DNA of 64,000 nt from Chiridota heheva (Eukaryota > Echinodermata > Holothuroidea > Apodida > Chiridotidae): NCBI GenBank assembly GCA_020152595.1, contig JAIGNY010001459.1, positions 1,452,501-1,516,500 of the forward strand. Direction: 5' to 3'. The position numbers and the translations under genes were made by a program. How positions within the stretch are numbered: the first letter of the stretch is position 1; every line of letters begins with the position of its first letter. The notes beneath the pieces are model-generated. The model did not search any database. It was not told the origin of the DNA and saw only the letters and a list, made by a program, of their open reading frames with translations. Shown piece after piece: positions 1-64,000 of this stretch.

Positions 1-717
1 AACCAAAGAAACTTTGCGATGACGTCATGAAGAAGCAGCACTTTAATTGGTTTGCAGCGATTGTTGGGCTTTTACACTGTCATGACTGTAATGTCGGTAG
101 AAAATCCATCGTTTGTACATCTCATCAGAGAAAAAGAACAAATACTGTGGCTTATAAAAAAAAAAGGGAGCCTCTAGCAAATGTGAGTTGAATCAAAAAA
201 TGTAATTAAGATTTGCGAGTGGTCAAAAAAGGAATTTTCATATACGGTTCGAAAGTCGTGTTAGAAAGTGACCTACCTTTTTATATATATGTATTAAGTA
301 TATAGGTTGCCATAACACTAGGAACACCAGTGACTTTGATCAACTGGGACTACGCACTACTTATGAATTATGGAAAAATCGAGGTATAGTGGTAAATTGC
401 TATATTGAGATTCATGAAGTCAGTTTACTATTTTGGGACTAAAATTTCATTTTGAACACAAACAATTTAACAAGAATGGTGTTAATTATAACAATCTAAA
501 CCAAATGATAAAATTATCAACAAATGTAAAACTTTACACTTATATTAATACTGGAATAAAGTTATATTCATTACTAGAAACTCCAGTGCCAAAGTTGTAC
601 TGCTGTACTAGGATTTTACCTATTCTTAGTAGAATATACTCAGAATCATCATGAGTATCTTACATAATTTAAAAAGGGCCTTGGAAGTAGCATTTTCCCC
701 CTCGTTCCCCATTGGGT
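1..717. other. DNMT1 intron sequence, nothing recognised
   Basis: AT-rich, with no exon, repeat or transposon signature I can name. The next DNMT1 exon is not visible here. Confidence 0.5.
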
Positions 718-869
718 CAGGGTTGGAAAAATGCAAAAAAAGGCATTCGCCAAACTTGGCAAGGCTTAATTAAATGTGGCGAGTGCCACAGTATATTATA
801 ATAGTTGCACTTGCCACAATTTTCTTTGTGCTCGCCTATGGCAAACAGGCGAGTGGTTTTCCAACCCAG
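718..869. mobile_element. hAT-type MITE with 8-bp target-site duplication
   Basis: A 152-bp element. The left end CAGGGTTGGAAAA and the right end TTTTCCAACCCAG are 13-bp terminal inverted repeats with one mismatch. The flanks carry the 8-bp direct repeat CATTGGGT (710-717 and 870-877). An 8-bp duplication and CAGGG-type ends fit the hAT superfamily. The interior has GGCGAGTG/CACTCGCC-like stretches and no coding capacity. Confidence 0.75.
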
Positions 870-877
870 CATTGGGT

Positions 878-1933
878 GTAATTATTCAAGTAGATATGTG
901 AATTTGTGATGTCATCAGATGAAAAGCTGATCTATATTAATTCACTCATCTTTTTAACCACTGCCACAGCTGGCAAAGAGTGTGAGTTTACCTCCAAACA
1001 TTTTGATGGGAAATATATTCTATTCATTTGGTTGGTGCCACGTCACATCCGGGAGAAGATGTCAGTTGCTGGAGTGAAATCAAAGCTTGCGCGTTACACA
1101 AATGGCAAGTCTGTGTGTCTGCATGTGGTATGCAGTCAGACAAAAGTATAACAATTAATTAAAGTTTATATCGATTTTTCAAACAATGGTACATTGTAAG
1201 TGTTACTGGTACACCTGCTGGGTATTTGCATGTTGAACACTTATTGTTGAAATTTGGGTCAGTCGCAGCAATTTCGAATCAACCAAAATAGTGATGTATT
1301 TTACCGAAAATTCAACAAAGCTCGCCACCTATTCCGAATAGATCAAAATACAATGTCTTGAAGGATTGGAGATTTAAGCTGAAACAGTGATTAGTCATTA
1401 TTTTAAAAAAAAAAAGGCAAATTTGTTGAAATTCAGGCCTATCATGCTATGTATGGCAAAAAAACAAACACAGCTGATCACTTTGTTTTCACTCCAGCAG
1501 CGGTCTGATGACCTCAGGTCACAAAGTTCTCGGATGTCCAACCAAGTGAATAAATGATCAATGGATGAACTTAAAGAATATGTGTTGAAGTAAAACAGTA
1601 AAAAACTTTTGGCTGAATCTTTGGGATGCGTTTGCCTTTAAGCTTTTTATAAATAGTAAAGACTGTTCTTCTCATAATTTGATGTTTTTCAAGAACACAA
1701 TTTATTGTCATAAATTGCAACAGACCTTTAAAATAAGCTCAAAAAGCATGGATATGAAAAAAATAAAAATAAATGAATAAAACAAAATAAAACTTATTTT
1801 CAGTAGTTTATGCAGTACAAAAGCCTCACCTAGAAGAAACACTGTTTCTTAGAAAAAAACACTACCCTATAAAAAAAACAAAAAAACAATGCCCCTTAAT
1901 TATGAAACTTATATATAAAAAGATGAAACATAC
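878..1933. other. DNMT1 intron 5, no gene seen
   Basis: AT-rich intron. A plus-strand 81-codon ORF at 906-1151 shows no domain and lies antisense to DNMT1, so I do not call it. Confidence 0.5.
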
Positions 1934-2538
1934 ATTTTTGAGAACATTGAGAGAATGCTAGGTTGTTTGGGATCATTCTTGTTTGATCTTTTGCTGCTGC
2001 CAGCTGGTTTCTTGTCAGATGAATTACCAGGAGAGGTTTCATCTTCATCATCAGCAGAGTCACCTAATACCTTCCTCTTCTTCCCCTTATCCTTGCTTCT
2101 CCTGCGACTTGTCTTCATTTTGCCCTCTGATTGGTCATCCATGTCCATGTCCTCCTCTGATTGGCTACTTCCATTATCAGCAGATGCCTTGTTGTATTGT
2201 GCATCAGAGGTCTGCACTGATTGGTCAATTTCCTCCTTCACAGTTAGTTGTTTGTCTCCTGCAGCATCCACAATCTCCCTTGAATGGTTTGTACCATTCT
2301 CAGAAGAAGCACCCCCATCTTTGTTTTTCTCCTCCAAATGAGATTTGCCATTCCTATTGGTTAAAGAGACCCCATCATGACCGTTGCTCTGAGAGTGATC
2401 TTTTTTATCTCCATTGTTGGATGCAGCACCATTTGTATGTACTTCAACTATCATTTGATTCATCTTTATGATTTCCCCTGCATCTGAACTACTTAGGTAA
2501 TTCTCAAGTAAATTGTTTGTCTTGGTAAAGTAACCCTT
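1934..2538 (-). CDS. DNMT1: DNMT1 coding exon 5 (end of DMAP1 domain, NLS, PIP box)
   Basis: A 605-nt exon with acceptor TTTGCAG and donor AAAAT|GTATGT. It begins KGYFTKTNNLLENYL, the last helix of the DMAP1-binding domain. About 130 low-complexity Ser/Asp/Glu/Asn/Lys-rich residues follow, including the acidic run SEEDMDMDDQSE. The basic NLS-like run RRRSKDKGKKRKV and the PIP box QPSILSMF sit near the 3' end. The ORF continues into the intron for eight codons (MYVSSFYI), which I regard as read-through past the donor. Confidence 0.88.
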
Positions 2539-2616
2539 CTGCAAACACAAAAGAAAGGATTTCAAGTGTTAGAGGAAGATTCAATACAAAGCAAAATGTA
2601 ATGTATTCAAAGACCA

Positions 2617-5205
2617 TGAGAATGGCTATGATCTTTATATGGAACATAAGGATACCATAGATAGGGCAGGGAATATGAGAATGGCTATGATCATTATATG
2701 GAACATAAGAATACCACAGACAGGGCAGGGAAAATGAGAATGGCTATGATCATTACATGGAACATAAGGATACCATAGATAGGGCAGGGAATATGAGAAT
2801 GGCTATGATCATTACATGGAACATAAGGATACCATAGATGGGGCAGGGAATATAAGAATGGCTATGATCATTATATGGAACATAAGGATACCACAGACAG
2901 GGCAGGGAATGTGAGAATGGCTATGATCATTATAATAATAATAATAATAATAAATAAGATTTATAATGGAACACGATATCCACCCAGAAGGTGAGAATGG
3001 CTATGATCAATGTGAAAAACATAAAGGAATAACAATTAAAAAAAAAAAAATGATCAAAAACATACATAGAAGCCTACACATTATACACCCACATATGTAT
3101 ACACAAAAACAATATTAAATAAACGCTTTGGACATGAGATGGGTCTTTAGATTTGTTTTATGGAACATAAGGATACCACAGACAGGGCAGGGAATATGAG
3201 AATGGCTATGATCATTATATGGAACATAAGGATACCATAGACAGGGCAGGGAATATGAGAATGGCTATGATCATTATATGGAACATAAGGATACCATAGA
3301 CAGGGCAGGGAATATGAGAATGGCTATGATCATTACATGGAACATAAGGATACCATAGATGGGGCAGGGAATATAAGAATGGCTATGACCATTATATGGA
3401 ACATAAGGATACCACAGACAGGGCAGGGAATGTGAGAATGGCTATGATCATTAAATGGAACATAAGGATACCACAGACAGGGCAGGGAATGTGAGAATGG
3501 CTATGATCATTATATGGAACATAAGGATACCACAGACAGGGCAGGGAATGTGAGAATGGCTATGATCATTATATGGAACATAAGGATACCACAGACAGGG
3601 CAGGGAATATGAGAATGGCTATGATCATTATATGGAACATAAGGATACCATAGACAGGGCAGGGAATATAAGAATGGCTATGATCATTACATGGAACATA
3701 AGGATACCATAGACAGGGCAGGGAATATGAGAATGGCTATGATCACTATATGGAACATAAGGATACCATAGACAGGGCAGGGAATATGAGAATGGCTATG
3801 ATCATTATATGGAACATAAGGATACCACAAACAGGGCAGGGAATATGAGAATGGCTATGATCATTATATGGAACATAAGGATACCACAGACAGGGAAGGG
3901 AACATGAGAATGGCTATGATCATTATATGGAACATAAGGATACCATGGACAGGGCAGGGAATATGAGAATGGTTATGATCATTATATGGAACATAAAAAT
4001 ACCATAGACAGGGCAGGGAATATGAGAATGGCTATGATCATTATATGGAACATAAGGATACCATGGACAGGGCAGGGAATATGAGAATGGTTATGATCAT
4101 TATATGGAACATAAAAATACCATGGACAGGGCAGGGAATATGAGAATGGCTATGATCATTATATGGAACATAAGGATACCACAGATAGGGCAGGGAATAT
4201 GAGAATGGCTATGATCATTATATGGAACATAAGGATACCATAGACAGGGCAGGGAATATGAGAATGGCTATGATCATTATATGGAACATAAGGATACCAC
4301 AGATAGGGCAGGGAATATGAGAATGGCTATGATCATTATATGGAACATAAGAATACCACAGACAGGGCAGGGAATATGAGAATGGCTATGATCATTATAT
4401 GGAACATAAGGATACCATAGATAGGGCAGGGAATATAAGAATGGCTATGATCATTACATGGAACATAAAAATACCATAGACAGGGCAGGGAATATGAGAA
4501 TGGCTATGATCACTATATGGAACATAAGGATGCCACAGACAGGGCAGGGAATATAAGAATGGCTATGATCATTACATGGAACATAAGGATACCACAGACA
4601 GGGCAGGGAATATGAGAATGGCTATGATCATTACATGGAACATAAGGATACCATAGATAGGGCAGAGAATATGAGAATGGCTATGATCATTACATGGAAC
4701 ATAAGGATACCATAGATGGGGCAGGGAATATAAGAATGGCTATGATCATTACATGGAACATAAAAATACCATAGACAGGGCAGGGAATATGAGAATGGCT
4801 ATGATCACTATATGGAACATAAGGATGCCACAGACAGGGCAGGGAATATAAGAATGGCTATGATCATTACATGGAACATAAGGATACCACAGATAGGGCA
4901 GGGAATATGAGAATGGCTATGATTATTATATGGAACATAAGAATACCACAGACAGGGCAGGGAATATGAGAATGGCTATGATCATTACATGGAACATAAG
5001 AATACCACAGATAGGGCAGGGAATATGAGAATGGCTATGATCATTATATGGAACATAAGGATACCATAGACAGGGCAGGGAATATGAGAATGGCTACGAT
5101 CATTACATGGAACATAAGAATACCACAGATAGGGCAGGGAATATGAGAATGGCTATGATCATGATATGGAACATAAGGATACCACAGACAGGGCAGGGAA
5201 TATCC
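2617..5205. repeat. 59-bp minisatellite, about 40 copies, in DNMT1 intron 4
   Basis: The unit begins GAGAATGGCTATGATCATTA and continues through GGAACATAAGGATACC and GACAGGGCAGGGAAT. Period 59 was read from successive GGCAGGG starts at 3481, 3540 and 3599. Units differ by a few substitutions. The array is broken at about 2930-3160 by other sequence. Confidence 0.95.
2932..3160 (-). mobile_element. Retroposon tail inside the 59-bp array
   Basis: An ATA/AAT microsatellite followed by ATAAGATTTATAATGGAACA resembles, in reverse, the ATAAATTTAT-(ATT)n tail of the L2-like LINE ending near 32670. It lies between two halves of the array, so it inserted after the array had formed. Family assignment is tentative. 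Confidence 0.45.
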
Positions 5206-5536
5206 TCCAGTGCTAAAAAAATATGAAAAACGGACAAAATAGATTAATATATTTTAAGCCTAAAAATACAAAAACAAAGATCATCAGGTTCTTTTGCTTG
5301 TAGTGCACAAATAACAAGAATCTTCGAGCACATACCCCCGTACCCAGTTCATTCCTCATCCCCAATATAATCTACCTCCAAAATCCTAGGCCCACCAAGT
5401 TTTATCCCCAAACAATCTCTTTCTCACTTTTTATCAGCATTGCCATTTGCATTTAACACTTTAGGATCTACCTTCTGATTTATTTCACTGTTTTGTTTTA
5501 TTCTGGCTAAGCTTTCATTGCTCCCATGAGCTCCAT

Positions 5537-5729
5537 TCAGACAAGATTAACATCCAACATTTTCCTTTCATGCAAGAAGTCAATTGATTTGATTCTATTT
5601 GATACCAATATTTTAAATTTTGTCCTTAAGCTGTAGTTGTTATAAATCCAAATGTTGTTTAAGGTGATGAAAGAGTTTCTAGCCTTGCCTATTCTTCTCC
5701 TTATGTCAATCAGTGTTCTGCCATCTTTC
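5537..5729 (-). mobile_element. LINE fragment (C-terminal part of RT ORF)
   Basis: The minus-strand translation contains DGRTLIDIRRRIGKARNSF and ITLNNIWIYNNYSLRTKFKI. The same peptide occurs on the plus strand at 7600-7730. It is cut at 5730 by a sequence starting CAGGGTTGAAAAA, like the MITE end at 718. Confidence 0.8.
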
Positions 5730-5835
5730 CAGGGTTGAAAAAACAAAACAAAGTCACTCGCCAGCCTCTTATACAGCTTGGCGAGTAAATTCAAAACCAG
5801 TATTTCCACTCGCCAAGTATTTTCGTTACGCACAG
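5730..5835 (+). mobile_element. Left end of a second hAT-like MITE
   Basis: CAGGGTTGAAAAA at 5730 followed by CACTCGCC and GGCGAGT motifs resembles the MITE at 718-869. No clear right terminal repeat was found; the sequence runs into the 18-bp array. Confidence 0.5.
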
Positions 5836-6470
5836 GGCACTGCGTAACGTACGGGCACTGCGTAACGTACGGGGCACTGCGTAACGTACCGGGCACTGCG
5901 TAACGTCACGGGCACGCGTAACGTGCACGGGCACTGCGTAACGCACGGGCACCGCGCGACGGGCACGCGTAACGACGGGCACTGCGCGACGGGCACTGCA
6001 TGCTTGTCACGGGCACCGCGTAACGACGGGCACCGCAACGTCACGGGCACCGCGTAACGACGGGCACCGCACGACGGGCACCGCGTAACGTCTGGGCACT
6101 GGCGCACATGCGGGCACCGCGTAACGGGACGGGGCACTGCGTAACGCACGGGCACCGCGTAACGTCACGGGGCACCGCGAACGTCACGGGGGCACTGCGT
6201 AACGTCACGGGCACCGCGTAACGACGGGGGCACTTGTCTGAGGGCACCGCATGCTTGTCTGGGGCACTGCGTAACGTACGGGGCACTGCGTAACGTACGG
6301 GGCACTGCGTAACGTACGGGGCACTGCGTAACGTACGGGGCACTGCGTAACGTACGGGGCACTGCGTAACGTACAGGCACTGTGTAACATACAGGCACTG
6401 TGTAATGTACAGGGCACTGCGTAATGTACAGGGCACTGTGTAATGTACAAGGCACTGTGTAATGTACAAG
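5836..6470. repeat. CpG-rich 18-bp minisatellite, about 35 copies, in DNMT1 intron 4
   Basis: The consensus is GGGCACTGCGTAACGTAC, with variants that have CCGCG or TCACG. Each unit has two or more CpG sites, in otherwise AT-rich DNA. The last units (6370-6470) show TG/CA versions (GTGTAATGTACA), the pattern expected from CpG decay. Overlapping minus-strand ORFs with RTLRSAPYVTQCP-like repeats are by-products. Confidence 0.95.
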
Positions 6471-6479
6471 TAATTGCTT

Positions 6480-7280
6480 GCAAGTAATTGTTAACACACA
6501 CACTTGTGTAGGCCTGCCTTGCTAAATAAATTGAATGAAAATTGTGCTTAAAATACAAAAAACATTAAAAAATCGGACTATTATTAGCATAAAAAACATT
6601 AAGAAAACGTTCGTACCCAACCCTTGTATGTTGATTGTTGAATCATGAAATTTAGGTAAACAATCCCCCCAAAAAACTAGAAAACACTTTTGTTTATCAT
6701 ATCCAAACTTTCATGAGGTTTTTCTAAACTTTCACCAATTGTCAACAATAATATACTATTCAGATCTCGAAACGCCTACTTCTTTACAGTATAGTAACTT
6801 GACTTGCAGATTGTGATCACTTCACAGATATACGATTAACACAATTAGGAGGAAAGTAGAATCCTAGCTAATAATATCGTTGACAATTGACGGCCTGCAT
6901 TCAAAACAACATCAAAATTTTCATGTACACTGTACGTACATCATGCATAGGGCCTATGTACTAGCCTATATGTGTTTATGTACAGTACTACTGGCATGTT
7001 GAATCATTGCCTGTTAGTCTTGTAGTTGTGTCATTTTTCTTTTATTTACTGTATGAGTAATTCAAAATCATTTTTGTGTGAAATAAAATTGCATCAGAGA
7101 GGTAAGATGTTCATGATTTTCATTTATGTTAATAAAAAAACTCTGGCGTAAAATTTCACTCACTATATCTAAATGTTACAACGCAGGCACAACCTGTGTC
7201 GTAAGAAATTTCAGCTATGCCGTAATATACGACAAATTTGCCGTTAACGCAATCTCTGCTCCTGAGTATGTAAATTCATT
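6480..7280. other. DNMT1 intron 4, nothing recognised
   Basis: AT-rich sequence with a few GGCCTA stretches. No coding, RNA or repeat signature identified. Confidence 0.5.
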
Positions 7281-7282
7281 AA

Positions 7283-7567
7283 CATCATCCACCTCTTTCT
7301 GTTCACTGAAAAAGCATCTTGCCTTCTAGCATTAATTCTCATGACCTTTGTCTTGCCATTATTCATTTACATATTCTGCATTGGTTTGAAGTCGTGATGT
7401 TTTGTCCTGTAATAGATCAGGACAAAACGTCACAAATTCAAACCAATGCAGGATATTTAGGGCTATTCATAAATAATGGCAAGACGTAGGTCAGGAGAGT
7501 TTAGACAAAGATGATGAGAATTAATGCTAGAAAGATGCTTCTACAGTGAACGGAAAAAGGTGGATGA
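7283..7567. repeat. Near-palindrome with an 8-nt loop, overlapping LINE sequence
   Basis: The left arm (7283-7409) and right arm (7418-7567) are imperfect reverse complements around TAATAGAT. For example CATCATCCACCTCTTTCTGT on the left matches AGGTGGATGACA on the right, and GCATTGGTTTGAA matches TTCAAACCAATGC. The right arm continues into the LINE ORF at 7546. Confidence 0.85.
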
Positions 7568-8175
7568 CACTAAATAAATTCACATACATAGAAGCCACCC
7601 TGACAAAAGATGGCGGAACACTGATTGACATAAGGAGAAGAATAGGCAAGGCTAGAAACACTTTCATCACCTTAAACAACATTTGGAAATCTAACAACTA
7701 CAGCTTAAGGACAAAATTAAAAATATTTTCAACAAATGTTATGTCTGTGCTTCTATACGGATCATGCACATGGATAATGAATGAGGGCAACAATAAAACA
7801 AAAAGTAGATACATTCCAACAAAACTGCCTACACAAAATATTAAAAGTCGATGGCCAACAGTAATTTTAAATAATGACTTGTATAGAAAGACAAAGATGG
7901 TACCGACAAGCATAACAATTCGTGGGAGAAGATGGAAAGAAATCGGACATATTTTATGTAGAGATGCCACCAATAACTCAATGGTAGCTTTGTTTGGACA
8001 CCAGATAGGCGAAGAAAATGAGTCAGGCCAAAAACAACTTGGAGGTGAATGGTAGGAGAGAGATGCTTGGATGGGGGAGCTGGAACCAAGTCAGTGAAGT
8101 GGCACAAGACAGGAAGAGATGGATCTCTGTGCTGAAGGCCTCTATTTCCACTTGAGAAGAGAGCAGTGAGTGAGT
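7546..8175 (+). mobile_element. LINE 3' fragment (RT C-terminal region)
   Basis: Contains KFTYIEATLTKDGGTLIDIR, RIGKARNTFITLNNIWKSNN, SVLLYGSCTW and RGRRWKEIGHILCRDA, the C-terminal block of a non-LTR retrotransposon ORF. A frameshift follows, then GREMLGWGSW and AQDRKRWISVLKAS. 5'-truncated and inactive. Confidence 0.88.
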
Positions 8176-8762
8176 GAGTGTGATACCAGAAACCACTTGA
8201 TTTGATTTTGTTATGAGTCCAGAAAATTGAATGTTTGTATTTCCTTTCATGGTTTGAATTCATTGTTGATCACATTCCACTAAGCTTGACAGATCTCACC
8301 CTAAGTCACCCTACCTCTCCATTTCTGCTCTTCCCTAGTTCCAATGTCCCAAATTTAATCACTCCTTCCAAAAGTAGTTACAAAACTACACAGCAAATCA
8401 ATACAAATCCAAATATCAAAATTTACAAACAAACAGACCAACACAGGCAAAAACTTAACTAACCTCTGTCCATCTTCACTGGCGGAGATAATAATAAATG
8501 CTGTGTCGTGTTATACTGATCTGTATAAAATACACTCAACTCCACGACCTTGTGCAATTACTAAGCTTACAGTATATCAACCACACCGATCACTTTTGCT
8601 TAATAAGGATTTACTCTTTTCCACCCTTGACTAATATAACTTTCATTGGACACTACTCAAATATTGCAGCAATCTGCATATTATTTACATATTCTTATAT
8701 TGTCTGACATCTTATTGATCTGCATATCATTGCATATTCTAATATTCTATGTAAGGCTTTAC
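8176..8762. other. DNMT1 intron 4, nothing recognised
   Basis: A short GAGT microsatellite at 8165-8182, then AT-rich unique-looking sequence up to the donor of exon 4. Confidence 0.4.
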
Positions 8763-8808
8763 CTGAGTTATCTCCTCTTCCTTCAGTTCTTCTTCTAGGT
8801 CCTTTAAC
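8763..8808 (-). CDS. DNMT1: DNMT1 coding exon 4
   Basis: A 46-nt exon with acceptor CTTTCAG and donor TCAG|GTAAAG. It encodes LKDLEEELKEEEITQ after the split Arg and ends in phase 0. It continues the charged helix of the DMAP1-binding domain. A 36-bp minisatellite starts about 40 nt upstream of its acceptor. Confidence 0.88.
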
Positions 8809-8847
8809 CTGAAAGATTGTAAAGTGAAAAGTAGTTGTTTAGTTTGA

Positions 8848-9642
8848 TTGATTACAAAGATATGAAGATCAGTTAGTAATTAATTGATTACTAAGATATG
8901 AAGATTAGTTAGTAACTAAGTGATTACAAAGATATGAAGATCAGTTAGTAACTAATTGATTACAAAGATATGAAGATTAGTTAGTAACTAAGTGATTACA
9001 AAGATATGAAGATTAGTTAGTAACTAAGTGATTACAAAGATATGAAGATTAGTTAGTAACTAATTGATTACAAAGATATGAAGATTAGTTAGTAACTAAG
9101 TGATTACAAAGATATGAAGATCAGTTAGTAACTAAGTGATTACAAAGATATAAAGATCAGTTAGTAACTAATTGATTACAAAGATATGAAGATCAGTTAG
9201 TAACTAAGTGATTACAAAGATATGAAGATTAGTTAGTAACTAAGTGATTACAAAGATATGAAGATCAGTTAGTAACTAAGTGATTACAAAGATATCAAGA
9301 TTAGTTAGTTAATAATTGATTACAAAGATATGAAGATTAGTTAGTAACTAAGTGATTACAAAGATATGAAGATCAGTTAGTAACTAAGTGATTACAAAGA
9401 TATAAAGATCAGTTAGTAACTAATTGATTACAAAGATATCAAGATTAGTTAGTAACTAAGTGATTACAAAGATATGAAGATCAGTTAGTAACTAATTGAT
9501 TACAAAGATATCAAGATCAGTTAGTAACTAATTGATTACAAAGATATCAAGATTAGTTAGTAACTAATTGATTACAAAGATATGAAGATCAGTTAGTAAC
9601 TAATTGATTACAAAGATATCAAGATTAGTTAGTTACTAATTG
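8848..9642. repeat. 36-bp minisatellite with a branch-point motif, about 22 copies
   Basis: The plus-strand unit contains GATTACAAAGATATGAAGAT and CAGTTAGTAACTAA. On the minus strand, which is sense for DNMT1, most units read TTACTAAC, including the consensus branch point TACTAAC. The array begins about 40 nt upstream of the exon 4 acceptor. Confidence 0.95.
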
Positions 9643-10263
9643 AAGTGTTGTTTGTTTGTGTGGTTTGATTGGCAGAACCTGGACAGTCCAAGTCATACAT
9701 GCCGGAGGGTTAGCAACAAAGGTTAGGATGTTGGAAACAGAAGGGTTAGTGCATAAGAGAAGTTTAGGGTGATGTTGCTGTGGTGGGCTAGTTAATCTAA
9801 AGAGGTAGCAGACAAAAAGCAATGACATTACAAAGGAAATTAACAAGTCAGCATTTGCTATTGTCACAATCTACAATATAATTTGCATAATCAGTCATGA
9901 ATATTTTTAAAGTTGTAAAATATACGCTAGTATTTCAGTTCATAACCAATTACTATATGTGGAAATTTTGCAATAATAACAACTGCAGTCAAAATGTAAA
10001 AGCAATATTCCAAAAAAACATTTCTACATACAAAGTACAATAGGAAAGGGAAAGAAGATAGAAAACTTATTCTATTGTTCACTTTTTTCCCCCTTCCCCC
10101 TCCCCTAACTAAAATCTCTTACAGCTATTATTGTTCTCATGAAAGTTAATTTAAATTGCAGCTTGAACAAGTCTTGTACTCATACTAAACAGTGGCTTGA
10201 ATGATGGACGGATAACAAAGAAGACAAATATTGTCAATTAATCAAACAAGTAGAACGGATCAT
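9643..10263. other. DNMT1 intron 3, nothing recognised
   Basis: AT-rich. An 80-codon minus ORF (9625-9867) has no recognised domain and overlaps the repeat edge. Confidence 0.4.
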
Positions 10264-10339
10264 ACCGTCATGGTTCCCATGCCCATGCAAATCGACACCC
10301 ATATCATATGACCCGGCCAATTTTAAAAATAGCATCTCA

Positions 10340-10490
10340 CATTAAGTCCCACATGGCATCCCATGTCCCACATGACATCCCATCCTTTGTCCCACATGGC
10401 ATCCCACCATATCTCCCACATGGTATCCCACCCCATGTCCCACATGGCATCCCATCCTATGACCCACATGGCATCCCACCCTATGCAGAC
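10340..10490 (+). repeat. Short array of the CCCACATGGCATCCC family
   Basis: About six degenerate units of about 24 bp after the first head module. It ends at a GC-rich stretch (10505-10572) that is not repeated. Confidence 0.85.
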
Positions 10491-10572
10491 TCCTAGCTTT
10501 GCTGTTTTACAGGTGTGGCCCACCCTACCCCTCCGCGGGCCCGCCCCGCCCCTCTGGGGTCTGCCCTGCCCC

Positions 10573-10915
10573 TTATGAGAAAAAAAAAGGATTGTTTTTA
10601 AATAATTTCTTTAAATTTTAAAACTTAATAATTTTAATTAATCTCATAAATGAAATACCTTACATGGATACAGAACAGAGAATGATAGCATAGTATGCAA
10701 TTGTCCTGTTTGGCTCATGAATGGTCCTTATCAGTCAGTCAGTCAGAAATTTCATTCTGAGGTATGATTATAGCTAAAATCCCAGACCTTTTTCATAGGA
10801 TTGAGCCTTAAGGTGGCCCCTAAACTCCACGCTGAAAAGAGGCAGCACTTTGCTCACTCATTAATATGCCCCTCAACAAGTCTAGCACCCTGCCCCTTTA
10901 AATCAAGCTAAGGGT
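10573..10915. other. Unassigned spacer in composite element copy 1
   Basis: AT-rich, with a short TCAG repeat near 10730. Not matched elsewhere in the window. Confidence 0.4.
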
Positions 10916-10917
10916 CT

Positions 10918-11570
10918 GCGATGTCCCACATGGATCCCACCCCATGTCCTACATGACATGCCTTGTCCCACATGGCATTCCACCAGATCTCCCACATGGC
11001 ATTCCACCATACAATATGTCTTACATGGCATTCCACCATATGTCCCACATGGCATTCCGTCATGTCCCACATGGCATCCCAACCTATGACCCACATGGCA
11101 TCCCACCTTATGTCCCACATGGATCCCATTCTACATGTATGTCCTACATTAATCCAACCATATGTACCACATGACATCGGTCCCTATATCCCACATGGCA
11201 TCCCTTCGTGTCCCACATGGCATCTCTTCCTGTCTCCCATGGCATCCCACCTTATGTCCCACATCAGTGGCTTCCGACCTGATGTCCCACCTTGGATCCC
11301 ACCATATGTTCTACAGTCAGGGTACCCCTCCAAATTTAAACCTATGTCACACTCTGTTGCACTTGTGGCATCCCACCCCATGCCCCACATGGCATACCAA
11401 CCCATGTGCCGCATGGCATCCCACCCCATGTCCCACATGACATCCCATCCCATGGCATTCCACTCGATGTCCCGCATGGCATTCCACCATATACATTGTT
11501 CTACATGGCATCCCACCCCATGTCCCACATGGTATCCCACCCCATGTCCCACATGACATCCCATAAGAAG
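10918..11570 (+). repeat. Degenerate 24-bp array of the CCCACATGGCATCCC family
   Basis: About 26 variable units alternating ATGTCCCACATGGCATCCCA with related forms, ending in the ACTATCAGTCCCTGATTGAG module. Confidence 0.9.
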
Positions 11571-11749
11571 TGTCATCCTAACTATCAGTCCCTGATTGAG
11601 CATACAGTACTATGTATAATAACTTATATGCAAATGGTTGTTGAATGAAAAAACTACAGCTGTAAATACCGTCATGGTTCGCATGCTCGTGCAAATTGAT
11701 ACCCATTTCATATGACCCGTCCAAATATAAAAATGGCATCTCACACCAA

Positions 11750-12725
11750 GTCCCACATGGCATCCCATGTCCCACATGGCATCCCATGTCCCAAATGGCA
11801 TCCCATGTCCCAAATGGCATCCCATATCCCACATAGATCCCATATCCCACATGGCATCCCATGTCCCACGTGGCATCCCATGTCCCACATGGCATCCCAT
11901 GTCCCATGTGGCATCCCATGTCCCACGTGGCATCCCATGTCCCACGTGGCATCCCATGTCCCACCCCATGTCCCACGTGGCATCCCATGTCCCACCCCAA
12001 GTCCCACGTGGCATCCCATGTCCCACGTGGCATCCCATGTCCCACACATGGCATCCCATGTCCCACACATGGCATCCCATGTCCCACATGGCATCCCATG
12101 TCCCACGTGGCATCCCATGTCCCACGTGGCATCCCATGTCCCACGTGGCATCCCATGTCCCACATGGCATCCCATGTCCCATCCCATGTCCCCGTGGCAT
12201 CCCATGTCCCACATGGCATCCCATGTCCCACATGGCATCCCATGTCCCACATGGCATCCCATGTCCACATGGCATCCCATGTCCCACACATGGCATCCCA
12301 TGTCCCCATGGAATCCCATGCCCCACATGGCATCCCATGCCCCACGTGGCATCCCATGTCCCACATGGCATCCCATGTCCCACGTGGCATCCCATGTCCC
12401 ACGTGGCATCCCATGTCCCACGTGGCATCCCATGTCCCACCTGGCATCCCATGTCCCACATAACATCCCATGTCCCACATGGCATCCCATGTCCCACATG
12501 GCATCCCATGTCCCACATGGCATCCCATGTCCCACATGGCATCCCATGTCCCACATGGCATCCCATGTCCCACATGGCATCCCATGTCCCACAGGGCATC
12601 TCATGTCCAACATGGCATCCCATGTCCCACATGGCATCCCATGTCACACATGGCATCCCATGTCCCACATGGAATCCCATGTCTCACAAAGCATCCCATG
12701 TCCCACATGGCATACCATGCAATGT
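11750..12725 (+). repeat. 19-bp minisatellite (CCCATGTCCCACATGGCAT), about 50 copies
   Basis: A highly regular 19-bp unit. It equals the 24-bp unit of the second copy minus about five bases (CACCC). It produces stop-free ORFs up to 397 codons on both strands, with 19-residue peptide periodicity; these are not genes. Confidence 0.95.
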
Positions 12726-13215
12726 CCGATGACATCCCATCCCATCCCTTGTCCCATGTGGCATTCTACCATATATCCCACATGGCATCCATCCTTTGAC
12801 CCAGATGGCATCCCACCCTATGTCCCACATGCATCCCATCTTATGTCCCAAATGAATTCCCATTCCATGTACCACATGACAGATCACATGCCTTGTCCCA
12901 CATGACATTCCACCATATTTCCCACATGGCATTCCACCATACAGTATGTCTCACATGGCATTCCACCATGTCCCACATCGCATCCCACCCTATAACCCAC
13001 ATGGCATCCCACCCTATGTCCCACATGGATCCTATGCTACATGTATGTACCACATTAATTCAATCATATGTACCAATGACATCCCTCCTGATGTCCCACA
13101 TGGCATCCCTTCCTGTGTCCCACATGACATCTCTCCCTTTGTCCCCCATGGCATCCCACCTTATGTCCCGCATCAGTGGCTTCCCACCTGATGTCCCACC
13201 CTATGTCCATATGCA
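12726..13215 (+). repeat. Degenerate 24-bp array of the same family
   Basis: Variable units continue the 19-bp array to the CCCTGACTGAGCATAC module at 13235. Confidence 0.85.
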
Positions 13216-13674
13216 GTCACATCCTGTCACACTCCCTGACTGAGCATACTAAATAAAGTCTTATCAGTTCATATACTGTAGCAACTTTATGCTCATGACC
13301 ACAATAATAAAGGCGGAGTATAATAATCCTGCCTGATGCAACCATTGGTGCCCAAATATTTTGAAGAATTTTAGATCTCCAGTGCTACGAGAGAGATGCT
13401 TGATGATCTCTGAAGAATATTGGAATATTATATCATTTTACAGTTATCTTCTAAAAATATCAAATGTTTTGTAGACTTTTTAAGGAAACTAGTCTTTAAT
13501 CCTGTCCCAAGTATCTCTGAAAAACTTCAACATATTGTAAGGAAATTCTAACTTTTTATAAGGATATCTGAAGAAACTTTAACATTTTCTGGGAATTCTC
13601 AAAAAACATTTCTGAGGAAATCTCAGAAAAAACTGTGGACGGCCGGATGAAAGCCCATTACATAAGTTCGTATT

Positions 13675-13900
13675 ATGCTTCGCATTGTGCTACGCGTCAT
13701 GCTTCGCGCCATGCTTCGCGCCATGCCTCACGCCATGCTTCGCGCCATGCTTCGCATCAGGCTTCGCATCAAAAGCGTCGCATCATGCTTCGCATCATGC
13801 TTCGCATCATGCTTCGCATCATCCTTCGCATCATGCTTCGCATCAAGCTTCGCATCAAGCTTCGCATCAAGCTTCGCATCAAGCTTCGCATCAAGCTTCA
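13675..13900 (+). repeat. 12-bp minisatellite (CATCATGCTTCG), about 18 copies
   Basis: The unit drifts from CGCCATGCTTCG to CATCATGCTTCG to CATCAAGCTTCG. It sits at the tail of composite element copy 1. Copy 2 has only a single GCATGCGAAGCATAATGCG at the same place, so this expansion is specific to copy 1. Confidence 0.95.
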
Positions 13901-14033
13901 CATGCGAACCAAAAATAGGTCAATTTCATCAAGCTTCACATGCGAACCAAAAATAGGTCAATTTCGTATGTCTTTAAATAACTCTCTAATAGTATCTAAC
14001 CAGGCATGTAAAGATGCAATTATGTAATCTTAC

Positions 14034-14095
14034 CTGGCTAAGACATCCTCTGGAAGGTGGTCATGAAGGATCTTACATTTTTGCTTAATGTAACC
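14034..14095 (-). CDS. DNMT1: DNMT1 coding exon 3
   Basis: A 62-nt exon with acceptor TTTCAG and donor CCAG|GTAAGA. It encodes GYIKQKCKILHDHLPEDVLA plus a split Arg and ends in phase 2. EKGYIKQKCKILHDHL corresponds to the vertebrate LTEKECVKEKLNLLHEFL segment. Confidence 0.88.
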
Positions 14096-14893
14096 CTGAA
14101 ATAAATAAAAAATAAACTGAATTATTTTCTCAGTTTATCTAAGATCACTCAAAATGTGACCTCATGTATTTGAGCTATAACTGGATGAGACAAGTGACAT
14201 TTGAATCAGAATCTCCTCAAAATCTTTGTGTTTGCTGAAGTTACAATTGACTCAACTGACCTATTATAATCATGCAGACCAGTGTTAGATAATTTGGTAT
14301 TCAAAATGAATGAAAATACCACTCATTTAATTGAAAAATCCTACTAGGCCTCTATAGTAGTAAAGTGCTATATAGTTTTTATAATCCATCCATGTTCATT
14401 TGTAGTAGGCGCCTTTTCCATAGGATACAAAGCGCCCATAATGAAGTATTAAAGATTACGATACATATCTTAGTTGATTAAATTTGATTATTTTTTTGTT
14501 TTTGAACTAAAATTTCATTTTTATTTAACACATAACTTATTATCAGACATACATGTAATTATTTGAATCAAAATTTGTAAAATCATCAAAAAACCTGAAA
14601 TTGTCATTTATTTGAATGTAATAAAGTGATATATTTTGTCACAATTGTGCTGCTGTACAGTACTATGATTTTACACATTTATTGCATGTCCACAAAACCC
14701 ATTCAAATATCATTCAATATCTAACATGCTTATCAGCATTCCATTTAAAATGCACACCATCAAATCAAATATTAATTACTTGTAAAACAAGAATAAAACT
14801 GCCCCTAACATTATAAGCAAATAGTACTTAATAGACAAGCTGCATATACAGAATTGGAGAAATCCTTAAACAATCCTTCAAATTTACAATTAC
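14096..14893. other. DNMT1 intron 2, nothing recognised
   Basis: AT-rich intron without recognisable repeats or transposon coding. Confidence 0.5.
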
Positions 14894-14942
14894 CTTTTCA
14901 GTGACACATCCCTCTTTGAAGTCTACATCAAGGTCTGTCAAC
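14894..14942 (-). CDS. DNMT1: DNMT1 coding exon 2
   Basis: A 49-nt exon with acceptor TTATAG and donor AAAG|GTAATT. It encodes LTDLDVDFKEGCVTEK and ends in phase 0. The segment matches the first helix of the DMAP1-binding domain. Confidence 0.85.
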
Positions 14943-15369
14943 CTATAAGAAATAGTGATTAAAGAATTAATACATGTACTCAAAATGCTGCACATGATGT
15001 TTGGGGTTTGCACAAGAAATTTCTGATAATGATAACGTATGCTTTGTTTGCATCCTAGCAAAATTAGTAGCCAACTAAATCATGTTACATTGATGCACAA
15101 TTAGCACTTTTCAAACAGCAACGCTAGAATGTACAGCCAGCAGCTCTGCATTTTGACCTGTTCAACTTCTGACAGAGACAAACAAACTTACAATAATAGT
15201 AGGCCTAAGTCTGTATGCTATCATAACACTTAAATTCTTGGAAGAATCTCCTTTTTGCAATTTTTTACACGGTATCATCATCATCATATACAGATATTGT
15301 TGGTTAAATGCCATTGCATTGCTCTTCACATCACGTTGACTCTGTAGATGTAAAGTCCAGGTCAGAGGT

Positions 15370-16554
15370 TGAAATTTCCAGTAATTGTCCAATCCTGACT
15401 TGCAGGAATTAAGAGATCGAGAGGTTACAACTGATTCTGGTAATGAATTCCATACATCAATTACTCTTTAAGAAAATACAATTTTTGTCTAGCAGAAGTA
15501 TTAAGTCTTGGCTTATGTAATTTAAAACAATGTCCACGACAGGGAGGACCACGACAGGGAGGACCACGACAGGGAGGACCACGAGTGGGAGGACCACGAG
15601 TGGGAGGACCACGGGTGGGAGGACCACGGGTGGGAGGACCACGGGTGGGAGGACCACGGGTGGGAGGACCACGGGTGGGAGGACCACGGGTGGGAGGACC
15701 ACGGGTGGGAGGACCACGGGTGGGAGGACCACGGGTGGGAGGACCACGGGTGGGAGGACCACGGGTGGGAGGACCACGGGTGGGAGGACCACGGGTGGGA
15801 AGACCACGGGTGGGAGGACCACGGGTGGGAGGACCACGAGTGGGAGGACCACGAGTGGGAGGACCACGAGTGCCACGAGTGGGAGGACCACAAGTGGGAG
15901 GACCACGATTGGGAGGACCACGGGTGCGAGGAGTGGGAGGACCACGGGTGGGAGGACCACAGGTGCGAGGACCACGGGTGCGAAGACCACGGGTGCGAGG
16001 ACCACGGGTGCGAGGACCACGAGTGCGAGGACCACGAGTGCGAGAAAAAATGGAGTTAGTAGTATCAATTTCACCAGTCAATTAAGTTGAATACAAAAAT
16101 CATGTCCCCTCTAATTCTCCTTAATGCCAAACATGGCAAATTTAATCTTTCAAGTCCTCTTCATATACCAAATCCTTAACTTAAGACCAGGTATCAAATT
16201 GGTGGCTCTCCTTTGAACTAGCTGCTTCAATATCATCCACATCCTTAATAAAAAGAGGTCGAGCCCACGCAGGGATACCGTATTCTATAACTGGTCGACT
16301 TGTACAGTAACAATACATGTTCTTATCCAAGAATCTAAATGTGCATCTGATTGTACCTTAAATTCTGTTAGTTTTATTGATAGCAGTGCACTTGATATGT
16401 GTTCACGAAAAGTAAGTTCATTATGAAGAACTCCAAGACCTTTTTGGCAAGAAACAACACTAAGATCCAGTTTTGAGCCTTCATTATATTCATAAACTGA
16501 TACTGCATTTTTACCAATGTTCAAATCTTGACATTTATCGGGGTGAAAACCCAA
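15370..16554 (-). mobile_element. CR1-like LINE remnant, interrupted by an in-ORF minisatellite
   Basis: The minus translation gives MGFHPDKCQDLNIGKN, GVLHNELTFREHISSALL, RPVIEYGIPAWARP, EGT/DMIFVFNLI-like text, then after the array GHCFKLHKPRLNTSARQK and KSGLDNYWKF. This is the familiar order of the C-terminal half of a CR1-type RT ORF. Frameshifts and stops make it inactive. It lies in DNMT1 intron 1 in sense orientation. Confidence 0.85.
15534..16045. repeat. 15-bp minisatellite, about 34 copies, inside the CR1-like ORF
   Basis: The plus-strand unit is GGGAGGACCACGGGT. On the minus (LINE sense) strand it reads as TRGPP pentapeptides between EIDTTNSIFSRTRG and CRGHCFKLHKPRL. Because 15 bp is five codons, the frame is kept through the array (minus ORF 16081-15461). 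Confidence 0.95.
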
Positions 16555-16876
16555 GTTGCCAAATCTCAGAATAATGAATGACAGTACTATTAGGAGTACT
16601 AGGCCTACTAGGCTACGAAATGACGGTATGAATCTGAATGACAGTAGGAAATCACCAAATCGAGGTAATGATCATCAAATGTATATTTCGTTAGGCCAAA
16701 TTGGTCAAACTGATCTTGATCTAGGCCTACGCATCCATGAACCATTGACAATTAATGTTTTGGCCTAACGTTATAGGCCTAGGCCTATGTTAACCTGACT
16801 TTATAAGCCAACTGCAGGTAGTGCAGTGGTAAATCAAATGTTGATACTTTTAGGTTTAAACAAGATAAAGACTCAC

Positions 16877-16920
16877 TGCTTTTGCACCTCCGCCTGCCTT
16901 TCAACAACAAGAGAAGGCAT
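16877..16920 (-). CDS. DNMT1: DNMT1 coding exon 1
   Basis: On the minus strand ATG at 16920 opens MPSLVVERQAEVQK and ends AGCA|GTGAGT, phase 2. Joined to exon 2 it gives Q-LTDLD, the usual start of the DMAP1-binding domain. I chose this start because it is the only ATG exon upstream whose phase fits, it begins MP as vertebrate DNMT1 does, and E2F-like sites lie 200 nt upstream. Confidence 0.75.
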
Positions 16921-17099
16921 CTTTTTTTGAAGGATCGCCAAATATGCCGTATATTCAGAAACTGCAGTATTGACTGAGTGTTGGCTGGTTGACCTAAGTG
17001 GGCAACGTACAATCACAACATGCAGACATAAATAACATTAACAGCCTACAGTTGTACAGGCCAATTCTGAGTATCACATGTAAACATCCAGACATCAGT

Positions 17100-17400
17100 T
17101 CTTTCACGTTCATTCGCGCCAGGTCGTTTCGGATAAAACCCGCGCGAAAATTGGATGTTTACACTTGTATTAAGGGGAAAATATTTTTTAAGGGTTCTTC
17201 TTATGGCAAATTTTTGCATTTTGAAGATATTTCATTCTCTAAAATATTAAATTATTAAATAAAATATGAATTTATAATTTATTTTATAAATTTTTAGTTT
17301 TAAATTTTAATACGCAATTTTATAATAATATTTGTTTTCCTTTATGATTTTTTGCCAAACTTTACCCGGAAACGCAAGAAGTGCAAAGCGATTGGTGGTA
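17100..17400 (-). promoter_or_regulatory. Probable DNMT1 promoter: two E2F-like sites and a CCAAT box
   Basis: A TTCGCGCC site lies at 17113-17120. A second, oppositely oriented CGCGCGAAAA-type site lies at 17141-17150. ATTGG at 17391-17395 reads CCAAT on the minus strand. This small CpG-containing patch in AT-rich DNA is 200-470 nt upstream of the DNMT1 ATG. E2F plus CCAAT elements are typical of replication-linked genes. The assignment rests on position and motif only. Confidence 0.5.
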
Positions 17401-18209
17401 GGTCAGTAGTACGTAGATCTAGCGGCTAACTCAAAGTTCTAACAACAGGCTGACGTATAACTTAGCCTATCGTTACTTGACTAACACTTTCAGCTTGAAC
17501 AAACTGTCTGTACTTTTACAAAAAGCATCGGTGAGAAAATCCAGGTGTTATCGTATCATCTTCAGGAATAGAATAAAAACCTGTTCATACTCATATCCCC
17601 TAGTAGGCCTACCCTACTTTTATTCCTTCAGTTGTCAGATGGTTAAACAAATTTCTCGTATTTGGTACATGTAATTACACCTAACTTTAATGTAAGTGTA
17701 ACTTAGGTCTAACGTTAGGTCTAGGCCCTAGCTTACGTACTGTACAACAAGTGCTTAGGCTAGTGAGACAATTCTCAGTCAATGACACGTCTCATTAATA
17801 TCATCCCGATAAATATTGACTTCCAAATACTTTAAAAGTGAGTAACACCTAATTAAACAAGCTTGAATGACATTCATTAAACGTAAACTGACAATGAATT
17901 TGGAACAACATAGGTAGCAAGGCCTACTTTATAATAATTAGGCCCTACTTTATAAATTAAACTAGGCCTACGCCTAGCCTAACGTTAGGGTCTAACGCTA
18001 ACGCTTATGCCTATCGCATAAATTTCCTAGTCCTGAGAAGAAAAAAGCAAAACAGTTGGGACTCCATTCTGAATTTCAAAATGGTCCCTACTAGGATAGG
18101 GCTCACTAGAGATAGTAGACACGATCGAAATACGTAACCTCTTCTACAATACACTGCAGTGGTCACAAAACTTCATGAAAATTAACACTGAGTGACACCC
18201 TTAACTTTT
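17401..18209. other. Intergenic, TAGGCCTA-rich, nothing else recognised
   Basis: Contains many AGGCCTA and GTTAGGTCTA stretches. No ORF with recognisable homology. Confidence 0.5.
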
Positions 18210-19360
18210 GCCTAATGTGAGCATAGGCCTAATGTTACAGACATAACAAGATGACGGTCAAAGAAGAGTGAATCACCCCATGAAAAGCCCAAACTAACAC
18301 CACCACCACTAAGAAAAATCAAAAGATGCCCAGAATTAGTAAAGAACTTATCAATGTTGACTTTGAAATTGTGAACAGAATTGGAGCTGACTACCCACTC
18401 AGGCAAACCATTCCACTCATTAACAACTCTTTGCGAAAAGCTAAAATGCCAAATATCTATCTGTGAGAACTCTTTGGTCAACTTCAAACTGTTACTAAGT
18501 GTCACAGGATTGCTGAAACATGCAATAAATTACAGGAAGTCAATGCATTACTACGAGATAGGAATTTAAAAACTTGAATCATATCGCCACATTCTCTTCT
18601 CATTTCAAGCGTGGTCAAACCAAGAATTTGCAACTTAGATTCATAATAGAGATTCCTTACTTTGGCAGTAAAGTCTAGTGGCTCTTTGCTGAACCTGCTC
18701 CAAAATAAAGTTATCCTTCTCATAAAAGGGACTCCAAGCCTGAATAGCATACCCAAGGTGAGACCTGACTGACTGCTTATAAGTAATACAATTTAAGGAC
18801 AACCTCTCTACCAAGAAAACAAAAATTTCTTCTAATCAAACCAAGCATCCTATTTGCTCTTGCAGCTATTAAAGCACACTGTTTAGAAGGGTTCACTTAA
18901 TGACAATACCTAGATCCCTTTTTTGATCAACACAACCAAGATTTGAACCATTCATGCAGTAATTAAATGCCAAATTGTTCTGACCAAAATAAATAACTTT
19001 GCATGTATCAACTATGAATGGCATCTGCCACATTTGGGGCCAAGAAACTAACCTATCCAGATCAGTTTGCAACAGTGAAAAATCCCTAGCATCATCAACA
19101 ATCCTGTACAGCTTAGTGTCATTAACAAATTGATAAATCCTGGAGCAAAGGGAAACATCAATATCATTAATGAAGATTGTGAAAAGAAGCAGACCCAATA
19201 CAGAACCCTGTGGAACACCACTTGTAACCTTCCATGGAGATATTTCACCATTAACAACTCTTTGTGACCTGTCAATCAAGCAAGAATTTTTCCAACTGGC
19301 ACACTTTCCCTCCACACCAAGCGCTCTTGTTTTCATCATGAGCCTGCTCAATGGAACAAT
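18210..19360 (-). mobile_element. CR1-like LINE, 5'-truncated
   Basis: The minus translation contains GEISPWKVTSGVPQGSVLG, LLFTIFINDID, the active-site region as FVNDTKL (normally FADDTKL, so damaged), NGSNLGCVDQKRDLGIVIK, TTLEMRRECGDMIQVFKFL and FSQRVVNEWNGLPEWVVSS. The pieces are in three frames. Inactive. Confidence 0.9.
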
Positions 19361-20195
19361 AGTAACATCAAGAAACTAATAAATTAGAAACGATGTCAGG
19401 CATAAAGCTGAACAACTTTCATCAACTTACATTTTGTAGATTTCCTGAATTCCTTGTTAAAATGGGTCAAAATTGTCAATTTTCTGGAAGAAATTCAGTG
19501 TCTGTCACAGTGTCAACCACACTGCTTGTCCGTTACAAGCCGCAACAATTGCATTGTTGCGCACAATTATAATTCGAACTTAAACTACCTCAATGTCCTT
19601 GTTCTTGTTAATATAACACACCAACATAAGTAACACACACATAGGACGCACATCGGTGTGTTCATAAGCTCAAGGTTACACAGGCGATGCAGATATGCAC
19701 TCAAATTACATGTATGTCAATCATTTCCTTATGCAAGCGTCTTATCTTCTTATTGGTTGGGAAAAATGCTCACGTACGTATCACATTTTTGTTAAGACGC
19801 TCGCAGAAAATCTGTTAAAACTTTATTTTTAAAATGTGTATCCTTAGGAAAGCAATTGAGTTATTACGATTTGTTACAACTTTTTTTTAAACGCGTTGAA
19901 GCCCATTGACTGCTTAAGTGTGTAAAATTGTGATGCATGTAATCATTCATACTCTAAATAAGAGAATCAAAGTGAAAAATGAATGCAAGAGTTTTTGAAA
20001 GAGAATAACAAATTTGACCAAACTTGAGGTTTTTCCTATGCATTCTAAAGATTAAATGACCCATGTGGTTGCCATTTCAAGTGTGGCCTACAGAGTTTCA
20101 TTAGGTATGTTTACCAAATGTTTCTTCGATTATCAGTTTTCCTTATTTTTTCTGGTTTTGGACTAGAATTTTATTTTTGGTTCTGATACTATTCT
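19361..20195. other. Intergenic, nothing recognised
   Basis: No gene, RNA or repeat signature seen between the LINE and the inverted-repeat element. Confidence 0.5.
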
Positions 20196-20199
20196 GCAG

Positions 20200-21240
20200 T
20201 CGTCTGCCTATGGGTGTGTTTATGTCTGTGACGCTTTGCTTGTAAGCACGATATCTCGTGAATAGAACATGTATGCCATGTCATATTTGGCACATAGATG
20301 CATCATGACCCATAGATGGTCCCCTATTGTTTTTAGTATCAATATCATGTATATTAATGAGTGGGTGCAGCAAAATGTAAAAATCTTAATATTGAATTTA
20401 AATCTTAAATGATAATCATTTATCTGTTCTGCATCTTCTATGGCATAAAGAAGGTTCCCATGGAATTTCATTTTTTTTGTATCTGATAGAGAACATTTTA
20501 AGAAACAGATTGGTGACACAATCATGTTGATATCTCATTCCTGTAAGAAGTTATTGAACTTTAAAGATATTTGTTGCTGGCATAAAAATGACTTTTGTAC
20601 TGAGTCTAAGTCATTATAATGTCATCACATCACTTCCTGTACTAATCTTGATGTATTTTAAAAATTAATTGCCAACTTTTCATAACTTAAATATAAGATA
20701 CAAGAACAGATTGGAAAACATTGTAGATTTTATTCTACGCCCTTCTTAATAATTTTTGAAGAAACAAATGTGCTTAATCAATTAAAATATATTAAGAGTA
20801 GTACAGGAAGTGCTATGATGACATCATAATGATGACTTAGTCGCAGATCAACAATCTCTTTTATGCAGACAAGAAAAATCTTTAAAATTCAATAACTTCT
20901 TGTAGGAATAAGATATTACCTTGTGTTTTTTTCACCAGCCAAGTTTCTTTTATTGTCCTCTATCAAATATATTAAAATGAAATTCTATGGGTAGATGCCA
21001 TCTTATAACAATGTTCAACATCACTGATATGAATTGTGGACGGGGCATAATGTGGTTTTACTGAAAACAGTTTGTAAACATGGTATCTCGCGAACCAAAC
21101 ATCAGTGGCAAGTCTAATTTGGCATATTGAGTAATCATTACTCAGAGATGGTCCCTATTGTTTTTGTTATCAATATCATACATATTAATGAGTGGGTGGG
21201 GCTTAGTGTAATAATCTTGAACTTTTCAAATCTTTATAAG
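20200..21240. mobile_element. Inverted-repeat element flanked by diverged direct repeats
   Basis: Inner arms at about 20440-20660 and 20785-21005 are imperfect inverted repeats; for example CACTTCCTGTACTAATCTTGA matches AAGAGTAGTACAGGAAGTG reversed. Outer segments (about 20245-20385 and 21085-21230) are direct repeats sharing ATATCTCG, GATGGTCCC, CTATTGTTTTT and ATATTAATGAGTGGGTG. No coding capacity. Confidence 0.65.
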
Positions 21241-21559
21241 TGCATGCCAGTATTGCTTCTTATGTGGCCTGCTTATGCCGTTAGATAGTGTGCACATGCT
21301 TATGTTGTTAAAATGTCATATTTACTTAAGTTTGAAATAAAACTATATATCTTGACTCCACCCACAACATGTAAATTTCTATTAAATTAATCTCTTTGAT
21401 AGTTGATACTGTTATGAATTACAACCCTTTCATAAACCTACAGTAAGTTCCTTTGTTTATTGTCTGTAATAGCCATCGTTAGCGTTACGTGCATTGAGAG
21501 CAACTTGATTTCTATATCTTTTCTAAACCTTTCATTTACATTTTATCTCCGCTTTTCAC

Positions 21560-24500
21560 CTTGAATTTTGTTTCATTCTTCTTTTTCGGGATTTTCTTTC
21601 TGTGGATGGGCGTCTGCTTTTGGTGAAATCGTTTCTTTTGTTTTTTTCCTCCCATTTTGTCCAGCCCTTCACACCCTTATCGTTACTATACAGTGGTCCT
21701 CCTATAGTACTTCCGCGATTTTTTTCTTGTTGCCTCGGGTCTCTCTGCTCTTGGTAATATTTTTCATTAAGACGAAGCACTTGTGCATTGACCTTGACCC
21801 TCCCCTTTCTGTGGCCCACCTGCTACCTCCATAGACCATCCTTCAACCCCAATCCCCAAAATCTTAATCATACATGCCACCTACAAGCAAGAAAGCTTTA
21901 AAAAAGTTTCTCCCTCCCTCATACATAAAGCGCTCTACGGCCTTGTCGGTACCCTCCCCAAGGTCACTACCCTCAGATTGGGCAATCTCCTGGTGCACTG
22001 CTCCAGGGACACTCAAGCCACCACCCTCCTCTCCACCAACACCCTAGCCATCACTGGTATTGACATCACAGTCATCCCCCATCATTCCCTGAACTCCAGC
22101 AAAGGCGTCATATGCACCAGAGATCTTGCTTACCTAACCGATGATGACCTCATAGAGGAACTGGCTAGCCACCACGTCATTAAAGCCAGTTGTCTCGTTC
22201 TCAAGAGAGACGAAGCCGAAACACCCACAAATACCATCTTCCTTACTTTCGCCACACCAACTCTCCCCTCCCACATCATTGCCGGCTACCTAAGAATCCC
22301 AGTCGCCCCTTACATTCCCAACCCTCTACGTTGTCATAATTGCCCGAAGTATGGCCATGGGAGAAACTCCTGCTGCAGCCAAGCGCGCTGTGGTAACTGC
22401 GGAGCCCCAGACCATGACAATACCTCCTACACCAACACCCCACTCTGCACAAATTGTGACGGTAATCACACAGCCAACCATCCCTCCTTCTTGAAAGACT
22501 TCCCCACCTGGCTTCAGGAAAAACAAATAACTAAACTTAAAACCCTTAATCCCAACATAACTTACCCACCCAGTAGGCCAGGAAGCAATTCCATGCTTCC
22601 CTCCACACCAAGCCTTCCTACTTGAATGAAGTCTCCTCTAACACCAATACCGCCAACCCCTGGTTTACTGATGACTGCAAAACTACCATCAAGAACAGGA
22701 AAAGGGCCCTCAGGAACTTCAAAACTAACCCAACCACCCACAACCTTAACCTCTTTCGCATTAGCCGAGCCAAAGCCAGGCGCACTATCAAGGACAGTTA
22801 AACCAACACTTGGAACAACTTCTTCATCTCTTCTCTCACCACCAACACCCTCACTAAGAAAATTTGGAGAATGGGTAACAGCTTCCACGGCAGGGTGAGC
22901 AAGTCTCCCATCTTCCATCTCTCCTGGAATGGTGTTTACCACCTCGATGCCTATTTCAGCAACATCTCGTCCTCGGCCAACTACCCCAATGCCTTCAAAG
23001 CCAATAAAGCTCACGATGAAACCCAGAGTATCACCTTTCCCTCCGACAACACTGAGAGCTATAACACCCCTCTCACCCTCTCTGAATTGAATCAAACCAT
23101 CCATGATGCTGGCTACACCTCCAAGGGCCCAGATAACATTTCCTACCAATTCCTGAAACACCACCCAACAAGGCCACCACTACCCTACTCATCATCCTTA
23201 ACCACATCTTGTCCTCACACTCCTTTCCCCCCTATCTGGAGGACAGCTATCGTCACCCACATCGCCAAACCGGGAAAGAAGAGTACTGACCCTTCCAGCT
23301 ACCGCCCCATGGCCCCCACCTGCTGTCTCTGTAAAATTATGGAAAGGATCATTAACCAAAGACTAAACTGGGTCCTTGAGACTAATAGAATCCTCTCCCC
23401 TCATCAAAGCGGCTTCTGGAAACGTCGCAATACTCGGACCAGTTAATTACACTCGACACTGCTATTCGGGAATCCTTCGCTAAAAGGTAACACCTCATTG
23501 CCATCTTTTCGACCTGGAGAAAGCTTTTGATACTACATGGAAATACGGCATCATCCGCAAACTTCACACCATCGGCCTTAGAGGCCACCTCCTCACCTTT
23601 TTTTAAAACTTCCTCTCACCCAGGCAGTTCCAACTTCGTATTGGCCACACCATCTCCAACCCCTATCCCCAAGAAGAGGGCTTCTCCCAAGGCAGCATCC
23701 TCGCTCCCACTCTCTTTAACCTGAGCATTAACGACATAGCGGACAGCCTTGGTCCCAACATCAAACATGCCCTCTACATGGACGACTTCACCATCTTCCA
23801 CTCTTCCTCAAGCTTTCCTCTTGTTAAAAATAGGCTTCAACTCAACCTCGAGGGGCTGCAAGCCTGGTGCAAAAACAACGGTTTTAAATTCTCCAAAGAC
23901 AACAGTCTGCATGCACTTCTGTCATTTCAACAACCTCCACCCCAACCCGAACCTCGTGCTTAATAGCAATAGCATCCATAAAGTTGACCACACTAAGTTC
24001 CTGGGTTTAACCCTAGACCACAAGCTTTCCTACAAACAACACATCTCCAACCTGAAACAGAATTGCAACAGCTCCCTCAATATTCTCCGCCTCCCCCTTA
24101 ATACCACTTGGGGTGTGAACCAGCAAGCCCTCTTTAAATCTTCTGGCTCACCATTCGTGCCAAGCTTGACTACGGCAATCATGACTTGTCCTTCTTCTTA
24201 AAAATTTGTTCCAGCAAATCATAACCACAAACTTACTGTAGCAAATAATGAGACCACTTTATCTTAATCAAAATAACACACAATTAGGACTTTATCCATT
24301 GCTAATATGATATTCAGCACCAACTTCCACAACAACTAAGGTTTTCAGAATAAAGAAAATAAAGAGGACAAATCTTACCCGATCTGGCTATTTATCAGGT
24401 CGGGTCTGACTGTTTGAAACTTTAAGGAGCAGAACAACTAATGATATAGTCTACTGTGTTGCTCACAATTCTTACCTTAATCACATCAACACCATCCAAA

Positions 24501-25965
24501 ATGAAGCCCTCAGGCTTTGTCTGGGTGCCTACAGGACCTCCCCAATTACCAGCCTTCATGTTGAAGCCAACGAACCCCCCATCCTGCTAAGGTGTAGAAA
24601 GCCTAGCCTCTCCTATGCTTTTAGAGCCCTCATCAACACCCAGAACCCTGTTTACAACCTCATTAGATACCCCAATTTCTCCACCCTCTTTGATAGGACC
24701 AAAACCCTATCCCCTCCCTTCAGCTTACGCATCAAATCAGACCTTTTTCATCTCGGCATCAATCCCACCACTCTCAGCACTTTCTCTTGGCCCACTTTTT
24801 ATTCCTGGGCCACCCCCCTCCCTACTATCCACCTGGACCTCTCCACTCATCACAAAACCCAAACCCACCCTAACCTATTCATCAACCTCCACAACCAAAT
24901 CAAAGACCAACTCTCAAACTATACCTCCATCTATACTGATGGCTCCAAGGAAGGCGACAAGACAGCTGCTGCTGCTGTCATCCAAGACATCACCCTCAGT
25001 AGCAGGCTTCGCAACTACTCATCCATTTTCTCGTTGGAGGCCAAGGCCATTCTCCTGGCCCTCAACTTGAATACTCTCCGCTCAGCCACTTTCCAAGGCT
25101 GTCCTTCATTACTCAATGTTAAATGGGATAACCCCACATCTCACCTCATCCTCCGTAAACTCCCCCTCCTCCCCCTTTGTAGGAAACATATTCTTTGGTT
25201 GCAGCCCTGGCAATGACAGAGCCGACGCAGCTGCTAAGCTTGCCCTCACCCTTCCCCCTACCCCTTTTCCTAAAACCCTTTCTGACCTCAAACTGCATAT
25301 CACTTCGCTTGTTTGTGGCAGCTGGCAAACCTCATGGGACTCCTAAATTGGTAACAAACTCTACGTCATTCAGCCCACCATTCTGATCAAACCCACTACT
25401 TACAACCTATCCAGTGTCGACAACATCCACATTACCCGCCTTAGAATAGGTCACACCCACCTCACTCACTCTTACTCCTTACTGACTCACCCCCACCCCT
25501 CTGCAACAATTGCCATTGCACCCTCACAGTCCATCACATTTGCTTGCCCCCTGTACAACCTTCCCAGAGCTTCCCTCGCTGCCCACAACTCAGTAGCCGA
25601 GCTCTTCCAAAAGAAAACCTCCGAATAAAATTATCTCCTTCCTTCATCATGCTTCCCTCTACAGCCATATTTAGTCCTCCTTCCCCACCCCTTCTCTCTC
25701 TACATTTTTTTTCCACCCATACACCTCCTTCCTCGATCCCAGCTTTCTGGCTTTTTGTTCTCCTGTTCCTCTCAATCTCCCCCTGTTTACTCTCCTTCCT
25801 ACCTCTGGAATGATCTAACCTCTCAGGCACACTTTGACCCTTGCTGTTGTGGTGCAGTTAAACTCTCATCAAACAAACCTCTAAAATGATCTGACTTCTC
25901 AGGCACAATTTGATCCTCGTTGTCGTGGTGTGCGTTAAGCCCTCATCAAACAAACAAACAAAACT
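21560..25965 (+). mobile_element. I-like LINE, near full-length but broken (ORF1, RT, RNase H)
   Basis: ORF1 (21978-22625) ends in CCHC zinc knuckles: CHNCPKYGHGRNSC, CGNCGAPDHDNTSY and CTNCDGNHTANHP. Next come NPWFTDDCKT linker text, RT blocks GPDNISYQFL, PSSYRPMAPTCCLCKIMERI, FSQGSILAPTLFN and YMDDFTIF, then RNase H YTDGSKEG and EAKAILLALN. No APE endonuclease lies between ORF1 and the linker. A roughly 260-bp foreign piece splits it at about 24195-24455. It ends with two copies of the tail GTTGTCGTGGTG..CATCAAACAAAC. Multiple stops and frameshifts. Confidence 0.9.
21978..22625 (+). pseudogene. LINE ORF1 with CCHC zinc knuckles
   Basis: Reads DLAYLTDDDLIEELASHHVI, then SHIIAGYLRIPVAPYIPNPL, then three CCHC-type motifs. 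This is the usual layout of an I-type LINE nucleic-acid-binding ORF1. The frame is open for 215 codons, and its start may lie upstream at about 21870, where ILIIHATYKQESF is in another frame. Part of a dead element. Confidence 0.8.
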
Positions 25966-26009
25966 AATAGCATTATTGTTCTTTCATGACAAAAGATGAA
26001 TTAACAGAC

Positions 26010-26150
26010 AGTGGCAAGGTATATCTTGACTTCAGGCACAACCTGTAAATTTCTACCAAATTAATCTCTTTTATACTGTTATGAATTATAACCCTTTCAT
26101 AAACCCAAGTTCCTTTTTTATGGTCTTTTAATAGCATTGTCGTTCTCCGA
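26010..26150. repeat. Direct repeat of 21338-21485, on the far side of the I-like LINE
   Basis: Both copies share TATATCTTGACT, GTAAATTTCTA, AAATTAATCTCTTT, ACTGTTATGAATTA and AACCCTTTCATAAACC in order, at roughly 80-85 percent identity by eye. The second copy is within 300 nt of the FIRRM start codon. Confidence 0.75.
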
Positions 26151-26311
26151 GGACAAACAAACTTTCCAGGATTTTGAAGATTCGCAGTACGACACACGAC
26201 GACGGTGCAGCTGTCAAAAGAGCAAGATTTGTATTGGTATAACATCTCTAAGCTGGTCTACATGTGACCATCCATCTCGGTAGATTCATCAAGTCCAGTG
26301 ATGTGGTCGTA

Positions 26312-26437
26312 ATGTCTCAAACTTCATTTCTTGAAGACATTGAATCATGGGATTCACAGACCTGCAAGGACAAGATGTCTCAAGTTCTTCCGAGGCTAAT
26401 CATATCCTTTTACAAATTCTTTTTAAAATACAGAGGA
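26312..26437 (+). CDS. FIRRM: FIRRM coding exon 1 (donor uncertain)
   Basis: ATG at 26312 opens MSQTSFLEDIESWDSQ, followed by VLPRLIISFYKFFLKYRG. It begins MSQ like the human protein and keeps the VLPRL block. The donor GGA|GTTGTT is weak. It was chosen because the joined protein then keeps the family spacing (12 residues between VLPRL and the next conserved block) and phase 0. Confidence 0.65.
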
Positions 26438-26929
26438 GTTGTTTCTTGAAGAGACAACTTATTTTTTCCATATTTTTGCATTTCTTTATTTTTGTATTCT
26501 TCAAAAATTTCTTCTTGTTGTGTTGCTTAGCAACTACACCTCCAGACTCGACCTTTAATCTTTGGCTTGCATGAGCATGGCATACACTATTACGCATTAC
26601 ATGTCTGCATGTACTAGAGGGAAATGGGTTGTTCAGGTAACTACAAAGGGAATCTGTGGTTCAAAGAGTTATTACAATTTTGTTTGTTTCCAGTATAAAA
26701 CCAAAATGTTCAAGGCTTGACCTTCCATTGTATTGAAATTTTCTACTTAATACCAGTACATGCCATCCTCAAAGACCTTTGACCTTTTTAACAGACTCCA
26801 TGCTGTGGGTACAGTAGGTAGTTTTAGTTATTACTAGTTTGAATTATTATTTTGATTTCTGCTTCATATGTTATTCCTTAACTTTTGCAATACGCCATGT
26901 ATAACAACGGTTGCTCAACAAGGAAAAAG

Positions 26930-27022
26930 GTGGCAATTCTGACTGCAATGGTCAAATCCTTTGTGCCATTGCTGGACCTTTCAGTAGCTGAGGATCACTT
27001 CTTTTCCTCTGTTCTACCAAGT
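26930..27022 (+). CDS. FIRRM: FIRRM coding exon 2
   Basis: A 93-nt, 31-codon exon. It encodes VAILTAMVKSFVPLLDLSVA then EDHFFSSVLPS and ends AAGT|GTAAGT in phase 0. The acceptor AAAAAG at 26928-26929 fits the phase of exon 1; an alternative AG lies 7 nt upstream. Confidence 0.82.
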
Positions 27023-27129
27023 GTAAGTATTTAAGTCGTTTGTTAGTGATGATGGTAAAGAAGGTTTGACATAAAGATCTTTAGATATTGACAGAGTTAG
27101 AGATTAAGATAACATAAGAATATAAGCTA

Positions 27130-27330
27130 AGAAAGGTTAGTCACCCCATAAAAAGCCCAAACTAACACCACCACCACATAAAATAAAAAAAATAAAAAGA
27201 TGCCCGAGTTAGTCAAGAACTTATCAATGTTGACTTTGAAATTGTGAACAGAATTGAGCTAACTACCCACTCAGGCAAACCATTCCACTTATTAAAAATG
27301 TTTTGCAAAAAGCTAAAATGCCAAATATAT
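27130..27330 (-). mobile_element. CR1-like LINE 3' fragment
   Basis: Near-identical to 18255-18480: both carry CCCATAAAAAGCCCAAACTA-type text, ACTTATCAATGTTGACTTTG and CACTCAGGCAAACCATTCCA. A second, more truncated copy of the LINE at 18.2-19.4 kb, in FIRRM intron 2. Confidence 0.85.
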
Positions 27331-29360
27331 ATATTTGTATATGATTCAAGCAAAGGATGGGGTCAAAGGGCATATTCGTAATTGTTTTGGGCAGGAGAGA
27401 AATTTCAAAAAGAGAAATTTATTTTATTTTCATGGAAGAATCAAGTCATTTACAGTGTCAGTTTTTTTGTCGAAAAGATTGATCTTAAGAATTAAAAAGG
27501 TTAGCTTTGTGGTCAGAATTGTCTGTCATGAATGAGAGACTCTGACAAGAAGGGAGTTTTGTATAGACTGGGCGCATGTTATGGGTAAATGAGATATAGG
27601 TTATCATGGACAGAAATATCGCGATTTATCACCATATAGCGGTACCTATGTTATGATTATTAATTTTGGAAAACTGCTTGGGTTTTCAACTTGCAGATCT
27701 CATTTACCCCATAAAACATTTGTAAGGATGCATGAAAGAATCAGATACAATCAAAATCTCATGCATTTGAAATGTTTCTGGAATTTAAATTCACAAAAAT
27801 TTGCTTTAATGTGCATTTTACATGTGTAAATGACTATCACGACATGTTGAACAGCAGTCAGTTTCCAGCCCCCAAAAAGTCGCTTATTCCCTTCTGTGCG
27901 TATTCCACCCACTTGGATTTATGAATATATAATGAGCTGAAACGCTGTTTTTCTAAGGTGATTACAGCTTTGTTATGACAAAAAAGTTATCAATACATGA
28001 AATTTATGCAGATAAAGGGTTGAAAATATTATCCATTAACATTTAAAAAAATAATTCAAGCAAAAACAATGAAAATCGGAGGGATTTATAACCATTAAAA
28101 AATCAGAGAAGACAGCTGTTGAAAAAATGTGGTCACAAAACACATTTTTAGTCTTGAGCGCACATGATCTTTACATATGTGATAGAAAAATTCCTTTTCT
28201 ATCTAAATCTATAAAAATAAGCATGAAAATCAGAGGAAGCGGGTCAGGATCTCGCAAGCTTTGCATCGATTTCCAGAGGAACCACGTTGATTTCGCTAAT
28301 ATCGTACGATCCATATCATGATTGGACAATGTGCAGTCATGTGGTGTTGTTTACATCAGTATCGTAATCTCGCATGTAGGCCTACTCATGAAATGGCGTT
28401 TGCACAAAATAGCCACAAAGTTACCCTTCGTAATCCCCAATAACTTAATAGTTTCTTTCAAAAAACTTAATATATATTTTAGATTACATGGGGAATCTTA
28501 AATGTATATCAAATTCAGAATAAAATGAATGAGATTTAGTGGCGACTGAGCTTCTTGAGGCAACTGGATACACGTGCTCAGTGTATGCAGGGCTTTGATA
28601 ATTAGATCCCTGGTGTATGTACAGTAATGTGCTGTCAATCTGTCAATACTGATTTTCTCAAATTCAGCCTATGCAGTAGTATTTTCACTATTCTTATGCT
28701 ATAATTCATACGGGTAAATACATTTATGTTTGCTTATACTGCTAAAATACCATTTCACCAATTTCAAGTACTTTCTCCAACTTGTAAAACACATTGTTGC
28801 TTTATAGGCCTTGTGTGAATTTTCATGAGTGAACTATGGATTGGACTCTTCACAAAATTTTAAGGAAGTTGAGAATATTTTGGTAATATACCATGATAGC
28901 GATTTAATAAATGCCAATTAATATTACACGGATAATAACATAACAACAAATATTCAAACAAAATTTTTGGACCTGGGTCAGAAAAACATCGACTCGTAGT
29001 GTGAGAATGACCTCTAAACCGAAACACTGGAAATAAAAATTACCTTAGAAAATCACGTAATTTACAATATTGAGAACATTTTTGGGTGCTGATTTGGCTG
29101 CTGCCAGTATAATGCTGCTCCTCAGAGATTCAGAGATCTCATTTTTGCTCTGTGGAGTGAAACCATCATTTCTTATTTTTTGCACTGTCAAAAGTGTTTA
29201 ATACCTGGATCATTCTAGTCTAACCTCTCGGTGGATATATTGCTGACTTTTTGTGATTTTTGACAATGTTTTCATACTGTACATATTCACTTATTTGAAA
29301 TTTACTGTGTGTTCATACCCATGAGCTTAAACATTTAGTTTACAATGATAGAGATGTTAA
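27331..29360. other. FIRRM intron 2, nothing firmly recognised
   Basis: About 2 kb of AT-rich sequence. Short ORFs (27335-27535, 28127-28321) show no domains. Confidence 0.45.
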
Positions 29361-29369
29361 CATTGTTAT

Positions 29370-32300
29370 GCAAATTGCCAAGTGGAGTGCCTGCCATTTG
29401 AATCCAAAGCTGTTGAGCGTGCATGAGCAATTTAGCATAATGCCTACACCAGCCAGACGAATTCAGTACACTAAGGATCAGTTGCTTGCCTATTGTCATG
29501 GCACTTCGTTGCCTATATGTTCTGTTCCTAAAGACAATAGTTTATTTCATGCAAGAGGAAGAAGAGGGGGATCACACATCAAATGTGAAAAACATTATTG
29601 TGTACAGACTCAGCAACAAGGTTGTGTTACGGATAACAGATCACAATGTACACTTAGAATTAAAGGTCCAGCCACGCCAATAGAGGTGTAAGTCTTAAAG
29701 ACTTGGTTCAAATCAAACTTGATAAGATTCATAAACAATTTGAAAGAAACTTCTTGTTTGAAATTGCGAATGTTAGATCCGTCAGAAATGAAATACCACG
29801 ATAGTGGATCATATTGTTGACTCTAATCTTGATCTATTTTGTCTTACTGAGACATGGCTTAATGACTATGACACTGTATAGAGGCTGCTCTCTCCCCTCA
29901 AGGTTTTAGCTTCCTTGGGGTTCCCCGCCCATCTGCCAGGTCAGGTAATGGTACTGGCATTATTTTCAGAGACACACTCAAGGGTAAATTGCTAAGAAGT
30001 GCAGAAAAGACATCTTTTGAGTTTTCTGAGTGGCAAATTGTTGCCCATCATGTGACTTTCCGGCTTATCATCTTATACCGACCTCCTTATTCTGAAGCTC
30101 GCCCAATTACTACATTAACATTTTTTCATGAATTTAATGAATTTCTTGAGGATTGTGTATTCTGCCCTGAAAGACTCATTCTGACTGGTGATTTTAATAT
30201 TCATGTAAATGATAACAGTAATTCTGATGCTTGTAAGTTGCTGATATTCTGAATACTTTCAGCTTGAAACAACATGTCTGTTTTCCAACTCACGAGTCAG
30301 GTCATACCCTGGATCTTATCATCACAAGATCCACCAATGATCTATTTATATCACCACCACAACCAGAACTTAAACTATTTGATCATTGGTCACTCAGGTG
30401 AGTTCTGAACATACTAGAAACATTGCTTTCAACTGAGGAAATCAAATACTGGAAATATCTGAACATTAATATTGACCAATTTTGTGAGGATATTGCTAAA
30501 TCACCTTTAATTAAAACAGACTGGTTAGATTTGGAATGTCTTGTGGCTTGTTACGACGAAACAGTAATTTCCATTTTAGACAAACATGCTGCAGTAGTTA
30601 CCAAAGTGATTACCACTAGACCTACAGTGCCACGGTATTCAGATGATTTAAAAACACTATGCTCACAGTGCAGGAAAGTTGAAAGGCTGTATCGGAAATC
30701 AGGTTTGGAATCAGATAGACAAAATCTTCGTTCACTTTGTGCAACTGTTACTCATTTCAGCTTGATTCTGCAAAAAATGTTATTTAACTACAAAGATACA
30801 CGACTGTCAGGGTGATAACAAAAAACTTGTTGGTGTTGTGAACTCACTGTGCAAAAGCAGACATGTGGATTCTTTCCCACCACATGGTAATGCGGAAGAA
30901 CTTGCTAATGACTGAAAATTTCTTTGCTTCTAAAATTTAAAAGATTGAAGACAATATTGACACTATTGAAGTCGACAGTTTTGAACTCTGCGATGAACTC
31001 CACTGTGTTGATGTGATTTTTTAATCTTTCACACTATTATCTGCACATGATGTTCGCAAACTAGTTATATCTATCTAAAAGTTTGAGTTGTATCCTCGAT
31101 CCAATACCAACATGGCTGCTTAATGACTGCTCTGAATCACTTCTCCCTGTGCTTACAAGAATGGTGAATTTATCTCTCAGAGATGGTGCAGTACCTAATA
31201 GTTGGAAAAATGCAACTATGTCCCTCTGTTAAAGAAAGCAGGATTGGAGTGTTCATTTGACCTTTGTATCAAAATTGGTCAAGCGGGTGGTAGTTGACTA
31301 GATTGTTTCTCACTGCTCACAACATGCTCCCCTTCCAGATTGTCAGTCTGCTTACAGAAAAAAACTACTCCACAGAGACAGCCTTGATGAAAATTCACAG
31401 CGATATTATGTTAAATATGGACAAACAACGATGCACACTTATGTTTTTTTTGGATCTGAGTGCGGCATTTGATACGTAAACCACAGCACTCTCCTCAACA
31501 CACTTCGCTCTTAGTTTGGAATTGCTGGTGACATCCAACAATGGCTCATATCCTATCTATCGTCTAGAAAGCAATATGTTTTTGTTAAAGGTGCTAGATC
31601 CAAAATCTTACCTCAAGGCAGCTGCTTGGGTCCCATATTATTCTTGTATTATGTTTCTCAACTCTTCAGTATTGTGTCAAAGCATATCCCACAAGCTCAT
31701 AGCTATGCTGATGATACTCAGCTTTACTGCTCATTCACTGCCAGCTCTATCTCAAAGAAAGAGAATCTCTTATTGCTGAAATAAGGTCTTGGATGGTCAA
31801 GAATAATCTCATGATCAATGACTCCAAGAATGAATTTCTTCTAATTAGCTAAAGCTGGAGTCCAATCCATCGAAGTTAGTGATGCTAAAATAAAACCATC
31901 TGTTAGTGTAACAAATTTGGGTGTTTATTTGGACAATCACATGTCTATGAATATTCATATTGGGAAAGTTTGTTCCAAAGCTTATCACGGTCTTTATAAC
32001 ATTCGTCAGATTGCCAAATACAGTATCTTGATGTAGATTCCATGAAAACCCTTATTAATGCTTTTGTTATAAATCACATTGATTATTGTAGTTCACTTCT
32101 TGTTGAACTACCTGATTATCAACTTTACAGAATTCAAAGAGAACTTAATGGTGCTGCTCAGTTGATTTTCAGACTACCAAAATTATCTAACATTAATGCT
32201 GTTTTGAAGTCCCTTCACTGGTTACCAGTCAAACAAAGAATTGGTTATAAAATTATTTTACAAGTTTTCAAGTGCATTAAAGGCCTTGCTCCAAAATATT

Positions 32301-32670
32301 TATGTGAAATGGTAGTTGAAAAACCATCTCGCTATGACTTTTGTTTTAAGTCCCTATTTGTTACCCGTATTAGGCATAAAACTCTTGGTGGAAGGGCCTT
32401 CGTTTATAAAGGTCCTTGGTTATGGAATTCACTCCCAAATAAACTCAAATGTATTGATAATGTATCCCTGACCTCCTTCAAAACTAAGCTTAAAACTTTT
32501 TTGTTTAAAAAGACATTAATCTAATGTGCAGCTTGATCCATTGTATTTCTATTTATGTTGTCATTTCTGTATTCTTATTTTTGTTTTCGTATCTTATTTC
32601 CTTGTATGTAAAGCGCTTTTGCATGTTTTTACAAAATCAGCGCTATATAAATTTATGTATTATTATTATT
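29370..32670 (+). mobile_element. L2-like LINE, near full-length, broken
   Basis: Starts near MPTPARRIQYTKDQLLAY. Endonuclease text includes FCLTETWLNDYD, LIILYRPPYSE and RLILTGDFNIHVND. RT text includes STETALMKIHSDIMLNMDKQ, FLDLSAAFDT and YADDTQL-like text near 31705. The C terminus is intact over 160 codons: INHIDYCSSLLVELPDYQ, LKSLHWLPVKQRIGYKI and PWLWNSLPNKLK. The 3' end is AAAGCGC..CAGCGCTATATAAATTTATGT-(ATT)n. Many frameshifts; inactive. Confidence 0.92.
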
Positions 32671-33019
32671 ATAGCCTAAAACATAACAGCGGATAATAAC
32701 CATATATGCATTGTATGAATAGGCCTGTGTAGAATGTTGGCTACTTGTATGGCATAGCATGTTATACTACAAAAGGACCACATGTGCACTCTCACTAGTT
32801 GTTCTATACATCCATGCCTGTATGACAGCATTAACTTGCAACAATACAAATTGGCAATGCTATTCAGAGGAGGAAGACACTTTTACTTCAACATTTGATT
32901 TACTTCTGATACTGACAGTTTATATACACACTTGAAATATAAACAGAATACACAGATGCAGTGCTGTTCTTCAACTGTTCAGATAATAAACAAAAATGTT
33001 CACAACAACTTACTTCTTA
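32671..33019. other. FIRRM intron 2, nothing recognised
   Basis: Short unique-looking stretch between the L2-like LINE and composite element copy 2. Confidence 0.4.
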
Positions 33020-33784
33020 TTGGTGAGCATGCGAAGCATAATGCGAACCTATGTAATGGGGATTTCGTCTGTTCGGCCGTCCACACTTTTTCCTGAGATT
33101 TCCTCAGAAATGTTAGTGTTTTGATAATTCCTCAGAGAATGTTAAAGTTTCTTTAGAGTTCCTCAGAAAAAATTAAAGTCTCTTTACATATCCTTATGTA
33201 AGGCTAGAAGTTCCTTAGAAAATGTTAAAGTTTTTCAGAGACGGATTGAAGACTAATTTCCTTAAAAAGTCTACAAAACATTTGATATTTCCTTAGAAGA
33301 TAACTGTAAAATGATATAATTTTTCAATATTCTTCAGAGAACCTCAAGCGTCTCTTTTGTAGCACTGGACATTTAATATCCTTCAAAATTTTCAAAATAT
33401 TTGGGCACCAACGGTTATTGCATGATAATTAAAGTCCGCCTTTATTATTGTGTTCATTTGCATAAAGTTGCTACATTATTTGAACTGACCAGACTTGTTT
33501 TTATTTAGTATGCTCAGTCAGGGAGTGTGACAGTATGTGACTGCATATGGACATAGGGAGGGATGCCATGTGGTACATGGATGGGGGTCATGCGGGACAT
33601 GATATAATATATACCATGTGGTATAGACCAAGGGCTATATCAGGCATAATTATTTGACTCCGCCTTTTTTTCTTATTCAACAAGACATTCACATATAAGT
33701 TATTATATGAACTGACACTTTAATACGTAGTATGCTCAATCAGGGACTGATAGTTAGGATGAAACTTCTTATGGAGCCTATGAA

Positions 33785-34365
33785 ATGTCATGTGTGACAT
33801 GGGGTGGGATGCCATGTGGGACATGGGGTGGGATGTCATGTGGAACGGTGGAATGCCATGTAGGATATATGGTGGAATGCCATGCGGGACATGGGGTGGG
33901 ATGCCATGGGATGGGATGTCATGTGGGACATGAGATGGTATGGGATGCCATGTGGGACATGGGGTGGGATGCCATGTGGAACATGGGGTGGAATGCCACA
34001 TGGGACATGGGGTGGGATGCCATGTGGGACATGGGGTGGGATGCCATGTGGGACATGGGGTGGGATGCCATGTGGGACATGGGGTGGGATGCCATGTGGG
34101 ACATGGGGTGGGATGCCATGTGGGACATGGGGTGGGATGCCATGTGGGACATGGGGTGGGATGCCATGTGGGACATGGGGTGGGATGCCATGTGGGACAT
34201 GGGGTGGGATGCCATGTGGGACATGGGGTGGGATGCCATGTGGGACATGGGGTGGGATGCCATGTGGGACATGGGGTGGGATGCCATGTGGGACATGGGG
34301 TGGGATGCCATGTGGGACATGGGGTGGGATGCCATGTGGGACATGGGGTGGGATGCCACGAGTAA
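33785..34365 (-). repeat. Homogeneous 24-bp minisatellite core
   Basis: The plus-strand unit is GGGGTGGGATGCCATGTGGGACAT (first 20: GGGGTGGGATGCCATGTGGG). At least 15 consecutive units at 33990-34350 look identical, indicating recent homogenisation. Because 24 bp is eight codons, several frames are open on both strands. Confidence 0.95.
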
Positions 34366-34808
34366 CATAAGAGTGTGACATAGGTTGGGATGCCATGTGT
34401 GACAGGGTAGGAGGCTATGTGGGACATACGGTTGGAGGCCATGGGATGTGATGCCATGTGGGACATAAAAGTAGAATGTCATTGGGACATTGGGAGAGAT
34501 ACCATATGGAACATGGTGGGATTCAATGTGGGACATAAGGTGGGATGCCATGTGGGACATCAGGTGGGAAGCCACTGGTGCGGGACATATGGTGGGATGC
34601 CATGGGGAATATAGGGAGAGATGCCATGTGGTACATAGGGATGGATGTCATGTGGGACATAGGGAGGGATGACATGTGGTACATATGGTTGGATTAATGT
34701 GGTACATACATGTAGCATGGGATCCATGTGGGACATATGGTGGGATACCACTTGGGAGATATAGTGGAATGCCATGTGGGACATGGGGTGGGATGCCATG
34801 TGGGACAT
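34366..34808 (-). repeat. Degenerate 24-bp array of the same family
   Basis: Diverged units continue to the head module at about 34830. They resemble those at 10918-11570 and 12726-13215. Confidence 0.85.
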
Positions 34809-34912
34809 GGGATGCTAAGTGGAACCTAATGTGAGATGCCATTTTTATACTTGGCCAGGTCATATGATATGGTTTTCAATTTGCCTGTGCATGCAAACCA
34901 TGACAGTATTTA

Positions 34913-35760
34913 CCATTCTAGTTCTAAACAACCCCATGCAAGGTACATATGTATATATAAGTAGTGCCACTAGAACATTTTCAACAAAATTATGGATCAA
35001 TGAAACACTCAATTGGAAAAATGAAAACACATACACATAAAAAGGAAAAGTTTTCACAATTCCACTCAGATTGCTTATGTAAGTGCTCAAGCTAAGACCT
35101 AAACTAGTAGATAATCTGCAGTTTAGATATCTTGGTCTTGAAGTATTTCCTCATTGTCTAATGCAGTATTTCAAGACAATTTTTAAAATACTACATACCA
35201 ACACAGCAACACACTAGGTTGATATTGAAAATAACCTGATTATTGATTTTATCCTGTAAACATAGAACCTAGATCCATGGTTGATTTGTATTTAGGGACA
35301 CACTATTCTCATTTTCACAACAGACCTTGCTTACACTTCAACCTAAACATTTATAAAAATAAAAAAATAATAAAAAAATCACTGTTTTTCACTATACAAC
35401 ATTTCAAATATGCTTATGATTAAGTATCATTTGGATTCAACGCTGCACAGATTAAAAAAAAATCAAATTACACATTGACAGCTACGCCCTGGGATAGGTC
35501 AGAGTAAATGAGATGGATGTAAAATCAATCTTATCCTAGCTACCACACTCTAACTAACTCTTGATCACGATAAAAATCCACGTAAAATCTATTACTAATC
35601 TCTGTAATAAGGGCCTTTTTAACTTCAAAACACTGTCACTAATTGCCACCGAGATACATATTTAGTACTAACAGAAAGCTTATTGTGTTGTCTAATGAAT
35701 TATCAATCAATTTTACCTGAATTTGAGGGAAGCTGGTCAGGAGCTTGGCATGAATTAGCC
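34913..35760. other. FIRRM intron 2, nothing recognised
   Basis: AT-rich intron without recognisable elements. Confidence 0.45.
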
Positions 35761-35764
35761 ATTG

Positions 35765-36690
35765 GGTACTGTTCAAATGAGCATGAATGGGGGTTGTGTG
35801 TGCATACTAATTAGCCTATTTGCATAACAATGAAAATATTTTTTAGGTTAAAGTTTCGGTTAACGTTTCCATAATTTACGTTATAAATGATGTACATTCA
35901 TGTACATGTCACTTGGCGTAGGGGTACTGTTCAAGTGAGCATGATTAGGGGTTGTCTTAGCATACTAATTAGCTTATTTGCATAACAATGAAAATATTTG
36001 TATCTATGATATCTCTTAAATTGATAGTGGTTGTGGGGATTTTGTTTGCACAAATGATGATATATGTGAAGAGCATTGTCTACCCTTATGGTGAGGTGAA
36101 GTGTGCATATTATTTTGGTTATTTGCATAACAATAGACTTTCGTATAAAATGTTTAACATGAGCGAAGAGCTTAAGTTATGAATGGTGTACATTCGTGTA
36201 ACTTGGCACTAGGGTAGAGGATATGGGTACTGTTTAAATAAGCATGATTGAGGGGTAATGTGAGTGCATACTAATTAAATATTTGTTTCTATGATGTCTT
36301 AAATGGGAGTGGGATTTTGTTTACACAAATGATTATAATGTGAAGAGCATTGTCTATGGTAAGGTGTAATGTGCATATTAATTACGTTATTTGCATAACA
36401 GACTTTGTACAAAATAATTAACCTGAGATAATAACTTGGTACATTGGTAGAGGCCATTGGTACTGTTCAGTTGAGCATGAGTGGTGGGGTTATGTGTGCA
36501 TACTAATTAGCTTATTTGTGTAGCAATGAAAATATTTGTATCTGTGGTATCTCTTGAAATAAAGTGGGTGTGGTGATTTTGCTTAAACAAAAGATCATAC
36601 AGTATATGTAAAGAGCATTGTTCACACTTAATGGTGAGGTATAGTGTGCATATTAATTAGGTTATTTGCATAAAATTAGACTGCTGCAAA
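35765..36690. repeat. Degenerate long tandem repeat, four partial copies
   Basis: GGTACTGTTCAAGTGAGCATG starts at about 35766, 35924, 36226 and 36457. Each is followed by GCATACTAATTAG, TTTGCATAACAATGAAAATA and a later AAGAGCATTGTCTA block. Spacing is irregular (about 160-300 bp) because copies have lost segments. Confidence 0.8.
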
Positions 36691-36919
36691 ATGTTTGACC
36701 CAAGATCAAAAATATATGGCAGGAGAGACTTACTAACTACATTTCTAGTTTTGTTATGATATATGAATATGAATCAAATTTTTGTCTTGCCATGAATAAA
36801 GAACCAAATTTCCTTGCTTCTAAACAACTTTAAATTGGGGGTTTAGGAAATATAAACAATAAGTGGAATGTGGAGTAGATGATAAGATGATGATAAAGTA
36901 GCTGAAGGAATTAGGATGA

Positions 36920-37350
36920 TGGTGGGATTTCATGTGGGACAGGGTGAAATTGTATGTAGGGCTGGGTCGGATGGGATGTGGGTCAGAATGCATTGCCATG
37001 TTGGACAGGGTGGGGTGGAATGTAGAACGGTGGATCAACATGTAGAACAGGGTGGGTTGGCATGTGGAACAGGGTGGGTTGGGTAGAACAGGGTGGGTTG
37101 GCATGTGGAACAGGGTGGGTTGGCATGTGGAACAGGGTGGGTTGGCATGTGGAACAGGGTGGGCTGAGATGTAGAACAGGGTGGGTTGACATGTGGAACA
37201 GGGTGGGGTGGGATGTACAACAGGGTGGCTTGGCATGTGGAACAGGGTGGGGTGGGATGTAGAAGAGGGTGGGTTGGCATGTTGAACAGGGTGGGTTGGC
37301 ATGTAGAACAGGGTGGGTTGGCATGTGGAACAGGGTGGAATGGCATGTGG
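36920..37350. repeat. 22-bp minisatellite (ACAGGGTGGGTTGGCATGTGGA), about 18 copies
   Basis: The unit resembles the 24-bp family GGTGGGATGCCATGTGGGAC. Flanking degenerate text such as GGTGGGATTTCATGTGGGAC at 36930 links them. No head or tail modules of the composite element were found here. Confidence 0.9.
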
Positions 37351-37499
37351 TGGGGTGTCATCTGGATTTCAGTTATGATGGCATGTGGGTCATGCAAGTG
37401 GTGGAATGACATACAGTATATATCTGGTTTCAGGTGTGATTGCATGGAGTATAGGCATGGGATGACATTTGGGACAGATTAGAATGTGGGACAGTATGG

Positions 37500-38132
37500 A
37501 ATATACATTATTAGCGGTGAGGGGATTTGTATCGTTTCCAATGTCTAGTTTGTCATATGTTAAGCAATATTGTTTTGCATAATTTTGGTTTAATGTTATT
37601 GTACATTATTCATGCTGCTTGACTTTGCCTGTGACACACATATTTTCTTAAATTGGAAGCTGTATTACAATCCAGGATATAGTTCTGGGAATGTGTAGGT
37701 GCTGGGGAGGGTACAGCTTGGAAAGGCTTAGTGACATTCTTTCTTTGACATTGGCAAGTCAGGGCCTCTCCTTTCTTTGTTGTTCAATTAATAGAACTAA
37801 TAGAGGTGTTATAGTCATAAAGACTGCTAGCCTTTACATGTTTTCTGAGTTACTGCACGGGCGAAGAAAGCTTGAGCTTTTTTGTCATCTAAAATATCTG
37901 GTAATACTTAAAGATATTTTTAAGCTTGTAGTAAAATGTGAAAATTAACAAAGCAAATGAAAATGTTAGTGCATCTTTCAAAGCTCAAGTAATTTGAAAT
38001 CATCTACCCTACTACCCTATACACTTCCCTCAATTACCCCATTCTCTACACTAGCTTTGAATAGTCAAGCATACACCCTTCCGACAGTTCTTGTATTCTT
38101 GTTGATAAAATTGTATCTTATTTTTACTTTAG
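37500..38132. other. FIRRM intron 2, nothing recognised
   Basis: Unique-looking sequence up to the acceptor of exon 3. An 85-codon ORF at 37691-37948 has no recognised domain. Confidence 0.45.
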
Positions 38133-38237
38133 ACATCAAAACTTTTTGAAGATGCTGTTAACATTATCACCAAAGAGATTGCAAAAGAGGAGACAAGCAA
38201 CAAAGAGCGCTACACAGAGATTGAGGGACATTTACAG
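38133..38237 (+). CDS. FIRRM: FIRRM coding exon 3
   Basis: A 105-nt exon with acceptor ACTTTAG and donor ACAG|GTATAT. It encodes TSKLFEDAVNIITKEIAKEE and ends TEIEGHLQ. It follows the SSVLPS end of exon 2 exactly as VLPKTVKLFDD does in the human protein. Confidence 0.88.
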
Positions 38238-38467
38238 GTATATTTCTTGCAAATTATTGTATGTAAAAAAGATCCATTACGTCTACAGACAAGTGTCATA
38301 TTGAGCGTTAAATGCTTCAGACTCTATCAGCCTTTTATGTAACCCGACCCTCCAGGGCAGATGGATCATGCAATTGGATGCCACAAGGCTTGCGCGATAT
38401 TGTAAATCGACTATGCAATATAACTAGTCTCCTTTTGAGAGTCCAGAACTTCAACTGGAAGACCACC

Positions 38468-39065
38468 TCACAAAAAAATCATCTCACAGATCTTACAACT
38501 GTGGTGACGAAGAGAGCATGCATTGCCAGACGCAGCCATATATGTATATTTGGGTGATAAGATAAAAATCATCTCACCGATTAAAACTGGTGAGAAAGAG
38601 GGCATGCATTGCCTGACAACCATATATGTATATGTGGGTGATGAGATCAAAATCATCTCCCCGTTTTTACAACTGGTGAGGAAGAGAGCATGCATTGCCA
38701 GACACACCCATATATGTATATGTTGGTGATGAGGTAAAAATCATCTCACCAATTTTACAACTGTGGTGAGGAAGAGGGCATGCATTGCCGGACACAACCA
38801 TATATGTATATGTGGGTGATGAGATAAAAATCATCTCACCAATTTTACAACTGGTGAGGAAGAGAGCATGCATTGCGGCCACAGCCACATATGTATATGT
38901 GGGTGATAAGATAAAAGTTATCTCACCGATTTTACAACTGCGGTGAGGAAGAGAGCATGCATTGCCAGACAGCCATATATGTATATGTGGGTGATGAGAT
39001 AAAAATTATCTTGCCGATTTTACAACTGTGGTGAGGAAGAAGAAAGCATGCATTGCCGGACACAG
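38468..39065. repeat. 88-bp tandem repeat, about 6.5 copies, in FIRRM intron 3
   Basis: The unit contains GTGAGGAAGAGAGCATGCAT, CATATATGTATATGTGGGTG, ATGAGATAAAAATCATCTCA and TTTTACAACT. Period read from GGTGAGG at 38942 and 39030. The GATGAGAT/ATCATCTC part is an imperfect palindrome. Confidence 0.93.
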
Positions 39066-39327
39066 CCAAAGAGCAGAGAAAAAATTGTGTCTGGTCTACT
39101 ACTTTGGTGTCTTCCCACCACACTAAGAGGTAGAAGACCTATGACTTTACTAGATGTGATTGCTAAAGATACTGTACTCCAACAGTGGTACCTGACACAT
39201 TGTTGTCAAATGCAATATCATAATTTCAAGGTCTGTAGATGTAATTTTATCAACAGGATTTTTGGTACATTTGACTATTTTATATAAATCTTAATGATTT
39301 AAACTTTCATGATATATTTATCCATAG

Positions 39328-39470
39328 ATTATGATTGACCTACTAAACCAGCTAGAGTTATGTATTCACCATGTGATCAACTCATGTGGGGCAGTATTTC
39401 GCTTATGCAGATTGCTTCCATTCCCACCAACATGCTGCTAATTATAAAGTGTGCGTTTAACCACTGTAAG
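39328..39470 (+). CDS. FIRRM: FIRRM coding exon 4 with an apparent 1-nt frameshift
   Basis: The exon starts after CCATAG with IMIDLLNQLELCIHHVINSC in the frame set by exon 3. The conserved remainder (SISLMQIASIPTNMLLIIKC, then AFNHCK) is in another frame. The switch is near 39387-39394 at TGTGGGGCAG. The exon is 143 nt, one short of 48 codons, while donor and next exon fit the second frame. Without correction translation stops at TGC TGC TAA. Most likely an assembly or sequencing error in the G run; a real null allele is possible. Confidence 0.8.
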
Positions 39471-39489
39471 GTAAGTGTACTTGTTCTTC

Positions 39490-39640
39490 CTTTCCATGTG
39501 TGTTGATGAATGATATTAATGATTAGCTATATATATATATAATGTGTGTGTTGATGAATGATATTAATGATTAGCTTATATATATATAATATGTGTGTTG
39601 ATGAATAATATTAATGATCAGCTTATGTATATATAATGGG
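39490..39640. repeat. About 50-bp repeat, three copies
   Basis: TGTGTGTTGATGAATGATATTAATGATTAGC followed by a TATATA tract, three times, right after the exon 4 donor. Confidence 0.85.
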
Positions 39641-40545
39641 CTTTTTGCCAGGCTTTAAAGCGTTATGAGAAGTTTACAAGCAAGAACAAATCAAAGCTTA
39701 TATTTACAATTGGCTTTTTGTATATATAATGCATTTGTTGATGAAAGAACAAATACAAATATGTATTTTAATGGGCTTTTGCCAAGGCTTTAAAGCATTT
39801 ATTACAAGCAAAACAGATCAAAGCTTATATTAACAATTGGCTTTTTGCCAAGGCTTCAAAGCAGTTGCTTACAAGCAAGAACAGATCAAATCTTATATTT
39901 ACAATTGGCTTTTTGCCAAGGCTTCAAAGTGTTGCTTACAAGCAAGAACAGATCAAAGCTTATATTTACATGTGGCTTTTTGCCAAGGCTTCAAAGCTTT
40001 GCTTACAAGCAAGAACACATCAAAGCTTATATTTACAATTGGCTTTTTGCCAAGGCTTCAAAGCATTTGTTTACAAGCAAGAACAAATACAAATCTTATA
40101 TTTTTAATGGGCTTTTTGCCAAGCTTTAAAGCATTGCTTACAAGCAAGAACAGAACAAAGCTTATATTTACAATTGGCTTTTTGTCAAGGCTTCAAAGCT
40201 TTGCTTACAAGCCAGAACAGATCAAAGCTTATATTTACAATTGGCTTTTTGCCAAGGCTTCAAAGCATTGCTTACAAGCAAGAACAAATTGAAGCTTATA
40301 TTTATAATGGGCTTCTTGCCAAGGTTTCGAAGTGTTTGTTTACAAGCAAAAACAAATTAAAGCTTATATTTATAATGAGCTTTTTGCCAAAGCCCATCAA
40401 AGCGTTTGTTTACAAGCAAAAACGAATCAAAGCTTATATTAATAATGGGCTTTTTGCGAAAGCTTTAAAGCATTTGTTTACAAGCAAGAACAAATCAAAA
40501 CTTATATTTATAATGGGTTTTTTGCGAAAGCTTCAAATCCAATGA
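39640..40545. repeat. 67/68-bp minisatellite, about 13 copies, in FIRRM intron 4
   Basis: The unit contains GGCTTTTTGCCAAGGCTTCA, GCTTACAAGCAAGAACAGAT and AAAGCTTATATTTACAATT. Starts at 39839, 39907 and 39974. It yields open frames with FCQGFKA and FAKASK peptides, which are by-products. Confidence 0.95.
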
Positions 40546-41425
40546 TATAATGGGTCTTCAGGAGGACATTTAATAGAACAGCTGTTGCGAATGAAAGAGG
40601 GTAGTAGATTTATTTATTGAGAAGGTAAAGCCCCTTCACCATAGAACCTTTAGTTAAAGGAATAGTTTAGTATTCAATCAAATCCACATCTTATTTGAAA
40701 TAGAATTTCAAAAGAAATGAAATAGGATTTTAAAAGGAAATTGGTAAACAAACATTTAAAAATCATGTTTGTTAAGGAGATATAAAGTTTAAAGTTGTGG
40801 CTGTTGAAAATGACTGGTGTAATAAGTATACTGTGTAAGGTTGGTGCTGTCATCCGCACATTCTAACAATTGTTTTTTTTCTTCATTTTGATGGTCTTAT
40901 TACCAGTTTATGAGTCATATATTTTATAAAAAGTAACAGAAAAAAAACACATAGATAAAATGGTATGGTATATATAAACAAATTAAAAAAGAAATACAAA
41001 TGGCTCGTTCGAAAGTATAGTTGCATAAATAAATACACTGATGATAGAAATGGAACTTCAAATGTATAAACTGTTGTTAAATTAACAATTTTTATTGTAT
41101 TTAAAAGAAAATTCATTTGACTTTTTTACTATTTAAATTATTTTTCCTTGAACTTTGTTCAGGTGGTAAATTATAATTATCCTTGCAAGATTCTATTTTA
41201 CTACTTTCCTGATATCCAATGGTTTTTAAGCCACCAAATTGCAGGAACAAGTTTGATAGAATACATAAAGACTTTGGGGAATCTGAGGCTGTGATGTCAC
41301 AACTAGTCTGATTTTAATTGTTTCTAAACAAATGATACCAAACTTTAAAGTTAAATATCTTCTTAACGGAATAAGATTTTTGAATGCTTTTTTTCACTAT
41401 TTTGTTTCTTTTGAAGTCATCTTTC
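40546..41425. other. FIRRM intron 4, nothing recognised
   Basis: AT-rich intron before the LINE fragment. Confidence 0.45.
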
Positions 41426-41429
41426 ATAT

Positions 41430-42775
41430 CAGATGGACTTGCTTAGCCTCTCCTATGCTTTTAGAGTCCTCACCAACACCCAGAACCCTGTTTACAACCT
41501 CATTAGGTACCCCAATTTCTCCTCCCTCTTTGATAGGACTAAAACCCTATCGCCTCCCTTCAGCTTACGCATTAAATCAGACCTCTTTCAACTTGGCATC
41601 AACCCCGCCACTCGGCACCTATTCCTGGCCCACTTTTCCGCCTTTGGGCCACCCCCTTCCTTCTGTCTACCTAGACCTCTCCACTTATAACAAAACTCAA
41701 ACTCACCCTAATCTCTTCATCAATCTCCACAACCAAATCAAAGACCAACTCTCAAATTACACCTCCATCTATACTGATGGCTCCAAGGAAGGCAACAAGA
41801 CAGCTGCTGCTGCCATCATCCAAGACATCACCCTCAGTAGCAGACTTCCTGACCACTCATCCATCTTTTCAGCCGAGGCTAAGGCCATTCTCCTCGCCCT
41901 CAACTTTATTGAGTACTCTCCTCTTAGTCACTTTGCCATTTTCTCTGACTCAAAGGCTGTTCTTACTTCATTACTCAATCTTAAATGGGATAACCTCACC
42001 TGCCACCTCCTCCTCCGAAACTCTTTTCTCCCACCCTCTGCAGGAAAAGTGTTCTTTTCTTCTGGATACCCAGCCATGTTGGCATCCCTGGCAATGACAG
42101 GGCTGATACAGCCGCTAAGCTTGCCCTTAACCTCCTCCCTTCCCCTTTTCACAAAACCCTCTCTGACATCAAACCGCTTTATCGCTTCTCTTGTTCTTGA
42201 CCGCTGGCAAACCTTATGGAACTTCCAAATTGATAACAAACTCCATGTTATCCAGCCCACAATCCCGATCAAATCCACCATCAACAACCTTTCTCAGATC
42301 GACAACGTTCATATTACCCGTCTTAGAATTGGTCACACCCACCTCACTCACTCCCACCTCCTTATTGGTTCCCCCAACCCCTCTGTAACAATTGCCACTG
42401 CATCCTCACAATCCAACACGTTCTCCTTGCTTGCCCCTGTACAACCTTCCCAGAGCTTCTCTCGCTCCCCACAACTCAATTGCTGAGTTCTTCCAAAAAA
42501 ATCCTCCAGATAAAATAGTCTCCTTCCTTCAGCATGCATCCCTCTACAACCATATTTAATTCTCCTCTTCCACCCCCTCTCTACTTTGTTTTTAGTTTTA
42601 CCCATGCACCTCCTCTCTCGATCACAGCTTTCTGGCTTTTGTTCTTGAATTTCTCTCATTCTTCCCCTGGTCTCTTTCCTTACTACCTCTAAAATGATCT
42701 GACCTCTCAGGCACAATTTGACCTTCGTTGTCGTGGTGCCGTTAAGACCTCATCAAACAAACAAACAAACATTGA
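41430..42775 (+). mobile_element. I-like LINE, 5'-truncated copy 2 (RNase H and 3' end)
   Basis: Closely follows 24605-25960: LSYAFRVLTNTQNPVYNLIR, YTDGSKEGNKTAAAAIIQDI, FSAEAKAILLALN and FSDSKAVLTSLLNLKWDN. The RNase H frame is open for over 200 codons. The end is the same CGTTGTCGTGGTGCCGTTAA tail with (CAAA)n. Truncated and inactive. Confidence 0.92.
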
Positions 42776-43178
42776 CCCCTGAATTAATACTTTAAGTAAA
42801 ACAGCCAGAAGATACTCTGGAGACTGGAGAGGAATAGTTGATCTTGTGATATTGAAATTAACAGGTTATGTTGGGAACATCTGTAATGTATAAAATATAG
42901 ATTTTTGAGGAGGAGATTGTGGGGGAGGGGAAGGGAGGGGGGGTTAATACTAAACAAGCCCTGAAATCTTGCTGCCTAGAGGTTCTTGGACCTTGGGGTT
43001 CAAGTTCAACAATTGGTCAGTTAGTACAGAATGATTTTGAAAATACTGATGGCACAATTATATAAATATTAACAATTATATTTTATTAACCAGAATCAGA
43101 GAACCAAAGTTGGTTTAATTTTAGGAAAGTATGTGTAAGAAAAAGGAGTTTCAGCTTTGATATTTGTATTTGTTTCAG
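42776..43178. other. FIRRM intron 4, nothing recognised
   Basis: Includes a G-rich patch at 42905-42945 (GGGGGAGGGGAAGGGAGGGG). Otherwise unremarkable. Confidence 0.4.
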
Positions 43179-43332
43179 GACAGTAACGGAATATATGGTA
43201 ATGTCTTTGCATCAGTCTCTGATTTGTTGGCCAACTTATTCAAGCGAGCCTATGCGCTGCAAAAAGCGCTCATGACTTTACTAGAAGCGGTTGAAGTTGA
43301 AGGACGAGACTGCACAGATCTTACCGTTGAAG
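43179..43332 (+). CDS. FIRRM: FIRRM coding exon 5
   Basis: Acceptor TGTTTCAG, donor GAAG|GTAAAA, phase 1. It encodes DSNGIYGNVFASVSDLLANL then FKRAYALQKALMTLLEAVEV, one of the clearest matches to the human protein (SDLLQALFKEAYSLQKQLMELL). The ORF runs on into the intron, but that part has no family resemblance. Confidence 0.9.
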
Positions 43333-43584
43333 GTAAAAGTTTTAAACATTGTATATGCACTCATACATATTTTAGGCTAGAAAATTTGGAAACAAGGGTT
43401 CAATGGCTTCAATCAGTTTTAAAGGAGCTGGCAGTTGAAAGTTTTTTCTTTAGTCCCAAGAATATAATCGAACACCATTTTCGTGCAAATGATGACTTTG
43501 ATGCGAATGTTTCAAATTAATCATACCGTATTAAATGTAATAAGCGGCCGGGATGATGGAGTTACCTATGGTATGCGTCAGCTA

Positions 43585-45303
43585 TTGTGAATACCAAAGA
43601 ACCTTACTTTAATCAAAAACAATATATACAAGGTAAGTCTATACAATATGGGTGAATACCAAAGAACTATACTAAAACAATATATACAAGGTAAGTCCAT
43701 TACAATAGCGGGTGAATACAAAGAACTTTACTAAAACAATATATACAAGGTAAGTCCATTACAATAGCGGGTGAATACCAAAGAACTATACCAAAACAAT
43801 ATATACAAGGTAAGTCCATTACAATAGCGGGTGAATACAAAGAACCTTACTAAAACAATATATACAAGGTAAGTCCATTACAATAGCGGGTGAATACCAA
43901 AGAACTATACTAAAACAATATATACAAGGTAAGTCCATTACAATAGCGGGTAAATACAAAGAACTTTACTAAAACAATATATACAAGGTAAGTCCGTTAC
44001 AATAGCGGGTGAATACCAAAGAACTTTACTAAAACAATATATACAAGGTAAGTCTATTACAATAGCGGGTGAATACCAAAGAACTATACTAAAACAATAT
44101 ATACAAGGTAACTCCATTACAATAGCGGGTGAATACAAAGAACCTTACTAAAACAATATATACAAGGTAAGTCCATTACAATAGCGGGTGAATACCAAAG
44201 AACTATACTAAAACAATATATACAAGGTAAGTCCATTACAATAGCGGGTAAATACAAAGAACTTTACTAAAACAATATATACAAGGTAAGTCCGTTACAA
44301 TAGCGGGTGAATACCAAAGAACTTTACTAAAACAATATATACAAGGTAAGTCTATTACAATAGCGGTGAATACCAAAGAACTATACTAAAACAATATATA
44401 CAAGGTAACTCCATTACAATAGCGGGTGAATACAAAGAACTTTACTAAAACAATATATACAAGGTAAGTCCATTACAATAGCGGGTGAATACAAAGAACT
44501 TTACTAAAACAATATATACAAGGTAACTCCATTACAATAGCGGGTGAATACCAAAGAACTTTACTAAAACAATATATACAAGGTAAGTCCATTACAATAG
44601 CGGGTGAATACAAAGAACTTTACTAAAACAATATATACAAGGTAACTCCATTACAATAGCGGGTGAATACCAAAGAACTATACTAAAACAATATATACAA
44701 GGTAAGTCCATTACAATAGCGGGTGAATACAAAGAACTATACTAAAACAATATATACAAGGTAACTCCATTACAATAGCGGGTGAATACAAAGAACTTTA
44801 CTAAAACAATATATATAAGGTAAGTCCATTACAATAGCGGGTGAATACCAAAGAACTTTACTAAAACAATATATACAAGGTAAGTCCATTACAATAGCGG
44901 GTGAATACAAAGAACTTTACTAAAACAATATATACAAGGTAAGTCCATTACAATAGCGGGTGAATACCAAAGAACTTTACTAAAACAATATATACAAGGT
45001 AAGTCCATTACAATAGCAGGTGAATACAAAGAACTTTACTAAAACAATATATACAAGGTAGGTCCATTACAATAGCAGGTGAATACAAAAGAACTTTACT
45101 AAAACAATATATACAAGGTAAGTCCATTACAATAGCGGGTAAATACAAAAGAACTTTACTAAAACAATATATACAAGGTAAGTCCTTTTACAATAGTGGG
45201 TGAATACCAAAGAACTTTACTAAAACAACATATACAAGGTAACTCCATTACAATAGCAGGTGAATACAAAAAAAACTTTACTAAAACAATATATACAAGG
45301 TAA
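43585..45303 (+). repeat. 60-bp minisatellite with a consensus splice donor, 29 copies
   Basis: The unit contains GGTGAATACCAAAGAACTTT, ACTAAAACAATATATACAAG and GTAAGTCCATTACAATAGCG. At the ACAAG|GTAAGT position I count about 21 units with GTAAGT, six with GTAACT, and one each with GTAGGT and GTAATA. Located in FIRRM intron 5, sense strand, 250 nt after the real, weaker donor GAAG|GTAAAA. Confidence 0.97.
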
Positions 45304-46168
45304 TATATGCGTAATACTAATGTATGATGATGTATCTTTGCGTAATTATTACGCTCTTGTTCTGCTATTTTCACCTCAAGTGACTAGTTATCTTGGTGTT
45401 AATCCTTGGATTGTCTGTGTGCTTTATCTAATTTGAGCTTTGTTAGAGGGTAGTAGTAAAATCTTCAATATTTGCACTAAACATTTACTAGGTCTATAGT
45501 ATTGTGTCTCCTGTTGTTTTGCATCTCGAGTTTAACATACCGCCCAAAAAGGCATAAAAGATTGTTATCATTTATGTTATGACAGTAAGAAGTTGTCTTA
45601 ATTTCTTTTTTGTTAATGATTATTGATTTATATCTCTCATTTGTTCTATATTTTGTATTTACATTTATGAACAATTGTAATAAAAAATTGTAATCTGTTC
45701 TGTTATTGTTGCTCAAATGAAATGATATCTTGAAATAAAAGAGATGGCAAAAACAAAAATCTGTATTGATTTATTTTATTATTATTAGCTTTGGGGAGTT
45801 TCTTGAGATAAGCACTGTACATGTAGTGAAAGATTTTGGCCACAATGGTTCTGGGTCATTGCTCCCATGTAATTGTGCAATGAATAGTACATTAAATTGA
45901 TGAATAGTACAGTACATTAAATTGCGAAAGAGGGCAGTATATAAAGATGTATTAACTACATGAATATCACTTCTGTCATGATTTTTATGGGAAGATTGTG
46001 GACATCTTTATTCAGAACTGGGAAATTTCATGATTAATTCCAACTTTTATTTAAATGTATAAACCAGAGGAAAAGTATCTGGTGATGAGGCTTTTTATGG
46101 GGGTGTACGAAAGGAACAAACTACCTACTGAAATTAAAATCCTAATGTTTTCTTATAAATTTGTTTAG
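45304..46168. other. FIRRM intron 5, nothing recognised
   Basis: AT-rich intron up to the exon 6 acceptor. Confidence 0.45.
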
Positions 46169-46296
46169 TTTGTCAGGGGTTCCATGCTTTGTGTAACATC
46201 ATAAGCAGCATGGACACCATGCTGATGGCAGCTTCTTGGAAATTTCTCATCAAATTTCTTTCAAGGCACAAGTCTGAAGTGGAAGATGACATTGAG
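46169..46296 (+). CDS. FIRRM: FIRRM coding exon 6
   Basis: Acceptor TTGTTTAG (not the CAG 8 nt downstream, which breaks phase), donor TGAG|GTATGT. It encodes CQGFHALCNIISSMDTMLMA then ASWKFLIKFLSRHKSEVEDD. It matches human CSVISSMDHAFHANTWKFIIK. Confidence 0.9.
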
Positions 46297-46597
46297 GTAT
46301 GTACATCACATCATAAAGTTTATAATGGGCATGGGCCATTAGGATAAACCGTGGGGGTATTGCAATGGGGGAGACAAGTGGGGGTGGGCAGGGGACATAC
46401 TGTAGGTGGGTGTTGATATGTATGGGGGTAGGACATGGTCAAGTGTGGGAGCTTGGGATGAGAAGAGTGGATGAGATAGGAGGATGATATAGAGGAAGAA
46501 TATCATTTTTGTTACAATTGATTTATTCATCACAACTTCAGGCCTTAGTACAACAAACATACATACACATATTGGTCTTTACAATAAGAAGTACAAG

Positions 46598-46831
<234 letters not shown>

Positions 46832-46969
46832 TACAAAACTTGAAGGTGATGAGATTTAGTGTAATCTCTCCTGCAGTTTATATGTTTTCATATACTGAAA
46901 TGACTGAGTTTTATCTCAGCAACTATAAATAATATTTTCATAAAACACCCTGCCATTTCAACAACATAA

Positions 46970-48005
46970 ACCTGATACTAAAAGAATATAGTCTTGATGG
47001 ACCTGATACTAACAGAATATTGTCTTGATGGACCTGATACTAACAGAATATTGTCTTGATAGATCTAATACTAACAGAATATAGTCTTGGCGGACCTGAT
47101 ACTAACAGAATATTGTCTTGATGGACCTGATACTAACAGAATATAGTCTTGACAGACCTGATACTAACAATATAGTCTTGACGGACCTGATACTAACAGA
47201 ATATTGTCTTAATGGACCTGATACTAACAGAATATTGTCTTGATAGACCTGACACTGACGGAATATAGTCTTGACGGACCTGATACTAACAGAATATTGT
47301 CTTGATGGACCTGATACTAACAGAATATAGTCTTGATGGACCTGATACTAACAATATAGTCTTTACGGACCTGATACTAACAGAATAGTCTTAACGGACC
47401 TGATACTAAGAATATAGTTTTGGCGGACCTGGTACTTACAGAATATAATCTTGACGGACCTGATACCAACAGAATATAGTCTTGACGGACCTGATACTAG
47501 CAGAATATAGTCTTGACAAAACTGAAACTAACAGAATATAGTCTTTACGGACCTGATACTAACAGAATAGTCTTGACGGACCTGATACTAAGAATATAGT
47601 TTTGGCAGACCTGGTACTTACAGAATATAGTCTTGACGGACCTGATACTAACAGAATATAGTCTTGACGGACCTGATACTAGCAGACTATAGTCTTGACG
47701 AAACTGAATCTAACAGAATATAGTTTTGACGGACCTGATACCAACAGAATATAGTCTTGACGGACCTGATACTAATAGAATATAGTCTTTACGGTCCTGA
47801 AACGAACAGAATAGTCTTGACAGACCTGATACTAACAGAATATAGTCTTAACAGACCTGATACTAACAGAATAGTCTTGACAGACCTGACACTAATAGAA
47901 TATAGTCTTAACGGACCTGATACTAACAGAATAGTCTTGACAGACCTGATACTAGCAGAACAAAGTCTTGACAGACCTGATACTAACAGAATATTGTCTT
48001 GATTC
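46970..48005 (+). repeat. 31-bp minisatellite with the TACTAAC branch-point motif, about 33 copies
   Basis: The unit is CTTGACGGACCTGATACTAA followed by CAGAATATAGT. Most units contain GATACTAACAG, that is the consensus branch point TACTAAC directly before an AG, on the sense strand of FIRRM in intron 6. Confidence 0.95.
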
Positions 48006-48265
48006 CAAGATCTGCCCATCGTGCATGTCAGGTAGTTTCTCACATCAAACTGCCCATCGTGCATGTCAGGTAGTTACTCACATCAAACTGCCCATCGTGC
48101 ATGTCAGGTAGTTTCTCACATCAAACTGCTCATCGTGCATGTCAGGTAGTTTCTCACATCAAACTGCCCATCGTGCATGTCAGGTAGTTTTTCACATCAA
48201 ACTGCCCATCGTGCATGTCAGGTAGTTTCTCACATCAAACTGCCCAGCGTGCATGTCAGGTAGTT
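48006..48265. repeat. 38-bp minisatellite, about 7 copies
   Basis: The unit is GCCCATCGTGCATGTCAGGT followed by AGTTTCTCACATCAAACT. It directly abuts the 31-bp array. Confidence 0.95.
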
Positions 48266-48732
48266 ACTTCCAATTAAACCAGCAGACTACTATGATATAT
48301 GATCTACTGCTTATTTGAAACATGGAGATACTATTTGGAAATTCCTTAAAATCCAGATCTCAATAGATATATTGTTTCCAATGATGATACTTATTCTTGT
48401 TCAATGGCAACATTTCATAGAAAATTGAATATCTATATGGTAATTACCATTAATGTGAGCTTTACTTGAAGAAAATATGGTATAGCACATAAAAATAGTA
48501 AACATTTTCATCCAAATTGGTGAAAAAATAACCAATTTACATCTTTTTTTTTATCAGGCCTTGCTGTAAAAATAATGGGAAATTTATATATATTTTGTGA
48601 CATAGCAACCATTAAACCTATCAATCTCCTTATGTTAATTCTTTTTCAAATCTCCACCAACGTTATTTGAAGCGGGAATGCAGTTGAATATGACAAAGAA
48701 GATCTGAACTTGATCTCCATCAAATATTCTAG
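48266..48732. other. FIRRM intron 6, nothing recognised
   Basis: AT-rich stretch between arrays. Confidence 0.4.
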
Positions 48733-49592
48733 CTCAATCAAAGTATAGCAGGAGAAACTGGTCAGTATGCTAGCTTAATCAAAGATTAGCAGGAGAAACT
48801 GGTCAGTATGCTAGCTCAATCAGAGAAAAGCAGGAGAAACTGGTCAGTATGCTAGCTCAATCAAAGAATAGCAGGAGAAACTGGTCAGTATGCTAGCTCA
48901 ATCAAAGATTAGCAGAAGAAACTGGTCAGTATACTAGCTCAATCAAAGTATAGCAGGAGAAACTGGTCAGTATGCTAGCTCAATCAAAGAATAGCAGGAG
49001 AAACTGGTCAGTATGCTAGCTCAATCAAAGAATAGCAGGAGAAACTGGTCAGTATGCTAGCTCAATCAAAGATTAGCAGGAGAAACTGGTCAGTATACTA
49101 GCTCAATCAAAGTATAGCAGGAGAAACTGGTCAGTATGCTAGCTCAATCAAAGTATAGCAGGAGAAACTGGTCAGTATGCTAGCTCAATCAAAGTATAGC
49201 AGGAGAAACTGGTCAGTATGCTAGCTCAATCAAAGATTAGCAGGAGAAACTGGTCAGTATGCTAGCTCAATCAAAGAATAGCAGGAGAAATTGGTCAGTA
49301 TGCTAGCTCAATCAAAGATTAGCAGGAGAAACTGGTCAGTATACTAGCTTATTAATCAAAGTATAGCAGGAGAAACTGGTCAGTATGCTAGCTCAATCAA
49401 GGTATAGCAGGAGAAACTGGTCAGTATACCAGCTCAATCAAAGTATAGCAAGAGAAACTGGTCAGTATGCTAGCTCAATCAAAAATTAGCAGGAGAAACT
49501 GGTCAGTATGCTAGCTCAATCAAAGAATAGCAGGAGAAACTGGTCAGTATGCTAGCTCAATCAAAGAATAGCAGGAGAAACTGGTCAGTTTG
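48733..49592. repeat. 41-bp minisatellite, about 21 copies
   Basis: The unit is AGCTCAATCAAAGAATAGCA followed by GGAGAAACTGGTCAGTATGCT. Variants differ at the AGAATAG/AGTATAG/AGATTAG position. Confidence 0.95.
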
Positions 49593-49899
49593 ATAATTTT
49601 CAGTGGCTGAAATTTAGGACAGAAATACAAAGAATTGCATAAAAAAGCTCTCAACTACAAACAATCAATATCTTCTCAATAAAAACTAACATCTTGCATT
49701 AGTTTAAAGGACTGGGAACTTGACATCAATGACCTACCTCATGCCACCTTTCTCTTTTATTGACAACAAATCACCACCACTGGACAATCAAAAACTTGAC
49801 TCAAATTGAAAGGGTTGAGCTTCTGCATCAGTGATGCTCTGGTCACTCATATACTCATGTTTACAGTTAACAGAGCATTCAGCTGATATGTGGCGGCGT

Positions 49900-50245
49900 A
49901 TCATACTTGATGGTGCTTAACGATCCCTTAATACGAGTATAATTCTCAAGTCTCATGAATATTCATGTACACTTTTCATGCACTTGATGGTGCTTAAAAA
50001 TCCCTCAATACAAGTATCATTCTTGAGTCTCATGAATATTAATGTACACTTTTCTTGCACTTCATGGTGCTTAACGATCCCTTAATACAAGTATCATTCT
50101 CGAGTTTATGAATATTCATGTACACTTTTCATGCACTTGATGGTGCTTAACGATCCCTTAATACAAGTATCATTCTCAAGTCTCATGAATATTAATGTAC
50201 ACTTTTTTTGCACTTGATGGTGCTAAACGATCCCTTAATACAAAT
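49900..50245. repeat. 77-bp tandem repeat, about 4.5 copies
   Basis: TGGTGCTTAACGATCCCTTA recurs at 49911, 49988, 50065, 50141 and 50218, with TCTCATGAATATTCATGTAC between. Confidence 0.93.
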
Positions 50246-50331
50246 GTTCTGTTTCTATTGAGTAATTATTATGTTATTTCAATATTCCTGGAAAAAAGAC
50301 GCCCTAACTTTTCAAGCAAGTGATCCTTTAA

Positions 50332-50545
50332 GGTATTTTGAACCTGGTTATTCTTATTTTGAACCTGGTTATTCTTATTTTGAACCTGGTTATTCTTATT
50401 TTGAACCTGGTTATTCTTATTTTGAACCTGGCTATTCTTATTTTGAACCTGGCTATTCTTATTTTGAACCTGGCTATTCTTATTTTGAACCTGGCTATTC
50501 TTATTTTGAGCTTGGCTATTCTTTTTTTGAACCTGGCTATTCTAT
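50332..50545. repeat. 21-bp minisatellite, about 10 copies, next to the exon 7 acceptor
   Basis: The unit TATTTTGAACCTGGTTATTC(T) changes from GGTTATT to GGCTATT along the array. It ends within 20 nt of the exon 7 acceptor. The FEPGYSY heptapeptide ORF is out of frame with exon 7. Confidence 0.95.
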
Positions 50546-50563
50546 GCATTTTTTCTTTCCCAG

Positions 50564-50802
50564 ATCTTTCCTCTTGTCAAATCTCTTACTTCAGAGATCA
50601 GGTCTCACTTCACCTACTGCTTGATGCAAGCTCCTCTTCAGCCGGGAGCAGATGTACCCTCCTCTCAGGGAAGGAACAAGAAGATGTATTCCAAGACTCT
50701 CAAGATTTGCAGCTTGTGTGCTAAGATGCTGCTGCATTTGTTTGACAGGGCTGCGGAGGAGAGTTGTGAATGTCTTTTGGAACTAATGATACATTTATTG
50801 AG
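50564..50802 (+). CDS. FIRRM: FIRRM coding exon 7
   Basis: Acceptor TTTCCCAG, donor TGAG|GTAAGG, 239 nt, phase 2. It starts IFPLVKSLTSEIRSHFTYCL and includes KMYSKTLKICSLCAKMLLHL and EESCECLLELMIHLL. A 21-bp minisatellite (50332-50545) ends within 20 nt of the acceptor. Confidence 0.9.
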
Positions 50803-50854
50803 GTAAGGAAAATCAGAAAATTATTATTAAAATAATAATTTTCTTTTAAAGATA

Positions 50855-51186
50855 TACCCGCCTCAGAATAGGCCACACCCACTTCTCTATTAACGCTCCC
50901 ACACACTGCTCTACAATAACTGCCAAAGGCCTCTCACAGTCAAACACATCCTTATAGATTTCCCTCTCATCACCCTCCCCAGAGCTATCGATTCCATTAC
51001 TGTTCTCTTCCGCACAAAATTATTATCTTGCTACATCACTGCAACTACTATTACTATATCTCATCCTCTTCTTCCACTCCTACTTCCTGCGCTTCTGAAC
51101 CTCTTTCACCTGTGGTATGATTTAATCTCTCTGGCACACTTTGACTACGCTGTTGTGGTGCCGTTAAACCTCACCAAACAAACAAT
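50855..51186 (+). mobile_element. I-like LINE, 3' fragment (copy 3)
   Basis: CGCCTCAGAATAGGCCACAC and the tail GCTGTTGTGGTGCCGTTAAA with CAAACAAACAA match the 3' ends at 25435-25960 and 42320-42775. Confidence 0.88.
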
Positions 51187-51820
51187 TAAGATGTGGTAAA
51201 GGCTGGAGAAAGGTAGAAAAGGGTAATACCCTCTTACCACATCTTGGAGTGTATCAGTTAGGCCTGCACTGTAATCTACTGTAAGTTACCAAATCAAATT
51301 GGATGAAACACCCTCCTATCTTTTTATGTTGAGTCAGTTTTCAATCTATGTGACAGATTTGTCCTTACTTTATTTTTTTGATTAGAGGCACACTTATCCC
51401 CACTAGATACTTGTAAAAGATACTTCACTTTGCAACTTAAAAAAAAAATTAATTGCTCTTTTTTTTTTGTATTGCTCTTTTCAGATAAACACAGGCTGTT
51501 GTATTTTACAAGGTTTATGTCGTGTTAAAATTGTTGCAAATAAAGTTCTTGCTAATTTCTGGATCCAAAGCGATCTGTGGAAGGATAGAGATCTATGGAC
51601 AGATAGCGTTAACTTGAAGAAAATGATATCAATTATAAAAATAGAAAAAGTTTTATGAAATTGGCAGCATTATAGATTTTTAGTTCTTGTCTCCTCATTG
51701 GGTTGGTGATATGAATATAGAATCTCCAACCTTCATCTGTTTGTTGGCCCGTCCAGCCATCCAACTGCCGAAAGAAAATCTCTATGAATTGTACCTTCCA
51801 TCCTTGTGTTATTCATTTCA
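51187..51820. other. FIRRM intron 7, nothing firmly recognised
   Basis: Contains a 63-codon ORF (51467-51658) preceded by a good pyrimidine tract and CAG at 51482. Its peptide does not fit the family between exons 7 and 8. Confidence 0.4.
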
Positions 51821-51824
51821 AGCT

Positions 51825-52437
51825 ACTCACCGCCAAGCACAGAAACTTCTTCCATGATTATGGAGAAGCTGCAAAGACTCCAACACTTTGTGAGACCCAC
51901 TAACCACTGAGGCACAGAAACTCCTCCCATAATTATGGAGAAGCTGCAAAGACCCCAAACCTTTGTGAGACTCACTAACCACTGAGGCACAGAAACTCCT
52001 CCCATGATTATGAAGAAGCTGCAAAGACCCCAACAGTTTGTGAGACTCACTAACCACTGAGGCACAGAAACTCCTCCCATGATTATGGAGAGCTGCAAAG
52101 ACCCCAAACCTTTGTGAGACTCACTAAACACTGAGGCACAGAAACTCCTCCCATGATTATGGAGAAGCTGCAAAGACCCCAACAGTTTGTGAGACTCACT
52201 AACCACTGAGGCACAGAAACTCCTCCCATGATTATGGAGAAGCTGCAAAGACCCCAACACTTTGTGAGACTCACTAACCACTGAGGCACAGAAATTCCTC
52301 CCATGATTATGGAGAAGCTGCAAAGACCCCAACAGCTTGTGAGACTCACTAACCACTGAGGCACAGAAACTCCTCCCATGATTATGGAGAAGCTGCAAAG
52401 ACCCCAACACTTTGTGAGACTCACTAACCAGTGAGCC
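51825..52437 (+). repeat. 75-bp array derived from the start of FIRRM exon 8, about 8 copies
   Basis: It opens with AGCTACTCACCGCCAAGCAC at 51821, a near copy of the exon 8 start AGCTACTCTCCACCAAGCAC at 52526. Eight units follow of GGCACAGAAACTCCTCCCAT, GATTATGGAGAAGCTGCAAA and GACTCACTAACCACTGA. Exon 8 reads AGCACAGAAGCTCCTCCCAT at the same point. Each unit has CTAAC followed 7 nt later by AG, resembling a 3' splice site. Confidence 0.93.
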
Positions 52438-52527
52438 ATTGCACTTTTCTTGCCCAATGAAGCAAAACAATTCCCTTTGAACTTTACTGTTTATTCCTTT
52501 CATTAATTTGCTTCCTTCATTTCTCAG

Positions 52528-52676
52528 CTACTCTCCACCAAGCACAGAAGCTCCTCCCATGACTACGGAAGCCTCGGAGGAGCTGTACAGAAGTCTTCTA
52601 GGGTTCACAGAACCATTGCTGCAGAGCTTGGTGCCATGTAGGAATTTTGCTGAGCATCTTCTTCATCCATCACAAG
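52528..52676 (+). CDS. FIRRM: FIRRM coding exon 8, flanked by arrays derived from its own edges
   Basis: Acceptor TTTCTCAG, donor ACAAG|GTATCA, phase 1. It encodes YSPPSTEAPPMTTEASEELY then LLGFTEPLLQSLVPCRNFAE and ends HLLHPSQ. It joins exon 7 as LLELMIHLL-SYSPPST, matching human LYLQIHSKFPPSL. Sequence like its first 50 nt is repeated upstream and its last 20 nt plus donor are repeated downstream. Confidence 0.88.
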
Positions 52677-53032
52677 GTATCATCTCTCGTTATGTTCTTC
52701 ATCCATCACAAGGTATCATCTCTTGTTCTGTTCTTCATCCATCACAAGGTATCATCTCTTGTTCTGTTCTTCATCCATCACAAGGTATCATTTTGCATTC
52801 TGTTCTTCATCCATCACAAGGTATTATCTCTCGTTCTGTTCTTCATCCATAACAAGGTATCATCTCTCGTTCTGTTCTTCATCCATCACAAGGTATCATC
52901 TCTCGTTCTGTTCTTCATCCATCACAAGGTATCATTTTGCATTCTGTTCTTCATCCATCACAAGGTATTATCTCTCGTTCTGTTCTTCATCCATCACAAG
53001 TTACCATTTCTCATTCTGTTCTTCTTCATTTT
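52661..53032 (+). repeat. 36-bp array made of the exon 8/intron 8 junction, about 10 copies
   Basis: The unit CTTCATCCATCACAAGGTAT plus CATCTCTCGTTATGTT spans the last 16 nt of exon 8 and its donor. The AAG|GTATC donor recurs every 36 nt at 52676, 52712, 52748, 52784 and onward. As 36 nt is 12 codons, the exon frame stays open through five copies until a TAA in the sixth (about 52850). Confidence 0.96.
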
Positions 53033-53154
53033 TCAAGATGTTTAGCTAATCCAATCAAAGACCATTTAACAATTAACCATTTTGCAGCGTTTTGTAATTA
53101 TTCACAAAAATATGCAAATTTGTGATGTTACAGTTGCACACCTGTGTATTTTCT

Positions 53155-53265
53155 AATCGTTTGCCACATAAGGAGCACAGCTATATGTGGCAAGTTTCCA
53201 CATAAGGAGCACAACTATATGTGGCAAGATGCCACATAAGGAGCACAGCTATATGTGGCAAGATT
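53155..53265. repeat. Three-copy repeat with hairpin potential
   Basis: GCCACATAAGGAGCACAGCT followed by ATATGTGGC, three times. CCACATA and TATGTGG within each unit can pair. Confidence 0.9.
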
Positions 53266-53394
53266 TATGCATACATTGTCTCACCTCCAATAAGCATTTC
53301 GTTTGTTTGTTTTGATATCATCAATGGCTGGAATTGAACAAATAAATTTATAAAAATGAATCTATATGGAGCAGATATTCTTTTTCCTTCATAG

Positions 53395-53565
53395 ACCATC
53401 CATTTGACCAGCAGTTTGGCAAGCTACTTACTTTGTTGAACACCATCAAGATCCTACCTCTTCAAGATGCAGAGGTTCACGATCGATATCACCTGGCGGA
53501 AATCTCTCCTGAGGATCCAGCTCAACAACCAATCATAAAGCATGTTTTAAGTGCTGTTTCAAAAT
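53395..53565 (+). CDS. FIRRM: FIRRM coding exon 9, probable GC donor
   Basis: Acceptor CTTCATAG. It encodes DHPFDQQFGKLLTLLNTIKI then LPLQDAEVHDRYHLAEISPE and ends IIKHVLSAVSK plus a split Cys. No GT donor keeps both phase and family spacing. AAAT|GCAAGT at 53565/53566 does: it gives SKC-YAEYTLP, the same length as human EQC-SGELSLP. A GT alternative at 53551 keeps phase but loses five conserved-spacing residues. Confidence 0.78.
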
Positions 53566-54292
53566 GCAAGTATATTTCCTTTAAGATATCAATCTTCAAA
53601 TAACTGTTCACAATTTGCTTGGATGATTTACCAGGGCAAGATTCAGATTTCTCATCAATTAAATTATTTTTATTTTGAGGTTTGACATAAAGCAACAACG
53701 AGAAAGTTGTGTTTCTTAAATTACCGATGATTTGTCTTAAAAAGGGCTGCATTTTTGTTTTTATTTCCCTTTTTTTTAGTGGTTTGGGGGAAGATGGGGG
53801 GAGGGGGGGGGGTCGGTGCTTTTGGTTGACCAAGTAAGATTTATTCCAAATTAATATATTGTAGTAATATATTAGTTCCCCTAAATATTGGATTTTGATC
53901 AAACAAGGAGGCTATTGCCACTTGATGAAGCCTGAGATTTTTAAACCATAACCATGCCACCCATTTCCTCAACCTCTTTTGGAAAATAAATTATGAGAAT
54001 AAAATTTAAGACCCATCTAGGAGGCATTTCCACCTGTTGCCACCAGCCCTGATCTTTCTGCCCTGACTTTCGTCTTTCATTACATATTTTTTGTTTCTAT
54101 TTTGTCCCCATTCAGTTCTCTTTTCTTCTGTTCCATCCAGTAATAATACGCCTTTAGCCCCAAACATAAGTATGCTCCTATCTTGGTGTTGGTGAATAAG
54201 CTCTCTGAGATCATTAGGACTGAAATTTGCCCCTTTTCATAGAAGCATAGTTGCAATTGTTGAAATGTTTCCATTCTTGGAATCTTTCACAG
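53566..54292. other. FIRRM intron 9, GC-AG type, no other feature
   Basis: Begins GCAAGTATAT and ends TTTCACAG. Contains a G-run at 53797-53812. Confidence 0.55.
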
Positions 54293-54521
54293 GTTATGCA
54301 GAATACACATTGCCAATCTACCTGCCAGGCATCATGAGCGATGGGAAACCTTACAGGTCTGTCTCCCTGCACGAGTACATCGTCACCCACATATGTGGGT
54401 ATGTTGCCACCCTTTCCTCAAATCACTTCGCTGTCGTTGAGAAGTGTCTTTTGCAGGCTGTCCTCAGTCAAGATACAAACTCGGCATTGGTGGCGATGGA
54501 TATCTGGTGTTTTATTGCTAG
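54293..54521 (+). CDS. FIRRM: FIRRM coding exon 10
   Basis: Acceptor TTTCACAG, donor CTAG|GTAAGT, phase 2. It encodes YAEYTLPIYLPGIMSDGKPY, SLHEYIVTHICGYVATL and LAVLSQ-type text ending SALVAMDIWCFIA. The last stretch matches human SLLAMDAWCFLAR nearly residue for residue. Confidence 0.92.
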
Positions 54522-55036
54522 GTAAGTACGAATGTAGACATAAAGGACTGGAATATTATATAACGGTAATGGAATACCTTTGTCATGGGCTTTTGAGCAG
54601 AAGTATGAGTGGTTCATGTACTTCTGTACTTCCTACTTTCAATATTTGGGAACAAATAGTATTTTTGTCTCTCTTTATGGTGGTACATTTGCATAGATGT
54701 AGTGGGGAGTATGCAGGAAATTACCCTTCTTGTAAGAAGTTTGGGGAAACATGTTAAAAATAAACCAATTGTAGAATAGTACTTCAAAGCCTGCCTTCTG
54801 GACCAATTTGTTCCTTAATTATAAAGCAAATTGGTCTTAAAATTAGTGTTATTCTTTTTGATCATGATTCATGGAATGATTTATAATGAATATATCTGAA
54901 AGAGTGGATAGAGTGGATAGAAAATTTGTGTCGCTTTGTAAAGCATTTTAGCTCTTATAGTCACTTTCTCGCAGAATAAATTCTGATCTGAGATTGTAAA
55001 ATAATGTTAGATATATGTTTTTTCAATATTCTGTAG
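54522..55036. other. FIRRM intron 10, nothing recognised
   Basis: Canonical GTAAGT..TAG intron. The 138-codon ORF across it (54341-54757) is in a different frame from exon 10 and is not called. Confidence 0.6.
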
Positions 55037-55181
55037 GTTTGGCACTGCAGACCTTTGTGCCAACCATTGTGGCAGTCTAGCCAAACTTTTGAAGTCTTTA
55101 CCAGCCAATCACAATCCACAATATCTTCACTTGTGTTTGTTACTACGGAGACTGATTCCACTGATGGCAGCAGAAAGTCAA
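55037..55181 (+). CDS. FIRRM: FIRRM coding exon 11
   Basis: Acceptor TTCTGTAG, donor TCAA|GTAAGT, phase 0. It encodes FGTADLCANHCGSLAKLLKS then LHLCLLLRRLIPLMAAESQ. It matches human YGTAELCAHHVTIVAHLIKS and LSILLKRLFFFMAPP. Confidence 0.92.
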
Positions 55182-56435
55182 GTAAGTTAATATCTATGAA
55201 GAAAACTTTAATCTGAGATTAACCCTTTTAAATCAAAATGGATGCTTTTAAAATGTGGTCAAATTGACTTGCATTATAACGAAAATGATGTTCCCATTGA
55301 ACTTCTAATTTTTAAACAAATGTCAGGGCTAATTTATCATTTCCAATTGGAGTTTCTTTTGAAAATTCTCTTCATAATCGTTATATCATGCAGGCATGTG
55401 AGATTCAGCTATTTAGCTGATTTCACCTATTTTCCAAGCTAATTTCACCTATTTTCTGCATAATTGACAATACTTAGCTATTATGATGAGAAAATTGATC
55501 AAATTCAGCTACTTTTATAAATCATCACTCACATGTCTGATCATGTGTTAAATTATCATGTGTCAAACATACCCTCCTTACTCCCACCTTGTGTAGAAAG
55601 GTGTCAAACATGACCCCAACTCCCACCTTGTGTAGAAAAGTATAACAACTCACCAACTCATAACAACTATCAAAACATCCATCTCCACAATGCTTCCGTC
55701 CTTCAAAAACCAAACTTGTTTAAAAAAAAAAGATAAGTTTTTCGTACGAATTATGTGACTTGAATTTAAATTGATCTCTCCGGCACCATTGGCCATGCTA
55801 TTGGCATGCCGCCAAAGCAATGTGGAGAGGACCATGACATGTTTCTAGAATCTTTCCAGGTCTCTAGAAAGAAAGAGAGGAGGGAAAAAGGAAAGGAAAA
55901 GGAGATATAAAATACACCTTAAAAGTCGATTAAGATATAATCACAAATTAACAATTCTTTAAAGGCCACTAACCTGATATCTCTTGTTGACAATAAACAT
56001 TCAGATTTGTTATTGTTGTTGCAGTATATGCTCCCACTAATTTTTTTCAAGACTTTCTATAGTCCCAGAAAGTAAATGGATCTTTTCCACAGTCCCTGAT
56101 GTGGAGACTGCTGGATGAACAATAGATAGTTTTGTACCAAAGGAAGCTAAAATCATCAGAAGTGAATATTGATGGATTTGTGAAGTTAACTCCCCAAGCT
56201 CATCAGATAATAATTTAAAGCGTAATCTTAGCCAAAATAATATTTCCCGCTATTTATTGAATTAGAACGTTTAAATTGGGATATGGTTATGTTTGATAAT
56301 TATGCTGAATCTGCCTAAAATTTCTTTCTGGGGATATTCCTTGATGTTTGTGATCACTGTCCCCCCCCTTCCCTTCTCTTTCCCCCCTTCCTCCACTAAA
56401 ACCAAATCTGATAGACTAAATCCCCGTGGATATCA
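55182..56435. other. FIRRM intron 11, left part, nothing firmly recognised
   Basis: AT-rich, with a two-copy repeat TCCCACCTTGTGTAGAAA (55585 and 55620) and short paired stretches around 55390-55530 (CATGTGAG / CTCACATG). Confidence 0.4.
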
Positions 56436-56904
56436 GCAGGTATTTTAAAATCAATTCAAAATGGACATAAGCTCTTCCAAAAATACAAACTTAATCCTTC
56501 TCCACATCGTAAAAGTACTTTGAATAATTATACAAATACCCTTACTAATACCATTAGAAAGGCGAAGAAAATGTATTATGATATTCAAATTCAAATCAAT
56601 AAAAACAACAGCGCCAAACTTTGGAAGATTTTACATGGTATTCTTAATAAAGGTTGTAATAAAAATGTCAATGAATTATTCTTATCGGGTGATGGTCTTA
56701 CCAATGATCAAATTCGTAGTTCAAATAAATTAAAAAATATTTCTCTTCAGCTGCTAAATCATTGGCTGACAATCTACCGTCAATAAACATTGATGCTTTA
56801 AACTATGTTAACAGTTCAGTTAAAGATTCGTTTTTCATTTATCCTACTTCCGCTAAAGAAATCTCGCTCATTGTTTCAAAACTGAAACAAAGTAAGAGTT
56901 ATGG

Positions 56905-57185
56905 TAGTGATTAGTAATGATACTCTTAATGTATTAATCATGTTATTTTAATACACCTGGCACATATTATGGTTGGGATGAGATTAGTAATGATACTCTT
57001 AATTGTATTAATCATGTAATTTCAATACCCCTGGCACATAATATGGTTGGGATGAGATTAGTAATGATACTCTTAATTGTATTAATCATCTTATTTCAAT
57101 ACCCCTGGCACATATTATGGTTGGGATGAGATTAGTAATGATACTCTAAACGTATTAATCATGTTATTTTAATACCCCTGGCACA
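56905..57185 (+). repeat. About 74-bp repeat, four copies, of LINE RT coding sequence
   Basis: GGTTGGGATGAGATTAGTAA, TGATACTCTTAATTGTATTA and CCTGGCACATATTAT recur four times. The same text forms the EISNDTLN and PLAHIINLSF part of the LINE ORF. Confidence 0.9.
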
Positions 57186-57499
57186 TATTATTAATCTTTC
57201 CTTTACTACGGGCGTTTACCCTAAAGAACTGAAAGTTGCCAAAATTATTCCACTTTTCAAGGCGGGTGATGTCCAACATTTCTGTAATTATCATCCCATA
57301 TCTATTTTACCCTCAATTTCTAAAATCATTCAACATCTTGTTTATAACTGGCTTGATAATTTTATCTCTAAATATGACATTTTATACAATTATCAATTTG
57401 GTTTTCGTAGTAATCATGAGACTTATATGGCTGCACTAACATTCACTGATAAATTGCCCAAGGTTTATCTACTACAGCTGCTTTATTGCTGAATCTTTC

Positions 57500-59015
57500 T
57501 GAAGCTTTCGATACTATGGATCATTTTATTTGATTAAAGCTTTTAATACTATTGATCATTCTATCTGATTAGAGCTTTTGATACTATTGATCATTCTATC
57601 TGATTAGAGCTTTTGATACTATTGATCATTCTATCTAATTAAAACTTTTGATACTATTGATCATTCTATCTGATTAAAGCTTATGATACTATTGATCATT
57701 CTATCTGTTTAAAGCTTTTGATACTATTGATCATTCTTTTTGATTAAAGCTTTTGTTACTATTGATCATTCTATTTGATTAAAGCTTTTGGTACTATTGA
57801 TCATTCTAGTTGATTAAAGCTTTTGATACTATTGATCATTCTATCTGTTTAAAGCTTTTGATACTATTGATCATTCTATTTTATTAAAGCTTTTGTTACT
57901 ATTGATCATTCTATTTAATTAAAGCTTTTGATATTATTAATCATTCTATCTGATTAGAGCTTTTGATACTATTGATCATTCTATGTGATTAAAGCTTTTG
58001 ATACTATTGATCATTCTATCTGATTAGAGCTTTTGATACTATTGATCATTCTATCTGATTAGAGTTTTGATTTTGATACTATTGATCATTTTATCTGATT
58101 AAAGCTTTTGATATTATTGATCATTCTATCTGATTAAAGCTTTTGTTACTATTGATCATTCTATTTGATTAAAGCTTTTGATACTATTGATCTATTTGAT
58201 TAAAGCTTTTGATGCTATTGATCATTCTATCTAATTAAAGCTTTTTTTGATACTATTGATCATTCTATCTGATTAAAGGTTTTGATACTATTGATCAGGT
58301 TTTTTATCTGATTAAAGCTTTTGATATTATTGATCATTCTATCTGATTAAAGGTTTTGATACTATTGATCATTCCTGATTATCTGATTTTTGATACTATT
58401 GATCATTCTAGTTGATTAAAGCTTTTGATACTATTGATCTATTTGATTAAAGCTTTTGATGCTATTGATCATTCCATCTGATTAAAGGTTTTGATACTAT
58501 TGATCATTCCATCTGATTAGAGCTTTTGATGCTATTGATCATTCTATCTGATTAAAGGTTTTGATACTATTGATCATTCCATCTGATTAGAGCTTTTGAT
58601 ACTGATTATTGATCATTCTATGTGATTAAAGCTTTTGATACTATTGATCATTCTATCTGATTAGAGCTTTTGATATTATTGATCAGTCTATCTATTGATC
58701 ATTTGATTAAAAGCTTTTGATACTATTGATCATTATATCTGATTAAAGCTTTTGATATTATTGATCATTTGATCTGATTAGAGCTTTTGATACTATTGAT
58801 CATTCCATCTAATTAGAGCTTTTGATACTATTGATCATTCTATCTGATTAGAGCTTTGGATACTATTGATCATTCTATCTGATTAGAGCTTTTGATACTA
58901 TTGATCATTCTATCTGATTAGAGCTTTGGATACTATTGATCATTCTATCTGATTAGAGCTTTTGATACTATTGATCATTCTATCTGATTAAAGCTTTTGA
59001 TACTATATTGATCAT
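57500..59015 (+). repeat. 35-bp minisatellite grown from LINE RT motif A, about 43 copies
   Basis: The unit TTTTGATACTATTGATCATT plus CTATCTGATTAAAGC encodes FDTIDHSI followed by a stop. The array sits exactly between SEAFDTMDHF (57495-57525) and SVLLNKLFIYGIRR-type text (59020 onward), where an intact RT has a single AFDTIDHSILL. Confidence 0.95.
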
Positions 59016-60555
59016 TCTGTTTTATTAAATAAACTATTCATTTATGGTATCAGAAGAACTGGTCATGACTGGTTTAAAAGTTATATCTTTTTTTTAATAT
59101 GGGTGTTCCGCAAGATTCCATTTTAGGACTTTTATTATTATTTCTTATATACATAAATAATATTTATATGTCTACGTCTGAATATCCTGTTATTTGCTGA
59201 TGACACAACTGCATTTTTGCAAGGTCCTTCTGTGGAGGCTGCCATCTTATTAAATATTGCATGTGAATTCTCCCATATTTCTAATTGCTTAAATGCAAAT
59301 AAGGTAACTTTAAATAAATCAAAAACTACTTTTTTATTATTTGATAACAAATTTTTGAGTCAAACTGATTATATATTGAGTTTAGAAGAAATTTCCATTG
59401 TTGCATCATCTTATGCTAAGTTTGTATGTACCTTTATTGATTGTAGACTTGACTGGAAGAAGCATATCTCTTGTATATGGAAGAGGGCAGCACAACGAGT
59501 AGAATTCTTAACCGTCTTAATTATTTTCTTCCCAAAAGTGCCCCTTCGACTCTTTACAATTCCCTTATTCTCCCTCACTTAAGTTATAATCTTATTGTGT
59601 GGGAAACACTCACACCACTTTACTTAGGAACATATGCAAATTACCTAATGGAACTCACACTGCACCTTTTCAAAGAATTAGGCATTCCTAAATTATTTGA
59701 CATTTTCTGCAACCAGTTAGGGATATTCCTATTTCGGTTTGATCATGGCCTCCTCCCTAAGCTTTTTGATTCTTTTTTCAATTTCATTACTGCCCTCCAT
59801 TCACATAATACTCGATCAGAAAACCAAATGCATACTCCTCTACCATGTACTTATATTATGCAGTCTCAAGTACGATGTACAGGTGTTAAATTATGGAATT
59901 CCCTACCCATTACCATTAGAAATTTGTTATCGTTGTACACATTTAAAAATAAACTTACAACCTTTTTGGTAGGTAATACGCATAATCAGAATTAGATTTG
60001 TATCCATATAAACTATCTGTTTCCTAAATGTAATTTAATGTTTGTTTTTCATTCCTTTTGGGGAGGAGGGGTGCTTATCCACCAAAGAAGTTGTACATGG
60101 AATTGTTTGTTGGTAGTAACATTAGGGGTGTGAAGAGGCCAGGCAGGAGGAAGGATGGGAGGGAAGGGGTAGGATTGCATTTCTATTTACTATTATTATT
60201 CATTTTCAAGGGCCAGACTAGACAAGATGACTTATTTCTGGTCCTTTATCTTCTTTCACTTCGATACCACATCTTTATAGCTAAGTGTGTGTTCTATATT
60301 CTTGTTTCTTTCAAAATGTTTTTAAATATTCCATTGTCCAAAGTTCTTGCTATGATTTATGTATAGGTTGTTGTAAACTGATCTGAAGATAAAAATAAAT
60401 CAATGAAATTAAACCATGTGCTGACAACTTTTGCTTATGAAAAAACAGTTTTAAAAACTTCTGTTGTTAATTTCATGATTTATTTTGTTTGATTATTGAT
60501 TGCTAAATTGAATCTTTTTAAATCACATTAAGGCTCGATCTAATTTTTTCATCAG

Positions 60556-60735
60556 GAGCATTTTGTAAGTGACCATCCATTTGAAGAGAATCCTAGACTC
60601 TGGCATCACATACCATTGACTGCTTTAAGTGGTGACCTGAGGACACGACTTTGTCAGCAGGCATACAGAAGCTGCACCGAGAACATGAGGAGCTTGCTAG
60701 GTGGCACAGAGAAGTTGACATCAGTCAGAGATGTG
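60556..60735 (+). CDS. FIRRM: FIRRM coding exon 12
   Basis: A 180-nt, 60-codon exon with acceptor TCATCAG and donor ATGTG|GTAAGA, phase 0. It encodes EHFVSDHPFEENPRLWHHIP then LTALSGDLRTRLCQQAYRSC. It matches the human LPLWQHISFQALPPELR region. Confidence 0.9.
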
Positions 60736-61516
60736 GTAAGATGATAATTTCAACAAGATAATATGCTATTGCTTCTGACTGTGCAAAGTGGAGATGCGCA
60801 GTCCAGACAGGCATAAAGTGATGAAGAGAGACAAGCTATGGAGGCAGAAGAGAGATTGTAAGAAAGCGAGAGCCATCCCAACAACTTCACTGCCTACAGC
60901 TTTAAAGTGCAGCAACTGCTACAAAGACAGGATTGGACGTTGCAGTCATAGCTGGCGCTGCTAAGCCACCAATTATACGACCTAACCTGGGTCAAGTTTA
61001 TTGTCTTCCAAGACTGACAGAGCTGATGATAATACACTTTGTTTGAAGTTTTCAAATTTCTCACAAGGTCCTACAATCTTGGACAAATTTGTAGGGAGTC
61101 TACACTAATTTCCCTTACTTATATCAATTATGTCTTTTCTAATAGTGGTGTTTCATCTCTGCCACTACACTCTCTCAAAGTTGTCCTCTAGTTCGAAAAC
61201 TGATATTACCAGAATGGAGAATTATCTTTTGAGGGCATTTCAATATTTGCTGGTATTTTTCACCAACATTGATGAAGAGATCAGAGTGTTTTATACAAAG
61301 TCAAAATGAATTAACTTTTGGTCCTTTTGACCAGGTCGCTATTGTAAATGGATGGATGGGAAGTAGTATAAAATTATTTGTGTGGGGGAAGTGGGGGGGG
61401 AGCAATGTGATGCTCTATTATACTTTGTGGTTTGTACATATATAATTGAGGACAACAATAACTTTTTACATGGAGGGAATGGAAAGTTAATTTTGAGTTT
61501 TTTTTATATCTCTCAG
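60736..61516. other. FIRRM intron 12, nothing recognised
   Basis: Unremarkable intron with a G-rich patch at 61384-61400. Confidence 0.45.
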
Positions 61517-61732
61517 GTTCAATCACTGCACATGTTATGTAATATCAGTGAGTGCTTTGAAGGGTCTGAGGTCCCTGTCAATAACCAACTCTCAATATCA
61601 CTCTGTGAAGCTGTTCTACATCTGTATAAGAGGTTGCCATTGGATAAAACTGACCTTTCACCGCTGACATCATCTTTGTTGGAGTGTACAGGGTGCCTTT
61701 TGAACAAATTCTCTGCTGATCAGCTGTTTCAG
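61517..61732 (+). CDS. FIRRM: FIRRM coding exon 13
   Basis: A 216-nt, 72-codon exon with acceptor TCTCTCAG and donor TTCAG|GTATGG, phase 0. It encodes VQSLHMLCNISECFEGSEVP, SLCEAVLHLYKRLPL and ECTGCLLNKFSADQLFQ. Helix spacing matches the human segment ending LDPKLILQ. The reading frame stays open past the donor through a 51-bp tandem array to 62239. Confidence 0.85.
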
Positions 61733-61764
61733 GTATGGAATTCCTACTGTATTTTTCATATCCT

Positions 61765-62225
61765 TAGTGTGTATCAAGACTTACCTGGAATTGAAGGAAG
61801 CTGTCAAAGAATACATAGTTTGTATCCTGGGACTGGAGGAAGCTGTCAAAGAATACAAAGTGTGTATCAACACTTACCTGGGATTGGAGGAAGCTGTCAA
61901 AGAATACATAGTGTGCATCAACACTTACCTGGGATTGGAGACAGCTGTCAAATAATACATAGTGTGTATCAACACTTACCTGGGACTGGAGGAAGCTGTC
62001 AAAGAATACATAGTGTGTATCAACACTTATCTAGGACTGGAGGAAGCTGTCAAATAATACATAGTGTGTATCAACACTTACCTGGGACTGGAGGAAGCTG
62101 TCAAAGAATACATAGTGTGTATCAACACTTATCTAGGACTGGAGGAAGCTGTCAAAGAATACATAGTGTGTATAAACACTTACCTGGGACTGGAGGAAGC
62201 TGTCAAAGGATACGTGCTGAAGTTA
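61765..62225. repeat. 51-bp minisatellite after FIRRM exon 13, about 9 copies
   Basis: The unit is TGTATCAACACTTACCTGGG, ACTGGAGGAAGCTGTCAAAG and AATACATAGTG. As 51 nt is 17 codons, the exon 13 frame remains open to 62239. The antisense strand carries CCCAG|GTAAGTG, a consensus donor, in most units. Confidence 0.95.
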
Positions 62226-62559
62226 CAAACAGAAGATAAACTATATCAGAGAATAAGTAGAGTCTGTAGAAATGAATTGATAGGATAAATTGTGTCACAT
62301 GTATTATTTTGGAGCTTTTCCCTGATGGAGTTCAATGTTCAGTTCTATCTTGACATTTTACTACACTTCTATTAATTATTGTCTTGATATAGATGTAGTC
62401 GCAAATGGTGTACGGACAGATGAAGGAAACAATAGCTAAACTGTTTTGAAACGCATTTAAAGAGTTGCAATTTATGTCAAAATAATTTCAAAATTACCCA
62501 TGTTATACATTCTTTAATTTTTAAGTCTTTAGTTTGAGTTAAAGTTAAATCTAATGAAC

Positions 62560-64000
62560 ATTCATATTGATTGGCCAGTGCTTATCACCAGTTTCCTTTG
62601 TGCATTGGATGAGAGTATATTGATTGGCCAGTGCTTATCACAATTTTCCTTCGTGCATTGGATGAGAGTATATTGATTGGCCAGTGCTTATCACCAGTTT
62701 CCTTCGTGCATTGGATGAGAGTATATTGATTGGTCAGTGCTTATCACCAGTTTCCTTCATGCATTGGATGAGAGTATATTGATTGGTCAGTGCTTATCAC
62801 CAGTTTCCTTCATGCATTGGATGAGAGTATATTGATTGGCCAGTGCTTATCACCAGTTTCCTTCGTGCATTTGATGAGAGTATATTGATTGGTCAGTGCT
62901 TATCACCAGTTTCCTTCATGCATTGGATGAGAGTATATTGATTGGTCAGTGCTTATCACCAGTTTCCTTCATGCATTGTATGAAAGTATATTGATTGGCC
63001 AGTGCTTATCACCAGTTTCCTTCGTGCATTGAATGAGAGTATATTGATTGGTCAGTGCTTATCACCAGTTTCCTTCATGCATTGGATGAGAGTATATTGA
63101 TTGGTCAGTGCTTATCACCAGTTTCCTTCATGCATTGTATGAAAGTATATTGATTAGCCAGTGCTTATCACCAGTTTCCTTCGGGCATTGAATGAGAGTA
63201 TATTGATTGGTCAGTGCTTATCACCAGTTTCCTTCATGCATTGTATGAAAGTATATTGATTGGCCAGTGCTTATCACCAGTTTCCTTCGTGCATTGGATG
63301 AGAGTATATTGATTGGCCAGTGCTTATCACCAGTCTCCTTCGTGCATTGGATAAGAGTATATTGATTGGTCAGTGCTTTTTACCAGTTTCCTTCATGCAT
63401 TGTATGAGAGTATATTGATTAGCCAGTGCTTATCACCAGTTTCCTTTGTACATTGGATGAGAGTATATTGATTGGCCAGTGCTTATCACCAGTTTCCTTC
63501 ATGCATTGTATGGAGTATATTGATTGGCCAGTGCTTATCACCAGTTTCCTTTGTGCATTTGATGAGAGTATATTGATTGGTCAGTGCTTATCACCAGTTT
63601 CCTTCATGCATTGGATGAGAGTATATTGATTGGTCAGTGCTTATCACCAGTTTCCTTCATGCATTGTATGAAAGTATATTGATTGGCCAGTTCTTATCAC
63701 CAGTTTCCTTCGTGCATTGGATGAGAGCATATTGATTGGCCAGTGCTTATCACCACTTACCTTCATGCATCGGATGAGAGTATATTGATTGACCAGTGCT
63801 TATCTCCAGTTTCCTCCATGCATTGGATGAGAGCATATTGATTGGCCAGTGCTTATCACCAGCTTCCTTCGTGCATCGGATGAGAGCATATTGATTGACC
63901 AGTGCTTATCACCAGTTTCCTTTGTACATTGGATAAGAGCATATTGATTGGCCAGTGCTTATCACCAGTTACCTTCATGCATCGGATGAGAGCATATTAA
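62560..64000. repeat. 53-bp minisatellite, about 27 copies, running off the right edge
   Basis: The unit is GATGAGAGTATATTGATTGG, CCAGTGCTTATCACCAGTTT and CCTTCGTGCATTG. Variation is concentrated at a few positions (GGCCAG/GGTCAG, TTCGTG/TTCATG). Confidence 0.95.

Follow-up and report, generated by a model that had tools for sequence, protein, structure and literature searches.

The last exon bases and the 5′ splice site of exon 8 in a C1orf112/FIRRM-family gene of the holothurian Chiridota heheva lie within a 36-bp minisatellite, in which nine of ten tandem copies retain a donor. We consider it fairly likely, given the sequence of the copies, that this is a tolerated border-spanning minisatellite with a leaky and partly in-frame exon end, the use of the individual donors being predicted. 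The array itself is real. All coordinates below refer to the window, by which we mean the whole 64,000-nucleotide stretch analyzed (assembly GCA_020152595.1, contig JAIGNY010001459.1, positions 1,452,501 to 1,516,500 of the forward strand).

Results

The host gene belongs to the C1orf112/FIRRM family

Splicing of exons 7, 8, and 9 (Table 1) to those at 54293-54521 and 55037-55181 yields an open 311-residue protein that matches the Pfam profile PF14868 (DUF4487) with 191.9 bits across profile positions 32-349, against a curated cut-off of 25. The protein carries the segment MDIWCFIAR in exon 54293-54521 and thus contains the WCF tripeptide described as conserved in the family in the available text of PMC8164572. 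The host gene is a member of the DUF4487, or C1orf112/FIRRM, family. This identification was made with the Pfam profile, because a search for protein homologues of the joined exons returned 109 candidates, of which none reached E ≤ 0.001, and a single-sequence search of solved structures yielded no match at E ≤ 0.1, the query in both searches having a surplus glycine where exons 9 and 10 join. When the whole genome was searched for the family down to E = 10, it matched at four places on the host contig, two of which exceed the cut-off, and at one place elsewhere that falls below it.

Exon 8 reads YSPPSTEAPPMTTEASEELYRSLLGFTEPLLQSLVPCRNFAEHLLHPSQ, and skipping it breaks the frame. Its borders and phase, as given in a preliminary description of this DNA, are correct judging from both the reading frame and the Pfam score. 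The numbering of the exons is taken from that description, and the exon set of the gene is incomplete; three more exons were placed by eye, the last of which has no Pfam match at E ≤ 0.001. Exon 9 appears to be followed by a GC-AG intron (window 53556-53575), since the five-exon protein scores 191.9 bits with the GC donor and 177.0 bits with the in-phase GT alternative. Elsewhere in the window, 41287-42486 and 56415-59995 are likely retroelement remnants, judging from an RNase H-like match (E 8e-5, below the curated cut-off) and reverse transcriptase-like frames recognized by eye. An Rfam scan of the 64-kb window returned 0 matches at gathering score.

Table 1. Positions of the exons and repeat features discussed in the text (window coordinates; a vertical bar marks a splice border).
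Feature	Position	Strand	Details and basis
Exon 7, preceding exon	50564-50802	+	Ends in phase 2, AG|GTAAGG; joins exon 8 in frame
Exon 8, 149 bp	52528-52676	+	Acceptor TTTCTCAG|CTAC; donor 1 CACAAG|GTATC; phase 1
Exon 9, next exon	53395-53565	+	Phase-matched to donor 1; GC donor AAT|GCAAGT
Three more exons, placed by eye	43179-43332, 46169-46296, 61517-61732		Frame and position only
Ten 36-bp copies across exon 8 end and donor	52658-53017	+	In-register layout, Tandem Repeats Finder (TRF)
Copy 6, with in-frame TAA just 5′ of donor 6	52838-52873	+	Frame reading
Three-copy block, copies 3-5	52730-52837	+	Present again as copies 7-9 at 52874-52981
10-bp direct repeat TCTTCTTCAT at exon end	52657-52666	+	Partner at 53020-53029, just past the array; putative seed
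Degenerate copy of exon 8 acceptor and first bases, running into a 75-bp × 8 array	51823-52435 (TRF 51837-52435)	+	Alignment, TRF

Nine of ten tandem copies retain the exon 8 donor

Tandem Repeats Finder places the array at 52659-53024 with a period of 36, 10.2 copies, 91% matches, and a score of 606. Laid out in register, the copies cover the exon end together with its donor, and the earlier statement that the 36-bp unit spans the exon/intron border holds. The common core of the unit is TTCTTCATCCATCACAAG|GTATC. AAG|GT is kept in nine of the ten copies, with exon ends at 52676 + 36k (k = 0-8), and the donor reads GTATC in seven copies and GTATT in copies 5 and 9. Ten donors had been claimed initially, but copy 10 reads AAG|TTACC and has lost its site. 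Each of copies 1-9 also presents a pyrimidine-rich stretch ahead of AAG|GT, with 3′-site scores of 4.0-7.5 under generic frequencies.

The copies are not equally related to one another. Copies 3-5 and copies 7-9 differ at a single position in 108, so that a multi-unit block duplication probably came later, and their near-identity suggests, in the one assembly at hand, a later change in copy number. A sequence search of the 1.1-Gb assembly, performed with a tool that skips very common words, found the 36-bp unit at a single locus.

A second array lies upstream of the exon, and the preliminary description had derived both arrays from the two edges of exon 8. This derivation is upheld: the 36-bp copies span the donor, and the start of the 75-bp array aligns to the acceptor edge of exon 8 with a local score of 60, whereas the best of 300 dinucleotide shuffles reached 29. 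Moreover, when 241 bp of the 75-bp array were searched against the whole genome, window 52526-52569 was also among the matches, with 84% identity over 44 bp. The 75-bp array ends 93 bp 5′ of exon 8. Two further arrays lie close to other exons of the gene. A 21-bp array at 50334-50543 ends 21 bp before the exon 7 acceptor, across the likely branch-point region, and a 51-bp array at 61826-62213 starts 94 bp past the donor at 61732. The latter carries donor-like sites on the minus strand with scores of up to 12.8, and the plus-strand exon frame is open into it.

Family match and donor strength across the copies

Donors 1-5 keep the reading frame open and would add 0 to 48 residues, and donors 6-9 include one stop codon, the TAA of copy 6. 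Reading of the frame thus agrees with the earlier claim that donor choice would change the protein in 12-residue steps over five open copies. Against the family profile, models ending at donors 1-5 score 116.8, 110.2, 109.6, 108.9, and 108.3 bits, values that alone are no proof of disuse of donors 2-5 since a profile always penalizes an insertion, and removal of the last 12 residues of exon 8 lowers the score to 95.4 bits; the six models under comparison all contain the same surplus glycine between exons 9 and 10, and the donor 1 model scores 121.4 bits without it and 116.8 with it. When five exons are joined with the correct junction, donor 1 scores 191.9 bits, donor 2 scores 186.0, and donor 5 scores 182.9, and an exon ending at an in-exon GT (52637) yields 171.3. 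The family profile therefore has counterparts for the residues before donor 1 but for no part of the repeat, in support of donor 1 being the ancestral border; its exclusive use at the present day is a separate matter.

Scored with general metazoan frequencies that were not derived from this organism, the array donors reach 3.4 (2.4 in copies 5 and 9), compared to 6.2, 9.0, 11.2, 10.5, 9.0, and 9.1 for six other GT donors of the gene, and thus rank last among the seven GT donors scored. The in-exon GT at 52637, which has the same phase, scores higher than the array donors at 5.3 but comes with 20 bits less family match. Because the nine array donors are near-identical and weak, a mixture of exon ends would be expected. 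Donor 1 would probably be used in most transcripts and donors 2-5 at lower levels, the latter inserting 12-48 residues in frame, and donors 6-9 would give rise to transcripts with a premature stop. When donors compete, as in the work of Reed and Maniatis and of Eperon and colleagues, the intron-proximal site is reportedly often favored, a preference that would point to the later donors and the stop codon.

It is conceivable, albeit rather unlikely, that the array is instead fully silent, with donor 1 alone in use and copies 2-10 serving as inert intron. Donor 1 does give the best family match, and the stop in copy 6 together with the lost donor of copy 10 shows that the array is not constrained over its whole length. 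In addition, the gene has a 59-bp array within an intron (43616-45303) in which 28 donor-like sites can be recognized, 21 scoring 12.1 (CAAG|GTAAGT), and no exon is visible at any of the 28; such words therefore occur elsewhere in the gene and need not be used. However, copies 2-4 carry a nine-base donor identical to that of copy 1, so the site itself provides no basis for distinguishing among them, and in the comparable array of human ABCA7, discussed below, use of the second-unit donor was observed in cDNA.

A regulated switch of protein length, in which the choice among donors 1-5 serves to add 0-48 residues, is highly improbable in our judgment. The 36-bp unit does amount to 12 codons and stays open for four added copies. 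Yet the period is divisible by 3 in 11 of the 25 non-overlapping arrays of the window, such that being in frame is alone weak evidence; moreover, copy 6 contains TAA, and the profile score drops with each insert.

An unlikely U12-type origin of the donor

U12-type donors conform to RTATCCTTT (GTATCCTTT), and the corresponding branch site, TTCCTTRAY, lies at least 8 bases before the acceptor. We seriously considered that the exon 8 donor represents a U12-type relic or hybrid which was multiplied within the array. The array donor GTATCATCT agrees with GTATCCTTT at 7 of 9 positions; copies 4 and 8 reach 8 matches, and copies 5 and 9 have 6. The gene's seven other donors show 3-5 matches, and at least 7 matches occur at 2.0% of the 26,054 GT sites outside the array. 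The genome contains two matches to U6atac over the cut-off (L037 and L038, with 116 and 112 bits), and on the strength of these the organism probably has a minor spliceosome. As described in the available portions of two reports, human C1orf112 possesses a U12/U2 twintron whose ancestral type is U12 (PMC3564746; PMC8329584).

Several features argue against a U12-type intron. No branch site was found at the proper distance: in the best branch-site-like word, TTCCTTCAT, the A lies about 4 bases from the acceptor and is not preceded by a purine, and the word is not specific, as it also precedes the acceptor of exon 8 itself and occurs within a different array. The acceptor has an ordinary pyrimidine tract, and position +6 of the donor is A, not C. 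Finally, the human U12 isoform comprises 718 residues compared to 853 (PMC3564746, available text), so the intron position may differ. We do not accept the U12-type reading, to which we assign a very low probability, and keep it as a lead.

That the copy number is an artefact of assembly can be practically dismissed: short arrays are often miscounted in assemblies, but the copies here differ in a patterned way that includes a block duplication, and the locus is found once.

A proposed origin by duplication across the exon border

We propose that the minisatellite arose by tandem duplication across the 3′ border of exon 8. The direct repeat TCTTCTTCAT, present on both sides of the array, is the probable seed: duplication between its two copies would have created the first pair of units. 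Growth may then have proceeded by slippage or unequal exchange, with a later duplication of a multi-copy block. The additional copies would have fallen into the intron and been tolerated as nearly neutral there, because the unit carries a donor and the exon needs only one.

Splice-site arrays at other exons of the genome

Arrays of at least four copies with a period of at least 10 occupy 28.5% of the window. By the same criteria, arrays account for 47,732 bases in twenty 10-kb stretches of the same contig, or 28% of 170 kb (30 kb being N). The period lies between 15 and 90 bp in 23 of the 25 non-overlapping arrays of the window. When the 11 arrays between 43 and 64 kb were placed at random, the 16 exon borders were hit 6.4 times on average; 79 of the 20,000 placements left every exon covered by 20% or less, and in 46% of those an array still fell on one border or more. 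The presence of an array at a single border is therefore unsurprising in this region.

We surveyed 21 of 71 Helicase_C matches in the genome (20 loci), predicting exon borders with generic splice-site matrices. By eye, two of the 21 donors and two of the 21 acceptors at these predicted borders are situated in arrays whose units repeat the splice site. The donor CATAG|GTATGC of L041 adjoins at least 14 rows of 34-36 bp, and among the rows listed 8 of 14 read CATAG|GTATTAG and 6 of 14 CATAT|GTATTAG. At L045, the donor GCAGG|GTAAGTA occurs together with about 30 bp of exon end in six units of about 89 bp, counting the one at the border itself, and two of the six read GCAGA|GTAAGTA. The acceptor TTCCTCTCCTCAG of L040 is present three times, border included, in a 119-bp unit and is changed once to CTCAT. 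Lastly, the acceptor TGTAG|ATTT of L049 resides in a 41-bp array, some copies of which are changed.

A stricter test was applied to 29 exons, 21 from the helicase set and 8 from the FIRRM gene, in which 16 bases across the border had to occur at least twice more within 500 bp on the intron side with no more than 3 mismatches. Two of 29 donors and two of 29 acceptors recur in this manner, compared to 238 of 984 (24%) and 151 of 986 (15%) control points in the flanks, respectively. The control points, one every 10 bp in those flanks, are not statistically independent, neighbouring exons may contain some of them, and acceptors differ little from their controls. The two donors found are those of the exon 8 array and of L045. 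L041 scores 0 owing to an insertion and is a donor case by eye, and for L049 the acceptor chosen by the script differs from the one believed to be real (TGTAG|ATTT, which is also repeated).

A preference of arrays for exon borders finds no support in this control, in which borders recur less than intron points. Borders are thus not favored, and are probably hit less often than plain intron, as would be expected if selection removes many such arrays. From these sequences, the exon 8 array seems not to be unique in its own genome. More tentatively, and with the balance of our judgment against it, splice-site arrays may be routine at the borders of this genome, with several percent of exons carrying multiplied donors or acceptors and exon ends drifting or fanning out through the choice of copy.

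Discussion

The preliminary description knew of no case like the exon 8 array, but precedents exist in the human ABCA7 VNTR (PMC5954066) and in human tandem repeats at exon boundaries (PMC2812944). According to the available text of the former, intron 18 of ABCA7 carries about 12-427 copies of a 25-bp unit starting at the donor of exon 18, one unit retained through the next donor is seen in cDNA, and long alleles are tied to Alzheimer risk (PMC5954066). In both genes the array adjoins an exon and the tandem unit contains the exon's own donor. The two differ in that the ABCA7 unit is intronic, starts at the GT, and shifts the frame when retained, whereas the exon 8 unit includes exon sequence, measures 12 codons, and stays open for four added copies, with the C. 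heheva array being known from DNA alone.

The accessible part of a 2009 study of human segmental duplications describes tandem repeats at exon-intron boundaries, with average units of 30 bp in 4 copies, and 27 intron modifications in which the repeat either stays in the exon or is spliced out (PMC2812944). Minisatellites at exon borders are thus common to both systems, but the human examples occur in recent paralogs, whereas the gene described here was found once, in an array-rich genome. Zhuo et al. are said to have described ‘introns from tandem arrays’ in 2007. For an RdRp gene of potato, the text available likewise describes a tandem duplication that crosses an intron-exon boundary (PMC4974935). 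In these cases, as in exon 8, a duplication crossing the border supplies splice signals; there a new intron was gained, whereas here an exon gains possible alternative ends. Within the C1orf112/FIRRM family, a splice-site array is not mentioned in the available text of PMC8164572. The exon 8 array is a further case of a known arrangement, and its marks are the exon sequence in the unit, the 12-codon length, and the frame that is open for four added copies.

Competition between two donors is an old experiment, and nine near-identical tandem donors, five of them in frame, constitute a natural version of it. From the cDNA of this one gene it would become clear whether equal splice sites are distinguished by position alone. 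Judging from our small survey, further exons of this sort may exist in the genome, with donors as well as acceptors multiplied, in which case a single RNA-seq set could give a genome-wide answer. The wider interest lies with this genome, in which such arrays seem to recur; were arrays at exon borders indeed routine, the host gene would represent one in-frame exon-end ladder among thousands.
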